Below are positions 1 to 64,000 of a stretch of DNA of 64,000 bases, in pieces. Origin of the DNA: Gemmobacter lanyuensis (GTDB lineage: Bacteria; Pseudomonadota; Alphaproteobacteria; Rhodobacterales; Rhodobacteraceae); the NCBI RefSeq assembly GCF_014652355.1, contig NZ_BMYQ01000001.1:494180-558179 (forward strand), written 5' to 3'. Position numbers and translations under genes: made by a program. The notes under the pieces were generated by a model that was given only the letters and a program-made list of their open reading frames with translations, was not told the DNA's origin and made no database searches. The stretch's first letter is position 1. Each line of letters begins with the position of its first letter.

Positions 1-665
1 CGCAGCCCCGGTTCAGCGGCAATGCGGGCAGCAGCCTGTTCCAGCAGCAGATCCGCCATGCCCTCGGCGCTGACTTGGGCCACAAGGGTGACCGTCTCGC
101 CATTTTCTGCCAGCTTCATTTCGATCTGGGTCACATGCAGACCGCCGATACCCAAGGTGCGCAGGATCAGGGCGCGCAGTTCTCCCTCGGTGCTGGCGGC
201 CCCGGTTACGGTCACGGCATAGTGGCGCAGGATCGGCAGGCCGGCGCGGGTCTTCTTTTTCAGCCATTTCACAAAGGGCCGCAGGCCAAGGTTCACGAAG
301 ACCACAAACCCTGTCAGCAACAGCGCATGGGGCCAGAAGCCTGCCCCCGCCATCAGGCCCACCGCCGCCGAACACCACAACGTCGCCGCCGTATTCAGGC
401 CATGCACGTTGAAACCGTCGCGAAAGATGATGCCGGCGCCCAGAAAGCCGATGCCGCTTACGACCTGCGCCGCGACCCGGGTCGGGCTGACCTCGGCCGG
501 AAACAGGGTCGAGAAGATGACAAAGGCGGCAGCCCCCAGCGCCACAAGCGCATTCGTCCGAAGCCCCGCCATGCGCTGTCGTACCTGCCGCTCGGACCCG
601 ATCAGGGCGCCGCATCCCAGCGCGACACCAAGGTTGATGGCGGCAACGGTCAGGCTTGGGATCAT
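1..665 (-). CDS. mgtC: MgtC/SapB family inner-membrane protein (C-terminus beyond the left edge)
   Basis: About 221 codons are visible; the stop lies outside the window. The N-terminal half has several hydrophobic helices and the family signature around residues 33-50 (RMAGLRTNALVALGAAA), followed by a Gly-rich membrane stretch (VSGIGFLGAGIIF). A basic linker (WLKKKTRAG) near residue 137 leads to a cytoplasmic ACT-like tail. MgtC proteins act at the inner membrane in growth at low Mg2+ or phosphate and inhibit the F1Fo ATPase in pathogens; the role in this non-pathogenic relative is unknown. The start ATG at 665 follows a GGAG ribosome site. Direct repeats upstream resemble a Pho box, so phosphate control is possible. 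Confidence 0.85.
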   Translation of the reverse strand, partial: MIPSLTVAAINLGVALGCGALIGSERQVRQRMAGLRTNALVALGAAAFVIFSTLFPAEVSPTRVAAQVVSGIGFLGAGIIFRDGFNVHGLNTAATLWCSAAVGLMAGAGFWPHALLLTGFVVFVNLGLRPFVKWLKKKTRAGLPILRHYAVTVTGAASTEGELRALILRTLGIGGLHVTQIEMKLAENGETVTLVAQVSAEGMADLLLEQAAARIAAEPGL

Positions 666-725
666 GGGGCGTCTCCTCTGGTTGGTCTGCCGACCCTACC
701 CTTCGGTGACGCCTTCGTGTAAAAG

Positions 726-748
726 TTTTACGACAGATTTACGACACA
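726..748 (-). promoter_or_regulatory. Pho-box-like direct repeat upstream of mgtC
   Basis: On the minus strand two identical 9-bp units, TGTCGTAAA, lie 11 bp apart, about 60-80 bp upstream of the mgtC start codon. The layout matches the PhoB consensus of two CTGTCAT units at 11-bp spacing separated by an AT-rich gap. The difference from consensus is G for A at the fifth position in both units. An 11-bp period is also typical of other OmpR-family regulators, so the regulator is inferred. Confidence 0.5.
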
Positions 749-788
749 AGCGTCGGGGAAAGGCACTGCGCCACCCCCTGACGCTGCG

Positions 789-1460
789 TCAGATCAGCCC
801 CAGATCCTCGCAGAGCGACACGGCCTGGGTGCGGTTCTTGGCGCCCAGTTTGGCAAAGATCGACCGGATATGCATCTTGACGGTGGTTTCCGGCGCATCG
901 ATTTCAGCCGCGATCTCGCGGTTCATCAGCCCCGCGCGGATCAGGTTCAGGATCTTGACCTCATATTGGCCAAGACTTTCGGTTGGCGCCCGCCGCGCCA
1001 CCGGAGCGGTCCCTGCAGAGGCGAAGATGCGCGGGGGCACAAAGACCTCGCCTGCCGCCATGAACTGCACGGCGCTGACGAAAGACCGCAGCGGCATGGA
1101 TTTCAGGATGACCCCCATCCCCCCTGCGTCGATCACCGAAAGCATCGCGGCCTTGTCGACCTCATTGGCCAGGATCGCGACCCCGGTCGAGGATGCGAAG
1201 ATCGGCAAGCGCAACAGCGCCTGAGCGCATTTCGGGGTAAACTTTTCATAACCGATCAGGGCGAGATCCGGCTTCGTCTCGGCGATGACCCGTTCAATTT
1301 GCGGCAGACCATCGGGCTGCAACAGGCGGATTTCGCCATGATCGGCGAAATGCAGCATCAACAGATCGACAAGCAGTTGATTTTCCTCGATCAGCAGGAT
1401 CGAAGTTGCTTTGGGCGACGGATCGCGGGGCGACTGCTTTACGGTCCAGATCGAAGGCAT
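789..1460 (-). CDS. LuxR-family response regulator with atypical receiver domain
   Basis: The protein has 223 residues. Residues 20-140 form a receiver-like domain starting ILLIEENQLLVD and keeping the switch lysine in LKSMP. Residues 155-223 form a LuxR/GerE helix-turn-helix (LGQYEVKIL, then NREIAAEIDAPETTVKMHI, then KLGAKNRTQAV). The usual phospho-acceptor aspartate after beta-3 is replaced: the sequence reads PDLALIGYEKF where PDLxLLDxxxP is expected, so classical phosphorylation is unlikely. It is transcribed alone. No cognate kinase is adjacent and the target genes are unknown. DNA-binding function is well supported; the input is not. Confidence 0.8.
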   Translation of the reverse strand: MPSIWTVKQSPRDPSPKATSILLIEENQLLVDLLMLHFADHGEIRLLQPDGLPQIERVIAETKPDLALIGYEKFTPKCAQALLRLPIFASSTGVAILANEVDKAAMLSVIDAGGMGVILKSMPLRSFVSAVQFMAAGEVFVPPRIFASAGTAPVARRAPTESLGQYEVKILNLIRAGLMNREIAAEIDAPETTVKMHIRSIFAKLGAKNRTQAVSLCEDLGLI

Positions 1461-1626
1461 TGTGACGCACGTCCTCTGTATCGAAGGTGCGTGGAGAAAT
1501 GTTATAGATGTCCTGCGGCCACAAGTTATCCAGATGGTAAATTTTTGGCAGAGGATAGGCCTGCATACCTGCTGTGCGGCAAATATATCCTTTCAGACAT
1601 ATCCAAGGGTTTAGCTTGCCGCAGCG

Positions 1627-2472
1627 TCAGACACAACGTGACCAGTTTTGCATCAACTGGATCAAACCCTCTGTCGTGTCCGGCAAGGGCGCACCCTGGG
1701 GCAGCAGGCCGTGGGCCCGTGCAGCAAGGGCGATCTGCAACAAAAGGGGTTGGCGCAGATGAACCTGCGCCAGAAGCGCGGGATTTGAAAGGATCTCTGT
1801 CGCCTCGCCCTGAGCGATGACCGCCCCATCGTGAAAAAGCGCAACGTCATCCGCAAGCCGATGGGCCAGGTCCACATCATGCGTCGAAAAGACCAGCGTC
1901 ATGCCATCTGCGGACAGACGCTCCAGCAGTGTGATCAGGTCTTCGGTCGCGCGATGGTCAAGCCCCGCGGTCGGTTCATCCAGCAGCAATATCTGCGGCT
2001 GCATCGCCACCGCCCCCGCAATCGCCGCGCGCTTCTTTTGCCCACCCGAAAGCATATGCGTGGCCCGGTCACGCAGGTCGGTCAGGTTCAGCGCCTGAAG
2101 CGCCGCCTCGACCCGCGCGCGCGCGGCCTCGCGATCCAGCCCGAGGTTCAGCGGCCCGAAGGACACATCCTCAAACACCGTCGCCGCGAAAAGCTGGTCA
2201 TCGGCATCCTGCAACACCAGCCCCACCACCTTGCGCCAGTCGGCCAGACCCTTGCGGCTATAGCTGCCGGGCTGGCCCTGCACCTCGATCCGCCCGGCCG
2301 AGGGGCGCAGCGTGCCGTTCAGATGCAGGAAAAGTGTCGACTTCCCGGCCCCGTTCGGCCCCAGAATCGCGAGCTTGCGTCCCCGCCGGACGGTCAGCGA
2401 CAGATCACGCAGCGCGGTGATGCCGCCGGGGAAGCTGTAGCACAGGCCCTCGGCCCGCAGGATGGCGGTCAC
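1627..2472 (-). CDS. cbiO: Cobalt ECF transporter ATPase CbiO
   Basis: This 281-residue ABC ATPase powers cobalt import by the CbiMNQO energy-coupling-factor complex at the inner membrane. Walker A is GPNGAGKST near residue 38, the signature is LSGGQKKRAAIAG, Walker B is ILLLDEPTAGLD, and a switch histidine is in FSTHDVD. It starts with GTG at 2472, which overlaps the cbiQ stop in a GTGA, so the two genes are probably translationally coupled. It is the last gene of the riboswitch-led operon and is followed by the intergenic gap before the LuxR gene. The cobalt assignment rests mainly on cbiM, cbiN and the B12 riboswitch. Confidence 0.9.
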   Translation of the reverse strand: MTAILRAEGLCYSFPGGITALRDLSLTVRRGRKLAILGPNGAGKSTLFLHLNGTLRPSAGRIEVQGQPGSYSRKGLADWRKVVGLVLQDADDQLFAATVFEDVSFGPLNLGLDREAARARVEAALQALNLTDLRDRATHMLSGGQKKRAAIAGAVAMQPQILLLDEPTAGLDHRATEDLITLLERLSADGMTLVFSTHDVDLAHRLADDVALFHDGAVIAQGEATEILSNPALLAQVHLRQPLLLQIALAARAHGLLPQGAPLPDTTEGLIQLMQNWSRCV

Positions 2473-3203
2473 AGCAGCACCCCGGCCGTGGCAATGGCAG
2501 CCTCTAGCCCCAGAATGGCCGCCAGAACCGTGGCTGAGGCGCGCGGCATATCACGCAGGACGCGCATCTCACCCTCCCACCCGCGGGCCGCAAGCCCGGC
2601 TTCAAGCCGCCGGGCGCGGTCCAGCGCGCGGGGCAGAAGGTTCGCGATCAGCATCCCGAGGCCCCGCAGCCAGCGCCGATAGGACGACCGCCGCTGCCGC
2701 GCGATCTGGGCATGGTTCATTGCCATGGCGGCATCTGAAATCAGAAAGGTGAAGCGGTAGGTCAGCAGCGCGATCTCGACAATCTCGCGCGGCAGACCGA
2801 TCCGGCGCAGGCCGACCAGCAGATCAGACACCGGCGTGGTGAGCGACAGGAGCAGCAGGCAGGACAGCGCCGCCAGCGCCCGCAGCACCAGAAGCCCCGC
2901 CTGCGCGGCACCCGTGGCCGAAAAGGCAATCCCGTCCGGCCCAAGCTCCACCAGCAGCGCTGCGGCGCCGGTCAGCAGAAATCCCATCGGCAGCGCCGCC
3001 GCCTGCAGCCAGACCCGCAGCGGCACCCGCGCCCAAAGAAAAGTCGCGGGCAACACCACGCCCCCCACCAGCAGCGCCCCCGGCAGCGGTGGCAAAGCCA
3101 CCGCCAGACCCAGCATTCCAAGGCAGAACAGGCTTTTTTCCGCCAGCGGCCGGTTGCGCCACGGGCTGAGGTGCGCGGCCTGATCAATGAAGGAGCCCGA
3201 CAT
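2469..3203 (-). CDS. cbiQ: Cobalt ECF transporter membrane subunit CbiQ
   Basis: The protein has 244 residues with about five membrane helices and is the transmembrane coupling (T) component that joins CbiM to the ATPase CbiO. The CbiQ/EcfT features are visible: an N-terminal region rich in Pro, Leu and Gly (SPWRNRPLAEKSLF), then helices, and two Ala-Arg-Gly type coupling segments near the C-terminus (RALDRARRLEAGLAARGWEG). I chose ATG 3203 because it lies one base after the cbiN stop; an open frame continues upstream but overlaps cbiN. It is the third gene of the operon. Confidence 0.88.
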   Translation of the reverse strand: MSGSFIDQAAHLSPWRNRPLAEKSLFCLGMLGLAVALPPLPGALLVGGVVLPATFLWARVPLRVWLQAAALPMGFLLTGAAALLVELGPDGIAFSATGAAQAGLLVLRALAALSCLLLLSLTTPVSDLLVGLRRIGLPREIVEIALLTYRFTFLISDAAMAMNHAQIARQRRSSYRRWLRGLGMLIANLLPRALDRARRLEAGLAARGWEGEMRVLRDMPRASATVLAAILGLEAAIATAGVLL

Positions 3204-3204
3204 C

Positions 3205-3516
3205 TTATTCCGCCGGACGGGTCCGCGCGTCTTCAGCCAGACGGGCATTGCGCTCTTTCGCCTGACCGTGCAGGCGACCGACGACATAGCCGATCACCAG
3301 CGCCCCGAGCGCGGCTTGCAGCGCGAACATCAGGCTTTCGATTTCCTTGCTGGGTGGGGTCCAGATCGGGTCGAACCAAGGCTCGAACCCCGGTGTCGCT
3401 TCGATCACCGCAGCGGCATGGCCATCGGCCCCGCCAAACTCTCCCCCGAGGATCAGCGGCACCACGACCAGCGCCACCGCCCCCAACAGCAACCAGACGG
3501 AACGATGGATCCGCAT
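3205..3516 (-). CDS. cbiN: Cobalt transport auxiliary protein CbiN
   Basis: This is a 103-residue protein with two membrane helices, at residues 8-26 and 62-81, flanking a short periplasmic loop with the acidic and aromatic motif FEPWFDPIWTPPS. That loop and the helix after it (KEIESLMFALQAALGA) are typical of CbiN, which assists metal loading into CbiM. The tail is charged and cytoplasmic. The start codon overlaps the cbiM stop in TGATG, and the stop lies one base before cbiQ. The presence of CbiN rather than NikL/NikN points to cobalt rather than nickel. Confidence 0.9.
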   Translation of the reverse strand: MRIHRSVWLLLGAVALVVVPLILGGEFGGADGHAAAVIEATPGFEPWFDPIWTPPSKEIESLMFALQAALGALVIGYVVGRLHGQAKERNARLAEDARTRPAE

Positions 3517-4184
3517 CAGCGCACCTCGCCCGCAACAAGACCGCCCTTGCCGGACAGAAGCGACCGGCCCGACAGCGCATCCATGACCACCACGGTCAAC
3601 AGCCCCTCGGCAATGGCCAGCGGAACCTGCGTCAGCGCGAAAATGCCGCCGAACTTGACCAGCGCCCCGGCAAAGCCGCTGACCGGATCGGGATAGGCCA
3701 GCGCAAGCTGCACCGCCGTGCTGACATAGGTCGCAAGATCCCCCATCGCCGCCGCAAGAAACAGCGTCAGCGCAAAGCCAAGACCCAGGTTCCGGCCGAG
3801 CTTCCAAAGACCATAGCTGACCCAGGGCCCCACAATTGCCATCGAAAAGGCGTTGGCCCCCAGCGTGGTGATGCCGCCATGCGCCATCAGCAGCGCCTGG
3901 AACAGCAGAACGATCACCCCGATCACCGCCATGACGCCGGGGCCGAACAAAACCGCCCCCAGTCCCGTGCCAGTCGGGTGCGAACATGACCCCGTCACAC
4001 TGGGCAGTTTCAGCGCCGATAGGACAAAGGCAAAAGCGCCCGAAGCGGCCAGCGTCATCCGCGCCTGCGGATTGTCCTGCAGCGTCTTTCTCAGTTTGAT
4101 GACGCCCGCGACCACGAAGGGGGTCGAGGCGGCATACCAGGCGATGCAGTGGGATGCGGGCAGATAGCCCTCCATGATATGCAT
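3516..4184 (-). CDS. cbiM: Cobalt ECF transporter substrate-binding subunit CbiM
   Basis: The protein has 222 residues. It begins [13 protein letters not shown]; in this family the N-terminal Met-His segment threads into the protein and supplies the metal ligands, so start ATG 4184 is essential to the assignment. A second conserved region reads [16 protein letters not shown], followed by helices that include [17 protein letters not shown]. CbiM binds Co2+ at the periplasmic face of the inner membrane. It is the first gene of cbiMNQO. Its ribosome site GGAAGG lies in a small inverted repeat (4186-4200) downstream of a cobalamin riboswitch, consistent with control of translation by B12. Confidence 0.93.
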
Positions 4185-4185
4185 C

Positions 4186-4200
4186 TGGAAATTCCTTCCA
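4186..4200 (-). promoter_or_regulatory. Hairpin containing the cbiM ribosome binding site
   Basis: On the minus strand TGGAAGGAATTTCCA has self-complementary 5-base arms (TGGAA and TTCCA) that include and enclose the GGAAGGAA ribosome site just before the cbiM ATG. It is a plausible part of the expression platform of the upstream riboswitch. The pairing is seen in the sequence; its function is inferred. Confidence 0.4.
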
Positions 4201-4261
4201 CTTGAACCGTGGCGCGATACGGCACACCGGGAACACCCCGCCCCGGGTAAGCTCACGCACA

Positions 4262-4460
4262 CTAGGCAGATGGCAGGTCTCCTGACTCGCGGGTCGCTGA
4301 AAACCGGCTACCTTCCCGATCCGTATCCCCTGGTGGAAGCAGGGGGGATCAGTGGCACTACAGCCGTTTCCTAACCGCTCACAGTTGCGGGGGCAGCCAC
4401 GGATTCGGCCCCTGATGGGTAATCCTCACCGTGTTCCCTATTAATCCCATTCCTTCGGGA
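4262..4460 (-). ncRNA. Cobalamin riboswitch upstream of cbiMNQO
   Basis: Read on the minus strand, the region shows the conserved elements of the cobalamin riboswitch in order. GGGAACACGGTGAGGAT is near 4440-4424, GGCTGCCCCCGCAACTGTGA lies in the middle, and the B12 box AGTCAGGAGACCTGCCATC is at 4287-4269. The aptamer ends about 80 nt before the cbiM start. Adenosylcobalamin binding normally lowers expression of the downstream genes, here a cobalt importer that feeds B12 synthesis. The 5' boundary is approximate. Between this element and the HNH stop (4461-4546) I see nothing further apart from the presumed operon promoter. Confidence 0.93.
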
Positions 4461-4546
4461 ACCATCGGGGGCCAGTATTGTCCTCTGGCGCCTCAGGTCA
4501 AGGGCCGAGACGGAATTTCCCTGGAATGCGCGAAATTTTCCCGCGG

Positions 4547-5113
4547 TCAGGTCTCCAGCTCGCTGCCCCAGTACAGGAAGTCCATCCAGGTCTGGTGCAG
4601 CTCGGTCTTCATCCGCGGCAGGCGGCGGGCGGCGGCATCCAGCTCATAGGGGGTGGGAATGAAAGGTTGCCGCAACAGCCGCATCCCCGCCTGTTGCGGC
4701 GTCAGGTTGCCCTTCCGCAGATTGTCCGCCCCGCAGCAGGCGACGATATTGGTCCAGCTCGACACCCCGCCACGGCTGCGCGGCACGACATGGTCGAAGG
4801 TCAGCTCCTTCGCCGGGAACCGCTGGCCGCAATACTGGCAGGTGAATTCATCGCGCAGAAAGACGTGATAGCGCGTGAAGGCTGCCGATTTCCGCTTGCG
4901 ATAGCGCTTGAGCGCGATCACCGCCGGCACCTCGAAAGACTGGCTGGCGGAATAGACCTTCACATCCTCATAGGTTTTCACCTGGATCACACGCTGCTGC
5001 ATCACCGCAACAAAGGCGTCCTGCCAGCTCCAGACCGAAAGCGGCGCCCAGCTGAGCGGCTGCATATCGGCATTGAGCACAAGCGTCCTGAGATCACCGA
5101 TGGGCGCGTTCAT
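4547..5113 (-). CDS. HNH endonuclease family protein
   Basis: The protein has 188 residues from ATG 5113; an upstream in-frame ATG at 5137 lacks a ribosome site and abuts a terminator-like T-run, so I prefer 5113, which has GGGGGG before it. The C-terminal half holds the HNH fold: a CxxC pair (CQYCGQRF) followed by LTFDHVVPRSRGG and, after it, NIVACCGADNLRKGN, which gives the His and Asn of the motif and a second Cys pair for Zn. Stand-alone proteins of this type are very common in alphaproteobacteria and the biological substrate is unknown. No methyltransferase or phage gene is adjacent. Confidence 0.85.
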   Translation of the reverse strand: MNAPIGDLRTLVLNADMQPLSWAPLSVWSWQDAFVAVMQQRVIQVKTYEDVKVYSASQSFEVPAVIALKRYRKRKSAAFTRYHVFLRDEFTCQYCGQRFPAKELTFDHVVPRSRGGVSSWTNIVACCGADNLRKGNLTPQQAGMRLLRQPFIPTPYELDAAARRLPRMKTELHQTWMDFLYWGSELET

Positions 5114-5137
5114 GGCTGCCCCCCGTGGTCTGGACAT

Positions 5138-5399
5138 GAAAAAAGCGCGTGGAACCCACGCGCTGCCCGGAAATCTTCAAATATCCGAGGAAACCGGCCG
5201 GACTGTCCGGCAGAAGCGGCCCCTGACCGCCCGCACCGACCCTGCGGCCCGGCATAGCCCTGCCGCCCCCGGTCGGCCCTTGCGGCCGCCTGACCCTGCC
5301 TTGAACCCAGCCTTTTCCGAAATCGCCCTGCATCCGCGCAAGCCCCGTTTTCTTCGTCAGCCGTATCCACCGCACCAAGGGGCCGGATGCCCCCCGGTC
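5138..5399 (-). ncRNA. Candidate small RNA or HNH leader transcript
   Basis: This stretch has no convincing protein gene. It begins just after a good sigma-70-like promoter on the minus strand and ends in a strong GC hairpin (5144-5164) followed by six T residues. The distance from the expected start near 5399 to the T-run is about 260 nt. Within it are further self-complementary segments such as GCCGGACAGTCCGGCC. It could be a small RNA or an attenuated leader of the HNH gene at 5113. I tried to match it to 6S RNA, SRP RNA, RNase P RNA and tmRNA and saw no diagnostic motif. Confidence 0.4.
5144..5164 (-). terminator. Rho-independent terminator-like hairpin before the HNH gene
   Basis: On the minus strand AGCGCGTGGG, a short loop and CCACGCGCT form a 9-10 bp GC stem, followed directly by TTTTTT. 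It lies upstream of the HNH start codon and downstream of the promoter at 5406-5433. Confidence 0.65.
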
Positions 5400-5405
5400 A
5401 TTTAA

Positions 5406-5433
5406 ACTATATATCGCGTCGGACGACTGGCAA
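5406..5433 (-). promoter_or_regulatory. Sigma-70-like promoter
   Basis: On the minus strand TTGCCA (5433-5428) and TATAGT (5411-5406) are separated by 16 bp. The region is unusually AT-rich (tttaaactatatat) for this genome. It faces the candidate small RNA and the HNH gene. Confidence 0.5.
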
Positions 5434-5491
5434 GCCTCATGTTCTCGCGACGGCTTGTCGCAGAGCTGCATGACGGGGGTGTGACAACCGG

Positions 5492-6727
5492 TCAGCGCGT
5501 TTCGCGCGGGCGCAGCGCGAACCAGATCAGCGCGCCCCCTGCCAGCACGAGGAAGGGCAGCATCGCCATATTCACCGCCGACCACCCCGCCTGCACCGAT
5601 CCGCCGGCGCAGTTCATGAGCCCGCCCGAGGCGAAAGAGGCCATCGAAACGCCCGCGAAGACGACGAAATCGTTCAGGCCCTGCATCCGGCCACGCTCTT
5701 CGGGGCGGTAATGCGCGGCCAGCATGGTGGTGGCGCCGATGAAGCCGAAGTTCCAGCCAAGGCCCAACAGGACAAGCGCGATGTAGAAATTCTCAAGCTC
5801 CACGCCCGACATGGCGACGGCGCCTGCCGCTGCAAGGATCGTCAGGCCAAGCGCGATGACCTTTTCCACCCCGATCCGGGCGATGACATGGCCGGTGAAA
5901 AAGCTTGGCGCATACATGGCCAGCACATGGGCCGTGACGATATTGGCCGCATCCGCCGTTTCAAACCCGCAGCCCACCACCGCCAGCGGCGATGAGGTCA
6001 TCACAAGGTTCATCAGCGCATAGCTGACCGTGGCGCAGATCACCGCGACGGCGATGGCCGGGGTCCGCAGCAGCTCCATCCGGCTGCGGCCCTGCGGCGC
6101 GCCCGCCGCCCGCACCATCGGACGCGGCGCATGCAGGGCGGCAAACAGGAACATGCCCAGCAGATTCAGCGCGATCACCGTCAGATAGCTGCCCAGAAAC
6201 GGGATCACGAAGGCCTGCGCGGTGTATTTCACCAGCTGCGGGCCAAAAACGGCAGAGGCCAGCCCCCCGGCCATGACCCCGGAAATCACCTTGGGGCGGT
6301 AAGCCTCGGACGCCATATCCGCCGCGGCAAAGCGATAGAACCCCTGCGCCGACATATAGCCCCCGGTGAAGAGCCCGCTGATCGCAAAGAGCGGGAAAGA
6401 CCCGATCTGCAAACCCCAGGCCGCCAGCACCGCCCCCAAGGCCCCCGACAGCGCGCCGGTGACAAACCCGGCCCGCCGCCCCCAGCGCTGCATGATCGCC
6501 GACAAGGGCTGCGCCCAGAGCATGGAGCCGATCACCGCCAGCGAAATCGGCAGCGTCGCCCAGCAGGGGTTCGAGGCCAGCGAACTGCCCGCCAGCCCCG
6601 CGATGGTAAAGATCACCGGCATCTGCGCGCCCAGAATGGCCTGTGCGGCAATCAGCACCCACATGTTGCGGCGGGCGATGCGGTCATCGAACTGGGGTTC
6701 GGCGGGGGGAAATGCGGCGTCGGTCAT
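5492..6727 (-). CDS. MFS transporter
   Basis: This is a 411-residue major facilitator superfamily protein with about 12 membrane helices. The loop between helices 2 and 3 carries MQRWGRRAGFVTGALSGALGA, the expected basic MFS motif A position. A second repeat half begins near residue 210 (RTPAIAVAVICATVSYALMNL). Sequences like LAAHYRPEERGRMQGLNDF are typical of a broadly distributed bacterial MFS clade annotated as drug exporters. The substrate cannot be deduced. I chose ATG 6727, since the upstream open frame would cover the divergent glycosylase promoter. Confidence 0.85.
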   Translation of the reverse strand: MTDAAFPPAEPQFDDRIARRNMWVLIAAQAILGAQMPVIFTIAGLAGSSLASNPCWATLPISLAVIGSMLWAQPLSAIMQRWGRRAGFVTGALSGALGAVLAAWGLQIGSFPLFAISGLFTGGYMSAQGFYRFAAADMASEAYRPKVISGVMAGGLASAVFGPQLVKYTAQAFVIPFLGSYLTVIALNLLGMFLFAALHAPRPMVRAAGAPQGRSRMELLRTPAIAVAVICATVSYALMNLVMTSSPLAVVGCGFETADAANIVTAHVLAMYAPSFFTGHVIARIGVEKVIALGLTILAAAGAVAMSGVELENFYIALVLLGLGWNFGFIGATTMLAAHYRPEERGRMQGLNDFVVFAGVSMASFASGGLMNCAGGSVQAGWSAVNMAMLPFLVLAGGALIWFALRPRETR

Positions 6728-6812
6728 GGCGCGAGGTAAGCCTGCCGGGCGGCCTTGTGCAAGGGCTTTGCCCGCGGCTAGCCTGCGACAGATCGGAATT
6801 CGGGGCAGCGGC

Positions 6813-7442
6813 ATGGTCGGACGCATCATCGAGACGGAGGCGGACATCGCCGAAGGCATGGCCTGGCTTGCCGCCCGCGACCCCCGCTTTGGCGTGGCGC
6901 ATGACCTGACCGGCCCGCTGCCGCTGCGCCGCAAGCCCGAAGGTTTTGCCGAACTGCTGGGGGCGATTGTCAGTCAGCAGGTTTCCGTCGCCTCGGCGCG
7001 GGCGATCTGGGGCCGGGTGGAAAGTGCTGGGCTGATCACCCCCACCGCCATTCGCGCCGCCAGCGATGACGACCTGCGCGCCTGTGGCCTGTCGCGCCCG
7101 AAGCTGCGCTATGCCCGTGCCTTGGCCGAAGCCGGTATCGACTTTGACGCCCTCCGCCACCTGCCCGATGCCGAGGTCATCACCCGCCTGACCGCCGTGC
7201 CGGGCATTGGCGCCTGGACGGCTGAAATCTATGCGATGTTCAGCCTTGGCCGGGCGGATGTCTTTGCCCATGCCGATCTCGCGCTGCAGGAAGGCGCGCG
7301 GGCGCTGCTGGGGTTGGAGAGCCGCCCCAATGAACGGGCGATGCGGGTGCTTGCCGCGGAATGGACCCCCTGGCGGGCGGTTGCGGCGCGGCTCCTCTGG
7401 GCCTACTACCGGGTGGCAAAGCAACGCGAGGGGATCAGATGA
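6813..7442 (+). CDS. DNA-3-methyladenine glycosylase II, AlkA family
   Basis: This 209-residue protein removes alkylated bases in base excision repair. It has the HhH-GPD fold: an N-terminal helical part (LLGAIVSQQVSVASARAIW), then the helix-hairpin-helix LTAVPGIGAWTAEIYAMF. About 15 residues later comes the catalytic aspartate region DVFAHADLALQEG. It lacks the extra N-terminal beta domain of E. coli AlkA and so is of the short form. The stop overlaps the start of the following esterase in ATGA, so the two are co-transcribed. Confidence 0.88.
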   Translation: MVGRIIETEADIAEGMAWLAARDPRFGVAHDLTGPLPLRRKPEGFAELLGAIVSQQVSVASARAIWGRVESAGLITPTAIRAASDDDLRACGLSRPKLRYARALAEAGIDFDALRHLPDAEVITRLTAVPGIGAWTAEIYAMFSLGRADVFAHADLALQEGARALLGLESRPNERAMRVLAAEWTPWRAVAARLLWAYYRVAKQREGIR

Positions 7443-8101
7443 CGCGCGCATTGGAATCGCAACGCAAGGGGCCGCAATCGGGCAAGGCGCGCTCGATGGT
7501 GATCTTCGTGCATGGCTATGGGGCCGACGGGGCCGATCTGCTGGGTCTGGCCGATCCGCTGGCACCGCATCTGCCCGATACGGTGTTCTACAGCCCGAAT
7601 GCGCCGGAACGCTGCATCAACAACCCCTTCGGCTATCAGTGGTTTCCGATCCCCTGGCTGGACGGCTCCACGCAAGAGGCGGCCGAAGCGGGCGCCCGCG
7701 CCGCGATGGCCGATCTCAATGCCTTCATCGACCAATGCCTGACGGACGAGGGGCTGGAACCCGAGGCGCTGGCCCTTGTGGGATTTTCGCAAGGCTCGAT
7801 GATGAGCATGGCCGTCGCCCCCCGGCGTGACCGGGCCATTGCGGGGGTCGTGGCTTTTTCGGGCCGGCTTTTGCAGCCCGAACTTCTGGCCGATGAGGCC
7901 CGGGTGAAACCGCCGGTCTTGCTGATCCACGGCGATGCCGATGAGGTCGTGCCCTTTGCCGACATGGGCCAGGCCGGCAATGCGCTGGCAGGGGCCGGGT
8001 TTGAGGTCTACGGCCATGTCATGAAAGGCACCGGCCACGGCATCGCACCCGACGGCCTGCAGGTGGCGCTGTCCTTCCTGCATGACAAGCTGCCGAAATA
8101 A
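7439..8101 (+). CDS. Alpha/beta hydrolase, phospholipase/carboxylesterase family
   Basis: The protein has 220 residues and the fold of acyl-protein thioesterase/carboxylesterase. The nucleophile elbow is GFSQGSMM, the acid is in HGDADEVVP and the histidine in GTGHGI, so the triad is complete. The oxyanion strand is IFVHGYGADGADL. It lacks a signal peptide and should be cytoplasmic. The start ATG at 7439 overlaps the glycosylase stop. The physiological ester is unknown; activity on short acyl chains is usual for the family. Confidence 0.88.
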   Translation: MTRALESQRKGPQSGKARSMVIFVHGYGADGADLLGLADPLAPHLPDTVFYSPNAPERCINNPFGYQWFPIPWLDGSTQEAAEAGARAAMADLNAFIDQCLTDEGLEPEALALVGFSQGSMMSMAVAPRRDRAIAGVVAFSGRLLQPELLADEARVKPPVLLIHGDADEVVPFADMGQAGNALAGAGFEVYGHVMKGTGHGIAPDGLQVALSFLHDKLPK

Positions 8102-8121
8102 GCCGACGGCACGCTGGCCGG

Positions 8122-8868
8122 TCAGAGACGCCCGGTCAGCGCCTGCCACAGCAGGCGGCGGCGGCGGGTGAATTCCGGCACCTGCAGGGCGCCCGCGGCC
8201 ACCCGGCCCGGATCTGCCACCACCATCTCCAGCACGGGCCGCGCAAGCCAGGCGGCCAGCGCCGCCCCCTTGGGCACCCCGCGCCCGGCGCGCAGACGTT
8301 GCAGCCCTTGGCGCGCCAGATCGGCCACCGCCGCGGGCCGCCCGTCCACCAAGGGGATGCGGCCCAGATCTTCCAGCTGCGGCACGGCGCGCAAGTAATT
8401 GGCTAGCGCCAGCGCTGCCCCCAGATCCCGCGCGGCCCGGTCATCCTGCCCGCCAAGCGCGCAGGAAGCGGCCACCATCAGCCCCCCGCCCGTGTCCTCA
8501 AGGTAGGACCACAGTGCCGCCGCATCTTCATGCGGGTCGCGGTAGATATCCCAGCGGCGGGCCGCGATCATGGCATCCAGCACGTCAAGCGGCAAAGCGC
8601 GGGTGCGGATCAGCACGCCCAACGGGCTTGCCACCTCATGCGGGGCCATCGGCGCCTGCGCCTCGGCCTCGACCACATCGCGCCACCATTGCAGGCGCAT
8701 CTCGGCGATCATCGGTTCCTTGCTGGCCCAAGGCGCGCGCGCAACCTCAAGGTTGAAGGCATAAAGCACCGCCAGCACGGGTCGATCTGCCGCAGGGGCA
8801 GCCATCAGGGCCGCGAACCGGTCGGGATCGGCGCGTTGCACCAGGGCTGCACAGGCCTCGGCCGTCAT
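8122..8868 (-). CDS. Squalene/phytoene synthase family protein, NDUFAF6-like
   Basis: The 248-residue protein has the trans-isoprenyl synthase fold but lacks the first Asp-rich motif (DxxxD) needed by true squalene or phytoene synthases. The corresponding region reads VLYAFNLEVARAPW, followed by MIAEMRLQWWRDVV. That pattern is close to the human mitochondrial complex I assembly factor NDUFAF6, whose relatives are widespread in alphaproteobacteria. I therefore infer a role in complex I assembly or maintenance rather than carotenoid synthesis. The start overlaps the stop of cimA (ATGA), so the two are coupled. Confidence 0.8.
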   Translation of the reverse strand: MTAEACAALVQRADPDRFAALMAAPAADRPVLAVLYAFNLEVARAPWASKEPMIAEMRLQWWRDVVEAEAQAPMAPHEVASPLGVLIRTRALPLDVLDAMIAARRWDIYRDPHEDAAALWSYLEDTGGGLMVAASCALGGQDDRAARDLGAALALANYLRAVPQLEDLGRIPLVDGRPAAVADLARQGLQRLRAGRGVPKGAALAAWLARPVLEMVVADPGRVAAGALQVPEFTRRRRLLWQALTGRL

Positions 8869-10490
8869 TCGGCGGGCACCACATGGTCGCGGATCAACTT
8901 CCACTGGATCGCATCCAGCAGCGCCTCAAAGCTCGCGTCCACGATATTGGGGCTGACGCCGACGGTGGACCAGCGGCGGCCCTGCCCGTCTTCGCTGTCG
9001 ATGATGACGCGGGTTACGGCCTCGGTCCCGCCCTGGGTAATGCGGACCTTGAAATCCACCAGTTTCATATCGTCGATGCAGGCTTGATAGGGCCCGAGAT
9101 CCTTGGCCAGCGCCTTGGCCAGCGCATTGACCGGGCCACGGTCGGACCCGCCCTCATCCATGCTGTCGGACACCGACATCACCTTTTCGCCGCCGATCTT
9201 CACCACGACGACGGCCTCGGACAGGGTAACCATCTCATTGTGCTTGTTCTTGCGGCGCTCCACGGTCACGCGGTAGCGCTTGACCTCGAAGAATTCGGGG
9301 CACTGGTCCAGCGCGCGGCGGGCGAGCAGCTCAAAGCTCGCCTGTGCGCCATCATAGGCATAGCCCTCATCCTCGCGCTGCTTGATCTGGTCAAGGATCT
9401 GCGCCAGCCGCGGATCGGCAGATGCAACCTCGATCCCGGCCGAGGACAGCCGCGCCCGCAGGTTCGATTGCCCGGCCTGATTGCTCATGGGGATCAGACG
9501 TTCATTACCCACCACGGCCGGGTCGATATGTTCGTAGGTCGTGGGGTCCTTGAGGATCGCGCTCGCATGCAGCCCCGCCTTATGGGCAAAGGCCGAAGCG
9601 CCGACATAGGGCGCGCTGCGCAGCGGCACGCGGTTCAGGATGTCATCGAGCATGCGCGAGGTCTTGAGCAACCCTGCCAGTGCCTGCGGGGTGATCCCGG
9701 TTTCAAAGCGGCTTGCGAAAGGTTCTTTCAACAGCAGCGTCGGGATGATCGTGGTCAGGTTCGCATTGCCGCAGCGTTCGCCAAGGCCGTTCAGCGTGCC
9801 TTGCACCTGCCGCGCGCCCGCCAGCACCGCCGCCAGCGAATTCGCCACGGCATTGCCGGTGTCATCATGGCAATGGATGCCCAGCCGGTCGCCGGGAATG
9901 CCCGCGGCGATCACCTCGGCGGTGATGCCGCCCACCTCTTCGGGCAGAGTTCCGCCGTTGGTGTCACACAGTACGATCCACCGCGCCCCGGCCCCCAGCG
10001 CCGCCTTCAGACAGTCCAGCGCATAAGACGGGTTGGCCTTGAACCCGTCGAAGAAATGTTCGGCATCCAGCATCGCCTCGCGCCCGCGGGCCACGACATG
10101 GGCGATCGAGGCGCGGATATTGTCCACATTCTCGGGCAGGCTGATGCCAAGGGCGGTGGTGACGTGGAAATCGTGGCTTTTGCCCACAAGGCAGACCGCA
10201 GGCGTCCCTGCGTTCAGCACACCGGCCAGCACATCATCATTTTCCGCGCTGCGGCCAGCGCGTTTCGTCATACCGAAGGCGGTGAAGGTCGCACGGGTCT
10301 GCGGGCGGGCCGCGAAGAAATCACTGTCGGTCGGGTTTGCACCCGGCCAGCCGCCCTCGATGTAATCCACCCCCAGCGCATCCAGCGCATGGGCGATCTG
10401 CTGCTTGTCCGACAGCGAGAATTGCACCCCCTGCGTCTGCTGGCCATCGCGCAGGGTGGTGTCGAAAAGGTAAAGGCGCTCGCGCATCAT
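8865..10490 (-). CDS. cimA: Citramalate synthase
   Basis: This 541-residue enzyme condenses pyruvate with acetyl-CoA to give (R)-citramalate, the threonine-independent route to isoleucine. The DRE-TIM metallolyase core starts with LYLFDTTLRDGQQTQGVQFS and carries the metal-binding HCHDDTGNAVANS motif. A region around QAGQSNLRARL marks the linker, and the C-terminal LeuA-type regulatory domain (residues 400-535) fits CimA rather than homocitrate synthase. Two adjacent ATGs (10490 and 10487) are possible starts. The gene is followed by the NDUFAF6-like gene with a 4-bp overlap. Confidence 0.92.
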   Translation of the reverse strand: MMRERLYLFDTTLRDGQQTQGVQFSLSDKQQIAHALDALGVDYIEGGWPGANPTDSDFFAARPQTRATFTAFGMTKRAGRSAENDDVLAGVLNAGTPAVCLVGKSHDFHVTTALGISLPENVDNIRASIAHVVARGREAMLDAEHFFDGFKANPSYALDCLKAALGAGARWIVLCDTNGGTLPEEVGGITAEVIAAGIPGDRLGIHCHDDTGNAVANSLAAVLAGARQVQGTLNGLGERCGNANLTTIIPTLLLKEPFASRFETGITPQALAGLLKTSRMLDDILNRVPLRSAPYVGASAFAHKAGLHASAILKDPTTYEHIDPAVVGNERLIPMSNQAGQSNLRARLSSAGIEVASADPRLAQILDQIKQREDEGYAYDGAQASFELLARRALDQCPEFFEVKRYRVTVERRKNKHNEMVTLSEAVVVVKIGGEKVMSVSDSMDEGGSDRGPVNALAKALAKDLGPYQACIDDMKLVDFKVRITQGGTEAVTRVIIDSEDGQGRRWSTVGVSPNIVDASFEALLDAIQWKLIRDHVVPAE

Positions 10491-10510
10491 GCTGGCTTTC
10501 GGCAAATCGG

Positions 10511-10972
10511 TCAGTCTTCGTCCACGACGCGGAACAGCGCGGGCACGGCAGGGCAAGGACGCATTTCGTTGCGGATCACGTCCGACAGGCGGGTCTGGTG
10601 CAGGAAAACATAGACATGGGCCGAGAGCCCCTCCCACAGCCGGTTGGTGAGCGATTGCGCCCGGCTGCCCGACACCCCGCCCGAGGCACCTGCCCCGGTA
10701 TGCATGGCATTCACGGTTTCCTCAACCGCTTCCATCACTTCCGAGACGCGGATTTCAGCCGGGGGCTTGGCCAAACGGTAGCCGCCGCCGGGGCCACGCA
10801 CGGCCTCGACCAGGCCCGCACGGCGCAGCTTGACGAAAAGCTGCTCCAGATAGGGCAGCGAAATATCCTGACGTTTCGAGATCTCGGCCAGCGACACCAG
10901 CTCATCCGCGCGCGCCAGCGCGAGATCGGCCAGCGCCACCATCGCATAGCGCCCCTTTGTCGAGAGTTTCAT
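10511..10972 (-). CDS. iscR: Rrf2-family transcriptional regulator, Rhodobacter IscR type
   Basis: The 153-residue protein opens with the Rrf2 winged helix MKLSTKGRYAMVALADLA and the wing GPGGGYRLAKPP near residue 60. E. coli IscR uses three cysteines around residues 92-104; here that segment (HTGAGASGGVSGSR) has none and the only cysteine is Cys140. A single-cysteine IscR with unusual Fe-S ligation has been described in Rhodobacter sphaeroides, so this is likely the same type and would sense iron or Fe-S status. No isc or suf genes are nearby. An alpha/beta hydrolase gene is divergent from it. Confidence 0.8.
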   Translation of the reverse strand: MKLSTKGRYAMVALADLALARADELVSLAEISKRQDISLPYLEQLFVKLRRAGLVEAVRGPGGGYRLAKPPAEIRVSEVMEAVEETVNAMHTGAGASGGVSGSRAQSLTNRLWEGLSAHVYVFLHQTRLSDVIRNEMRPCPAVPALFRVVDED

Positions 10973-11114
10973 CGCCTGCCCCCCAATACCATTGACGCGG
11001 GCCTGTGGGGCGCTTAACTCAGCTTCCACCCCGATGGCTCGGTCCGATGGGACTTAATTCAACCGCCCAGATTACGCAATCACCGTGGGCGGTGCGAACA
11101 GTAAAGGCGACGAA

Positions 11115-11774
11115 ATGCCCGAAGTGATCTTTGCCGGCCCCGAAGGCCGTCTGGAAGGCCGTTATCATCCGCAAAAAGACCGGGACGCGCCCATCGCCAT
11201 CGTGCTGCACCCCCATCCGCAATTCGGCGGGACGATGAACAACAAGGTGGTGTATAACCTGCACTATGCCTTCTACAATCTGGGCTTCACCGTGCTGCGG
11301 TTCAACTTCCGCGGCGTGGGGCGCAGCCAGGGCGAATATGACCAGGGCATCGGCGAGCTTTCGGATGCCGCATCCGCGCTCGATTACCTGCAGTCGATGA
11401 ACCAGAACAGCAAGCATTGCTGGGTCGCGGGCTTCAGCTTTGGCGCCTGGATCGGCATGCAGCTTCTGATGCGCCGCCCCGAAATCACCGGGTTCGTCTC
11501 GGTCGCCCCCGATGCGTCGCGCTATGATTTCAGCTTCCTTGCGCCCTGCCCGTCCTCGGGTCTGATCATCAATGGCACGTCGGACCGGATCGCGCCGCCG
11601 AAAGATACCCTGAACCTCGTGAACAAGCTGCACGAACAGAAGGGCATCACCATCACCCATGAACAGGTGGAAGGCGCCGATCACTTCTTCACCAATGACG
11701 ACGACCACATGAAGCCGATGATCGGCACCGTGTCGAACTACGTCAAACGCCGCCTGTCGGAAGGGACGCGCTGA
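11115..11774 (+). CDS. Alpha/beta hydrolase
   Basis: The 219-residue protein shows LHPHPQFGGTMNN at the oxyanion loop, a nucleophile region GFSFGAWIG, an acidic residue in NGTSDRIAPP and a histidine in GADHFF. This subfamily is found throughout proteobacteria and has no established substrate. In several Rhodobacterales relatives it sits near iscR and suf genes; here it is divergent from the Rrf2 gene. I chose ATG 11115 (MPEVIFAGPEGR); an in-frame ATG at 11085 is possible. It lies two bases upstream of the small 77-residue gene. Confidence 0.85.
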   Translation: MPEVIFAGPEGRLEGRYHPQKDRDAPIAIVLHPHPQFGGTMNNKVVYNLHYAFYNLGFTVLRFNFRGVGRSQGEYDQGIGELSDAASALDYLQSMNQNSKHCWVAGFSFGAWIGMQLLMRRPEITGFVSVAPDASRYDFSFLAPCPSSGLIINGTSDRIAPPKDTLNLVNKLHEQKGITITHEQVEGADHFFTNDDDHMKPMIGTVSNYVKRRLSEGTR

Positions 11775-11775
11775 C

Positions 11776-12009
11776 ATGGGCGTGACCGAGGATCTGGCAG
11801 ATGCGCTGGCCCGCGACGTGCTGGCCGCGCAGGATGAGATGGGGCAGGAACGCTTCTACCTCGAAGTTGCCAAGATGCTCGCGACTGTCTCGCCGTCAAT
11901 GGAGGAAGGCTTCATGACGGCGGTGCGCGTGCGTCTTGCGGAACGCCGGGCGCGCGAATTCCTCGATCGCAAGATGGCCGCCCATCGCAAGGGGACGGCC
12001 GGTGTCTGA
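11776..12009 (+). CDS. Small alpha-helical protein of unknown function
   Basis: The gene codes for 77 residues, mostly charged and helical, with no signal peptide, membrane segment or cysteine. Sequences such as DVLAAQDEMGQERFYLEVAK and AERRAREFLDRKMAAHRKG would form amphipathic helices. It starts one base after the hydrolase stop, and its last codons overlap the GTG start of the HD-domain gene, so it is part of a three-gene operon. I do not recognise the family. The tight operon position supports it being a real gene. Confidence 0.7.
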   Translation: MGVTEDLADALARDVLAAQDEMGQERFYLEVAKMLATVSPSMEEGFMTAVRVRLAERRAREFLDRKMAAHRKGTAGV

Positions 12010-13156
12010 CCGGCTGACCCGCCAGTTCGCCTTTCTGAATGAGGCCGACCGGCTGAAATCCGTCCTGCGCGCCAATGTGCTGATGGATGGCAGCCGCGAT
12101 GAGAACGTGGCCGAGCACAGCTGGCATCTGGCGCTTTGGGCGCTGGTCATGGGCGATCTTGCACCGGGCATCGATCTGGGCCGGGTGCTGACCATGCTTC
12201 TGCTGCATGACCTGCCTGAAATCGACTGCGGCGACCATCCCATCCATCTGGACCATGACCTGCCCGCCGTCGCGGCAGCCGAGCTTGCGGCGGCAGAGCG
12301 CCTCTTTGGCCTGCTGCCCGCCGATCTGGCGCCCCGTTTCCTGCAGATATGGCAAGAGTTCGAAGCCGCCGAAAGCGACGAGGCCCGCTTTGCCAAGCGG
12401 CTCGACCACAGCCAGCCGATCTTTCAGGTCTTGATGGCCGAAACCCCGCGCCCTGATCATCTGGACGTGGTGCGCGACAATCTGGCCACGGGCCGCGCCG
12501 CGCGGTTCCGCGGTGAATGGCCCGAACTGCATGCCTTTGCGACCGACCGGCTTGACGGCCGCCCCGGCACAGCACCCGCCGACCTGCGCGCGCGGCTGGC
12601 CTTTCTGGCCGAGGCCGACCGCCTGAAGGGCGTCTTGCGCGCCACCACGCTGGTCGATGGGTCGCGCCGCGAAAACTCGGCCGAGCACAGCTGGCATCTG
12701 GCGCTTTATGCGCTGGTTCTGGCCGATCAGGCCGCGCCCGAGGTTAACCCGATCCGCGTGGTGCAGATGCTGATCCTGCACGATCTGGTCGAGATTGACG
12801 TGGGCGATGTGCCGATCCATTCGGCCAATGGCACGGCCCATGGCTCGACCGCCGTGCAGGCCGCCGAGGCGCAGGCCGCCGACCGGCTTTTCGGCATGCT
12901 GCCCAAGGACTTGGGCGCCAGACTTCGTGCGCTTTGGGAAGAATTCGAGGCCGCGGAAAGCCCCGATGCCGTCTTTGCCAAAAGCCTGGATCGCGTGCAG
13001 CCGGTGATGGCCAACCTGATGTCGGGCGGTGGCACCTGGATCACCTACAACGTCACCGCAGAGCAGCTGGAATCCCGCGTGGGGCAAAAGGTGGCGCGGG
13101 GCGCGCCGAACCTCTGGCCCTGGGTGCGCGAACAGACCCGCGCTTTCTTCGCCTGA
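12002..13156 (+). CDS. Tandem-duplicated HD-domain phosphohydrolase (YfbR-like)
   Basis: This 384-residue protein consists of two homologous HD domains of about 190 residues. Each half keeps the metal and catalytic residues: EHSWHLALW and LLLHDLPEIDCGD in the first, EHSWHLALY and LILHDLVEIDVGD in the second, plus a later Asp (KRLDHSQP and KSLDRVQP). Single-domain relatives are dimeric 5'-deoxynucleotidases or similar phosphohydrolases. The start is GTG 12002, which overlaps the preceding stop. A 29-bp DNA segment is identical in the two halves, exactly 570 bp apart. The fused form may replace a homodimer. Confidence 0.85.
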   Translation: MSDRLTRQFAFLNEADRLKSVLRANVLMDGSRDENVAEHSWHLALWALVMGDLAPGIDLGRVLTMLLLHDLPEIDCGDHPIHLDHDLPAVAAAELAAAERLFGLLPADLAPRFLQIWQEFEAAESDEARFAKRLDHSQPIFQVLMAETPRPDHLDVVRDNLATGRAARFRGEWPELHAFATDRLDGRPGTAPADLRARLAFLAEADRLKGVLRATTLVDGSRRENSAEHSWHLALYALVLADQAAPEVNPIRVVQMLILHDLVEIDVGDVPIHSANGTAHGSTAVQAAEAQAADRLFGMLPKDLGARLRALWEEFEAAESPDAVFAKSLDRVQPVMANLMSGGGTWITYNVTAEQLESRVGQKVARGAPNLWPWVREQTRAFFA

Positions 13157-13164
13157 TCAAAGGG

Positions 13165-13851
13165 CTAGGGCAAGGTCCGCCCGGCCCGCAGCAAGGCCGG
13201 AATATCCGGCAACCGATTGCCCTGCTTCAGCCATTTCCGCACCGTACAGGCAGAGGCCGTATAGATCGGCAGTGCCTTTTTCGGGCTGTTGCCCACCCGC
13301 GCGGCGAATTCTGCAGCCGTCCGGGGCAGCGCCACCTTCGCCACTTTGGCGCAGGCCTTCGGCCGCGCGGCCGCGGGCGGTTCCTTCGACAGGATCACCG
13401 CCACCCCTTCATCAAACCAGAGCGGCAGTTGTTTGCTGAAAAGGCCCCCCATCGGCAAGGCGCCATGCAGCGTGGCATGGGTCAGTTCATGCAGGTAGAC
13501 GCCGCCATCCTTCGCCCCTGATGACCCCAGCGCAATCAGGCTGGCGCCATAGGTCATGCCGCGGGCCTGCATCCCGTTTCGCCGGTCACAGTCGGGCGAC
13601 ACGCAGACCCACCACTCGGGCTGCCCGGGCGGGCCGATCCGCTGCGCGATGACCTGCGCCGCGGCGGCAATGCGCCCCTGCACCGCCGCGACCTGCGCGG
13701 CGCTTGCCGCCTGATCCACCCAGAGCCCGGGGATCACCTGCACCATCCCCGTGCGCCGCGGCAACGTCTGCCCCAGTGCCATCCCGCCCAGCCCAAGGGC
13801 CAGCGCCAATATGACCATCCCGCAAAGCCCCGACAGGCGCATGGTTTTCAT
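13165..13851 (-). CDS. Putative secreted zinc metalloprotease (peptidase MA-like)
   Basis: The protein has 228 residues. A signal peptide or membrane anchor covers residues 1-28 (hydrophobic run [13 protein letters not shown]). The zinc motif HELTH occurs mid-protein in [12 protein letters not shown], and about 20 residues later LWFDEGVAV supplies the third ligand Glu as in gluzincin-type peptidase MA domains. A CxxxxC pair (CVSPDC) upstream may form a disulfide. I chose ATG 13851, directly after a GGGGAAAGG ribosome site. It converges on the HD-domain gene and diverges from icd. The substrate is unknown. Confidence 0.75.
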
Positions 13852-13964
13852 CCTTTCCCCACAGCGGCGGATTTCGGTATACATCTGCATACCGCCCTTC
13901 CCAAGCGGCAAGTTTTCCGCTATGCAGCATCCATCCGAATCCTCAACCTGAAAAGGCTAGGCGC

Positions 13965-15179
13965 ATGACCAAGATCAAGGTGGCGAACCCCATCGTCGAG
14001 ATGGACGGCGATGAAATGACCCGGATCATCTGGGATTTCATCAAGAAGAAGCTGATCCTGCCCTATCTCGATGTGGATCTGCTCTACTATGATCTGGGCA
14101 TCGAAGAGCGTGATCGCACCAACGACCAGATCACCGTCGACAGCGCCATGAAGACCAAAGAGGTCGGCGTTGCGGTGAAATGCGCCACCATCACCCCCGA
14201 TGAACAGCGCGTTGAGGAATTCAACCTCAAGCAGATGTGGAAATCGCCCAACGGCACCATCCGCAACATCCTCGGCGGCGTGATTTTCCGCGAGCCGATC
14301 ATCTGCAAGAACGTGCCGCGCCTTGTGCCGGGCTGGACCCAGCCGATCGTCGTCGGCCGTCACGCCTTTGGCGACCAGTATCGCGCCACCGACTTCCGCT
14401 TCCCCGGCAAGGGCAAGCTTACGATGAAATTCGTCGGCGAAGACGGCACCGTGATCGAAAAGGACGTGTTCGATGCACCCGCCGCCGGTGTGGCCATGGG
14501 GATGTACAACCTCGACCAGTCGATCATCGATTTCGCGCGCTCGTCGATGAACTACGGCCTCATGAAGGGCTGGCCGGTCTATCTCTCGACCAAGAACACC
14601 ATCCTCAAGGCCTATGACGGCCGCTTCAAGGATCTGTTCGCCAAGGTCTATGAGGAAGAGTTCGCCGACAAGTTCAAGGCCGCGGGCATCCATTACGAAC
14701 ACCGCCTGATCGACGACATGGTGGCCTCGGCGCTGAAATGGTCGGGCGGCTATGTCTGGGCCTGCAAGAACTATGACGGCGACGTGCAGTCGGATACCGT
14801 GGCGCAGGGCTTCGGCTCGCTCGGCCTGATGACCTCGGTTCTGATGACCCCCGATGGGCAGATCGTCGAGGCGGAAGCCGCCCACGGCACCGTGACACGT
14901 CACTACCGCCAGCACCAGCAGGGCAAGGAAACCTCGACGAACTCCATCGCATCGATCTTTGCCTGGACCGGCGGCCTGAAGCACCGCGCCAAGCTGGACG
15001 GCAACGAGGCGCTGGCACGTTTCGCCACCACGCTGGAAAAGGTCTGCGTGCAGACCGTGGAAGACGGCTGGATGACCAAGGATCTCGCCCTGCTGGTCGG
15101 CCCCGACCAGAAGTGGCTGACCACCATGGGCTACCTGGAAAAGGTGGACGAATATCTGAACAAGGCGCTGGCCGGCTGA
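13965..15179 (+). CDS. icd: NADP-dependent isocitrate dehydrogenase
   Basis: This 404-residue TCA-cycle enzyme converts isocitrate to 2-oxoglutarate and CO2 with NADP. It is of the eukaryote-like homodimeric type: it begins [20 protein letters not shown], has the substrate serine region KSPNGTIRN, the metal-binding DDMVA with YDGDVQSD, and the NADP site [11 protein letters not shown]. Length and order match the family. It is transcribed alone, with a strong terminator after its stop. Confidence 0.97.
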
Positions 15180-15189
15180 TCGGACCAGA

Positions 15190-15224
15190 GCGGAACGGGG
15201 GGCTTCGGCCCCCCGTTTTCATTT
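15190..15224 (+). terminator. Rho-independent terminator of icd
   Basis: ACGGGGGGC, loop TTC, GGCCCCCCGT form a strong stem followed by TTTTCATTT, starting about 15 bases after the icd stop. Confidence 0.85.
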
Positions 15225-15288
15225 CCAGCCTGCGCCGCTTTGTCACCCCGGTCTTGCCCGCCCCCGGGGCCTGTGCCAAGAGGCCGCC

Positions 15289-15906
15289 ATGACGGAAATC
15301 ATCTCGGAAAACCCCGCCCGCCACACCGCGCTGGATGACCTGCAGGGTCTGGCCTATGGCGGCACCATGGCCGCTTTCGGCATTATCATCCTCACGCATC
15401 TTGGCCTTGTCACGGGCCAGACGGCGGGCCTTGCGGTGCTGATTTCCTATGCCACCGGCTGGGGCTTCGGGCCGGTGTTCTTCGTGATCAATCTGCCCTT
15501 CTACTGGCTGGGTTATCGCCGCATGGGGCCGCGCTTCGTGGCCAAAACCTTCGTTGCCGTGGCAATCCTGTCGGTCATGGCGCAGATCCTGCCCCATTAT
15601 GTCAGCTTCGCAGCCCTCCATCCCGGGATCGGCGCGGTCATCTTCGGCTTCTGTTCCGGGTCGGCGCTGCTGGCGCTGTTCCGCCATGGGGCAAGCCTTG
15701 GGGGCGTGGGCATCGTCGCGCTCTGGCTGCAGGATCAGACCGGGTTCAAGGCGGGCTGGACACAGCTTCTGTTCGATGTCGCGGTTTTTGCGCTGGCGCT
15801 GACACTGCGCGATGTGACGACGGTCGCCTGGTCCTTCCTCGGCGCGCTGGTTGTCAATCTGGTGATCGCGATGAACCACCGCCGCGACCGCTATATCGCC
15901 ACCTGA
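15289..15906 (+). CDS. YitT family membrane protein
   Basis: This protein has 205 residues with about five to six membrane helices: LAYGGTMAAFGIIILTHLG, AGLAVLISYATGWGFGPVFF and a later Gly-rich helix (GASLGGVGIVALWLQ). The pattern LGxxTGQTAGLA...NLPFYWLGYRRMG matches the YitT/DUF161 membrane domain, whose transport activity is unknown. The cytosolic DUF2179 domain of longer YitT proteins is absent; the protein ends NHRRDRYIAT. It is the first of two tandem paralogues. Confidence 0.82.
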   Translation: MTEIISENPARHTALDDLQGLAYGGTMAAFGIIILTHLGLVTGQTAGLAVLISYATGWGFGPVFFVINLPFYWLGYRRMGPRFVAKTFVAVAILSVMAQILPHYVSFAALHPGIGAVIFGFCSGSALLALFRHGASLGGVGIVALWLQDQTGFKAGWTQLLFDVAVFALALTLRDVTTVAWSFLGALVVNLVIAMNHRRDRYIAT

Positions 15907-15956
15907 GCTGCGAATACCGCTTGCATGCAGCCCCCGAGTCGCGGCAAAAGAAGGTC

Positions 15957-16580
15957 ATGGATGCTGACCTTAAATCACCCCCGACCTACTCCCTGTTCGA
16001 GGACGCCCAGGGCCTGACCGTCGCCGCCATCGAGGCAGCGCTCGGCATCCATCTGCTGCGCGCGGCGGGGCTGGTCACGGGCGGCACAGCGGGCGTCGCC
16101 CTGCTGCTGGCCTATGCGACGGGCTGGGGCTTTGGCCTTGTGTTCTTCTGCATCAATCTGCCGTTTTACGCCTTTGCCTATGCCCGCAAGGGGCTGGCCT
16201 TCACCCTCAAAAGCTTCGCCGCCGTCACCGCGGTTTCCGCTCTGGCCGAGGCGATGGCGCCCTTCGTCCCGGTCGAAGGCATTCACCCCGGCGTGGCGGC
16301 AGTGCTGTTCGGCGTGGTCGCGGGCGTGGGGCTTCTGGGCCTTTTCCGCCATGCCTCCAGCCTCGGCGGCGTGTCGATCATCGCGGTCATCCTGCAAGAC
16401 CGCATGGGCATCCGCGCGGGCTGGGTGCAGCTGGGCTTTGACCTCGCGGTCTTTGCCGTCGCCCTGACCATCCTGCCCCCCGACCGCGTGATGTGGTCGC
16501 TTCTGGGGGCCGCCATCCTCAATTTCATCGTGGCCATGAACCACCGGCGCGACTGGTATGTCGCCTCTGCGCGCCTGTAA
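15957..16580 (+). CDS. YitT family membrane protein, second paralogue
   Basis: The protein has 207 residues, collinear with its upstream neighbour throughout (TGGTAGVALLLAYATGWGFGLVFF, NLPFYAFAYARKG, HASSLGGVSIIAVILQ, ending MNHRRDWYVASARL). I chose ATG 15957 because AAGAAGG precedes it; an upstream TTG in frame is less likely. The two genes look like a local duplication, and products of tandem pairs like this may form a heteromer. The substrate is unknown. Confidence 0.8.
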   Translation: MDADLKSPPTYSLFEDAQGLTVAAIEAALGIHLLRAAGLVTGGTAGVALLLAYATGWGFGLVFFCINLPFYAFAYARKGLAFTLKSFAAVTAVSALAEAMAPFVPVEGIHPGVAAVLFGVVAGVGLLGLFRHASSLGGVSIIAVILQDRMGIRAGWVQLGFDLAVFAVALTILPPDRVMWSLLGAAILNFIVAMNHRRDWYVASARL

Positions 16581-16657
16581 TGAAGGTTTCACTGGCCTTT
16601 CCCCCTCCGCTCCTGTAAGGCGCGGGCCATATCTAGGTAGTGAAAGAGACCCCTCCG

Positions 16658-18478
16658 ATGGAGCTTCGCAACATCGCGATCATCGCGCACGTTGACCACG
16701 GCAAGACCACCCTTGTGGACGAGCTGCTGAAACAGTCCGGCGCCTTCCGCGAAAATCAGGCCGTCAGCGAACGCGCGATGGACAGCAACGACATCGAGCG
16801 CGAACGCGGGATCACGATCCTTGCGAAATGCACCAGCGTCGAACACGGCAATACCCGCATCAACATCGTCGATACCCCCGGCCACGCCGATTTCGGCGGT
16901 GAGGTCGAGCGCATCCTGAACATGGTGGATGGCGTGGTGCTGCTGGTGGACGCCGCCGAAGGCCCGATGCCGCAAACGAAATTCGTGACGTCGAAAGCGC
17001 TGGCGCTTGGCCTGCGTCCGATCGTGGTGCTGAACAAGGTCGACAAACCCGACGCCGAACCCGATCGCGCGCTGGATGAGGTCTTTGACCTTTTCGCCAA
17101 CCTCGGCGCCAATGACGAACAGCTGGATTTCCCGCATCTCTACGCTTCGGGGCGTTCGGGCTGGGCGGATGAAAGCCTTGATGGCCCGCGCAAGGACCTG
17201 ACGGCGCTGTTCGACTTGATCGTGCGCCATGTGCCGGCGCCGAAGCAGCTTGCCCGCGCGGAGGAACCCTTCCAGATGCTGGCGACTACGCTGTCGGCCG
17301 ACCCGTTCATCGGGCGCATCCTGACGGGCCGCGTGGAATCGGGCACCATCAAGGTGGGCGCCTCGCTCAAGGCGCTGTCGCGCACCGGCGACCGGATCGA
17401 GCAGTTCCGCGTGACCAAGATCCTCGCCTTCCGTGGTCTGAGCCAGACCCCGATCGAGGAAGCCACCGCAGGCGATATCGTGACGCTCGCCGGGATGACC
17501 AAGGCGACCGTGGCCGACACGCTCTGCGATCTTTCGATCGACGTGCCGCTGCCCGCCCAGCCCATCGACCCGCCGACCATCTCGGTCACCTTCGGCATCA
17601 ACGACAGCCCGCTCGCCGGCCGTGACGGCAACAAGGTGCAGTCGCGCGTCATCCGCGAACGGCTGATGAAGGAATCCGAGGTCAACGTCGCGATCAAGGT
17701 CGAAGACACCCCCGGCGGCGAAGCCTTCATCGTCTCGGGCCGCGGCGAACTTCAGATGGGCGTGCTGATCGAAAACATGCGCCGCGAAGGCTTCGAACTG
17801 TCGATCTCGCGCCCGCGCGTGATCTTCCGCGAAGAAAACGGCGTCCGCATGGAACCGGTCGAAGAAGTCATCGTCGATGTGGATGATGAATATTCCGGCG
17901 CCGTGATCGACAAGCTGACCGGCGAACGCAAGGGCGAGCTGGCCGAGATGAAGCCCGCCGGCGTCGGCAAGACCCGCATCGTGGCCCATGTGCCGTCGCG
18001 CGGCCTGATCGGCTACCACGGGCAATTCCTGACCGACACCCGCGGCACGGGCGTGCTGAACCGCATTTTCCACGGCTGGGTCCCGCACAAGGGCCCGATC
18101 CAAGGCCGTCGTCAGGGCGTGCTGATCTCGATGGAAAATGGTACCTCGGTGGCCTATGCGCTCTGGAACCTGGAAGAGCGCGGCAAGCTCTTCATCGGCG
18201 CGCAGGAAGCGGTCTATGTCGGCATGCTGATCGGCGAACATTCGCGCGACAACGACCTGGAAGTGAACCCGCTGAAGGGCAAGAAGCTGACCAACGTCCG
18301 CGCCAGCGGTACGGACGAAGCCGTCCGCCTGACGCCCCCGGTCCGTATGAGCCTGGAAGAAGCCATCGCCTATATCGATGACGACGAACTGGTCGAGGTC
18401 ACGCCGAAGATCGTCCGCCTGCGCAAACGCGAGCTGGACCCGCATGAGCGCAAGCGCCAGTCGCGCGCCGAAGGCTGA
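16658..18478 (+). CDS. typA: Ribosome-associated GTPase TypA/BipA
   Basis: The 606-residue translational GTPase binds the 70S ribosome at the EF-G site and affects 50S maturation and stress growth. Visible motifs are G1 [10 protein letters not shown]2 [12 protein letters not shown]3 [11 protein letters not shown] and G4 [10 protein letters not shown]-terminal EF-G-like domain follows, with [17 protein letters not shown] and the TypA tail. I start at ATG 16658 (MELRNIAI), as an in-frame GTG at 16640 adds residues not seen in the family. It is monocistronic and converges on the amidotransferase gene across a large inverted repeat. Confidence 0.97.
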
Positions 18479-18480
18479 TC

Positions 18481-18645
18481 CCGCGCCCGCGGGGGGCCAG
18501 CCCCCCGCACCCCCCGGGATATTTGGACCAAGATGAAAACGGATGCGCCGCGTGGGATGATCCCGCCGCGGCGTTTTCCATTTCATCTTGGCAAAAATAT
18601 CCTCGGGGGAAGGCCGAAGGCCGTGGGGGCAGACAGCCCCCACCT
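18481..18645. repeat. Large palindromic repeat element of Rhodobacterales type
   Basis: The interval holds two inverted arms: CCCCGGGATATTTGGACCAAG followed by ATGAAAA (18512-18538), and on the other side TTTCATCTTGGCAAAAATATCC with TCGGGG (18581-18608). They flank a GC-rich central stem near 18547-18573. On the outside are two further hairpins, GCGGGGGGC/GCCCCCCGC and GTGGGGGC/GCCCCCAC. From memory, intergenic copies with the GGATATTT...CCAAGATGAA core are frequent in Rhodobacterales. It sits between two convergent genes and may end transcription from both sides. Confidence 0.65.
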
Positions 18646-18649
18646 TTTC

Positions 18650-19444
18650 CTAGGCGGCCGCAGCGAGACGGCAAGGCAGAAAGGGATCAACGGTGACGCT
18701 GTCGCCTTCGAAGGTGCAAAAGCTTGAGGGCGGGATTTCCAGCCAGTCGCCTTCGCCCGTCTCCAGCGGCTCTGAAACCACAGCCCGGCCCATGCGCGTG
18801 TCCGACCAGCGATGATACAGCGTGGGTGCGTGATCATCCGTCGCATAGCGCATCGCATAAAGCCGCGCGCCATCCGACATGGCCACGGTCAGACGCAGAT
18901 GCGGGGCCTCACCCTTTTCCCGGGCCAACCGGATGAAGGCGGCCGCCGCGCGCTCCATCGCGCCGCGCGGATCGGCATCCAGCCCCTCGGCCAGCGCCAC
19001 CAGAAACAGCGCCTCGCTGTCGGTCGCGCCCTTGCGATGGGGGTAAAGGTCATCGGGGATCAGCATATCGGCATTGCGGCGGAACTGGTCATAGCCGCCG
19101 ACCTGACCGTTATGCATGAAGCTCCAATTGCCCTTGGTGAAGGGGTGGCAGTTGTTGCGGCTGGTCGCTGTCCCGGTCGAGGCGCGGACATGGGCGAGGA
19201 ACAGGCCCGAGCGCACGGTGGCCACAAGGCTGCGGAGGTTCGGATCGCTCCAGGCCGGCATGACATCGCGGTAGAGGCCGGGTTCGGCCTTGTCGCCATA
19301 CCAGGCAATGCCGAAGCCGTCGGCATTGATGCTGGTGCGGCATTCGGTGGCGCAATGGCTCTGCCGGATCAGCGAATGGCCGGGGCGGCTGACGATATCC
19401 TCCAGAAAGATCGGTGCGCCGATATAGGCGGCCCAGCGGCACAT
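18650..19444 (-). CDS. Class II glutamine amidotransferase
   Basis: This 264-residue protein has an N-terminal nucleophile domain: after removal of Met the catalytic residue is Cys2 (MCRWAAYIG). Other family features are NADGFGIAWYG, FLAHVRAST (the Arg that binds glutamine) and CHPFTKGNWSFMHNGQVG. This is the YafJ/EgtC group of stand-alone amidotransferase-like proteins. No egt genes adjoin it, so a role in ergothioneine synthesis is not supported. I use ATG 19444; a TTG just upstream would place a residue before Met-Cys. Confidence 0.87.
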   Translation of the reverse strand: MCRWAAYIGAPIFLEDIVSRPGHSLIRQSHCATECRTSINADGFGIAWYGDKAEPGLYRDVMPAWSDPNLRSLVATVRSGLFLAHVRASTGTATSRNNCHPFTKGNWSFMHNGQVGGYDQFRRNADMLIPDDLYPHRKGATDSEALFLVALAEGLDADPRGAMERAAAAFIRLAREKGEAPHLRLTVAMSDGARLYAMRYATDDHAPTLYHRWSDTRMGRAVVSEPLETGEGDWLEIPPSSFCTFEGDSVTVDPFLPCRLAAAA

Positions 19445-19610
19445 CAATGCCCCCTTCCGGCCCGTGCCGGTTTGCCTGCGTCCGTCATGCCTGCCCGCCT
19501 TCCTTCAGCGTTTCTGCACTGCAGTCTAAATCATGTAACGGAGAAATGAAGACCGGATTAAGCGGGAAAGCGGCTTGCCCGCACGCGATTTTCCCACAAG
19601 ACTGCAAGAT

Positions 19611-20069
19611 ATGGAGAAACTTGACCATCTGGATCGCCGCCTTCTGAAAATCCTGCAGCGCGATTGTGCGCGCTCGCTGGAAGATCTCGGGGCGGATGTG
19701 GGACTGTCGCGCAATGCGGTCTGGCGGCGGGTGCGCGCTTTGGAGGAAGCAGGGATCATCCGCGCGCGTGTCGGCCTGCTGGATCCGGAAAAGCTTGGCC
19801 TTGGCCTCACGGTCTTCATGCTGATCAAGGCCGGGCGGCACAGCCCCGATTGGCTGGAACGGTTCAGCCAGGTCACCCGCGACATGCCCGAAATCCTGGG
19901 CGTCTACCGCATGACGGGCGAGCTGGATTACATGATCCGCGCGCGCGTTGCCGATGTGGGCGCCTATGACCGGCTTTACCGCGATCTGATCTCGCGCATC
20001 GATCTGCATGACGTCTCGGCCAGTTTCGTGATGGAAGAGATCAAGGACACCACGGCCCTGCCCCTGTAA
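19611..20069 (+). CDS. Lrp/AsnC family transcriptional regulator
   Basis: The 152-residue protein has an AsnC-type helix-turn-helix at residues 3-60 (LDHLDRRLLKILQRD, then DVGLSRNAVWRRVRALEEAGII). A C-terminal RAM/ACT ligand domain follows (LGVYRMTGELDYMIRARVADVGAYDRLY). Such regulators form octamers and respond to amino acids. It is divergent from the amidotransferase gene, which is the obvious candidate target. A bidirectional terminator follows its stop. Confidence 0.9.
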   Translation: MEKLDHLDRRLLKILQRDCARSLEDLGADVGLSRNAVWRRVRALEEAGIIRARVGLLDPEKLGLGLTVFMLIKAGRHSPDWLERFSQVTRDMPEILGVYRMTGELDYMIRARVADVGAYDRLYRDLISRIDLHDVSASFVMEEIKDTTALPL

Positions 20070-20073
20070 AGAC

Positions 20074-20101
20074 AAAGGCCGCGCGGGAAGCGCGGCCTTT
20101 G
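20074..20101. terminator. Bidirectional terminator between the lrp gene and the DUF1330 gene
   Basis: AAAGGCCGCGC, loop GGGAA, GCGCGGCCTTT forms an 11-bp stem with A and T ends on both sides. It separates two convergent genes. Confidence 0.85.
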
Positions 20102-20109
20102 GGATGGTT

Positions 20110-20400
20110 TCACTCGACCTCTTCGACGACCACAAGGTCGCGGATGCTGGCCCCTTTGGCGTGGGACAAAGCCGCCTGATATTCGGCGCTGTTGTAGCAG
20201 GCCACCGCCGTCTCGACCGAGGGGAAGCGGGCCACCACATTGCGCGAACGGTCATTGCCTTCAAGCTGCACATAGCGGCCGCCGCGGGCGAGGAAGACCC
20301 CGCCATGCGCGGCGATGGCCGCCGTCGCGCCCGCGGCATATTTGCCATAGGCTTCGGCGTCGGTCACATGGACATTCGCGATCCAGAGCGCGGTGGCCAT
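20110..20400 (-). CDS. DUF1330 family protein
   Basis: This is a small protein of 96 residues with a ferredoxin-like dimeric alpha/beta-barrel fold. It begins ALWIANVHVTDAEAYGKYAAG, and RYVQLEGNDRSRNVVARFPS with the helix ACYNSAEYQAA are typical of DUF1330. No biochemical function is established for the family. It starts one base after the alaS stop and is probably co-transcribed with alaS. Confidence 0.88.
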   Translation of the reverse strand: MATALWIANVHVTDAEAYGKYAAGATAAIAAHGGVFLARGGRYVQLEGNDRSRNVVARFPSVETAVACYNSAEYQAALSHAKGASIRDLVVVEEVE

Positions 20401-20401
20401 C

Positions 20402-23062
20402 TCAGGCCCCCAGTGCGGCTTCGGCCGCCGCAATCGCCGCATCGGCACCGGCGATATCCGTGCCGCCTGCCTGTGCCATGTCGGGACGGCCGCCGCCGCC
20501 CTTGCCGCCAAGCGCCTCGGCCGCGGCCTTGACCAGCGTCACCGCGGACAGACGGTCGGTCAGATCGCCCGTGACCCCGGCCGCCACCGCAGGCTTTGCC
20601 CCGGTATCCGCAATGAGCAGCACCGCGCCCGAGCCGATCCGCGCCTTCATTTCATCGATAAGGCCCGGCAGATCCTTGCCCGAGACGCCCGTCAGGACCT
20701 GCGCGATGAACTTGATACCATTGATCTCCTTGGCTTCGGGACCACCCGATTTGCCGCCCATCGCCAGCTCGCGGCGCAGCTGCACCACTTCGTTCTCCAG
20801 CTTCTTGCGTTCGTCAAGCAGCGCCTTGGCACGGTCGGCCAGCTCGGCCGGCGGCACCTTCAGCACCGCAGCGACATCGGCCAAGAGCCGCGACTGTTCA
20901 GCGGCATGTGCCAACGCGGCCTCGCCGGTCAGGGCTTCAATCCGGCGCACGCCCGAGGACGAGGCGCTGTCCGACAGTAGCACGAAGGCACCGATCTCGC
21001 CCAGCTGGCGCACATGGGTGCCACCGCAAAGCTCGATCGAATAGGTGTGTCCATCGGTGCCTTTGCCCGATCCCGACAGGCGGCCCATCGAGACGACGCG
21101 GACTTCCTCGCCATATTTCTCACCAAACAGGGCCTGGGCGCCAAGCGCACGGGCATCATCGGGCGACATGATCCGCGTTTCCACTGCGCCATTCTGGCGG
21201 ATGAAGGCGTTGACCTCATCTTCGACCGATTTCAGCTCTTCGGCCGAAAGCGCCTTGGAATGGGCAAAGTCGAAGCGCAGACGATCCGCCGCATTGAGCG
21301 AGCCGCGCTGTGCGACGTGATCGCCCAGAATGCGGCGCAGCGCCTCGTTCAGAAGGTGCGTGGCCGAGTGGTTCGCGCGGATCGATTGCCGACGACCGTG
21401 GTCCAGCTCCAGCTTGGCGGGCTGGCCCTTGATGATCGCGCCTTCGGTGACTTCGGCCACATGATAGAAGACGCCCGCGGCCTTGCGAGTATCGGTGATG
21501 CGGGCAAGGCCGGTATCGGTGCGGATCCAGCCCTGATCGCCGACCTGACCACCGCTTTCGGCGTAGAACGGCGTCTGGTTCACGACGACATTGACGATCG
21601 CGCCTTTCGCCTCATCGGAAGACCCGATGGCGGCGCCGTCCTTGACGATTGCGAGGATCTGGCCCTCGGCCACTTCGCCGTCATAGCCGAGGAATTCGGT
21701 CGCGCCATGGGCATCGGCCAGCTCGAACCAGATCTTGGCGTCTTTCGCCTCACCCGTCCCGGCCCAGGAGGCCCGCGCCTTGGCGCGCTGCTCTTCCATC
21801 GCGGCGTCAAAGCCCGCGACATCCACGGCCCGGCCCTTTTCGCGCAGCGCATCCTGCGTCAGGTCAAGCGGGAAGCCATAGGTATCATAGAGCTTGAAGG
21901 CCGCGGCGCCCGGCAGGTCGGCGCCTTCTTCAAGGCCCGAAAGCTCTTCGTCCAACAGCTTGAGGCCGCGGTCCAGCGTGGTGCGGAACTTGGTCTCTTC
22001 CAGGCGCAGCGTCTCTTCGATCAGGCCCTGGGCCTGCTGCAGCTCGGGGTAGGCCGTGCCCATCTGGCGCACCAGCGCAGGCACCAGCTTGTACATGGCC
22101 ACGTCCTGCACGCCCAGCATGTTCAGGTGGCGCATGGCGCGGCGCATGATCCGCCGCAGCACATAGCCGCGCCCGTCATTCGAGGGCATGACCCCATCGG
22201 CAATCAGGAACGAAGTCGAGCGCAGGTGATCGGCCACGACGCGGTGATGCACCTTGCCCGGCCCGTCGGGGTCGTTCGAGGTGAGATGTGCCGAGGCCTC
22301 GATCAGGCTCCGCATCAGATCGGTGTCGTAGTTGTCATGCTTGCCCTGCAGCAGGGCGCCGATCCGCTCCAGCCCCATGCCGGTGTCGATCGACTGCATG
22401 TCCAGTTCACGCATCGAGCCGTCTTCGAACTGCTCGTTCTGCATGAAGACGTTGTTCCAGATCTCGATGAAGCGGTCGCCATCTTCATCGGCGCTGCCGG
22501 GCGGGCCGCCCCAGATATGGTCGCCGTGATCATAGAAGATCTCGGTGCAGGGGCCGCAGGGGCCGGTCGGGCCCATCTGCCAGAAATTGTCCTTGGTCGG
22601 GATGCGGATGATCCTGTGATCGGCAAAGCCGGTCACCTTTTTCCAGATCTCGGCCGCCTCGTCATCGGTGTGATAGACGGTGACCAGCAGCTTGTCCTTC
22701 GGCAGGCCGAAGTCCTTGGTCAGCAGTTCCCAGGCGAAATTGATCGCGCCTTCCTTGAAGTAATCGCCGAAAGAGAAGTTCCCCAGCATTTCAAAGAAAG
22801 TGTGGTGGCGCGCGGTATAGCCCACATTGTCGAGGTCATTGTGCTTGCCCCCGGCGCGGACACATTTCTGCGCCGTGGTCGCGCGGACGTAGTCGCGCTT
22901 TTCCACCCCGGTGAAGCAGTTCTTGAACTGCACCATGCCCGAATTGGTGAACATCAGCGTCGGGTCATTGCGCGGCACCAGCGGACTGGAATCGACGACC
23001 GTATGGCCGTTGCGCTTGAAGTAGTCGAGGAAGGTCGATCGGATGTCGTTCAACGACGGCAT
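20402..23062 (-). CDS. alaS: Alanyl-tRNA synthetase
   Basis: The 886-residue class II synthetase charges tRNA-Ala. The N-terminal catalytic domain contains [14 protein letters not shown] and [12 protein letters not shown]. The editing domain carries the zinc ligands in NHSATHLL and CGGTHV. A coiled coil (residues about 725-760, [18 protein letters not shown]) leads to the C-terminal DHHA1 domain with its glycine-rich segment [16 protein letters not shown]. Length and order are complete. It is downstream of recA, with the recA terminator between them. Confidence 0.97.
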
Positions 23063-23159
23063 GGGGACGGGCTCCGAAGTGCGCCGCGCGGGCGTTCTGC
23101 AATCCCGTCCCGTTTAACGGCCCAACCCGGCGCTGTCCACCTTCGCGGCGGATTTCCAT

Positions 23160-23188
23160 GAAAAAGGGCGCCCATGGGCGCCCTTAGA
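23160..23188 (-). terminator. Rho-independent terminator of recA
   Basis: On the minus strand AAGGGCGCCCATGGGCGCCCTT forms a perfect stem followed by TTTTC, about 25 bases after the recA stop. Confidence 0.85.
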
Positions 23189-23213
23189 TTTCCAAGGCTT
23201 AGGATCAATTTGA

Positions 23214-24287
23214 TCACATGTCGAGAACTTCGTCGTCCGACCCTGACTCGCTCATATGGAAGTCGAGCCCATTGGCGGCGCGGATCTTGTCCTCGATCTC
23301 CAGCGCGGTGGCCGGATTTGCTTTGAGGAAGTTCTTTGCGTTCTCGCGCCCCTGACCGATGCGCTCATCACCATAGGAATACCAACTGCCCGATTTCTCG
23401 ACCACACCGGCCTTGACGCCGATATCGATCAGCTCGCCGGTTTTCGAGATGCCCTCGCCATACATGATGTCGAATTCGACCTGCTTGAAGGGCGGCGCGA
23501 CCTTGTTCTTCACGACCTTGACGCGGGTCGTATTGCCCACGACCTCATCCCGGTCCTTGATCGAGCCGGTGCGACGGATGTCCAGACGCACCGAGGCGTA
23601 GAATTTCAGCGCATGGCCGCCGGTGGTGGTTTCGGGGCTGCCGAACATCACGCCGATCTTCATGCGGATCTGGTTGATGAAGATGACCATGCAGTTCGAC
23701 CGGCCGATCGAAGCGGTGAGCTTCCGCATCGCCTGGCTCATCAGACGGGCCTGGGCGCCGACGGTGGCATCGCCCATATCGCCCTCGATCTCGGCCTTGG
23801 GCGTCAGCGCCGCGACCGAGTCGACCACAACAAGGCTGACCGCCCCCGAACGCACCAGCGTATCAACGATCTCCAGCGCCTGTTCGCCCGTATCGGGCTG
23901 GCTGATCAGCAGCTCATCGAGATTCACGCCCAACTTGCGCGCATATTGCGGATCGAGCGCGTGTTCGGCGTCGACAAAGGCGCAGACGCCGCCCTTTTTC
24001 TGCTCTTCCGCCACCACATGCAGCGTGAGCGTGGTCTTGCCCGAGCTTTCCGGCCCGTAGATCTCGACGATGCGGCCCTTGGGCAGCCCCCCAATCCCCA
24101 GCGCGATATCCAGCCCCAGCGAACCGGTCGAGGTGGCCTCGATCTCCATCGCGGAGGTATTCGCCCCGAGTTTCATGATCGAGCCCTTGCCGAACTGACG
24201 TTCGATCTGTGCCAGTGCGCTTTCCAGCGCCTTCTGCTTGTCCATGTCGCGCTTTCCGTTCAGGTCGAAGAGAGTTGCCGTCGCCAT
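23214..24287 (-). CDS. recA: Recombinase RecA
   Basis: The 357-residue protein is the strand-exchange protein and SOS co-protease. Walker A is GPESSGKTT near residue 76, Walker B is [10 protein letters not shown], and the DNA-binding loops L1 ([19 protein letters not shown]) and L2 ([16 protein letters not shown]) are intact. The C-terminal tail is acidic ([11 protein letters not shown]). An SOS box lies directly after the -10 element of its promoter, 60 bp upstream of the start, so LexA repression is expected. Confidence 0.98.
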
Positions 24288-24346
24288 ACCGGGGTCCTTA
24301 TCCCATAGCCGCCGCCGAGGAGCAATCTTCGCATCCGCCGCGTGAT

Positions 24347-24361
24347 GTTCTTCACTTGTTC
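24347..24361. promoter_or_regulatory. Alphaproteobacterial SOS box (LexA site) at recA
   Basis: The plus strand reads GTTCTTCACTTGTTC, a perfect match to GTTC-N7-GTTC. It lies just downstream of the recA -10 element on the minus strand, where bound LexA would block the transcription start. Confidence 0.9.
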
Positions 24362-24363
24362 CA

Positions 24364-24394
24364 ATTATATGAGATCAAAAGGGGAACAAATCAA
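24364..24394 (-). promoter_or_regulatory. Probable recA promoter
   Basis: A perfect -10 element, TATAAT, is at 24369-24364 on the minus strand. The best -35 candidate is TTGATT at 24394-24389, with a long 19-bp spacer. The neighbourhood is AT-rich compared with the rest of the window. Confidence 0.6.
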
Positions 24395-24488
24395 CTCATT
24401 TCTGCACAAATTCAGCTTTTTCATCTTTGGGTTAATAGATAGTTTACGCGCGGGGCAGCAGACCCCGAAAAATGGGAAAGAGGCGGAA

Positions 24489-25103
24489 ATGCTCGTTTTC
24501 TGGCATCAGCGACTGACCATGCTGGCCACTCCGAAGACCGGGACCACCGCCATCGAATCGGCGCTCGAATCGATGGCCCATGTTGCAATCCAGCGTCCGC
24601 CGCAGCTCAAGCATGCTTCGGTGCGCAAGTATCACCGCTTCATCGCGCCCTGGCTGGAAAGCGTCGCCGGGGGCCCCTTCACCGTAATCGCCACCATGCG
24701 CGAACCCGTCGGCTGGCTGGGCAGCTGGTATCGCTACCGCCAGCGCGAGGATATGGGCGACGACCGCAAAAGCACGGTGGGGATGAGCTTTGACGAATTC
24801 GTCCGCCTTTACTGTTCGGACGATCCGCCACCGGCCGTGAACGTGGGCGCGCAGGCGCAGTTTCTGGCGCCAAAAACGGAAAAGGGCATCGAGAAGGGAC
24901 TCGACCACCTGTTCCGTTATGAAAAAATCGAAGATCTGATCAATTTCCTCGAAGACCGTTTGAATTGCGAGATCATCCTGCCACGGCTGAATGTCTCGCC
25001 CGCGGCCTCGCTTGATCTTGCGCCCGAAACCGAGCGCAAGCTGCGCAAGTTCGCGGCAAAGGATTTTGAGCTCTACGACCGGCTCTGTCAGGCGGGGGGC
25101 TGA
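24489..25103 (+). CDS. Sulfotransferase-fold protein
   Basis: The 204-residue protein opens MLVFWHQRLTMLATPKTGTTAIES; PKTGTT is a PAPS-type 5'-phosphosulfate loop. Later MREPVGWLGSWYRYRQ resembles the 3'-phosphate site (RxPxxxxxS). This group is typical of Rhodobacterales and has often been mislabelled gamma-glutamyl kinase in databases; nothing here looks like an amino-acid kinase. Substrate and product are unknown. I chose ATG 24489 (GGCGGAAATG), as the longer open frame runs through the AT-rich recA control region. It is divergent from recA. Confidence 0.75.
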   Translation: MLVFWHQRLTMLATPKTGTTAIESALESMAHVAIQRPPQLKHASVRKYHRFIAPWLESVAGGPFTVIATMREPVGWLGSWYRYRQREDMGDDRKSTVGMSFDEFVRLYCSDDPPPAVNVGAQAQFLAPKTEKGIEKGLDHLFRYEKIEDLINFLEDRLNCEIILPRLNVSPAASLDLAPETERKLRKFAAKDFELYDRLCQAGG

Positions 25104-25110
25104 TACTGCC

Positions 25111-27444
25111 TCAGTGCAATTGCCCCTGCACGGTTTCGGTAAGATCTGTCAACGAAAACGGCTTGGGCAGGAAAACTGCGTTCGGCACCCGGACCTGCAT
25201 GTCGCTCAGACAGTCTTCGGCATAGCCGGAGACAAAGATAACCCGCACGTTCGGGCGCCGCTCCAGCGCCTGTCGCACCCAGCTTGGCCCGTCCATACCG
25301 GGCATCACCACGTCCGTGACAAACACGTCAACCTCCAATGCCTCGTCTTCAAGCGTCGCAAGCGCCGCCTCGGCGCTGTCCGCCTCAAGCACGGTATAGC
25401 CGCGCATCCGCAGCGCGCGTGAGGCAAAGGCGCGAACCGGCGCCTCATCCTCGACCAGAAGCACAACGCCTCCATCGCCCTTGCGCGGGGGCGGTCTTCG
25501 GCTTGCCACAGGTGCGGGGGCCTCGGCCGGTAGGGAATGGATCGGAAAATAGAGGTGAAAGACCGTGCCAAGCCCGATTTCACTGTCCACGAAGATGAAG
25601 CCGCCGGACTGTTTGACGATGCCATAAGCCGTTGAAAGGCCGAGACCCGTGCCCTCGCCCACGCGTTTTGTGGTGAAGAAAGGTTCAAACACCTTTTGAA
25701 GCCGCTCGGGCGGGATGCCGCAGCCGGTATCCAGCACCCGGATCACGGCATAATCCCCGGCCGGAACCAGCGCCCGGTCCCGCCGCAAATCCTCTTTCAA
25801 GGTCAGCGCCTCGGTCTCGATCCGGATCGTGCCGCCCTCGGGCATGGCGTCACGGGCATTGACCACGAGGTTCATCACCACCTGTTCCAGCTGCCGCCGA
25901 TCGGCGCGGATCGCCCCCAGATCAGGCGCATGGGCGAGGCGCAAGGTAATGCGTTCGCCGACCAGTCGATTGAGAAGATGGGTCAGGTCGGCCAGCACGT
26001 CCTCAAGGTCCAACCTTTCGGGTTTGAGCGTCTGCTTGCGCGAAAAGGCCAGCAATTGCCCCACCAGACTTGCTGCACGGTTGGCGTTCTGATGGATCTG
26101 CACCAGATCGGCATATTCCGGATCATTGCGGTCATGGCGCAGAAGAAGCAGGTCACAATGGCCCGAAATCGCGGTCAGCAGGTTGTTGAAATCATGTGCA
26201 ACGCCCCCTGCGAGCTGGCCGATGGCCTGCATTTTCTGGCTTTGGACAAACTGCGCCTCAAGCGTCTTGAGGGCCGTGGCATCATTCAGCACGGCAAGGA
26301 TACTGGGGCGTCCGGCCTCGACAATGCGACGCAAATGGACCTGGTAGAAAACATCCGCCTCGGCCTGGCGCAGACGCAGCACTTCGGCTCCTGCCGGGAT
26401 GCGTTCGGCCAGGACATCGCCCAGCCAGTCGCTGACAGACCGTCCGAGGCCTTCGAACAGGTCGCGGATGTCTGGCGTGGCTTCAGATGAAAGGTCGAGC
26501 GCTTCGCGCGCGGCCCGGTTGGCAATGCGCAGGCGACCGTCGCCCGCGAACTTGATCAAGGCGACCGGCACATGTTCGAAATCTGTCAAGGCGCTGTCGC
26601 TTGCCATGCTGGGGGGCAATGGCAGCAGATAGATCTCCCTCCGCTCGCCTGGACCCTCGACCTCGGCCAGAATGGCGCGCACCGGACCATCAAGGGCCGA
26701 AACCTGCACCTCTTCGCCCGATCGGAGCGGAAGGGTTGCAAAGATTCGGTCCAGGTGGCGCGGCCTGCCCCCCACCAGACGGCGCAGCGCCTCATTGCTG
26801 AACAGGATGACACCGGCCTTGTTGGCCACCAGCATGGGCAGGCTGAGATTTTCAGCACCGCGCCCTGCCCCCGTCCGATCCTGAAACTCATCAAGCCGCC
26901 ACAGAAACCGACGCGTCCCGATCCGATGCACGCAGAGCCGCATGTGCCCCTGACGTGTCACCACATCTTCGCGTGCGGCGCCTTGCAACAGCGCCCGGTT
27001 CTGCAGCCGGTAAAGGGTGGATGCGGGGCTGGCGAAATGATCCTGCAGCGTCGCCATCAGGGTCAGGCCGTCACGCCGACCAAACCGCGCCTCTGCCGCA
27101 GGGTTCTGGTAGCCGATCCGGCCCGACCGGTCGGTGGTGAAACAGGGGCTGTTGTCCTGCCCCATGAGCGCAGCCATGACCCGTGTCTGGCGCAATTGCG
27201 CCCAGTGGTCGGCCATGACAATGCCGCGCACGACCAGAATGAGCAGGCACAGCGTCAGCCCGGTCAGTGCTGCGGCATGGCGCAGCGCAGCGTCATCCGT
27301 CAGCAGCATGGCCGCCACCGCGATCATCACCGCCCCCAGAAGCAGACCGATCTGACCGGAAACCCCCTGGGCCGCCGTCACCACGGCCGAGGTCCAGCCG
27401 CCCCCCCGGGGGTTCGCGCGCGAATCTGCGGGGGTGCCCGCCAT
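25111..27444 (-). CDS. cckA: Hybrid histidine kinase CckA
   Basis: The 777-residue protein is the cell-cycle kinase/phosphatase that feeds the ChpT-CtrA relay; in Rhodobacter this relay controls motility and gene transfer agent production. Two membrane helices (residues about 34-80) are followed by PAS regions, then the HisKA helix QKMQAIGQLAGGVAHDFNNL with the phospho-His. The ATPase domain has DTGCGIPP and GTGLGLSTAYG, and a C-terminal receiver has the phospho-Asp in VFVTDVVMPGMDG. I chose ATG 27444, preceded by GGAGGCC. A CtrA site lies 47 bp upstream. Confidence 0.93.
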   Translation of the reverse strand: MAGTPADSRANPRGGGWTSAVVTAAQGVSGQIGLLLGAVMIAVAAMLLTDDAALRHAAALTGLTLCLLILVVRGIVMADHWAQLRQTRVMAALMGQDNSPCFTTDRSGRIGYQNPAAEARFGRRDGLTLMATLQDHFASPASTLYRLQNRALLQGAAREDVVTRQGHMRLCVHRIGTRRFLWRLDEFQDRTGAGRGAENLSLPMLVANKAGVILFSNEALRRLVGGRPRHLDRIFATLPLRSGEEVQVSALDGPVRAILAEVEGPGERREIYLLPLPPSMASDSALTDFEHVPVALIKFAGDGRLRIANRAAREALDLSSEATPDIRDLFEGLGRSVSDWLGDVLAERIPAGAEVLRLRQAEADVFYQVHLRRIVEAGRPSILAVLNDATALKTLEAQFVQSQKMQAIGQLAGGVAHDFNNLLTAISGHCDLLLLRHDRNDPEYADLVQIHQNANRAASLVGQLLAFSRKQTLKPERLDLEDVLADLTHLLNRLVGERITLRLAHAPDLGAIRADRRQLEQVVMNLVVNARDAMPEGGTIRIETEALTLKEDLRRDRALVPAGDYAVIRVLDTGCGIPPERLQKVFEPFFTTKRVGEGTGLGLSTAYGIVKQSGGFIFVDSEIGLGTVFHLYFPIHSLPAEAPAPVASRRPPPRKGDGGVVLLVEDEAPVRAFASRALRMRGYTVLEADSAEAALATLEDEALEVDVFVTDVVMPGMDGPSWVRQALERRPNVRVIFVSGYAEDCLSDMQVRVPNAVFLPKPFSLTDLTETVQGQLH

Positions 27445-27490
27445 GCCTCGGCCTCCTGATACCATCCGGGGCCATTGCGCCTTGAAAAGG

Positions 27491-27505
27491 TTAATTGCCC
27501 GTTAA
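27491..27505. promoter_or_regulatory. CtrA binding site upstream of cckA
   Basis: TTAATTGCCCGTTAA is a full TTAA-N7-TTAA CtrA motif located 47-61 bp upstream of the cckA start. It suggests feedback of CtrA on its own kinase gene. Confidence 0.75.
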
Positions 27506-27541
27506 TGGCATCCTGAAAAATCCGCGCAGATCATTCAACCT

Positions 27542-28702
27542 TTAGGTGTTTCTCTGCAGCACCGCGACATAAAAGCCATCGCCACCGTCCAGCGGCGTCA
27601 GACGCCGATCCTGGTGCAGGCTCCAGCCCGGCTGCCGGGCCAGAAAGGCGTCAATCTGACCGCGGTTTTCAGCCGTCAGCAGCGAACAGGTCGCATAGCC
27701 AAGCCATCCCCCCGCCCGCACCAGACCTGCGGCGCGGTCCAGAATATCAGATTGAATCTTCAGGAGATTTTCAAGCTTTTCGGGGGTGATCAGCCATTTC
27801 CCCTCGGGCGCGCGGCGCCAACTGCCCGACCCGGAACAGGGCACATCGGTCAAGACCAGATCAAACGGTGCCTGCCGGTCCAGATCGGCGCTTTGGGACA
27901 GGGTCACACGCACCCCGGCGCGTGTCGCGCGGGCTGGCAGATCGCGCATCCGCCGCGGATCGGCATCATGGGCAAACAGCCGCAATTTCGCGCGCCCCGC
28001 CATGGCGAGCGTCTTGCCCCCACCCCCGGCGCAATAATCCAGCACCCTCATACCCTCGGTCAGCGGCAGCGCCTCGACCACGGCCTGAGAGGCGGCGTCC
28101 TGCAGCTCGACCCGACCCTCGGTAAAGGCGGCCAGCGTCTGCACCTTGCGGGGGTTCGTCATCACCTCAAGCGCGGTTTCGGCCAGCGGATGGGGGCGGG
28201 TCTCCACACCTTCCGCTGCCAGTTCGGCCTGCACAGCCTCGCGCGTGCTGCGCGCACGATTCACCCGCAGGAACACGGGCGCGCGGTGGCGCATCGCCGC
28301 GGCAATCGGCGCCAAATCATCGCCAAGGTCTTGTTGCAACTGAGGAAAAATCCAGTCGGGCAAATCGAGCGCGGCAGCCCCCGTCGGCGCAGCCCCAGCG
28401 TCTTCTGGTCCAATGGGTGCCGGCGCGTGGCCTTCACCGGTAAAGAGCGGCGCGGGGTCCACGCCCGCGGTTCGCAAACCGCCAAGGATCAGCCCGCGCC
28501 CGGTTTCGCCCCCGCCCAGCACCGCATGGCTGCGACGGCACCGCAGCGCATCAAACACCAGATCACGGATGGCATTGCGGTCACCCGAACCGGCAAAGCG
28601 GCTGGCCCGCGCCCAGTTGACCAGCGCCTGTTCGGCGGGCGTGCCGCCCAGAATGCGGTCCAGAATGGCCATGGCGGCGGAAAGGCGGGCGGCGGGTGTC
28701 AT
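27542..28702 (-). CDS. RsmB/NOP2-family rRNA cytosine-C5 methyltransferase
   Basis: This 386-residue protein has an N-terminal RsmB-like helical region (residues 1-130) and a SAM-dependent methyltransferase domain. The SAM loop is VLDYCAGGGGKTLAMAG. The two catalytic cysteines are in LTDVPCSGSGSWRR and YATCSLL, as in m5C RNA methyltransferases. Its target is probably 16S rRNA, but the exact position cannot be read from sequence. Its start overlaps the stop of the upstream SDR gene by 4 bp. Confidence 0.88.
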   Translation of the reverse strand: MTPAARLSAAMAILDRILGGTPAEQALVNWARASRFAGSGDRNAIRDLVFDALRCRRSHAVLGGGETGRGLILGGLRTAGVDPAPLFTGEGHAPAPIGPEDAGAAPTGAAALDLPDWIFPQLQQDLGDDLAPIAAAMRHRAPVFLRVNRARSTREAVQAELAAEGVETRPHPLAETALEVMTNPRKVQTLAAFTEGRVELQDAASQAVVEALPLTEGMRVLDYCAGGGGKTLAMAGRAKLRLFAHDADPRRMRDLPARATRAGVRVTLSQSADLDRQAPFDLVLTDVPCSGSGSWRRAPEGKWLITPEKLENLLKIQSDILDRAAGLVRAGGWLGYATCSLLTAENRGQIDAFLARQPGWSLHQDRRLTPLDGGDGFYVAVLQRNT

Positions 28703-29448
28703 GCCTTACGCTCCTGCAAAGTATTGCCGCCATCGACGACAAGGGTGGTTCCATTGACATAAGCGGCCTCGGCCGAAGCCAGAAAGCGGACGCAGGCCGC
28801 GACCTCGGCCGGGGTTCCGGCGCGGCCCGGCGGCGTCGCGGCGGCGGCGCGCAGTTCTTCGGGGGTTGAGGCCTCGGTCGCAATCCAGCCCGGCGCCACG
28901 GCATTGACCGTAACGCCCTGCCGCGCGACCTCGAGCGCAAGCGCATGGGTCAGCCCGACCATCCCGGCCTTGGCGGCGGAATAGGCTGCCTCACCGGGGT
29001 TCGACACACGCGGCCCGGTGACAGAGGCCATCATCACCACCCGCCCAAACCCCGCAGCCAGCATGGCGGGCAGGAAGGCATGGGTCACGCGAAAGGCGGT
29101 GTGCAGGCTGACATCCACTGCGCGCAGCCAGCCGTCTTCGGTCAGATCGGTAAAGGCAGTCTGTTCGGCGGGCTGCGAAAGGCTGCCCATGCCGGCATTG
29201 TTCACCAGCACCGACACCGGGCCGACGGCATCGCGCAACTGCAGCACCTGTGCCGGGTCGGTCAGATCGGCGATATGGGCGGTGACATCCAGCCCCTCGG
29301 CCCGCAATTCGGCGGCGCGGTCATGGATGCGGGCGGAGGTGGCGCAGATCGCCACCGCATCCCCGGCCGCAGCAAGCGCACGGGCCACGGCGATGCCGAT
29401 ACCGCCCGGCGCCCCTGCGCCTGTCACCAATACCCGCCGCTGCGCCAT
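28699..29448 (-). CDS. Short-chain dehydrogenase/reductase (FabG-like)
   Basis: The 249-residue protein has an NAD(P)-binding N-terminus (VLVTGAGAPGGIGIAVARALA), the NNAG motif (VLVNNAGMGS), the catalytic Ser in MMASVTG and YSAAKAG for Tyr and Lys, and the C-terminal VNGTTLVVDGG typical of the FabG group. The substrate is unknown. I chose ATG 29448. It is upstream of and overlaps the RNA methyltransferase gene by 4 bp. tRNA-Cys lies just upstream on the same strand. Confidence 0.87.
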   Translation of the reverse strand: MAQRRVLVTGAGAPGGIGIAVARALAAAGDAVAICATSARIHDRAAELRAEGLDVTAHIADLTDPAQVLQLRDAVGPVSVLVNNAGMGSLSQPAEQTAFTDLTEDGWLRAVDVSLHTAFRVTHAFLPAMLAAGFGRVVMMASVTGPRVSNPGEAAYSAAKAGMVGLTHALALEVARQGVTVNAVAPGWIATEASTPEELRAAAATPPGRAGTPAEVAACVRFLASAEAAYVNGTTLVVDGGNTLQERKA

Positions 29449-29549
29449 GATTGCCCCTATCAACCGAAGCCGGACCCATACCTGACGCCAAAGACCCCGG
29501 TCAAGCAAGCCCGGGGAAAAGTGCATCGAAACAAGGATCTGGAGAAGTC

Positions 29550-29623
29550 TGGAGGCGGGTACCGGAATCGAACCGGTCTTCACGGATTTGCAATCCGCTG
29601 CGTAACCTCTCCGCCAACCCGCC
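29550..29623 (-). tRNA. tRNA-Cys (GCA anticodon)
   Basis: On the minus strand a cloverleaf runs from GGCGGGTT (acceptor) through the D arm (GGCGGAGAGGTTACGC) and the anticodon stem and loop GCGGATTGCAAATCCGT, with anticodon GCA. It ends with the T arm ACCGGTTCGATTCCGGT and acceptor ACCCGCC. The discriminator is T and CCA is encoded. The variable loop is short, so it is a class I tRNA. Confidence 0.95.
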
Positions 29624-29700
29624 GTTCCTTCGAGGTAACAGGCGTTTAGCGCGACGGGCGACCAAGCGCAAGACAGGTTTCACATAATCTTGGCCTTTTC

Positions 29701-31482
29701 CTATTCCTGCCGCACATAGCGCCCCGGCGCGGGGTCGAGCGGGGCATAGCCCAGATCGGCGCGGCCCATGGGGGGCGGTGCGATGGGGGCGCCGCCGTCC
29801 TGTCGGACCAGCCAGTCAGCCCAGGGGGCCCACCAGCTTCCGGTTTGGCGCGGCGTCGCGGCGGCCCAATCCTCGGCTGCGGGGTGATGGTCGCCGGGGC
29901 GATGCTGCATCAGCCGGAACGAGGCGCGCGGATTGCCCGGCGCGGCGACGATCCCGGTGTTATGCCCGCCGGACACCAGCGCAAAGCTCACTTCACCCGG
30001 CAAGGCCCAGGTCAGCTTGAAGACCGAATGCCAGGGCGCGATGTGATCGGCCTCGGTTGCTACGGCGAAGACCGGCAGGTCGATGTCTTGCAAAAAGACC
30101 GGTGCGCCGCCTGCCTCCATCCGCCCTTCGGCCAGGTCATTGTCCAGAAACATCCGGCGCAGATATTCGGAATGCATGCGCCAGGGCATCCGCGTGGCAT
30201 CGCGGCTCCAATCCCCCAGGTCGGTTTCGCCGTCGCGTTCGCCCAGCAGATATTCCCGCACCATGCGCGACCAGATCAGATCCTGCGATTTCAGCAACGA
30301 GAAGGTCCCCGCCATCGCCGTCTTGTCGAGATAGCCGTCGAGCCACATCATGTCGTCGAGCAGGGCAAGCTGCGCCTCGCTGGTGAAAAGCGTGAGCTCC
30401 CCGGCCTCGGTAAAGTCGACCTGCGCGGCCAGAAGGCTGAGCGAGGCGAGCCGCCGGTCCCCCTCTCGCGCCATGGCGGCGGCGGCCACCGTCAGCAGCG
30501 TCCCCCCCAGACAATAGCCCAGACCATGCACCTGCGCCGCCCCGGTGATCGCCGACACCGCATCGAGCGCGGCCATGACGCCCAGTTTGCGATAGTCCTC
30601 AAACCCAAGATCGCGGTCTTCGGGGCCGGGGTTCTTCCACGAGATGCAGAAGACGGTGAACCCCTGCCCGACCAGCCAGCGGATGAGCGACTCCTGCTCC
30701 GAAAGATCAAGGATGTAATATTTCATGATCCAGGCCGGCACGATCAGCAGCGGCAGGGGATGCACCTGCGCGGTGGTGGGGCTGTACTGGATCAGCTCGA
30801 TCAGACGGTTGCGATAGACCACCTGCCCCGGCGTTGCGGCCAGATCGCGGCCCAGCTTGCGCTGGGGCGCGGGGTGCTGCCCGGTCAGGGAACTGGCCAT
30901 ATCCTCCAGCCAGAACCCCGCGCCGCGGATCAGGTTCTGCCCGGATTCGGCCTGTGTGCGCGCCAGCACCTGCGGGTTCGTCAGCGGGAAGTTCGAGGGC
31001 GCCACCATGTCGAGCCATTGGCGCGCATAGAATTCCACCAACCGCTCATGCCGCCGCTCCACGCCGGGCACATCGGTGGTGGCATTGTGCCACCATTGCT
31101 GCGCCAGAAGAAAGCCCTGCGACCAAGCTGCAAAGGGCTGTGCCTGCCAAGCAGGGTCAAGGAAACGGCGGTCCTGTTTCAAGGGCGCAATGGCGCCCGC
31201 CCCATCGCCGCCAGACGTGGCCGCAGTCAGGCGCTGCCATTTCCGCGCGAATTTCCAGGCGAGTTCGGCCTGTTTCCCGGGGCTGATCGCCAGATGGGCG
31301 GCCCAATCCGCCCAAGCGAGCCCCAGCGCGAGCGGCGAAAGCCCCAGCGCCGCGCGGCCCATGCGGGCATGGAACAACCGGTCAATTGTGCGGAAAGCCT
31401 CTTCCGCCGCCTGTTTCTCAGGGTCGTGCTGGGGGGCGGCCGACAGCGGTGCCTCTGCCACGCCCCGTCGGCCGGTTTTCAT
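29701..31482 (-). CDS. phaC: Class I poly(3-hydroxyalkanoate) synthase
   Basis: The 593-residue protein polymerises (R)-3-hydroxyacyl-CoA into PHA granules. The lipase-like box GYCLGGTLL places the catalytic Cys at about residue 324, the Asp lies in VATEADHIAPW and the His in VSGGHNTGIV. Length and the N-terminal region fit class I. I chose ATG 31482, four bases after the phasin stop, so phasin and synthase form an operon. No phaA, phaB or depolymerase gene is in the window. Confidence 0.95.
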   Translation of the reverse strand: MKTGRRGVAEAPLSAAPQHDPEKQAAEEAFRTIDRLFHARMGRAALGLSPLALGLAWADWAAHLAISPGKQAELAWKFARKWQRLTAATSGGDGAGAIAPLKQDRRFLDPAWQAQPFAAWSQGFLLAQQWWHNATTDVPGVERRHERLVEFYARQWLDMVAPSNFPLTNPQVLARTQAESGQNLIRGAGFWLEDMASSLTGQHPAPQRKLGRDLAATPGQVVYRNRLIELIQYSPTTAQVHPLPLLIVPAWIMKYYILDLSEQESLIRWLVGQGFTVFCISWKNPGPEDRDLGFEDYRKLGVMAALDAVSAITGAAQVHGLGYCLGGTLLTVAAAAMAREGDRRLASLSLLAAQVDFTEAGELTLFTSEAQLALLDDMMWLDGYLDKTAMAGTFSLLKSQDLIWSRMVREYLLGERDGETDLGDWSRDATRMPWRMHSEYLRRMFLDNDLAEGRMEAGGAPVFLQDIDLPVFAVATEADHIAPWHSVFKLTWALPGEVSFALVSGGHNTGIVAAPGNPRASFRLMQHRPGDHHPAAEDWAAATPRQTGSWWAPWADWLVRQDGGAPIAPPPMGRADLGYAPLDPAPGRYVRQE

Positions 31483-31486
31483 GGGA

Positions 31487-31846
31487 TCACCCCACCTTGC
31501 CGGTGGCCACCTTGGCGAGAGCTGCAGTTTCCTCACCCGCGTTACGCATCGCCTGTTCGGCAATTTCGCCCACCGATTTCGCAAGTTTGGTGGTTTCGGC
31601 AGTATAATCGCTCAGCGCGTGCTGCCAGAATTCCGACCAGAGATTGAGGGCCGCAGCAGGATCGCGCAGTGTCGAGAGTTCGGCCAAAAGGGCGCGGTCG
31701 CGTTCCATCCGGTCTTTCACGAAACCGAGGATTTCGATGTTCTGGCGCAGCAGCGCCTCGGCCATGCGCGCCTGCGGCCGCATCAGCAGCGTCGCGTCCA
31801 GGCTGGGCAGATTCATCCATGCGGCCATCTTGTCCGTCGCAGTCAT
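31487..31846 (-). CDS. Phasin family protein
   Basis: The 119-residue protein is helical and amphipathic without a signal peptide (QARMAEALLRQNIEILGFVKD, then AETTKLAKSVGEIAEQAMRNAGEE). It shows the Phasin_2-like pattern with a central FWQHALSDYT motif. Phasins coat PHA granules. The start ATG 31846 has GGTGAGG upstream. It lies directly before phaC. A Fnr-type site about 65 bp upstream suggests oxygen control. Confidence 0.8.
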   Translation of the reverse strand: MTATDKMAAWMNLPSLDATLLMRPQARMAEALLRQNIEILGFVKDRMERDRALLAELSTLRDPAAALNLWSEFWQHALSDYTAETTKLAKSVGEIAEQAMRNAGEETAALAKVATGKVG

Positions 31847-31904
31847 GTCCTCACCTCCATCATCATGATGCAGCGCAGCGTAACACTGCTGCGGCGCGGC
31901 GTCA

Positions 31905-31918
31905 TTGATCTTGCGCAA
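31905..31918. promoter_or_regulatory. Possible Fnr/FnrL site upstream of the phasin gene
   Basis: TTGATCTTGCGCAA fits the Fnr pattern TTGAT-N4-ATCAA in the left half and three of five bases (CGCAA) in the right half. The centre is about 65 bp upstream of the phasin start. It is an imperfect site and could be chance. Confidence 0.35.
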
Positions 31919-31937
31919 GCTTGGGCCGGGAAAATGC

Positions 31938-31968
31938 AAAAGGCCCGGCGCTTAGGCCGGGCCTTCCG
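31938..31968 (-). terminator. Terminator of the Rieske/hydroxylase operon
   Basis: AAGGCCCGGC, loop, GCCGGGCCTT, followed on the minus strand by TTTGCATTTT. It lies 16 bases beyond the Rieske gene stop and separates that operon from the phasin gene. Confidence 0.8.
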
Positions 31969-31983
31969 GAATTTCGGCAAGGA

Positions 31984-32295
31984 TCAGCCGATGTCGATCA
32001 CGACCATGCCACCGTCCAGCCGCGCGGGATAGGTGCGCAGGTTCACGCAGGCGGGCAGACGCTTGGCCTCACCGGTGCGGATGTCGAAAACGCCGGAATG
32101 TTTCGGGCATTCGATTTCATAATCCATCACCATGCCATCCGACAGATGGATGGCTTCATGCGTGCACAGACCATCGGTGCAGAACACCTCATCGCTGGCC
32201 GAGCGGTAGACGGCATAGGTGCGGCCGGCGTGGTCGAAGCGGGCAACACCCTCGCTTTCGATGCTGTCAAGGCTGCAGGCGGGGATCCAGGGCAT
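31984..32295 (-). CDS. Rieske [2Fe-2S] ferredoxin, MocE-like
   Basis: This 103-residue soluble ferredoxin has both Rieske ligand pairs: CTDGLCTHEAIHL and, 18 residues on, CPKHSGVFD. It opens MPWIPACSLDSI like the small Rieske ferredoxins that deliver electrons to oxygenases. It lies two bases after the stop of the membrane hydroxylase gene, so it is probably that enzyme's electron donor. No matching reductase gene is adjacent. Confidence 0.9.
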   Translation of the reverse strand: MPWIPACSLDSIESEGVARFDHAGRTYAVYRSASDEVFCTDGLCTHEAIHLSDGMVMDYEIECPKHSGVFDIRTGEAKRLPACVNLRTYPARLDGGMVVIDIG

Positions 32296-32297
32296 GA

Positions 32298-33317
32298 TCA
32301 GGCTCCTTTCCGGATGGCGGCCGCATTGGCGCGGGCCTTCTTCTTTTCGTAACGCGCCTGCATGCGGCGCTCTCCTTCCGGGGAACCGTCGTGCCAAGAC
32401 CCGAAAAGCTTGTCCAAAGGCACAAGCCCGTCACCGAAATTCACATCAAAATGCTTGTGATGCAGGTAGTGGGCATAGGCATGGCTGTCGATCGCCGTCT
32501 CGGGGCCAAGCTCCATCTTGTCGAAACCGATATGGCCGACGACCGCGCCGAAGCCCGCGTAATGCAACTGATAGAGCGCGAGCAGCGGGTTCGACGGCAG
32601 CACCAGATGCCAGAGCGCCACGGCGAAATAGGCCAACGCCTCTACCGGATGCATCGACAGCGACGACCAGGGCGACGGGTTCACCGAATTGTGGTGCACC
32701 GAATGGACCCATTTATAGAGCGGCTCGATATGGATCAGCCGGTGGATGACGAAGAAATGCGCCTCATGGATCACCGGCACCAGCAGCGCCACCAGCGCGA
32801 GATAAACCGGGTTTTCCGCGAATGAGAGCCAAGGCACATAGCCATTGGCATAGGCATAAAGAAAGCCCACCTGCACTGCCGTCCAGCTGGGCAGGCCCAC
32901 GCCAAAGCAGCGCAGAAAATTGTCGAGATTCTGGCTGCGGAACCAGAAGGCATCTGACGGCTGCTCGGACGGCCATTTGGCGTTGTATTTGAACCGCGTC
33001 CCCTGACCGCGCTGCACGTAAAGCCGCAGCTCGAACAGGCCGTAGAACACGAAAACCGCCGCCGCATTGACCGCGAAAAGCCATAGCACCCAGCCCCAAG
33101 CCAGCGTCTGCATCACCATCCGGTCGGGGATGATCCAGTGCCACCAGACCACGGCCGAGGCCGCGAAAAGCAGGTTCCACGGCAGGAAATACCCCGGCAG
33201 CCAGGCCAGAACCTTGAGCGGGTTCGGCGGCAACGCCCAGAAGGGGGCAATTTCCAGATGGGCATCAGGCGCCCAATCGCCGCGCTTGTTGCGCTTGCCG
33301 AATTTCAGATCGTCCAT
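32298..33317 (-). CDS. Sterol desaturase/fatty acid hydroxylase family membrane protein
   Basis: The 339-residue protein has about five to six membrane helices and the three histidine boxes of membrane di-iron oxygenases: HEAHFFVIH, HSVHHNSVNPS and HAYAHYLHHKHF. It would hydroxylate or desaturate a lipophilic substrate at the inner membrane with O2 and electrons from the adjacent Rieske ferredoxin. The substrate is unknown; the PanB-like gene 7 bases upstream suggests a branched or keto-acid compound in the same pathway. Confidence 0.88.
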   Translation of the reverse strand: MDDLKFGKRNKRGDWAPDAHLEIAPFWALPPNPLKVLAWLPGYFLPWNLLFAASAVVWWHWIIPDRMVMQTLAWGWVLWLFAVNAAAVFVFYGLFELRLYVQRGQGTRFKYNAKWPSEQPSDAFWFRSQNLDNFLRCFGVGLPSWTAVQVGFLYAYANGYVPWLSFAENPVYLALVALLVPVIHEAHFFVIHRLIHIEPLYKWVHSVHHNSVNPSPWSSLSMHPVEALAYFAVALWHLVLPSNPLLALYQLHYAGFGAVVGHIGFDKMELGPETAIDSHAYAHYLHHKHFDVNFGDGLVPLDKLFGSWHDGSPEGERRMQARYEKKKARANAAAIRKGA

Positions 33318-33324
33318 GATGCCC

Positions 33325-34116
33325 TCAGATCGATTGTGCCAAGGTTTCTAGCCGGTCCAGCTCTGCCGGGTCCATCCCGACCTGATGGTGCGGTTCGGGG
33401 TAGGTGCCGCCCTCGACATCCGCCGCGAAGGCGCGGAAGGCCGCCACACGCTGCGCCTGCAACCCGGCCTCAAGTGCCAGGAAATCGGCGTATTTCTTGG
33501 CGTGGCGCGGGTAATGCCCCGCATGGGTCCCCAGCACGTCCGAGCTGAACAGATATTGCGTATCGCAGGCCGACCCGCAGCCCATCCCCATCGTGATCAG
33601 CGGCGTGCGCCGGGTGATGAGATCCGCCAGCGGCACCGGCACGACCTCAACCTCGACACAGGCCGCGCCCGCGTTTTCCAGATCCTTCACCGCGCGCAGG
33701 ACGCGCAGCGCCTCATCGGCGGTCTTGCCGATGGCGCGGTAATTCGTCCAGGTGGCGCGGTTCGGCACCAGCCCGACATGGCCCGTCACCGGAATCGCCT
33801 CGGCGGCCATGGCCTCGATGAACCGGGGCGAATGGGAACAATAGACACTGTCTGCCCCACGGCGCAGCAGCTCAAACCCCAGCCGCACAGCCTCATCCGG
33901 GGTGGATACCGCGCCATGCGGCATCCCCGCCGAGAGGAAGGCATGGGGCACCGCCGCGCGGATCGCCTCAAAGTTATGGTCAGGCTCGCAAGAGAGGATG
34001 ACAATCCCCGCCTCGACCGCCGCTGCGGCCTCGGCCGCGCTGTCGACATGAAGTTGAAGCCATTTCTGCTGCCCCTTGCGGCTGTGCAGATCGTAAACCG
34101 TGATGCGTCGCGCCAT
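33325..34116 (-). CDS. Divergent PanB-like (ketopantoate hydroxymethyltransferase family) enzyme
   Basis: The 263-residue protein aligns by eye with PanB in the second half: VTGHVGLVPNRATW, the catalytic Glu region CVEVEVVPVPLADLI, and ITMGMGCGSACDTQYLFSSDVLG. In PanB the metal ligands and substrate contacts lie in GDSLGM and MKIEGG; here these positions read LSCEPDHNF and SVYCSHSP, so metal or substrate binding must differ. It probably runs a related aldol or C1 reaction, not pantothenate synthesis. No panC is present. Start ATG 34116 has GGAGGG before it. It leads a three-gene set with the hydroxylase and ferredoxin. Confidence 0.75.
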   Translation of the reverse strand: MARRITVYDLHSRKGQQKWLQLHVDSAAEAAAAVEAGIVILSCEPDHNFEAIRAAVPHAFLSAGMPHGAVSTPDEAVRLGFELLRRGADSVYCSHSPRFIEAMAAEAIPVTGHVGLVPNRATWTNYRAIGKTADEALRVLRAVKDLENAGAACVEVEVVPVPLADLITRRTPLITMGMGCGSACDTQYLFSSDVLGTHAGHYPRHAKKYADFLALEAGLQAQRVAAFRAFAADVEGGTYPEPHHQVGMDPAELDRLETLAQSI

Positions 34117-34200
34117 GTTGGTCCCTCCGTCGTTGACGCAGGGATAAAGCCGCTTCGGTCAGGATGCGCGGCTTTCCTTGATCAGATCACATCAAGTCCG

Positions 34201-35199
34201 TCAGATGTTTTCCGGTGTGATCGTGACAAAGCGGATGGGCGGGTTCGCCACCGGCCCGGGCAAAAGCCCCAGACGGGCCAGCATCAGATCCATCGCCCGC
34301 CGCGCCTGCGCCTCGGGCACCTGATCCAGCACCACCGACATGATACCTTGGCGCAGGGCGCAGGCACTGCGCTCGGTCAGCTCATGCCCGATGTAGAAAG
34401 GACGTGCAGCTTGGGCGCGCAGCACCGCCGCCACCGCGCCGTTGGCCCCGCCGGAATTGTAGATCCCCGCCAGATCGGGCCAGCGCCGCAGCGCCTGTAG
34501 CACCAGATCGCCCGCAAGCTGCGCCTCATCCCGCGCGAACAGCACCTGCACGAAGGGCAGATGCGCGGGGCCATGCGCCTGCAGATAGTCGGAAAACCCA
34601 CGGATGCGATCACGATGAACCTGGTAGATCTGGCTATGGCAGAGGGCGACGACCGGCCCCCGCCCCTCGGCCATGCGCGCCATCAAAAGCCCTGCCATGC
34701 GCCCGGCCGCGTAATTGTCGATCCCCACATAATCGGCGCGCGGGTCGGCGCGGGTCACGATCTGCACCACCGGAAGGCCACCCCCCTGCACCTGAACCAG
34801 CGCAGCCCGAATCGACGGATGATCGGGCGCCACGATGATCAACCCGGACCGCGGCGCAGGCGGGCGCAGGATGCGGGCGACAATCGATTCGGGGGCATGT
34901 TCCTCCATGAAGGTGCGATGGACGGAGACCGACGGGTCCAGCGTGGCCGCGATCCGTTCAAAGGCCTGCGACAGGCGGCTGAAAAATGTGGCCTCAGGGC
35001 GCACGAGGATGACCTCGATCCGCAAAAGCCCGCGATGGGCTTCGGGCAGGCGACCCGGCCAGTCCAGCGCACGGGCAGCGGCAATCACGCGTTTCGCGGT
35101 TTCGGGGCGCACGCCGCCGCGCCCGTTCAGCACGCGTTCCACCGTGGCCGTACCGACGCCGGCGCGCAGGGCAATCTGCTGGAAGGTCGGTTTGGGCAT
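34201..35199 (-). CDS. LacI-family transcriptional regulator
   Basis: The 332-residue protein has a LacI helix-turn-helix at residues 5-50 (TFQQIALRAGVGTATVERVL, then NGRGGVRPETAKRVI) and a periplasmic-binding-protein-like ligand domain (IIVAPDHPSIRAAL, YVGIDNYAAGRMAG, AGIYNSGGANGAV). The ligand is probably a sugar or small organic compound. It lies 84 bases upstream of the PanB-like gene on the same strand and is the likely regulator of that operon. The same frame stays open far upstream, antisense to the next gene, but homology begins at ATG 35199. Confidence 0.88.
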   Translation of the reverse strand: MPKPTFQQIALRAGVGTATVERVLNGRGGVRPETAKRVIAAARALDWPGRLPEAHRGLLRIEVILVRPEATFFSRLSQAFERIAATLDPSVSVHRTFMEEHAPESIVARILRPPAPRSGLIIVAPDHPSIRAALVQVQGGGLPVVQIVTRADPRADYVGIDNYAAGRMAGLLMARMAEGRGPVVALCHSQIYQVHRDRIRGFSDYLQAHGPAHLPFVQVLFARDEAQLAGDLVLQALRRWPDLAGIYNSGGANGAVAAVLRAQAARPFYIGHELTERSACALRQGIMSVVLDQVPEAQARRAMDLMLARLGLLPGPVANPPIRFVTITPENI

Positions 35200-35340
35200 G
35201 GGATGCTCGGCTCTGATGGATCTCTGTCGCAGGCCACCTTGGGGCAGGCAAGCGGAAAGAGGCCGCCCCCTCGACCCAAGTTGCATTGACGCGGCCCCCC
35301 CGATCTGCGAAGCGACCCTCCGCTTGAAGATGAGGGCATC

Positions 35341-36396
35341 ATGCAGGACAAACCGCTCGACCGCACCGAGCAGGAGCTTTTGGCTGTCATTGAACGGATG
35401 TTCGCCGCAGGCGGCCCGGTGGATCGCAACCGGCTTTCGGTGGAAGCGCGCGGCAAGGGGTTGGAAGTGTCGCGCCCGCTGGCGCGGCTGAAGGCACTTG
35501 GGCTGGTCGAGGAATATGACCGCAAGCCCTTTGTGCTGTGGCGCATTTTCGGGGCCAAGACGGTCACGCTGCTGCGCCCGGTGGTGCCGGTGGCCGAGAC
35601 ACCCGCGCCGGACGCCGCACCTGAGACCGTGGCTGAAGTCGCCGCCGAAACCCCGGTGATCGAGACCGCTGCACCGGTGATCGACGCTGAGCCGCCGGTA
35701 TCCGAACCCGTGGTCGAACTGGCGCCGATCCCGGCGCCCGAACCCCTGCCGATCCCCGAACCCCTGCCCGAGCCGCCCGTCACCGAGCCAGAGTCCCTTC
35801 CCGAACCGGACCCCGCGCCCAAACCGATTGAGCTGGCCCCCGGCCTGATCGTCGATGCCGCGCCCCTGCCCGCTTCGGCTCCGCGCCCGGCACCACCCAA
35901 GCCCGTGCGGACCCCGGTCGGCTTTGCCGAGGATCTGGGCGGCGCACCAATGGCCATGGCCGCGCCCCCCGCCGCCATTGACCCCGATGTGATGGATGGC
36001 CTGCGCGAGACGCTGCAGGTGCTTGGGTTCGAGTTGACCATCGCAGGCGAGGCGCTGATCGCCCATCGGATGGCCAGGGGCGCCACGGCGGGCGAGGCGC
36101 TCTGCCAGGTCGTGCTTTTTGCCGTCGCCCATGCGCTGCGCCATGATACCGATGGCGAGATTCAGGCCATGGGTCTTGAGGATTACACGGTCGAGGTCAT
36201 GCACGAGCTGGAAAAGCTGCGCGACGCGGGCGAGATCGGGCCGGAACCCTTCGAGGCTGATATGCGCGCGCTCTGGTCGCTGGTGCGCGAAAGCGAGGAT
36301 CGCATCGCTTTTGCCGATCAGCTGCTGCTGGACCCGGTCGGGGGTGCGGCGCCGCCTGCGCTTTTGCCCGAAGACCTGCGCCGCCCCGACGCCTGA
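35341..36396 (+). CDS. Winged-helix/Pro-Glu-rich protein of unknown function
   Basis: The 351-residue protein has three parts. Residues 1-70 look like a winged helix (EQELLAVIERMFAAGGPVDRN, RPLARLKALGLVEEY). Residues 78-190 are a low-complexity linker rich in Pro, Glu, Ala and Val. Residues 215-335 form a helical domain (AGEALIAHRMARGATAGEALC, EVMHELEKLRDAGEIGPEPF). There is no signal peptide or membrane segment. The linker suggests a tethered DNA-binding or scaffold protein. It is transcribed alone, divergent from the LacI gene. I do not recognise the family. Confidence 0.7.
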   Translation: MQDKPLDRTEQELLAVIERMFAAGGPVDRNRLSVEARGKGLEVSRPLARLKALGLVEEYDRKPFVLWRIFGAKTVTLLRPVVPVAETPAPDAAPETVAEVAAETPVIETAAPVIDAEPPVSEPVVELAPIPAPEPLPIPEPLPEPPVTEPESLPEPDPAPKPIELAPGLIVDAAPLPASAPRPAPPKPVRTPVGFAEDLGGAPMAMAAPPAAIDPDVMDGLRETLQVLGFELTIAGEALIAHRMARGATAGEALCQVVLFAVAHALRHDTDGEIQAMGLEDYTVEVMHELEKLRDAGEIGPEPFEADMRALWSLVRESEDRIAFADQLLLDPVGGAAPPALLPEDLRRPDA

Positions 36397-36409
36397 TCGC
36401 GCCGAGACT

Positions 36410-36452
36410 GCAAAGAAAAACGCCGGGACCGCAAGGCCCCGGCGTTTTTCAA
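36410..36452. terminator. Bidirectional terminator between the winged-helix gene and guaB
   Basis: AAAAACGCCGGG, loop with ACCGCAAGG, CCCCGGCGTTTTT: a strong stem with A-rich and T-rich ends, lying between two convergent genes. Confidence 0.88.
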
Positions 36453-36492
36453 TGGGACAAAGGCCAAGGCCCCCGCCCCCCAACCGATCCGA

Positions 36493-38377
<1,885 letters not shown>

Positions 38378-39382
38378 TCAGGCCTCGGCCGCGTTGGTGC
38401 GCGCGGCAAGGCCGCCCTTCATCCAGGCCACCAGTACCCGCACCACGACATAGGGGATGAAGCCCATCCCGAAGGCCAAGATCATCGCCCCCGTCACATC
38501 CAATTGCAACGCGAACAGCGCCCCCGCCAGCGCCGCCAGCGGAAAGGTAAAGGCCCCCCACAGCGCCGAAAACCCGCTGATGACCATGTGACGCGCCCCG
38601 AACAGCAATGCCAGCGCGATCAGCGCCGCCACAACGCCAAAGCCGATGGCGACCTGCCACAGCCCCAACCCCGCCGACACCGTCGCCAGAAGGCTTGCCG
38701 GCGCAAGATGGATGGCCAGAAGCGGACGCAGCGGCGCAGGCGGCACCCGCGTCACGATCTGCCAGAGCGACCAGAGCCAGATCGCCACCGCTATCGGACC
38801 CGTCAGCCAGACCAGACCGGTCGCAAGCTGGGTCAGACCCAGCGGTACGGCCGAAAGCCCCCCGATGATGAAGCCCGCGAAATGCAAATGCCAGACCGGC
38901 GTCACCTCGCGCCCCTCTTTCGGCGCCTGCAGGAAATGGCGGATCACCAGCAGGGCCAGCACCCCATGCAGCCCCAGCCCCGCCCAAAGCACCCCCTGCG
39001 CGACCCCGGCGTCATAAGGCACCATCACCGCCGCCACCAAGAGCGCCCCAAGGCTGCCCGCCGCCAGCCCGGCCCGGCCCGGCAGGGTCCGCAGGTCCTC
39101 GGCCACGACGCCGGGCCTTCGGCCGATCTTGACCGCATAGCCCACCGCCGCAAAGGCCCAGAGCGCGACCGCCACCCCCAACAACAGCTCGGCCGGTTCG
39201 GGCGGCAGGCCAAAGGCCTGCAACCCCCGCCGCAGCGCCAGCCCCAGCCCCAAAAGCCCCATCAGCGCCGGAAAGACGGCAGGCGGCATCCGCGCGAAGA
39301 GCCGGGGCTTGCGCGGCGGAAACTCCGGCGGCGGGAAGGACCGCGGGCGATAGCCGGCAGGGTCGGGACGCGGGTCGGACAT
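38378..39382 (-). CDS. SLAC1/TehA family anion channel-like protein
   Basis: The 334-residue protein has about ten membrane helices in the TehA/SLAC1 arrangement: PAVFPALMGLLGLGLALRRG at the start, then HFAGFIIGGLSAVPLGL and a later HMVISGFSALWGAFTFPLAA. A basic, proline-rich N-terminal tail (residues 1-45) is cytoplasmic. Family members conduct small anions or export C4-dicarboxylate-like compounds; E. coli TehA gives tellurite resistance when overexpressed. I chose ATG 39382; its true substrate is unknown. It is divergent from the agmatinase-family gene. Confidence 0.82.
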   Translation of the reverse strand: MSDPRPDPAGYRPRSFPPPEFPPRKPRLFARMPPAVFPALMGLLGLGLALRRGLQAFGLPPEPAELLLGVAVALWAFAAVGYAVKIGRRPGVVAEDLRTLPGRAGLAAGSLGALLVAAVMVPYDAGVAQGVLWAGLGLHGVLALLVIRHFLQAPKEGREVTPVWHLHFAGFIIGGLSAVPLGLTQLATGLVWLTGPIAVAIWLWSLWQIVTRVPPAPLRPLLAIHLAPASLLATVSAGLGLWQVAIGFGVVAALIALALLFGARHMVISGFSALWGAFTFPLAALAGALFALQLDVTGAMILAFGMGFIPYVVVRVLVAWMKGGLAARTNAAEA

Positions 39383-39546
39383 GGGTACCTCATGAAACCT
39401 ATGGGAGAAGGCGTAACCCATCCTGCAGCCTCAAAAAAGCCCCCCGCGCGCGACAGATCGTCCACGACATGCGCTGTCGCAAAGGAACAAGCCCCGGCCG
39501 CCCCCTCGGCCAAGAGTACCGGGCATAGGCCCAACAGAGAGAAAAC

Positions 39547-40506
39547 ATGTCTGCCAACAGCTATGACACCGGACGGCTCAACCTGCCCTTCGTCGGCATT
39601 TCGACCTTCGGCAAACGCCCTTACCAACCGGACTGGAGCAAGATCGACGCCGAGGTCGCGGTCATGGGGGCGCCCTTCGACTTCGGCACCCAGTTCCGGG
39701 CGGGTGCCCGCTTTGGCCCGCGCGCGGTGCGCGAGGCTTCAACCCTCTTCAGCTTCGGCCATGCGGGCGCCTATGACCATGAGGATGATTGCACCTATCT
39801 GGGCGGCGATGTCCGCATCGTCGATATCGGGGATGCCGATATCGTGCATACCGACACCGAAACCAGCCACGCCAATATCGAGGCCGGGGTGCGCGCGATC
39901 CTGAAGGCAGGCGCCCTGCCGGTGGTGATCGGGGGGGACCATTCGGTGAATATCCCCTGCATCCGCGCCTTTGACGATCAGGGGCCGATCCACATCCTGC
40001 AAATCGACGCGCATCTGGATTTCGTCGATGTGCGCCACGGGGTGCGCCACGGCCATGGAAACCCGATGCGCCGCGCGGCTGAGAAAGACTATGTGACCGG
40101 GATCACCGCCCTTGGGATCCGCAACGTCAGCTCGACCACGCAGGAAGGTTATGTTGCCGCGCGGGCAATGGGGGATGATATCCTCTCGGTGCGGCAGGTG
40201 CGGAAACTGGGCACCGAAGGGGTGCTGGCGCGCATCCCCAAGGGCGCGCGGATCTACGTCACCATCGATATTGACGGCTTTTGCCCCTCGATCGCACCAG
40301 GGACCGGCACGCCCTCGCATGGCGGGTTCCTCTATTACGAGGTGCTGGAAATTCTGCAGGGGGTCGCGCGCAACCATGATGTCGTGGGCATCGATCTGGT
40401 CGAGGTCGCGCCGGATTACGACCCGACGCAATCCACCGGCATCCTGGCCGCGCAGGTGTTGTTGAACTTCCTCGGCTTCATCTTCCACGCCCGCGCGCAA
40501 CGCTGA
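39547..40506 (+). CDS. speB: Agmatinase/ureohydrolase family enzyme
   Basis: The 319-residue binuclear manganese hydrolase shows all metal motifs: GGDHSV, DAHLDFVD and DIDGFCPSIAPGTG. The N-terminal segment PDWSKIDAEVAVMGAPFDFG fits agmatinase-type members, which split guanidino compounds into urea and an amine. Paralogues in this family act on guanidinobutyrate or similar compounds, so the exact substrate is open. It is monocistronic, with a hairpin after the stop. Confidence 0.85.
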   Translation: MSANSYDTGRLNLPFVGISTFGKRPYQPDWSKIDAEVAVMGAPFDFGTQFRAGARFGPRAVREASTLFSFGHAGAYDHEDDCTYLGGDVRIVDIGDADIVHTDTETSHANIEAGVRAILKAGALPVVIGGDHSVNIPCIRAFDDQGPIHILQIDAHLDFVDVRHGVRHGHGNPMRRAAEKDYVTGITALGIRNVSSTTQEGYVAARAMGDDILSVRQVRKLGTEGVLARIPKGARIYVTIDIDGFCPSIAPGTGTPSHGGFLYYEVLEILQGVARNHDVVGIDLVEVAPDYDPTQSTGILAAQVLLNFLGFIFHARAQR

Positions 40507-40515
40507 ACAAAGTAT

Positions 40516-40540
40516 GGGGCGGCCCTTCCGCCGCCCCTTA
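40516..40540. terminator. Terminator between speB and aglK
   Basis: GGGGCGGC, loop CCTTCC, GCCGCCCC followed by TTACCC lies between two convergent genes. The stem is strong but the T-run is weak. Confidence 0.6.
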
Positions 40541-40543
40541 CCC

Positions 40544-41626
40544 TTAGCGATAGAGCAGCGAGCGGCCGTTGCTGAAGAGATGGATCTTCGACGGATCGGC
40601 GGTCAGCCGCACTGTCCCGTGCCGCAGATCGCGGTGGATGCCGGGCAGCTTGGCCACGACCTGACGGTCACCTTCCTTGCGGAAATAGAGCAGCGTCACC
40701 TCGCCCAGGGCCTCGGTGATCTCGACCTGCCCGGTGTAAAGCGCGGTGCCTTCCGTCGGGACCAGATCCTCGGGGCGCACGCCCAGATTGACCTTCAGCC
40801 CCTTGTCGCTGGCCTGGGTCGGAATCGCGGCCACAGCCTCGCCTCCGTTTTCAAGCCGGATACGGGTCTGGGCGCCCGTCTCCACGATCTCACCGGGCAT
40901 GAGGTTCATCGACGGGCTGCCGATGAATTGCGCGACGAATTCGTTTTCGGGACGTTCATACAGCTCCAGCGGCGTGCCGACCTGGCTGATGCCGCCCCCG
41001 GCCAGCACGACGATGCGGCTTGCCAGTGTCATCGCTTCGACCTGATCGTGGGTCACATAGATCATGGTGCTGTCGGGCATCGCCTCTTTCAGCTGGGCAA
41101 TCTCGATCCGCGTGGCCACGCGCAGCGCGGCGTCGAGGTTCGAGAGCGGCTCATCGAAGAGATAGACCTTCGGGTCGCGCACGATGGCCCGGCCGATCGC
41201 CACCCGCTGCCGCTGCCCCCCCGACAGCGCCTTGGGCAAACGTTCCAGATAGGGCGTCAGCTGCAGGATGCGCGCGGCCTTTTCCACCGCGGCGTTGATT
41301 TCGGCCTGCGGCTTCTTCGCCAGCTTCAGCGCAAAGGACATGTTTTCCCGCACCGTCATATGCGGGTAAAGCGCATAGGACTGAAACACCATCGCGATCC
41401 CGCGTTCCGAGGGCGGAACCTCGTTCATGCGGACGCCATCAATGGTGAAATCCCCCCCCGTAATCTTCTCCAACCCCGCGATCATGCGGAGCAAGGTCGA
41501 TTTCCCGCAGCCCGAGGGGCCGACAAAAACGATCAGCTCGCCGGATTTGATGTCGAGATTGATGTCCTTGAGGACCTTCACCTCGCCATAGGCCTTTTCA
41601 ACCCCGGACAGATTCAGCTTGGCCAT
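40544..41626 (-). CDS. aglK: Alpha-glucoside ABC transporter ATPase
   Basis: The 360-residue protein is a CUT1-family sugar ABC ATPase. Walker A is GPSGCGKST, the Q-loop region is VFQSYALYPHMTV, the signature is LSGGQRQRVAIGRAIV and Walker B is VYLFDEPLSNLD. A C-terminal TOBE/OB regulatory domain follows (LGVRPEDLVPTEG). It is the last gene of aglEFGAK, 12 bases after aglA. The gene order equals that of Sinorhizobium meliloti aglEFGAK, on which the name rests. Confidence 0.9.
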   Translation of the reverse strand: MAKLNLSGVEKAYGEVKVLKDINLDIKSGELIVFVGPSGCGKSTLLRMIAGLEKITGGDFTIDGVRMNEVPPSERGIAMVFQSYALYPHMTVRENMSFALKLAKKPQAEINAAVEKAARILQLTPYLERLPKALSGGQRQRVAIGRAIVRDPKVYLFDEPLSNLDAALRVATRIEIAQLKEAMPDSTMIYVTHDQVEAMTLASRIVVLAGGGISQVGTPLELYERPENEFVAQFIGSPSMNLMPGEIVETGAQTRIRLENGGEAVAAIPTQASDKGLKVNLGVRPEDLVPTEGTALYTGQVEITEALGEVTLLYFRKEGDRQVVAKLPGIHRDLRHGTVRLTADPSKIHLFSNGRSLLYR

Positions 41627-41638
41627 GACTTCCCCCCT

Positions 41639-43261
41639 TCACACCTGGCGGGCAAGGCAGATCTGCCATGCCCCCAGGTTCACCCTGTTCTTGTCTGCAG
41701 GCTGGCTGCCCAGCTCTGCCCCGATCAGTTCCCATGCGCCCACGGGCAGCCCGATCTCTTGCGGCACCTCGGACAGGTTGAAGGCGCAGAAGATCGCGCC
41801 TGCCCCTGCACCACGGGTAAAGCGGATGACGCCGCCCTCGGCCACGATACCCGCCATGCTGCCGTCGCGCAGCACGGGATGGGCGCGGCGGAAGGCCAGG
41901 GCGCGGCGGTAATGTTCCAGCATCGAGGACGGGTCGCCCGTCTGCGCGGCCACGGACCGCGGCAGATGCGGCGCCGTCACCGGCAGCCAGCTGCGCGGAG
42001 CAGTGCTGAACCCCGCCAGCGCATTGTCGGTCTGCCAGACCATCGGCGTGCGCGCGCCATCGCGCCCCTTGAATTCGGGCCAGAACTCAATGCCATAGGG
42101 ATCTTGCAGGTCTTCAAAGGCCAGCTCTGCCTCGGGCAGGCCCAGCTCTTCGCCCTGATAGAGGCAGAGCGACCCGCGCAAGCAGACCAGCAGCGCCGTA
42201 TAGGTTTTGGCCGCTGCGTCCGACAGGTTCCAGCGTGTGATATGACGGACCGTGTCGTGGTTCGAATAGCTCCAGCAGGGCCAGGCATCGGGTGCGGCCG
42301 CCGCCATGCGGGCAAAGGTTTCCTCAACCCCCGTCGCGGTCAGGCGGCTGGGTTGCAGCATCTCGAACGGGTAGCACATCTGCACCTTGTCCCCGCCCGA
42401 GGTATATTCGGCCATGATCTCCAGCCCGCGTTGGGCATCGCCCACCTCGCCCACGGCCGCCGCGCCGTAGGGGTTCAGCACGGCGCGGAATTTCCTCAGG
42501 AATTCAAGGTTTTCCGGCTGGTTCTTGGAAAACAGGTGCAGCTGGTGGTTATAGGGATTCACCGAGGGCGCGATACTGTCGTTCCGCAGTTCGGGCGGCA
42601 GCGAAGGATTGTCGCGCAAGTATTTGTCGGCAAAGTAGAAATTTATGGTATCCAAGCGGAATCCATCCACCCCGCGTTCCAGCCAGAACTGCGCCACCTG
42701 CAGCAGCGCCTCTTGCACATCCGGGTTGTGCAGGTTCAGGTCGGGCTGCGAGGTCAGGAAGTTGTGGAGGTAATACTGCCGCCGCCGCCCGTCCCAGTGC
42801 CAGGCTGAACCGCCAAAGACAGACAACCAGTTGTTCGGCGCGGTGCCATCGGGTTTCGGCTCGGCCCAGACATACCAGTCGGCCTTAGGGTTGGTTCGGT
42901 CCATCCGGCTTTCGCGGAACCAGGGATGCGCGTCCGAGGTATGCGACAGCACAAGGTCAATCATCACCCGCAGGCCCAGATCATGGGCCCGCGCCACCAG
43001 CGCGTCAAAATCGGCCAACGTGCCGAACATCGGGTCGATGTCGCAATAATCGCTGACATCATAGCCGAAGTCCTTCATGGGCGAGGTGAAGAACGGGCTG
43101 ATCCAGATTGCATCAGCCCCCAGGGCCGCGATGTGATCCAGCCGCGCGGTGATGCCCGGCAGATCGCCGATGCCGTCGCCGTTGCTGTCCTGATAGCTGC
43201 GCGGATAGATCTGATAGATCGTCGCGCCACGCCACCAATTCGGGTCTTTCGGAAGGGTCAT
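41639..43261 (-). CDS. aglA: Alpha-glucosidase, GH13 family
   Basis: The 540-residue cytoplasmic enzyme hydrolyses imported alpha-glucosides such as sucrose, maltose or trehalose. GH13 regions are visible: MIDLVLSHTSDAHPWF, GFRLDTINFYF with the nucleophile Asp, VGEVGD with the acid/base Glu, and YSNHDTVRH. It has no signal peptide. The gene sits between aglG and aglK with short gaps, so uptake and cleavage are co-expressed. Confidence 0.92.
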   Translation of the reverse strand: MTLPKDPNWWRGATIYQIYPRSYQDSNGDGIGDLPGITARLDHIAALGADAIWISPFFTSPMKDFGYDVSDYCDIDPMFGTLADFDALVARAHDLGLRVMIDLVLSHTSDAHPWFRESRMDRTNPKADWYVWAEPKPDGTAPNNWLSVFGGSAWHWDGRRRQYYLHNFLTSQPDLNLHNPDVQEALLQVAQFWLERGVDGFRLDTINFYFADKYLRDNPSLPPELRNDSIAPSVNPYNHQLHLFSKNQPENLEFLRKFRAVLNPYGAAAVGEVGDAQRGLEIMAEYTSGGDKVQMCYPFEMLQPSRLTATGVEETFARMAAAAPDAWPCWSYSNHDTVRHITRWNLSDAAAKTYTALLVCLRGSLCLYQGEELGLPEAELAFEDLQDPYGIEFWPEFKGRDGARTPMVWQTDNALAGFSTAPRSWLPVTAPHLPRSVAAQTGDPSSMLEHYRRALAFRRAHPVLRDGSMAGIVAEGGVIRFTRGAGAGAIFCAFNLSEVPQEIGLPVGAWELIGAELGSQPADKNRVNLGAWQICLARQV

Positions 43262-43268
43262 TGTCGTC

Positions 43269-44408
43269 TCACTTCACCGAGCCGGCCAGCAGACCGCGCA
43301 CGAGGTATTTTTGCATTGCGAAGAACACGGCCAGCGGCACCGCGATCGAGATGAAGGCCGAGGCGGACAGGATTTCCCAATCCCCCCCGCGCGAACCCAT
43401 GAGGTTCAAAAGCGTGCCGGTCAGCACCATCTGATCCTCGGTCGTGCCAAGGAAGACCATGGCGACCAGCAAGTCGTTCCAGGTCCAGAGGAACTGGAAG
43501 ATCGCGAAAGAGGCCAGCGCCGGAAAGGACAGCGGCAGGATGATCTTGGTGAAGATCTGGAAATCTGTCGCGCCGTCGACCTTGGCGTTTTCGATGATGT
43601 CGCGCGGCAGACCGGCCATGTAATTTCGCAAAAGGTAGATCGCGAGCGGCAGGCCGAACCCGGTATGGGCGAGCCAGACCCCCAGATAGCCTTTGCCGAT
43701 GCCGATCATGTTGTGGAACTGCAGAAGCGGGATCAGCGCAAGTTGCAGCGGCACCACCAGCAGACCCACCACCGCCGCCACCAGCAGCGCCCGGCCCGGA
43801 AACTCCATCCAGGCCAGCGCATAGGCAGCGAAGGCGGCAATCAGGATCGGGATGATCGTGGCCGGGATCGACACCGTCAGCGTGTTCAGAAAGGCCTTGC
43901 CGACGCTTTGCCCCGGCGCGGGTTTGAACAGCACCGTGTCATAATTGTTCAGCGTGAACTGCGGCGGCGTGCTGGCAGTGGCAAAGACGCGCGGCATCCG
44001 CAGATCGGCCATCGTCTGTGTCGAAGAGAGCGTGAAGGCCCCCGTCTCGGTCACGGTCAGCGCCTCACCCGTGGGCAGGGCCGCGGTTTCGCCTGCCGCA
44101 TAGGCCTCGGGGTCCTTGGAATTAAACCCCCAGCGGCTGATCGTGGCGCCCGCCCCATCAAAGAGCGTGCCGTCGATCACATAGACGCCGTCGCGCTGCA
44201 CCTCCTCGCCCTTGAGACGGATCGCGGGCATCTGCGCCTCTTGCGTCGAGAGCGACCGCCACCACCCTGACGAGGCAATCTGGTCGGCGGTGCGGAAAGA
44301 CGAAATGAACAGCCCCAGCGTCGGAAAGACCCAGAGCGCCACCAGAAGTGCGGCCGATAGATGAACCGCCCAGACCAGCGCGGGCTTGGAACCGGCGATG
44401 TTATCCAT
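43269..44408 (-). CDS. aglG: Alpha-glucoside ABC transporter permease AglG
   Basis: The 379-residue inner-membrane permease has a first helix at residues 10-35, then an unusually long periplasmic segment (about residues 36-165) before the remaining five helices. The EAA loop is IIENAKVDGATDFQIFTKIILP. The long insert is characteristic of AglG-like permeases and may contact the binding protein. I chose ATG 44408 (MDNIAGSKP) with AAGGAG upstream. It pairs with AglF. Confidence 0.9.
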   Translation of the reverse strand: MDNIAGSKPALVWAVHLSAALLVALWVFPTLGLFISSFRTADQIASSGWWRSLSTQEAQMPAIRLKGEEVQRDGVYVIDGTLFDGAGATISRWGFNSKDPEAYAAGETAALPTGEALTVTETGAFTLSSTQTMADLRMPRVFATASTPPQFTLNNYDTVLFKPAPGQSVGKAFLNTLTVSIPATIIPILIAAFAAYALAWMEFPGRALLVAAVVGLLVVPLQLALIPLLQFHNMIGIGKGYLGVWLAHTGFGLPLAIYLLRNYMAGLPRDIIENAKVDGATDFQIFTKIILPLSFPALASFAIFQFLWTWNDLLVAMVFLGTTEDQMVLTGTLLNLMGSRGGDWEILSASAFISIAVPLAVFFAMQKYLVRGLLAGSVK

Positions 44409-44449
44409 GAATTGCTCCTTTACGGTCGCAGATTGCGGGTCGGGCCATC

Positions 44450-45448
44450 TCAGCGCATCTCCTTGCGGGCGTTGTAGACGTTCCAGACCAGAATGGGTGT
44501 CACCAGCGCCATGATCACCATGGCCGCAGCCGAACCCACACCCCAATCCGAGGCCGTGAACAGCTTGTCATACATGTAATTGGCCAGAACCTGGCTTTCC
44601 CATTGGCCATTGGTCATGGCGCGGACGATGTCGAAGACCTTCAGCACCACGATGGTGATGGTCGTCCAGACCACGATGATCGTGCCCATGATCTGCGGCA
44701 CCTTGATCTTGAAGAAGATCTGGAACGGATTGGCACCGTCCAGGATGGCTGCCTCGATCGTGTCCTCAGGCACGCCACGCAGCGCGGCAGACAGGATCAC
44801 CATGGCAAAGCCCGACTGGATCCAGACCAGCACCGCCATCAGGAAAAAGTTGTTCCAGAACGGGATCTGCAGCCATTGCTGCGGCGCATCTCCCCCGAGC
44901 GCCAGATAGACCGCATTCAGGATGCCGATCTGGTCGGTCCCTGCGGGGCGCACGTCATAGATCAGCTTCCAGATCACCGAGGCGCCGACAAAGGAAATCG
45001 CCATCGGCATGAAAATCAAAGACTTGGCAATGCTGCCCCACCAGATACGGTCCGTCAGCTGGGCCGCCAGCAGGCCAAAAGCCGTCGAGGCCGCAGGCAC
45101 CACCACCAGCCACAGGGCGTTGGAGCGCATCGATTCCCAGAATTTCGCTTCCGTCATCATCTGGGCGTAATTGGCACCACCGACGAAGGTCTCACCCGTC
45201 TTGTCATGCAGCGACAGCCAGAGCGTCGCAAAGACCGGATAGGCCAGATAAAGGCCAAGTGCGATCAGGGCGGGCAGCAGAAACAGCCAGGGCCGGATCA
45301 TATTGGCGCGGTTGATGTTGCGCCCGGCCTGCGGTCCGCGTGCGGGGAACAGAACCTTGTCCAGCACGAGATTGGCAAAATAGAAATAACCGATACAACC
45401 GCCGACACCGACCACGATGGTCAGCACGGCTTGAAATGCGGGATGCAT
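44450..45448 (-). CDS. aglF: Alpha-glucoside ABC transporter permease AglF
   Basis: The 332-residue permease has an N-terminal helix (residues 5-30) that precedes the usual six-helix CUT1 domain. The EAA loop reads TIEAAILDGANPFQIFFKI. It is 69 bases downstream of aglE and 41 upstream of aglG, and forms the membrane pore with AglG. Confidence 0.92.
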   Translation of the reverse strand: MHPAFQAVLTIVVGVGGCIGYFYFANLVLDKVLFPARGPQAGRNINRANMIRPWLFLLPALIALGLYLAYPVFATLWLSLHDKTGETFVGGANYAQMMTEAKFWESMRSNALWLVVVPAASTAFGLLAAQLTDRIWWGSIAKSLIFMPMAISFVGASVIWKLIYDVRPAGTDQIGILNAVYLALGGDAPQQWLQIPFWNNFFLMAVLVWIQSGFAMVILSAALRGVPEDTIEAAILDGANPFQIFFKIKVPQIMGTIIVVWTTITIVVLKVFDIVRAMTNGQWESQVLANYMYDKLFTASDWGVGSAAAMVIMALVTPILVWNVYNARKEMR

Positions 45449-45517
45449 GTTCCCCCCTCCCTCTGATCGAACACGCGGTCGAAGCGCGGGCCCGGAACAC
45501 CGGACCCGCGCGCCGGA

Positions 45518-46864
45518 TCACTTCGGCCAGGCCGCGTCGATCTGGGCTGCCGCATCCGCCGCCGACTTGCCGCCAACGTAATCGACCATGCCGGTCCAGA
45601 AGCTGCCCGCGCCCACGGCGCCCGGCATCAGGTCAGAACCGTCAAACCGGAAGGTGGTGGCCGAGGTCAGCATCTCGCCCTGTTTCTTCAGCGCGCCCGA
45701 ACCATAGAGTTCGGCATTCGCGCCCTTGAACGGGGTGACGAAGCCGCTTTGCGCCATCCAGACTTCGTGGGCGATCGGGGTTTTCAGGAAGTCGATGAAG
45801 GCCCGTGCGGCATCGCTGTCCTTGGTGATGAAGGCCAGGGTGCCTGCGCCCAGCACCGGGGTGCCGAGGTCCTTGGTGTCATCCGCCGGGAAGTAGAAGA
45901 AGTCGGCATCCTCACCCACCACGGTGCCTTCCGGGAAGAAGGACGGGATGAACGAGGCCTGACGGTGCATGTAGCACTGCGGCGGCGAGGCGAAGAGACC
46001 CTTGGGGCTGTCGCGGAAATCGGTCGAGGCCACGGCGGCGGCGCCACCGGCGACATATTTGTCATTCTTGGCGAACCAGCCGAATTCCTCAATTGCGCCC
46101 ACAACGGCCGGATCGGTGAACGGAATCTCGTGGTTGACCCATTTGTCGTAGGTTTCGGGTGATTGGGTCCGCAGCATCAGGTCTTCGACCCAGTCGGTCG
46201 CGGGCCAGCCCGTCGCACCGCCCGACCCCAGACCGATGCACCAGGGGGTGCCGCCATCCGCCACGATCTTGTCGGTCAGCGCCTTCAGCTCGGCCATGGT
46301 TTTCGGGATTTCATAGCCCGCATCGGCAAAATTGTCGGGCGAATACCAGACCAGCGACTTCACGTCGGCCTTGTAGGGGAAAGCATAAAGGGCTTCTTCC
46401 CCGTCCTTGCCCTTGTAGGTGCCGAGCTTGGCCCAGTCGGCGCCCGCGGCATAGTTGTCTTCCAGCCATTTCTTCGTCTCGTCGCCCAGCGGCGCGATAA
46501 AGCCCTTGGCCGCCAGTTCCGCGATCAGGCCCGGCTGCGGCAGAATGGCGATATCGGGTGGGCTGCCCGCCTGGGTATCGACCATGATCTGCTGCTCGTA
46601 GCCTTCCGAGGACGAATAATTCACCTTCACGCCCGAAGCGGCGCTGAAATAGGCCAGCACCGATTCCACCAGCGCCTGATCCTCGCCGCGCCAGGGGCCG
46701 AAGATGGTCAGGCTTTGGCCGTCCAGATTGGTCGCCTCGTCATAGGCCTTGTAGCTGTCCCAGTTGAAGGCGCCTTCGCCGACAGGGAATTTCAGGTCCT
46801 GCGCAAAGGCACCGCCCGCTGACAGCGCCAGGACTGCTGCCCCGGCGAAGAGTTTCCGCGTCAT
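45518..46864 (-). CDS. aglE: Alpha-glucoside ABC transporter substrate-binding protein
   Basis: The 448-residue periplasmic protein has a signal peptide at residues 1-21 (MTRKLFAGAAVLALSAGGAFA, cleaved before QDLKFP). The rest is a type 1 extracellular solute-binding fold with LTIFGPWRGEDQALVES and DIAILPQPGLIAELAAKGF. It is the first gene of the operon, so it should be the most highly expressed. A promoter and an operator for AglR lie upstream. Confidence 0.93.
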   Translation of the reverse strand: MTRKLFAGAAVLALSAGGAFAQDLKFPVGEGAFNWDSYKAYDEATNLDGQSLTIFGPWRGEDQALVESVLAYFSAASGVKVNYSSSEGYEQQIMVDTQAGSPPDIAILPQPGLIAELAAKGFIAPLGDETKKWLEDNYAAGADWAKLGTYKGKDGEEALYAFPYKADVKSLVWYSPDNFADAGYEIPKTMAELKALTDKIVADGGTPWCIGLGSGGATGWPATDWVEDLMLRTQSPETYDKWVNHEIPFTDPAVVGAIEEFGWFAKNDKYVAGGAAAVASTDFRDSPKGLFASPPQCYMHRQASFIPSFFPEGTVVGEDADFFYFPADDTKDLGTPVLGAGTLAFITKDSDAARAFIDFLKTPIAHEVWMAQSGFVTPFKGANAELYGSGALKKQGEMLTSATTFRFDGSDLMPGAVGAGSFWTGMVDYVGGKSAADAAAQIDAAWPK

Positions 46865-46933
46865 GTCTTCCTCCCGTTTATTCGCTCCAACAGGCCGGGC
46901 TCCCGGTCCGGCCTGACCAAAGCGGGAATCGCG

Positions 46934-46949
46934 TTCAAACCGCTTTGAA
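46934..46949. promoter_or_regulatory. LacI-type operator (AglR site) in the aglE promoter
   Basis: TTCAAACCGCTTTGAA is a 16-bp near-perfect palindrome (one mismatched pair in the centre). It lies just downstream of the predicted aglE -10 element, where a bound repressor would block transcription. Confidence 0.7.
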
Positions 46950-46956
46950 TGACCCC

Positions 46957-46984
46957 ACTATGCGCGCAGCCCCCCTCAAGTCAA
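46957..46984 (-). promoter_or_regulatory. Probable aglE promoter
   Basis: On the minus strand TTGACT (46984-46979) and CATAGT (46962-46957) are separated by 16 bp. The AglR operator follows immediately. The aglE leader also has a GC hairpin at 46892-46914. Confidence 0.55.
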
Positions 46985-47070
46985 CAAATCTCTGGACGCC
47001 CACCCCGACAAATCCTTGTTTTGCAATTCCAGAAACAACGAATTGCGGCGTTTTTTGACGGCATTGGGCT

Positions 47071-47099
47071 TTGACCTTGCGACAGGCTGCCGCTAAGAT
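47071..47099 (+). promoter_or_regulatory. Probable aglR promoter
   Basis: TTGACC (47071-47076) and TAAGAT (47094-47099) are separated by 17 bp. A second partial operator-like sequence, TTTGAAACGCTTTGG, lies at 47109-47123, over the expected start site, and suggests autoregulation. Confidence 0.55.
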
Positions 47100-47131
47100 C
47101 AGCCAGAATTTGAAACGCTTTGGCCGGAACG

Positions 47132-48157
47132 ATGAACCTCAAGGAGCTTGCGCGCAAACTCGATCTCTCGCCCACGACCGTCAGCCGCGCGCTAAACGGT
47201 TATCCCGAGGTGAACGAGGCCACGCGGGAACGCGTCGCGGCAGCGGCCAAACGCTACAATTACAAACCCAACACCCGCGCGATCCGGCTGGCCACGGGCC
47301 GGGCCATGGCGGTGGGCCATGTGATCCCCGTCGCCACCCGGCATGAGATCGTGAACCCCGTCTTCGCCGATTTCATCGCCGGCGCGGGTGAGGTCTATTC
47401 CCGTAACGGCTATGACATGCTGCTGTCGATCGTGCCGGACGACAATGAGGAACGCGTCTACCGCGAACTGAAATCGCGCGGCACCGTCGATGGCGTGATC
47501 CTCCATGCCCCCAATACGGAAGACCCGCGCATCCCGCTGCTGGTGGAACTGGGCATTCCTTTCGTGGTCCATGGTCGCGCCACCGGCACCGCGCCGCCCT
47601 ATTCTTGGGTCGATGTGAACAACCGCCGCGCCTTCCTGCGGGCGACCGAATTCCTGCTGGATCTGGGGCATCGCCGCATCGGGCTGCTGAACGGTCTTGA
47701 AAAGATGGATTTCGCCATCCGCCGTCGCACCGGATATGAAGATGCTCTGGCCAGCCGCGGCATCCCGGCCGACCCCGAAATCATGGTCAGCGAAGAGATG
47801 ACCGAGGCCGCGGGCTATCGCGCCACGCGCGCCATGATGGCACTGCCCAATCCACCGACGGCGCTTCTTGCGTCCTCCATCATCATAGGCTTCGGCATCC
47901 GGCGCGCGCTGGAGGATATGGGCCTTGCCATGGGGCGCGATGTCTCGGTCATCGTGCATGATGACGACCTGAGCTATATGCGCAATGGCGAGGATGTGCC
48001 GGTCTTTACCGCCACGCGGTCTTCAGTGCGCGAGGCAGGGCGCCGCGCGGCCGATATGCTGATCTCGATCATCACCGGCAAGGTTCTGGCCCCGCAGGAA
48101 CAGCTGCTTGAGGCGGAATTGATCATCGGCCAATCCACTGGCCCCTGCAAAGGCTGA
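47132..48157 (+). CDS. aglR: LacI-family regulator of alpha-glucoside genes
   Basis: The 341-residue protein has a helix-turn-helix at residues 1-45 (MNLKELARKLDLSPTTVSRAL, then NGYPEVNEATRERV), a hinge and a sugar-binding-like core (VDGVILHAPNTEDPRI, FDS-type ligand loops). It is divergent from aglE as in the Sinorhizobium agl locus, so it is the expected repressor. I chose ATG 47132, not the in-frame TTG at 47120. It is followed closely by the glucosidase and glucokinase genes. Confidence 0.9.
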   Translation: MNLKELARKLDLSPTTVSRALNGYPEVNEATRERVAAAAKRYNYKPNTRAIRLATGRAMAVGHVIPVATRHEIVNPVFADFIAGAGEVYSRNGYDMLLSIVPDDNEERVYRELKSRGTVDGVILHAPNTEDPRIPLLVELGIPFVVHGRATGTAPPYSWVDVNNRRAFLRATEFLLDLGHRRIGLLNGLEKMDFAIRRRTGYEDALASRGIPADPEIMVSEEMTEAAGYRATRAMMALPNPPTALLASSIIIGFGIRRALEDMGLAMGRDVSVIVHDDDLSYMRNGEDVPVFTATRSSVREAGRRAADMLISIITGKVLAPQEQLLEAELIIGQSTGPCKG

Positions 48158-48162
48158 CCCGC

Positions 48163-49479
48163 ATGCTGCCGCCGCGCGCCTCTTTCCCGGAAGGGTTCCT
48201 GTTCGGGGTGGCGACTGCCGCCTATCAGATCGAAGGATCACGCTTTGGCGGCTGCGGGCCGTCGCATTGGGATACCTTCGCCGCGACCCCCGGCAATGTC
48301 GTGCGGGCCGAGGATGGCGCCACCGCTTGTGACCATTACCACCGCTGGCCCGAGGATCTGGATCTGATCCGCGCGGGCGGGTTTGACGCCTACCGCTTTT
48401 CCACCAGCTGGGCGCGGGTCATGCCCGACGGGCGCAGACCGAACCCCGAGGGGCTGGATTTTTACGACCGGCTCGTCGATGGCATGGTCGAACGCGGGCT
48501 GCGGCCGTTCCTGACGCTGTATCACTGGGATCTGCCTGCGGCGCTGGCCGATCAGGGGGGCTGGGCCAACCGCGACACCTGCCACCGCTTTGCCGATTAT
48601 GCCGCCTGTGTGCAGGCCCGGATCGGGGACCGGGTGGCGACAACCGCCACCATCAACGAACCCTGGTGCGTGGCTTGGCTCTCGCATTTTCTCGGCGCCC
48701 ATGCGCCAGGGCTGCGCGATATCCGCGCCGCCGCGCGGGCGATGCACCATATCCTGCTCGCCCATGGCCTTGCGATGGAGCAGCTACGCGCCGCGGGTCA
48801 GCGCAATCTCGGCATCGTGCTGAACTTTGACCATGCCACCCCCGCCAGCGATGCGCCCGGCGATCTGCGCGCCGCCGCCGTGCAGGATGCGATCTTCAAC
48901 CGTTGGTTCATCGAGGCGATCACCCGCCAGACCTACCCGGCCGAGGCACTTGAAGGGCTTTTGCCCCACCTGCCTGCCCGCTGGGAGGCGGATATGGCCG
49001 TGATCGGCCAGCCGCTCGACTGGCTGGGGGTAAATTACTACACCCGCCACCTGCATGCCGATGCGCCCGGCACCGCATGGCCCGCCACGCGCGACGTGCC
49101 CGGCCCCCTGCCCAAGACGCAGATGGGATGGGAAATCTATCCTGAGGGGCTGGAACATTTCCTGACCCGCCTTGCGCGCGATCATGTGGGCGACCTGCCG
49201 CTTTATGTCACCGAAAATGGCATGGCGAATGCCGATCTTGCAGGCGTCGATGACGAAGGCCGCATTGCCTTTGTTGCCCGCCATCTTGAGGCTGCACAGC
49301 GCGCCATGGCCGGGGGCGCCAATCTGCGCGGCTTCTTCTACTGGTCGCTTCTGGACAATTACGAATGGGCCGAAGGCTATGACAAGCGCTTTGGCCTGGT
49401 GCATGTCGATTTCCGCACCTTGGCAAGAACCCCGAAAGCGTCCTATCACGCGCTTCGACGTGCGCTCGCGCACAACTGA
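48163..49479 (+). CDS. Beta-glucosidase, GH1 family
   Basis: The 438-residue GH1 enzyme has the acid/base Glu in TINEPWC and the nucleophile Glu in LYVTENGMAN. The N-terminal signature FLFGVATAAYQIEGS is complete, and SLLDNYEWAEGYDKRFGLVHVD closes the barrel. There is no signal peptide, so it acts on imported disaccharides such as cellobiose. It begins 5 bases after aglR, which links beta-glucoside use to the same regulon. Confidence 0.93.
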   Translation: MLPPRASFPEGFLFGVATAAYQIEGSRFGGCGPSHWDTFAATPGNVVRAEDGATACDHYHRWPEDLDLIRAGGFDAYRFSTSWARVMPDGRRPNPEGLDFYDRLVDGMVERGLRPFLTLYHWDLPAALADQGGWANRDTCHRFADYAACVQARIGDRVATTATINEPWCVAWLSHFLGAHAPGLRDIRAAARAMHHILLAHGLAMEQLRAAGQRNLGIVLNFDHATPASDAPGDLRAAAVQDAIFNRWFIEAITRQTYPAEALEGLLPHLPARWEADMAVIGQPLDWLGVNYYTRHLHADAPGTAWPATRDVPGPLPKTQMGWEIYPEGLEHFLTRLARDHVGDLPLYVTENGMANADLAGVDDEGRIAFVARHLEAAQRAMAGGANLRGFFYWSLLDNYEWAEGYDKRFGLVHVDFRTLARTPKASYHALRRALAHN

Positions 49480-49531
49480 CCCCAATCGGTTGCTCTGGCC
49501 CGGCACCGCCCATGATACCCCGGAGGATAGC

Positions 49532-50530
49532 ATGAGTGACACCCTTCCCGCGCTGGTTGCCGATATTGGCGGCACGAACACGCGCGTGGCCCTGGCCGAT
49601 GGCAAGGTGATCCGCGAACAGAGCATCCGTCGCTTCCGCAATGCCGAATACAATGGCATCGATGAAGTGCTGGCCCGCTATATGGCCGAGGAAGGCATTT
49701 CCGACGTGGCCGGAGCCTGTGTGGCAGCGGCGGGTCCGCTGCGGCATGGGGCCATCGTCATGACCAATCTGCGCGATAGCGATGACCGCCCCTGGGTGAT
49801 TGACGCTGGCCGCGTGTCGCAGGCCACGGGCGCCGATCACGTCGCCATCCTGAACGATCTGCAGGCGCAGGGTCAGGCGCTTGGCCATATCGCGCCCGAA
49901 AATCTGCGCCCCGTGGTGGCAGGCCCGGTTGAGGCCGGCGGGACGATGTTGGTTGTCGGGCTGGGGACGGGGGTCAATGCGGCCCCGGTGCATGAAACGC
50001 CCTGGGGGCGGATCGTGCCGCCCTCGGAATGTGGGCATGTGAACCTGCCCGCCCAATCGGATGAGGATTTCCGCCTGGTGCGCTTTATCGAGCATCTGCT
50101 GGATTCCCGCGGCGAAACCGCCCATGCCGGGGTGGAAGAGGTTCTGTCGGGCCGCGGGCTTGCCAATCTGCACAGCTTTGCCGCCGCCGAAGCGGGCGGC
50201 CAAAGCGAGGCGGCCTCGGCCGAGGTGCTGGCCGCCCTTGCTGCGGGGGATGCCACCGCCGCCCATGCTGCGCGGCTTTATACCCGGATCGTGGCCGAGA
50301 TGCTGGCCGATCAGGCGCTGATCCATCTGCCCTATGGCGGAATTTACCTGATCGGGGGCATGTCGCTCGCCATGGCGCCGCATTTCGCGACCTTCGGGCT
50401 TGAGGCGCAGTTCCGCAAGCCGCGGCGCATCCCGCTGCTGCAGGGGGAATTCGCCATCACCGTGGTGGCCGACGATTACGCGGCCCTGACGGGCTGCGCG
50501 GTCTATCTGGAAAATGGCGGGCGCGGCTAA
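49532..50530 (+). CDS. glk: Glucokinase
   Basis: The 332-residue enzyme phosphorylates glucose with ATP. The phosphate loop is VADIGGTNTRVALA, the catalytic Asp lies in AILNDLQAQG, and LVVGLGTGVNAA with the later IYLIGGMSLAM complete the actin-like fold of the Glk (non-ROK) family. GGAGG precedes ATG 49532. It completes the pathway from imported disaccharide to glucose 6-phosphate, downstream of the GH1 gene. Confidence 0.94.
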   Translation: MSDTLPALVADIGGTNTRVALADGKVIREQSIRRFRNAEYNGIDEVLARYMAEEGISDVAGACVAAAGPLRHGAIVMTNLRDSDDRPWVIDAGRVSQATGADHVAILNDLQAQGQALGHIAPENLRPVVAGPVEAGGTMLVVGLGTGVNAAPVHETPWGRIVPPSECGHVNLPAQSDEDFRLVRFIEHLLDSRGETAHAGVEEVLSGRGLANLHSFAAAEAGGQSEAASAEVLAALAAGDATAAHAARLYTRIVAEMLADQALIHLPYGGIYLIGGMSLAMAPHFATFGLEAQFRKPRRIPLLQGEFAITVVADDYAALTGCAVYLENGGRG

Positions 50531-50548
50531 CCACCCCACCCCGTAAAA

Positions 50549-50586
50549 ATGAATAAGGCCCGCCACTTGGCGGGCCTTATTCATAC
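50549..50586. terminator. Bidirectional terminator after glk
   Basis: GAATAAGGCCCGCC, loop ACTT, GGCGGGCCTTATTC gives a long perfect stem between convergent glk and the FAD subunit gene. Confidence 0.9.
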
Positions 50587-50598
50587 CTTGGATGAAGA

Positions 50599-51387
50599 TC
50601 AGCAGGCCGCCAGAACTGCCCGCTTGGTCAGCACCTTGCACAGATGGGCGCGATAGGCCCCCGTGCCATGCAAGTCCGAGATCATGTCATCGCCCGACAG
50701 GCTCAGCCCCTCGATCGCATCGGGCGTGAAGCTGGCCGAAAGCGCGGCCTCGGCCTCGGCCCAGCGGAAGACCCCGTCGTTCGAGGCCCCGGTGATCGCC
50801 ACCCGCACGCCCGAGGCGAACTTGGCAACGAACACCCCCGTCAGCGCAAAGCGCGAGGCCGGTTGGTCGAACTTCACATAGGCCGCCTTTTCCGGGATCG
50901 GAAAGCGCACCTCGGTGATGATCTCACCCTCCTCGAGCGCGGTTGAGAACATGCCAAGGAAATAGTCATCCGCCGCGATCTGCCGGGCATTGGTGACAAT
51001 CACCGCCCCCGACCCAAGCACAGCCGAAGGGTAACAGGCCGAAGGGTCATTGTTGGCAAGGCTGCCGCCAATGGTGCCACGGCTGCGCACCGCCGGATCC
51101 CCGATCCCTGCCGCAAGACAGGCAAGCGCGGGATAATGCGCCCCCGCCTCGGCCGCGACGGTGGCATGGGGCGTTGCCGCCCCGATATGCAGCCCGCTGT
51201 CCCCGCGGCAAACGCCCGTCATCTCGGCGATGCCGGTCAGGCTGACCAGCACATCCGGGGTGTTCAGACGCTGCTTCATGGTGGGGATCAGGGTCTGCCC
51301 GCCCGACAGGGCCACGGCCCCCTCGCTTGATAATGCCTTCACCGCATCCGCGATGCTGGAGGGTTTGACGAATTGGAAATCACGCAT
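50599..51387 (-). CDS. Molybdenum hydroxylase FAD-binding subunit (CoxM-like)
   Basis: The 262-residue protein is the medium, FAD-binding subunit of a xanthine-dehydrogenase-family enzyme. FAD motifs are [16 protein letters not shown] (residues 27-42) and a second [17 protein letters not shown]. The C-terminal CO-dehydrogenase flavoprotein domain follows. It carries electrons from the Fe-S subunit to an acceptor. It is the last gene of the G-S-L-M order seen here. The substrate of the complex is not defined. Confidence 0.88.
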
Positions 51388-51397
51388 CGCAGCCTCC

Positions 51398-53770
51398 TTA
51401 CGCGTTCATCGCCGCCCAGACGCGCGACGGCGTCAGGGGCATGTCGATATGGGTGATGTCGGTGCGCCCGGCGCGATGCAGGGCATCGATCACCGCATTC
51501 ACCACCGCAGGCGGCGATCCGATGGCCCCGGCCTCACCACAGCCCTTCACCCCCAGCGGGTTGTGCGTGCAAGGCGTGCAGCAGGAATGATCGACCTTGA
51601 ACATCGGCAGATCATCGGCCCGCGGCATGGCGTAATCCATGAAGGACCCCGACAGAAGCTGGCCGTTTTCATCATAGACGCAGTTTTCCAGCAACGCCTG
51701 ACCAATGCCCTGCGCCAGACCGCCCTGCACCTGGCCTTCGACGATCATCGGGTTGACGATATTGCCGAAGTCATCCGCCGCGCTGAAGGCGAGGATCTGC
51801 ACCTTGCCGGTTTCGGGATCAACCTCAACCTCGCAGCCATAGGCGCCCGAGGGATAGGTAAAGTTCGACGGATCATAGAAAGCCGTCTCTTCCAGCCCCG
51901 GCTCCATGCTTTCCAGCGGGTAGTTATGCGGCACATAGGCCGCCAACGTCACCCCCGTCCAATCGACCGATTTGTCGGTGCCGGCGACGCTGAACTTGCC
52001 GTCCTTCAGCTCGATATCGGCCTCGCTGGCCTCAAGCAGATGGGCCGCGATCTTCTTGGCCTTGTTGATGATCTTGTTCGTGGCCTTCACGATGGCCGAT
52101 CCCCCCACGGCCAGCGAGCGCGAGCCATAGGTGCCCATGCCCATCGGCGTGTTCGAGGTATCGCCATGCACGATCTCGATCTGACTGGCATCCACGCCGA
52201 TCATCTCGGCCACGACCTGGGCAAAGCTGGTCTCATGCCCCTGACCATGGCTGTGGCTGCCGGTAAAGACCGAAATCGACCCCGTGGCATTCACCCGCAC
52301 CGTGGCGCTTTCATAAAGCCCCGCCCGCGCGCCCAGCTGCCCCACAAGGTTCGAGGGCGCGATACCGCAGGCCTCGATATAATGGGCGATGCCAAAGCCG
52401 CGCAGCTTTCCCCGCGCCTTGGATTCCGCCGCCCGCGCCTCAAAGCCCGCGTGGTCGGAAATCTCCAGCAGCTTGTCCATCGTGGCGTGGTAGTTGCCGG
52501 TGTCATAGACCACGGCGACCGGCGTCTGATAGGGGAACTGATCGGGGGTGATGAAGTTCTGGCGCCGCAACGCCACCGGATCAACGCCCAGCTCGCGCGC
52601 GGCCTTGTCCACCAGACGTTCCAGCTGGAAGGTCGCCTCGGGGCGACCCGCGCCACGATAGGCATCGACCGGCACGGTGTTGGTGAACACGGCCTTCACG
52701 TTCACATAGATCAGCGGCGTGCGGTAGTTGCCCGCCATCAGCGTGCCATGCAGCCACGTCGGGATCGAGGGCGCGAAGGTCGAGAGGTAAGCCCCCATAT
52801 TCGCATAGGTTTCAGTGCGAAGCGCGGTGAAGTTGTTGTCACCATCCAGTGCAAGCTGGATCTTGGTCACATGGTCGCGGCCCTGCGCGTCCGAGATGAA
52901 GGCCTCGGACCGGGTCGAGGTCCATTTGACCGGCACGCCCAGCGTTTTCGCCGCGAAGGTCACGAAGGCCTCTTCGGCATAGTGGTAGATCTTCGATCCG
53001 AAACCACCGCCCACATCGGGCGCCACCACGCGCAGCTTGCTTTCCGGGATGCCCAGCACGAAGGCCCCCATCAGCAGGCGGATCACATGCGGGTTCTGCG
53101 AGGTGGTGTAAAGCGTCGAATTGCCCGAATGGCTTTCGTAATCGCCCACCGCCACCCGCGGCTCCATCGGGTTGGCGACGAGACGGTTGTTGATCAGCTC
53201 CAGCGTGGTGACATGGGCGGCCTTGGCAAAGGCCTCATCGACAGCGGCCTTGTTCTCTTCGACAAAACCCCAATCATAGCAAAGGTTTGAGGTCAGCTCT
53301 TCATGAACTTTCGGACTGTCGGGCTGCAATGCGGCCTTCATGTCCAGAACCGGCGTCAGTTCGGTGATGTCGATCTCGACCGCCTCGGCGGCGTCGCGCG
53401 CCTGGTCCAGCGTTTCGGCCACCACCACGGCGATCGGATCGCCCACATGGCGCACCTTGCCATCGGCCAGAACCGGGTGTTTCGGTTCCTGCATCGGCTT
53501 GCCAAAGCGGTCGGTCACCTGCCAGCCGCAAGGAATGCCGCCCACGCCGGCGAAATCGGCGGCGGTAAAGACCTTCAGCACACCGGGCATCGCCTCGGCG
53601 GCGCTGACATCGACCTTGTTCAGCGTGCCATGTGCCACTTCCGACCGGACAAACCAGGCATAGGCCTGTCCGCGAATGTTGATATCGTCCGTATAGCGGC
53701 CCTTTCCGGTCAGGAACCGCACATCCTCGCGCCGCTTGGTGCTGGCGCCGATGCCACCGTCTTTCGGCAT
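51398..53770 (-). CDS. Molybdenum hydroxylase large subunit, form II CoxL-like
   Basis: This 790-residue subunit binds the molybdopterin cytosine dinucleotide cofactor. Two conserved regions are visible: an N-terminal [20 protein letters not shown] and the C-terminal [20 protein letters not shown] with the catalytic Glu. The active-site loop reads [10 protein letters not shown], the form II signature, whereas true CO dehydrogenases (form I) have AYRCSFR. CO oxidation is thus unlikely, and an aldehyde or heterocycle substrate is more probable. No maturation genes (coxD, coxE, coxF) occur in the window. Confidence 0.88.
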
Positions 53771-53828
53771 TTATTCCTCCCTTGATGCGAAGCGTCTGGG
53801 TCGCCTCGCAAGACCCTGTTTTAAATGC

Positions 53829-54314
53829 TTATTCCGCTGCGATCTGACCGACATCCTGCCCGGATGCCGCCAGCACCGCCTTGACGATGTTGTGATAGCC
53901 CGTGCAGCGGCAGATATTGCCCTCAAGGTGATGACGCACCTCGGACTCGGTCGGTTTAGGGTTCTGTTCCAGAAGGGCCGCCGCCGCCATCACCATGCCG
54001 GGGGTGCAGAACCCGCACTGCAACCCGTGATGGTCCTGAAAGGCCTGTTGCAGGCGCGACAGCGTGCCATCCTTGTTTGCCATGCCCTCGATCGTGCGCA
54101 CATCGCCGCCTGCGGCATCCACCGCAAAGACCGTGCAGCTTTTCACCTGTTTGCCGTCCAGATGCACCGTGCAGGCCCCGCATTGCGAGGTGTCGCAACC
54201 GACATGCGTTCCGGTGAGGTTCAGTCCTTCGCGCAGAAAGGCGGACAGCAGGGTCCGCCCCTCTACCTCACGGGTCACGGACTTGCCGTTCACCGTCATC
54301 GTGACTTTCGCCAT
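53829..54314 (-). CDS. Molybdenum hydroxylase [2Fe-2S] subunit (CoxS-like)
   Basis: The 161-residue protein carries two [2Fe-2S] clusters. The plant-type ferredoxin domain has [11 protein letters not shown] with a further Cys in VKSC, and the C-terminal helical domain has CGFCTPGM and ICRCTGY. All eight ligands are present. It relays electrons from the Mo site to FAD. It is cytosolic and lies between the coxG-like and coxL-like genes. Confidence 0.93.
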
Positions 54315-54352
54315 TCTCTCCTCCCTGGCTTTATGCTTGGTGGGCGCGGACC

Positions 54353-54889
54353 TCAGCTGATGAGCTTTCTGAACCAGCCCTTCTTTTCCGGCTCCCCGCT
54401 CCCGGGGGCGTCAGCCGAGGTTTCGGGGGTGGGCGGCTCCTCTTCCGCCGGCCCTTCGACCGCCTGCTGGAAACGTTCAAAGAATTCGTCGGCCATCTTC
54501 TTGGCAAAGCCGTCGATGATGCGGCTGCCCAGCTGCGCAAGCTTGCCGCCCACGCTGGCCTCAACCTCATAGGACAGAAGGGTTCCGGCGTCACACGGGC
54601 TGAGCGTGACACGCGCACCGCCCTTGGCAAAGCCTGCGGGGCCCCCCTTGCCTTCGCCGGAAATCGTGAGGCTTTGCCCTTCGACCACATCCGAGATGGT
54701 GACAACCCCGGTGAAGCGCGCCTTGACCGGCCCCACCTTCTGCACCACCACCGCTTCAAACCCCTCGGCGGGCGATCCGGTCACAGTCTCACATCCCGGA
54801 ATTGCCGCCTGAAGCATGGCCGGGTCCAGAATGGCGGCCCAGACAGTGGCGGGTGCGGCCCGGATCTCGCGCTGATCACTCAGTTGCAT
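54353..54889 (-). CDS. CoxG-like SRPBCC protein
   Basis: The 178-residue protein has a START/Bet v1-type CoxG domain ([20 protein letters not shown], then PGCETVTG and [12 protein letters not shown]). An extra acidic, proline-rich linker (residues 145-168) and a basic aromatic end ([10 protein letters not shown]) follow; in known CoxG proteins such tails help anchor the Mo enzyme at the membrane. I chose ATG 54889 with GGGAGAG upstream. It heads the hydroxylase genes. Confidence 0.85.
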
Positions 54890-54941
54890 GCGTCTCTCCC
54901 TCCATTCCCCGAGGCTAGCGCGAAGCCCCGTGATATCGCTA

Positions 54942-57173
54942 TCAAACCAAAGTCGTAGTTGCAGGCAGGGATGCCAGCCAGCTTTCCAGCGCGCGGGCAT
55001 CAATCGGCTTGAGAAACCGGGGAATCCCGGCGGCGTCGCAGTCGGCCGCAAGGTCGCGGCTTCGTTCGGCGGTGATCAGACAGGCAGGCAATTTCCCATA
55101 GCGTGCCCGGATTAGCCTTATGAAATCAAGCCCCGTCATGCCTTCGCCCAGCTGCTGATCGACGAGGAATACATCCGGGAGGATGCCTATCTCCTCAATG
55201 AGGGACAGGGCCTCTTCGGCGCTGCCCGCATCCAGCACCGAAATCCCCCAGCGTTCCAGCAAGAGGCACATGGCGTGCCGCAGGTCGGGTTCGTTTTCCA
55301 CCAGAAACACGATACGGCTGCCGGGTTCGGACACCGGATCGGCCACGGGGGGCGCCATGGGCGGATATAGATCAGTCGCGCTGTCGGTGCGGGTCAGTTG
55401 CAGCATGAAACAGCTGCCAAGCCCGACCTCGGATTGCAGGCCCAGCGGATGCCCGAGGGCTGCACAGGCGCGCTCGACAATGGCGAGGCCCAGCCCCATC
55501 CCCTCGGACGCCGAGGCCGGGGCATCCAGCCGGTGAAATTCACGGAAGATCGCGTCCTGATCGGCCTCGGCGATGCCGGGGCCGGTGTCGCGCACCTCAA
55601 GCCGGATCATGCCGCCCTGCCGGCGCGCGCCCACCAGCACGCGCCCCTGCCGGGTATAGCGCACCGCATTGCCGATCAGGTTCTGCAGGATGCGCCGCAG
55701 ATAGGCCGGGTCGGAAATCACCACCGCCGAACAGGGCATCACCGTCAGCCGCAGCCCCTTGGCCGCGGCAATGGCGGCAAATTCCTCGCGCAGCGGATCA
55801 AGGATACGGTTCAGCCGCACCGGCACCGGATTGACCGCCATCCGCCCGGTTTCCAGCTTGGAGATATCGAGCAGCGCCGACAGGATGCCCTCGACCTGCC
55901 CCAGCGCATTCTGCGCCTTGGTGATCGCCTCGGCCGCCGCCGGGGCCAAGGCGGCCGCGCCGATGGACCCGATGAACAGCTTGGCCGCCGACAAAGGTTG
56001 CAGCAGATCGTGGCTGGCCGCCGCCACGAACCGCGCGCGGCTGGCATTGGCGCGTTCGGCATCGGCCAGCGCATCGGCCAGCTCGAGCGTGCGCTCCATC
56101 ACCCGCGCCTCCAGCGTTTCATTCACCGCCGAGAGCTGTTCCAGCGCCGCGCGTTCCGGGGTGATGTCGGTGAAGGACAGCACAAAGCCACCATCGGGCA
56201 TTTCCTCGGCATCGGCCTGCAGGATCAGCAGCGGCCCGCGCCGCACCTCGAAATGCAGTTTGGGGCGGCCGGGGGGCGCCTCGGCCCAGGCGGCCAGGGT
56301 GGCGGCATCCATGCCCTCGCCAAAGGTGGTTTCGGTGTCGAGCCGTTCCAGCAGCGTGGTAAACCCCAGCCCCATGCGGAACCGCGTGAGCGGGATCGCC
56401 AGCAAATCGCCCAGCCGGTTGTTCCACCCCACCAGCCGCTGCCGCCCATCAAAGATGCAGACCCCCTGGCTGATGTGGTCCAGCGTCGCGCGGATGATCC
56501 GGGCCTGGTCGTCCAGCATCCGCCCGCGTTCTTCCCGCTCCAGCCGGATAATGTCGGTCACATCGGTCTGGATGATGACCGTGCCGCCGTTCTGCGTGCG
56601 ATGTTCGGACACCTGCAGCCAGCGGTCCCAGACAAGCCGCACGTTGAAGATGACATGCCGGTCCTGATGGCGCTTGCGCCGCCGCACCGCCCAATCCGCA
56701 GGGGTTTCCCCCTCCGGCAGCGCCAGATAACGCGAGGTGCTGACCCGTTCGACATAGGCATCGAAGGACAGGCCCGGCTTCAGATGGTCGCGCAGGTCCA
56801 GCATATGCATCCCGAAGCGCGAGTTGCACATGACCAGCACCTCGTCGGGGCCGAAGAGGGCAAAGCCCTCCTGCACCGTCTCGATCGCATCGGCAAGGTT
56901 GCGCCGAGCGGCCTCGGTTTCGCGGTTGGCCTCGGCCAGACGGGCGTTCGACTGGTGCAGCAGATCGAGCGTGCGTTCCAGATCGCGTGTGCGGGCGCTG
57001 ACCTGATCTTCCAGCATGGCGGCACGCTGGAATTGCGCATAGGCCGCGCCGCTGTCATCGGTCACCTGTTCGACCCGCCGCATCAGCGCCTCGGCAATTG
57101 CCAGAAGCTTGTCGCGCTGGCGTTCAGGCGGGTCGGCCGGGTTCAGCAGGCTTTGGGCGCGGGGGCGGGTCAT
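54942..57173 (-). CDS. PAS-containing hybrid histidine kinase (NahK/ErcS'-like)
   Basis: The 743-residue cytoplasmic kinase starts with a coiled coil (residues 25-95) and two PAS-type domains (TVQEGFALFGPDEVLVMCNS; ISQGVCIFDGRQRLVGWNN). A second coiled coil leads to the HisKA motif AAASHDLLQPLSAAKLFI, then the ATPase domain (NAVRYTRQG, DTGPGIAEAD, EGMGLGLAIVER). A C-terminal receiver carries the phospho-Asp in VFLVDQQLGEGMTG. There are no membrane helices. It lies 7 bases after the FIST gene and 52 before the coxG-like gene, resembling NahK next to NosP. Confidence 0.88.
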   Translation of the reverse strand: MTRPRAQSLLNPADPPERQRDKLLAIAEALMRRVEQVTDDSGAAYAQFQRAAMLEDQVSARTRDLERTLDLLHQSNARLAEANRETEAARRNLADAIETVQEGFALFGPDEVLVMCNSRFGMHMLDLRDHLKPGLSFDAYVERVSTSRYLALPEGETPADWAVRRRKRHQDRHVIFNVRLVWDRWLQVSEHRTQNGGTVIIQTDVTDIIRLEREERGRMLDDQARIIRATLDHISQGVCIFDGRQRLVGWNNRLGDLLAIPLTRFRMGLGFTTLLERLDTETTFGEGMDAATLAAWAEAPPGRPKLHFEVRRGPLLILQADAEEMPDGGFVLSFTDITPERAALEQLSAVNETLEARVMERTLELADALADAERANASRARFVAAASHDLLQPLSAAKLFIGSIGAAALAPAAAEAITKAQNALGQVEGILSALLDISKLETGRMAVNPVPVRLNRILDPLREEFAAIAAAKGLRLTVMPCSAVVISDPAYLRRILQNLIGNAVRYTRQGRVLVGARRQGGMIRLEVRDTGPGIAEADQDAIFREFHRLDAPASASEGMGLGLAIVERACAALGHPLGLQSEVGLGSCFMLQLTRTDSATDLYPPMAPPVADPVSEPGSRIVFLVENEPDLRHAMCLLLERWGISVLDAGSAEEALSLIEEIGILPDVFLVDQQLGEGMTGLDFIRLIRARYGKLPACLITAERSRDLAADCDAAGIPRFLKPIDARALESWLASLPATTTLV

Positions 57174-57180
57174 GCGGGGG

Positions 57181-58305
57181 TCACACCCCGGGCGGATAGA
57201 TGGCGACCCCGGTCATGGTCTGGTTCACATGCATGGAATTCAGCTGTTCGCCATAGGTGGAAAAGCCGATGACCCGGTGGTCGCGCAGGATGGCCGACAG
57301 CGCACCGGACATCTGCTTTTCCAGCGCCTCCATCCGGCGCAGAATGCAATCGCAGGCCAGGATCGCCTCGGGCGCACTGCCTTCCGACAGGCCCGCCAGT
57401 TCGCGCTCCAGATGGGCGACCATGTCCTGCGGTTCGGCCAGCGTCAGCACCAGCCCTTCGTCAATGGCGGAAAAGAACACCAGATCCCCGTTTGGGGCGA
57501 CCTGCTGGATCGCGCGCACATGATGCCGCCCGCCGATCCGCACCACCACGGGATGGGCGGCAAAGGTAAAGGTATCCAGCTGCCCCGGGTCCTTGCCCAA
57601 AAGCCGCGCATATTCCCGCGCGGCGGGTTCGGCATTGATCTTGCGCACGATGCGATTGGCGGGGTCGGCCTCGGTCACCACCATGCGGGTATTGGTCGGC
57701 ACCAGATGGTCAAGGTTGAAGACCCGCGCCCGGCAGCGCGAGCGCACCATGGCCAGCACCGCCGCATCGCGCAGCGCCTGCCCGCCATGCAGCACAAAGG
57801 TTTCGCGGAACCGCGTCCCATCGCCCGCCGACCCGCCGAACAGCGGCACGGGACCCAGGCCCGCAGCCAGCGTCGCCGTCAGCTCATCTTCCCGGGTGGA
57901 CAGGCCGTCGACCATCAGGAAGGCAAATTCATGGTCCCAATCCGGGTTCCGCCCCCCGAGTGCGGTGCGCGCCCGGATCAGCCGACCGATCAGCTCTTGC
58001 CGGTTCAGCGCGGTCAGCTGCGGGATGAAGATCAGTTCAGCATCGAAATGTTCGCGCGGCAGCCCCATGGCGACGATGCCCCCCTCGGTATAGCCTTCGG
58101 GCGAAATCTCCCCCGCCGTGGTGCAGCCGATCACCGGCGCATCAAAGCACGCGCCCTCGAGCACCGCGGCCAGATCTGCCTCGGGCGAGACAAAGAGCAT
58201 CACGCAGGCAAAAGGCCCCGGCCCCAGCGCCCGCGCCAGATCGGCGCCCGCACTGGCAGACCGCGCCGGAACATGCGCGCTGACGATTACCCGTCCCTCG
58301 GTCAT
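57181..58305 (-). CDS. FIST-domain sensory protein (NosP-like)
   Basis: The 374-residue protein has an N-terminal FIST domain (residues 30-215; APVIGCTTAGEISPEGYTEGG, PLFGGSAGDGTRF) and a C-terminal FIST_C domain (ILACDCILRRMEALEK, GFSTYGEQ). FIST proteins sense small ligands; NosP of Pseudomonas aeruginosa binds haem and nitric oxide and inhibits the adjacent kinase NahK. The identical arrangement with a PAS kinase suggests a similar input role here. Haem binding cannot be read from sequence alone. Confidence 0.85.
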   Translation of the reverse strand: MTEGRVIVSAHVPARSASAGADLARALGPGPFACVMLFVSPEADLAAVLEGACFDAPVIGCTTAGEISPEGYTEGGIVAMGLPREHFDAELIFIPQLTALNRQELIGRLIRARTALGGRNPDWDHEFAFLMVDGLSTREDELTATLAAGLGPVPLFGGSAGDGTRFRETFVLHGGQALRDAAVLAMVRSRCRARVFNLDHLVPTNTRMVVTEADPANRIVRKINAEPAAREYARLLGKDPGQLDTFTFAAHPVVVRIGGRHHVRAIQQVAPNGDLVFFSAIDEGLVLTLAEPQDMVAHLERELAGLSEGSAPEAILACDCILRRMEALEKQMSGALSAILRDHRVIGFSTYGEQLNSMHVNQTMTGVAIYPPGV

Positions 58306-58350
58306 CCGGTGCGCCTCCCTTCGCCCCGTTGGCCCTATGTGGCGGCCCGA

Positions 58351-59028
58351 TCAGCCGTTTTCTGGCATGATCGAGCTGAAGCTTGCCTCATTCGCGATCA
58401 GCACCGCCTGCGTGCGGCTTTGCACGCCGAGCTTCCGCATGATCGCCGTGACATGCGCCTTCACGGTAGTTTCTGCGATCGAAAGATCATAGGCAATCTG
58501 CTTGTTCAGCCGCCCCTCACAAATCAGCTGCAGGATCTTGGCCTGCTGGCGCGTCAGCAGCGCCAGCCGCGACAGCGCCTGTTCGCGCGAGGTGACGGGG
58601 CCACCCTCGCTGCCCGGGCGGACAAAGCCCTCGGGGCTATAGGTTGCGCCTGCACGGATCGCCTCGAAGGCGTCGCGGAACACCTCGCGCCCGGAATGTT
58701 TCGGGATGAAGCCCGCCGCCCCCGCCTGAAACACCGCCGCGATGACCCGGTCGTCGCTGAGGCTTGAGACCACCACCACCGGCGCCGCCCCCGCCGCCGC
58801 GCGCAGCCGGATCAGCCCGTCAAGGCCCGTGACATCCGGCAGGTTCAGGTCCAGCACGATGACATCGGGCAAGGGCGTCAGGTCGAGCCGCGCCAGCGCC
58901 GCCTCCAGCCGGTCGACGGTTTCCACCCGTTCCACCCCCGCCACGGCCCGCAAGGTGATGGACAGCGCATCACAGAACAGCGGGTGGTCATCAATGATCA
59001 AGGCGGTAGCCAGAACACGGTCGGACAT
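58351..59028 (-). CDS. LuxR-family response regulator
   Basis: The 225-residue protein has an intact receiver (residues 8-130; acidic DDHP, phospho-Asp in VIVLDLNLPDVTG, Lys in FIPKHSG). A LuxR helix-turn-helix covers residues 150-215 (LSRLALLTRQQAKILQLI, NKQIAYDLSIAETTVKAHV). It belongs with the FIST and kinase genes downstream, and the set resembles ErbR/AgmR beside NosP and ErcS' in Pseudomonas. It is the first gene of the minus-strand run ending in the molybdenum hydroxylase and is its likely activator. Confidence 0.88.
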   Translation of the reverse strand: MSDRVLATALIIDDHPLFCDALSITLRAVAGVERVETVDRLEAALARLDLTPLPDVIVLDLNLPDVTGLDGLIRLRAAAGAAPVVVVSSLSDDRVIAAVFQAGAAGFIPKHSGREVFRDAFEAIRAGATYSPEGFVRPGSEGGPVTSREQALSRLALLTRQQAKILQLICEGRLNKQIAYDLSIAETTVKAHVTAIMRKLGVQSRTQAVLIANEASFSSIMPENG

Positions 59029-59097
59029 GGGGCATCCCTTTCGCAATGGACCCAGTGTAACGCAGGTCCACCCCAGAGCAAGCAAGCCGAAAGTCGA

Positions 59098-59133
59098 AGG
59101 CCCCGCGCGCCGGTCGGGCACGCGGGGCCTTGC
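59098..59133 (-). terminator. Terminator of the glycogen operon
   Basis: AAGGCCCCGCG, loop CGCCGGTCGGGCA, CGCGGGGCCTT lies about 20 bases beyond the pgm stop on the minus strand. Confidence 0.7.
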
Positions 59134-59151
59134 CAAGGCTGCGGGCGGCGA

Positions 59152-60792
<1,641 letters not shown>

Positions 60793-62898
60793 TCAGGGAA
60801 AGATCGGAGCGAAGACAAGCACGGAATGGGCAGGCACCTCAAGGCCCTGCGCAGCCGGTTCGGGCGGCGCCTCGGGGCGCGTGGTATCCAGAAGCAGGGT
60901 CCAGCCCGGTGCGGTATCGGGCAACATGAGCTTTTGCGCCGAACCCACGTTGAAGACGGCAAAAATCACCTCATGGTCATCCAGATCGCCTTCCGCCGCG
61001 CGGCGCAGTTCCACGCAAAGGCAGCGGAAGCCCGGATCATGCCAATCCTCGGGGCGCGGTGGGCTGCCGTCGGCACGCCGCCAGATCACATCGGGCAACC
61101 CGTCCACACCGCGCGCGCGCCCGTGCAGGAACCGCCGCTGCCGCAGCACCCGATGGTCGCGCCGCAGCGCGGTCAGCCGGGCAACGAAGGCCGCAAGGCC
61201 CATATCGGCATCGGTCCAATTGATCCAGCCGATGTCATTGTCCTGCGCATAGGCGTTGTTGTTGCCCTGCTGGCTATTGCCGATCTCATCCCCCGCCAGC
61301 AGCATGGGCGTCCCCTGCGCCAGCATCAGCGTGGCCAGCAGGTTGCGCTTGCGAAGATCGCGCGCCGCCCGCACGGCCGGATCGCCGGTTGGCCCCTCCA
61401 CCCCCAGATTGTCGGAATGGTTGTCATCATGGCCGTCGCGGTTTTCCTCGCCATTGGCGAAGTTGCGCTTCATGGTGAAGCTGACCAGATCCTCCAACGT
61501 AAAGCCGTCATGCGCGGTGATGAAATTGACCGAAGAGGTCGCGGCACGGGCGGAATGGTCAAACCGCTCGGCGCTGCCCAGAAGGCGCTTGGCCAGATCG
61601 GGTGCCATGCCCGTATCGCCCCGCCAATAGCGGCGCAGCCCGTCGCGGAACTTGTCATTCCATTCCAGGAACGGATGGGGATAGCCACCCAGCTGATAGC
61701 CGCCGGGGCCGATGTCCCAGGGTTCCGCAATCAGCTTGACGCGGGCCAGCACCGGGTCTTGGCGCACGGCATCGAAAAAGCCGCCGTTGGGGTCAAATCC
61801 ATGCGCCTCGCGGCCCAGCACGCTTGCCAGATCAAAGCGGAAACCATCGACATGCATGACCTCAACCCAATAGCGCAGCGAATCCATCACCATCCGCAGC
61901 ACCATCGGATGGGTCAGGTTCAGCGTATTGCCGGTGCCGGTGTCATTCACATAATAGCGCCCGCCATCGCGCAGGCGGTAATAGCTGCGGTTGTCAAACC
62001 CGCGGAACGACAGGGTCGGGCCCAGCTCATCCCCCTCGCCCGAATGGTTGTAGACGACATCGAGGATCACCTCGATCCCGGCGGCATGGAAGCGGCGCAC
62101 CATGGTCTGAAATTCCCAGACCTCGCCCTTGGTCATATAGCGCGGCTCGGGCGCGAAGAAGCCCAGCGTCTGATAGCCCCAGTAATTGCGCAGCCCCTTG
62201 GCCACCAGAAAGCGGTCATCCAGAAAGGCATGCACGGGCAAAAGCTCGATCGTGGTGATGCCAAGCTTCACCAGATGCTCCAGCACCGCATCCGAGGCAA
62301 GGCCCAGGAAACTGCCCCGCAGCCCCTTGTCCACCCCCGGGTGCAGCGCGGTCAGGCCCTTCACATGGGCCTCATAGATCACCGTCTCATGCAGGGGGAC
62401 GCGGGGCGGACGGTCACCGCCCCAGTTGAAGGACGGGTCCACCACCACCGATTTCGGCACGGCAAAGGCGCTGTCGCGCGCATCAAAGGACAGGTCCGCC
62501 CGCGACGATCCCACGCGATAGCCCATCATCGCATCCGACCAGCGCAGCCGCCCCGAAAGCTGCCGGGCATAGGGGTCGATCAGCAGCTTGTTGGGGTTGA
62601 AGCGATGCCCGCCTTCCGGCGCATAGGGCCCATGCACGCGGTAGCCATAAAGCGACCCGGGCGTGAGGCCGCCCACATGCACATGCCAGACATCGCCATC
62701 CCGTTCGCGCAGCGGGATGCGACACAGCTCCTTGCGGCCATCGGCGGAAAAGAGGCACAGCTCCACCCGCTCGGCATGGGCGGAAAAGACGGCGAAATTC
62801 ACCCCCTCGCCGTCAAAGCTCGCCCCCATCGGCCAGGGCCGCCCCGCGGAAACCGCATGGCCCGCCAGTCGGCCGGGCAAGGCGCCCTGCGCGTTCAT
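60793..62898 (-). CDS. glgX: Glycogen debranching enzyme GlgX
   Basis: The 701-residue GH13 enzyme cleaves alpha-1,6 branches of phosphorylase-limited glycogen. An N-terminal CBM48-like domain (ASFDGEGVNFAVFSAHAERV) leads to the catalytic barrel: DVVYNHSGEGDE, GFRFDLASVLG, LIAEPWD and FITAHDGFT. The start ATG 62898 overlaps the glgA stop in ATGA; the long frame upstream of it is antisense noise within glgA. It has no signal peptide. Confidence 0.95.
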   Translation of the reverse strand: MNAQGALPGRLAGHAVSAGRPWPMGASFDGEGVNFAVFSAHAERVELCLFSADGRKELCRIPLRERDGDVWHVHVGGLTPGSLYGYRVHGPYAPEGGHRFNPNKLLIDPYARQLSGRLRWSDAMMGYRVGSSRADLSFDARDSAFAVPKSVVVDPSFNWGGDRPPRVPLHETVIYEAHVKGLTALHPGVDKGLRGSFLGLASDAVLEHLVKLGITTIELLPVHAFLDDRFLVAKGLRNYWGYQTLGFFAPEPRYMTKGEVWEFQTMVRRFHAAGIEVILDVVYNHSGEGDELGPTLSFRGFDNRSYYRLRDGGRYYVNDTGTGNTLNLTHPMVLRMVMDSLRYWVEVMHVDGFRFDLASVLGREAHGFDPNGGFFDAVRQDPVLARVKLIAEPWDIGPGGYQLGGYPHPFLEWNDKFRDGLRRYWRGDTGMAPDLAKRLLGSAERFDHSARAATSSVNFITAHDGFTLEDLVSFTMKRNFANGEENRDGHDDNHSDNLGVEGPTGDPAVRAARDLRKRNLLATLMLAQGTPMLLAGDEIGNSQQGNNNAYAQDNDIGWINWTDADMGLAAFVARLTALRRDHRVLRQRRFLHGRARGVDGLPDVIWRRADGSPPRPEDWHDPGFRCLCVELRRAAEGDLDDHEVIFAVFNVGSAQKLMLPDTAPGWTLLLDTTRPEAPPEPAAQGLEVPAHSVLVFAPIFP

Positions 62899-64000
62899 GC
62901 CGGAAGCAGGCTGTCGTAAAGCCGCGCATAGGCCGCGGCCGAAGCCCCCCATCCCACCGGCTGCGCCATGGCGCGCTTTTGCAGCTGGGTCCAGACGGTG
63001 CGGTCGGAATGCAGCTGCACCAGACGGCGCAGCGCCTCGGCAAAGGCGATGGCATCGGTCGGATGGAAGGTCACGCCGGTGGCAACCCCCGCCGCCAGCG
63101 CCGCCGGATTGGCGGTGATGACCGTATCGGCCAGCCCCCCGACCGCCGCCACCACCGGAATGGTGCCATAGCGCAACCCATACATCTGCGTCAGCCCGCA
63201 AGGTTCAAAGCGCGAGGGCACCAGAACCGCATCCCCCCCGGCGAAAATCCGGTGGCTCAATGCCTCGTCATAGCCGATGCGGACGGCGACCCGGCCAGGG
63301 TAACGCTCCACCAGCCGCAGCATCTCGGCCTCCAGCGCCTTGTCCCCGGACCCAAGCAGCACCAGCCCGCCCCCGGCAGCGATGAAATCGGGCAGCACCT
63401 GCGGCAGCAGATCCATCCCCTTCTGATCCGTCAGACGGCTGACCACCACGGCCAGCGGCCCCGGCACCTCAAGGCCGAATTCGGCACAAAGCGCGGCGCG
63501 ATTGGCGGCCTTGCCCTTCATCTTGCGCGGCCCAAAGGGCAAGGGCTCGGCCTCGGGTGCCCAGACCCCCTCATCCACCCCGTTCAGAATCCCCACCACG
63601 TCGGCAGCCCGCGCCGCGATCAGCCCCTGCAACCCCATGCCGAATTCCGGCCGCATCAGCTCGGCCGCGTAGCTGGGCGAAACAGTGGTGATCCGGTCAG
63701 CCGTAACCATCGCAGCCTTCAGGCTCGACAAACCGCCGTAATACTCCAGCGCGGCGGGGTGAAACTCATGCGCGGGCAGGCGCAGCGCCTCCACCATCGT
63801 GGCCTCGGCCCAACCCTGAAAGGCGATATTGTGGATGGTGATCACCGTCCCCACGTCGCGCGGCCCGCCAAAGGCCAGATAGGCCGGGGCAAAACCGGCC
63901 TGCCAATCATGGGCATGCAGGATCTGCGGCCGCCAGCCATCGCCCAAGCCATGCCGGGCGATCTTGGCCGCCACCCAGGACAGCGCCGCAAAGCGCTGCG
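62895..64000 (-). CDS. glgA: Glycogen synthase (N-terminus beyond the right edge)
   Basis: About 368 residues of this GT5 enzyme are visible; it adds glucose from ADP-glucose to glycogen. Motifs are LHAHDWQAGFAPAYLAFGG, the domain-two phosphate site VVSRLTDQKGMDLL, and PSRFEPCGLTQMYGLRYGT with the catalytic Glu. The N-terminal KxGG motif lies off the window. It overlaps glgX by 4 bp, and glgC and glgB may follow beyond the edge. Confidence 0.95.
   Translation of the reverse strand, partial: QRFAALSWVAAKIARHGLGDGWRPQILHAHDWQAGFAPAYLAFGGPRDVGTVITIHNIAFQGWAEATMVEALRLPAHEFHPAALEYYGGLSSLKAAMVTADRITTVSPSYAAELMRPEFGMGLQGLIAARAADVVGILNGVDEGVWAPEAEPLPFGPRKMKGKAANRAALCAEFGLEVPGPLAVVVSRLTDQKGMDLLPQVLPDFIAAGGGLVLLGSGDKALEAEMLRLVERYPGRVAVRIGYDEALSHRIFAGGDAVLVPSRFEPCGLTQMYGLRYGTIPVVAAVGGLADTVITANPAALAAGVATGVTFHPTDAIAFAEALRRLVQLHSDRTVWTQLQKRAMAQPVGWGASAAAYARLYDSLLPA

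What the first reader, a model, noticed from the sequence alone, without database searches (positions are those of the whole stretch)
50599..59028. NosP/NahK/ErbR-like sensory set placed directly upstream of a form II molybdenum hydroxylase
On one strand, in order, are genes for a LuxR regulator, a FIST protein, a PAS hybrid kinase, CoxG, CoxS, CoxL and CoxM. All gaps between neighbours are under 60 bp. FIST-kinase pairing is the arrangement of NosP with NahK, where haem-bound NO controls kinase activity, and ErbR in Pseudomonas controls alcohol oxidation. The large subunit has AYRGAGR, not the CO dehydrogenase loop, so the oxidised substrate is unknown. I infer a small-molecule- or NO-controlled oxidative pathway. 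I do not know of a described system with this layout.
Basis: partly seen in the sequence, partly recalled or inferred. Interest (0 to 1): 0.8.

Follow-up and report, generated by a model that had tools for sequence, protein, structure and literature searches.

The report
Alcohol-oxidation switch beside molybdenum hydroxylase operon
A three-gene sensor set and the "form II CO dehydrogenase" genes beside it appear to be part of a conserved bacterial alcohol-oxidation regulon, which suggests this widespread but unexplained enzyme handles an alcohol or aldehyde breakdown product rather than carbon monoxide.

Summary
The seven genes are as described: LuxR-type response regulator, FIST protein, PAS hybrid kinase, coxG-S-L-M, all gaps under 60 bp. 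The pairing is real. Of 80 fetched FIST relatives, 60 have cox genes on the same stretch; 10 of the other 20 have a PQQ alcohol dehydrogenase instead. Many relatives carry trio, PQQ dehydrogenase, ped-type genes and coxGSLM in one cluster. This genome keeps the ped and PQQ-dehydrogenase genes on another contig, with an empty site where coxGSLM sits in relatives.

A conserved inverted repeat resembling the CrbR/ErdR "ACTU" site lies about 50 nt upstream of coxG and before the PQQ dehydrogenase and ABC genes. The genome has four exact matches to a pattern for it, all at cox and ped genes. So coxG-M probably has its own promoter inside the kinase's 3' end: one regulon rather than simply one transcript.

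Best reading: form II CoxSLM here is the aldehyde-oxidising (or related) arm of PQQ-dependent alcohol catabolism. Substrate, binding and NO/haem sensing are untested. CoxL alone has been swapped repeatedly between operons. A bolder reading: FIST senses aldehyde through invariant Cys320.

The parts
58351..59028 (-). LuxR-type response regulator (ErdR/CrbR-like)
   Evidence: Pfam Response_reg+GerE; best NCBIfam ErdR 153.5 bits, below cut-off 390; phospho-acceptor D60 in 92 of 92; next best match in the genome 35% identity
57181..58305 (-). FIST protein, NosP-related
   Evidence: FIST and FIST_C; NosP model 376 bits, cut-off 450; C61, C320, H251, H261, H262, H298, H359 conserved in at least 98 of 100; only FIST match in the genome
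54942..57173 (-). PAS hybrid histidine kinase, NahK/ErcS-related
   Evidence: two PAS_7, HisKA, HATPase_c, Response_reg; NF041832 337 bits, cut-off 400; H388 in 94 of 94, receiver D672 in 86 of 94
54940..54959 (-). Predicted response-regulator site (ACTU-like inverted repeat) over the last codons of the kinase gene, 50 nt before coxG
   Evidence: one of 4 exact pattern matches in the 4.03 Mb genome
54912..54918 (-). Predicted -10 box (CTAGCCT); an nTAnnnT element recurs 20-odd nt after the motif in the relatives printed
   Evidence: read by eye from promoters printed and; the generic sigma-70 scan found nothing, so inference only
54353..54889 (-). coxG (START-like)
   Evidence: PF06240 E 1.9e-26; start corrected from the TTG ORF
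53829..54314 (-). coxS, [2Fe-2S] subunit
   Evidence: Fer2, Fer2_2
51398..53770 (-). coxL, form II molybdenum large subunit, AYRGAGR at residues 370-376, clade A
   Evidence: MoCoBD_1/2; below cut-off for form I CODH (652 of 991) and glyceraldehyde DH (660 of 790)
50599..51387 (-). coxM, FAD subunit
   Evidence: PF00941
59029..59151 (-). pgm-LuxR gap, presumed promoter region of the trio; GC-rich inverted repeat visible by eye; no ACTU-like motif found
   Evidence: sequence; motif score of the LuxR upstream region 3.6, threshold 10.5; terminator scan did not call it

Best explanation
The trio is a ped-type alcohol-oxidation switch, and coxGSLM is one of its target operons. The FIST protein senses a signal and tunes the soluble hybrid kinase. 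The kinase passes phosphate, directly or through an Hpt protein, to the LuxR-type regulator. The regulator binds the TACGACC-type inverted repeat overlapping the end of the kinase gene and activates a promoter for coxG-S-L-M. It binds the same repeat at the PQQ alcohol dehydrogenase, the PQQ_ABC/PedF genes and a NosR-like/ApbE pair on another contig. Periplasmic PQQ dehydrogenase turns an alcohol into an aldehyde; cytoplasmic CoxSLM oxidises the aldehyde (or a near derivative) to the acid, with electrons leaving through FAD/CoxM, perhaps to quinone with CoxG's help. Shown by computation: gene clustering, split and empty site, shared motif and its link to the trio. Inferred: phosphotransfer route, binding, activation, substrate, electron acceptor.
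For: (1) 60 of 80 FIST relatives carry cox genes on the fetched stretch; 10 of the other 20 carry a PQQ-ADH there, and L018 has both. (2) In L092-L102 and L107-L110, trio, PQQ-ADH, PedC, a PedB-position ATPase, PQQ_ABC genes, PedF, SBP and coxGSLM lie in one run, a few members missing or off the end in some. (3) Order-wide, listed rows: FIST within 25 kb of coxL in 35 of 68 genomes with both, FIST-PQQ_ABC 33 of 54, coxL-PQQ_ABC 21 of 53; random expectation about 1%. (4) This genome has ped genes at C12:2.5-8.4 kb, PQQ-ADH at C12:25 kb, and PedF-SBP followed directly by ApbE-NosR-like, where relatives have coxGSLM. (5) Motif: a model from 27 PQQ-ADH promoters marks 61 of 78 coxG and 20 of 25 PQQ_ABC promoters, but 0 of 70 coxM, 0 of 78 coxS, 0 of 99 FIST, 0 of 34 pgm (cut-off starts removed). 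Genome-wide: 4 exact matches, all at cox/ped genes, one not used in training. In 196 genomes: 41 of 77 exact sites within 25 kb of FIST or PQQ_ABC; the other 36 compare with 43 control matches. Leaving out the 20 genomes that gave stretches: 23 of 55 near, 32 elsewhere, 37 control. (6) Of 20 coxL loci without linked trio, 17 score under the motif threshold, one is marginal, and the 2 clear ones are in genomes with an unlinked close FIST. (7) Papers call the role of form II unclear and doubt CO as substrate (PMC13203968, PMC13240472, PMC6794299; passages).
Against: PqqE is absent at cut-off in this genome (best 89.8 of 381 bits), so PQQ must be imported or the ADH may be idle. Most of the 20 form II loci sampled without trio are a different coxDEF-SLM type without coxG or motif, so the link does not cover all form II enzymes; one of these (L144, G001) is in a genome that has a close FIST elsewhere. 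3 of 78 coxG promoters lacked the motif in the fitted model, 17 of 78 in the stricter test. No substrate, binding or expression data exist here. Aldehyde dehydrogenase genes in the same genome flank a near-match site and could do the aldehyde step.
Confidence: 0.66

Rival explanations
2. The Mo hydroxylase is a CO or other non-aldehyde oxidase used for maintenance energy, and it only borrowed an alcohol-responsive promoter.
For: R. pomeroyi coxL-1 (SPO1519) mutants lose slight fitness in mixed communities, read by the authors as possible use of CO (PMC10041152, passage); CODH large chains are the best PDB sequence matches.
Against: AYRGAGR instead of the form I loop; form I model cut-off not met; [quoted passage not shown]
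Confidence: 0.15
3. Neighbourhood is inherited synteny only; trio and cox share no regulation.
For: pgm/glgX also stay nearby in many loci.
Against: Trio and cox stay together in both co-directional and divergent arrangements and inside or outside the ped cluster; shared motif at coxG and PQQ-ADH; L143 keeps pgm, MttB and coxGSLM but has neither trio nor motif.
Confidence: 0.07

Closest known systems
ped/exa gene cluster of Pseudomonas (PP_2663-PedS1-AgmR with PQQ-ADHs; PMC12997753, passages)
   Same: FIST protein plus soluble hybrid kinase in a PQQ alcohol-oxidation cluster; PedC, PQQ_ABC propeller and binding protein, PedF families
   Different: Pseudomonas cluster has an NAD aldehyde dehydrogenase (PedI); the Rhodobacterales cluster carries coxGSLM, and in this genome the cluster is split over two contigs
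NosP-NahK (P. aeruginosa, Burkholderia, Legionella)
   Same: FIST protein encoded next to a NahK-type kinase
   Different: Neighbouring output is a DNA-binding LuxR-type regulator and a metabolic operon, not a c-di-GMP enzyme or HptB/Rsm; model cut-offs not met
CrbS/CrbR (MxtR/ErdR) acetate regulon and ACTU motif (PMC5715377, passages)
   Same: Response-regulator family and inverted repeat such as TACTACCATCGTCGAAT before target promoters
   Different: Kinase of the NahK type rather than CrbS; targets are PQQ-ADH, ped and cox genes
Form II CODH / coxSLM (Rubrivivax gelatinosus pCOD, PMC10434068, passages)
   Same: S-L-M order, xanthine-oxidase family, CO function not shown (not stated there to be form II)
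   Different: here coxG present, no coxD/E in the operon, regulators attached
FBXO22 FIST domain (human)
   Same: Predicted FIST model superposes, Z 17.8, rmsd 3.5, 250 aligned
   Different: 12% identity; F-box ubiquitin-ligase subunit

Membership tests
NosP (NF041558) | Equivalog model score over 450 bits | tested here: not met
   376 bits over residues 16-369
NosP (NF041558) | Haem and NO binding | not testable with these tools
   conserved histidines only; two papers on NosP not held
NahK/ErcS kinases (NF041831, NF041832) | Model cut-offs 1500 / 400 bits | tested here: not met
   374.9 and 336.9 bits
ErdR (NF041830) | Model cut-off 390 bits | tested here: not met
   153.5 bits, best of 59 families
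ErdR/CrbR regulons | ACTU-type inverted repeat at target promoters | tested here: met
   compared by eye with sites listed in PMC5715377; binding not tested
ErbR/AgmR | Sequence membership | not tested
   no ErbR model among the 25 of 59 hits shown; no ErbR sequence was compared
Form II CODH-like Mo hydroxylase | AYRGAGR motif and S-L-M gene order | tested here: met
   definition from PMC13203968 and PMC13240472
Form I aerobic CODH (TIGR02416) | Model cut-off 991 bits; (A/S)YRCS(F/L)R loop | tested here: not met
   651.8 bits; AYRGAGR
Glyceraldehyde dehydrogenase (NF041018-20) | Cut-offs of the three subunit models | tested here: not met
   660.1 of 790, 181.2 of 350, 216.7 of 290
ped-type PQQ alcohol-oxidation system | PQQ-ADH, PQQ_ABC propeller, PedC, PedF in the genome | tested here: met
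   by family; by similarity; family names of the query proteins
ped-type PQQ alcohol-oxidation system | Physical linkage of trio and cox to these genes in this genome | tested here: not met
   different contigs C1 and C12; linked in L092-L102, L107-L110
ped-type PQQ alcohol-oxidation system | Own PQQ synthesis (PqqE, TIGR02109) | tested here: not met
   best 89.8 bits of 381.35

The most novel reading that the evidence does not exclude
Form II 'CO dehydrogenase' with coxG is an aldehyde oxidase of PQQ-dependent alcohol catabolism, and the FIST protein beside it is an aldehyde sensor: an aldehyde forms a reversible hemithioacetal with invariant Cys320, assisted by Glu353, and this, rather than haem-NO, sets kinase activity. 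Repeated replacement of the molybdenum part of CoxL alone would then retune substrate range while the sensor and other subunits stay.
Probability: 0.25. Interest if true: 0.88.

Novelty: new variant of a known kind. Interest (0 to 1): 0.72.

Why it matters
The job of form II CO dehydrogenases has been open for years; recent papers still call it unclear or unresolved. They are common: 166 of 196 sampled genomes had a coxL match at E <= 1e-150 (which may include some other subtypes). Tying one subset, the coxG-bearing trio-linked type, to PQQ alcohol oxidation by clustering and a shared regulatory site turns that into a simple test in culturable Rhodobacterales, and is a further warning against counting these genes as CO oxidation in metagenomes. 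It also offers a second candidate signal, aldehyde, for FIST sensors.

Tried and rejected
Single-transcript idea: weakened, because coxG has its own conserved site; the short gaps still allow read-through. Glycogen/sugar link (pgm, glgX upstream): judged inherited synteny, because the trio-cox unit also occurs without them on the fetched stretch. Form I CODH and glyceraldehyde dehydrogenase: model cut-offs not met. Solved FIST structures by sequence: only chance-level hits; by fold, FBXO22. Generic promoter/terminator scan: no more than shuffles. Literature: the listings of searches showed me no paper that links form II cox to a PQQ-ADH cluster or to a FIST-kinase set; most listed papers were not opened, and subscription journals are mostly not held.

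Limits of the counts. The motif model was fitted on the promoters it then scored, so (trained on PQQ-ADH promoters only) is the fairer test; a few control promoters at contig ends were wrongly cut there, and one search gives the counts without them. GAC-N4-GTC reads the same on both strands, so the 116 (shuffles about 21) are about 58 sites against about 11. Some loci are near-duplicates (L072/L093 and L081/L109 share identical sites). The coxL listing was cut after 150 rows, so the counts are lower bounds. In the tree test, 65 of 72 loci with coxL were used; those with missing or short genes were dropped, and the sensor tree carried long-branch warnings. In one search, loci without coxG were scanned before coxS; also before coxD in the 10 loci where enough sequence was held, all under the threshold. 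PedB is named by position only.
Full report
Observation. Pfam confirms each family. NCBIfam puts the FIST protein nearest NosP (376 bits, cut-off 450), the kinase nearest the NahK/ErcS group (337 bits, cut-off 400 for the C-terminal model), and the regulator nearest ErdR (153.5, cut-off 390); none passes its cut-off. CoxL carries AYRGAGR at residue 370. The FIST gene is the only match in the genome, and the regulator's next best match there is 35% identical.

Neighbourhoods. A scan of genome contigs gave 177 relatives of the FIST protein, of which 80 were kept. Cox genes lie on the fetched stretch of 60 of these 80, coxL itself in 55; in most of them they are direct neighbours of the trio, in L018 and L062 about 6 to 8 kb beyond the kinase. 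The trio is either co-directional with coxGSLM, as here, or divergent from it, so the association survives rearrangement. At least three of the 20 without cox are contigs cut off too early to tell (L032, L064, L068). Ten of the 20 have a PQQ alcohol dehydrogenase instead, and L018 has trio, PQQ dehydrogenase, ped genes and cox together.

Order-wide survey. In 196 sampled genomes of the order, FIST was found in 95 and form II-like coxL (E <= 1e-150) in 166. Taking the 79 genomes with a FIST of about 49% identity or more, and the listed rows only, FIST lies within 25 kb of coxL in 35 of 68 genomes with both and within 25 kb of the PQQ_ABC propeller gene in 33 of 54; coxL lies within 25 kb of that gene in 21 of 53. 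FIST and the propeller gene co-occur strongly: 54 of 70 genomes with it against 25 of 126 without. On the other side, 27 of 79 FIST genomes have neither gene within 25 kb.

The full cluster. Twenty stretches were fetched, one of them from this genome. In L092-L102 and L108-L110 the order is kinase-FIST-LuxR, PQQ dehydrogenase, further ABC genes, PedC-PedB-PQQ_ABC genes, PedF-SBP, coxG-S-L-M, with some members missing or beyond the end in single loci; L107 has the trio in place but turned round. Family names come; PedB is named by position. L103-L105 have trio and cox without the rest on the stretch, L106 with PedC/PedB only. In several full clusters an ApbE/NosR-like pair follows coxM.

This genome. 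The PQQ dehydrogenase sits at C12:25.3-26.9 kb and the PedC-PedB-PQQ_ABC/PedF-SBP genes at C12:2.5-8.4 kb. There PedF-SBP is followed directly by ApbE and the NosR-like gene. That is the place where relatives hold coxGSLM, so the window operon looks like the segment that left, now riding with the trio next to pgm. CoxD and CoxE lie elsewhere, near C1:139.6 kb.

Shared regulatory site. Upstream of coxG, of the PQQ dehydrogenase and of the PQQ_ABC genes there is an inverted repeat, consensus near TACGACCAAGGTCNNATA. GAC-N4-GTC counts 116 over both strands of 130 promoters against about 21 in shuffles, that is about 58 sites against 11, and the repeat mostly sits about 50 nt before coxG. A model trained only on the 27 PQQ dehydrogenase promoters marks 61 of 78 coxG promoters, 20 of 25 PQQ_ABC promoters and 19 of 24 PedF promoters (the last two face each other and share sites); controls are 0 of 70 (coxM), 0 of 78 (coxS), 0 of 73 (coxL), 0 of 99 (FIST), 0 of 34 (pgm), 0 of 17 (MttB) and 0 of 24 (PedC). 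LuxR upstream regions gave 20 of 92: 11 are the coxG site seen from the other side, 9 are in loci with a PQQ dehydrogenase. Kinase upstream regions gave 8 of 94, all nearly one sequence that falls inside the fist reading frame, which I take for chance. The repeat resembles P. fluorescens CrbR sites printed in PMC5715377 (passages).

Genome-wide specificity. A degenerate pattern has four exact matches in the 4.03 Mb genome: coxG in the window, the PQQ_ABC/PedF divergent region, the NosR-like gene and the PQQ dehydrogenase. With one mismatch allowed there are 10 matches, against 2 for the reversed control. The NosR-like site was not used to build the model; the other three were. Across 196 genomes there are 77 exact sites; 41 lie within 25 kb of FIST or PQQ_ABC and 36 elsewhere, against 43 control matches. 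Without the 20 genomes that had supplied stretches, 23 of 55 are near and 32 elsewhere, against 37 control matches (some of these species may still be among the 80 loci). So the excess sits at these genes. In the window the site is 54940-54959, over the last kinase codons, and a CTAGCCT box follows at 54912-54918.

Link between site and sensor. I fetched 20 coxL loci without a linked trio. Seventeen score under the threshold of 9.1; L137 is marginal (9.4, over the ribosome-binding region); two are clear, 19.9 and 22.6. These two, from G187 and G098, carry a close FIST elsewhere on the same contig. One of the 17, L144 from G001, also has a close FIST elsewhere but is a coxDEF-type locus. L143 keeps the pgm/MttB neighbourhood and coxGSLM but has neither trio nor motif. 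Most of the others are a different kind, coxDEF-MoeA-SLM without coxG, with no motif before coxD either where I could scan it (10 loci). So the claim covers the coxG-bearing, trio-linked form II enzymes, not all form II.

CoxL replacement. CoxL falls into two clades, 66-72% and 75-100% identical to the window, 47 and 25 loci, with AYRGAGR in all 13 loci printed from both clades. On the CoxL tree the label changes once. On the coxS+M+G tree it changes 8 times, at least 5 forced by well-supported branches, and on the sensor tree 9 times, at least 7 forced (coxS+M by IQ-TREE also 8 and 5). Between Defluviimonas loci L052 and L054 the extended drop in DNA identity covers about the first 2 kb of coxL, with 84% or more again at its 3' end. 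CoxL alone has moved between operons. I read this as possible retuning of substrate; that is inference.

Sensing. In 100 FIST sequences, C61 and C320 are invariant and H251, H261, H262, H298, H359 and E353 conserved in at least 98 (alignment A1). A predicted model (mean pLDDT 75.6; residues 352-360, which hold E353, under 50) matches human FBXO22 at Z 17.8 over 250 residues, against 10.3 for the next family. FBXO22's FIST domain reacts reversibly with aldehydes at Cys326, with Glu362 needed (PMC13316043, PMC11208438; passages). Here C320 and E353 are 33 residues apart, against 36 there. I could not align the two residue by residue; the C-x-x-R likeness is recalled. Since the pathway makes aldehydes, aldehyde sensing is a fair rival to NO sensing.

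Mechanism and limits. Best reading: signal to FIST, to kinase, to regulator, to the shared repeat, to cox plus PQQ genes; alcohol to aldehyde to acid. The gene order, split, empty site and motif are computed here. Binding, direction of control, phosphotransfer, substrate and electron acceptor are inferred. CoxG's role with quinone is recalled and was not confirmed in a paper (listing only). The absence of PqqE at cut-off means PQQ would have to come from outside. That the PQQ dehydrogenase is lanthanide-type rests on an Asp-x-Asp stretch in the sequence, whose meaning is recalled; PMC11996626 names D-x-D as diagnostic for a related putative enzyme (passage).

Known and new. A FIST-kinase pair in a PQQ alcohol cluster is known in Pseudomonas (PMC12997753, passages). 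The association with form II coxGSLM, the shared site, the split cluster and the CoxL swaps did not surface in the searches listed under Tried and rejected. In R. pomeroyi, SPO1508 is a quinoprotein ethanol dehydrogenase and SPO1519 coxL-1 (passages), eleven tags apart, which fits the cluster; that genome was not examined here by name.

Noticed in passing
L052/L054/L060, L020/L010/L040; coxL of 72 loci: The molybdenum subunit gene coxL alone has been exchanged between two clades several times, with breakpoints near its start and about 2 kb in.
   Followed up: partly
G000 C12:8.4-11.4 kb (L118:8415-11347): NosR-like iron-sulfur membrane protein (named by eye; Pfam Fer4_5) with ApbE under the same predicted site; the pair also flanks coxM in several full ped-cox clusters.
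   Followed up: partly
G000 C6:83765-83784 (L128): Palindromic copy of the site (one mismatch to the pattern on each strand) about 60 nt upstream of a Fis-type regulator gene (AcoR-like by eye) that lies between two aldehyde dehydrogenase genes, one by Pfam, the other by eye.
   Followed up: no
L091:7850-12000 (G000 C12): Glycine betaine monooxygenase-like gbcAB genes (below cut-off) converge on the PQQ dehydrogenase gene; an MttB-like methyltransferase gene is present in 18 related loci. A methyl/formaldehyde link is possible.
   Followed up: no
L131-L150: A second form II cox type, coxD-E-XdhC-MoeA-S-L-M without coxG, often with an infC-like gene (named by eye) nearby, without the motif.
   Followed up: partly
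L059, L043, L044: Kinase gene in two overlapping pieces by tblastn; L059 also shows no cox genes. Decay or assembly error not separated.
   Followed up: no
G000 C15:65-69 kb: Weak beta-propeller and radical-SAM hits that may be a nitrite-reductase cluster; relevant to NO if true.
   Followed up: no
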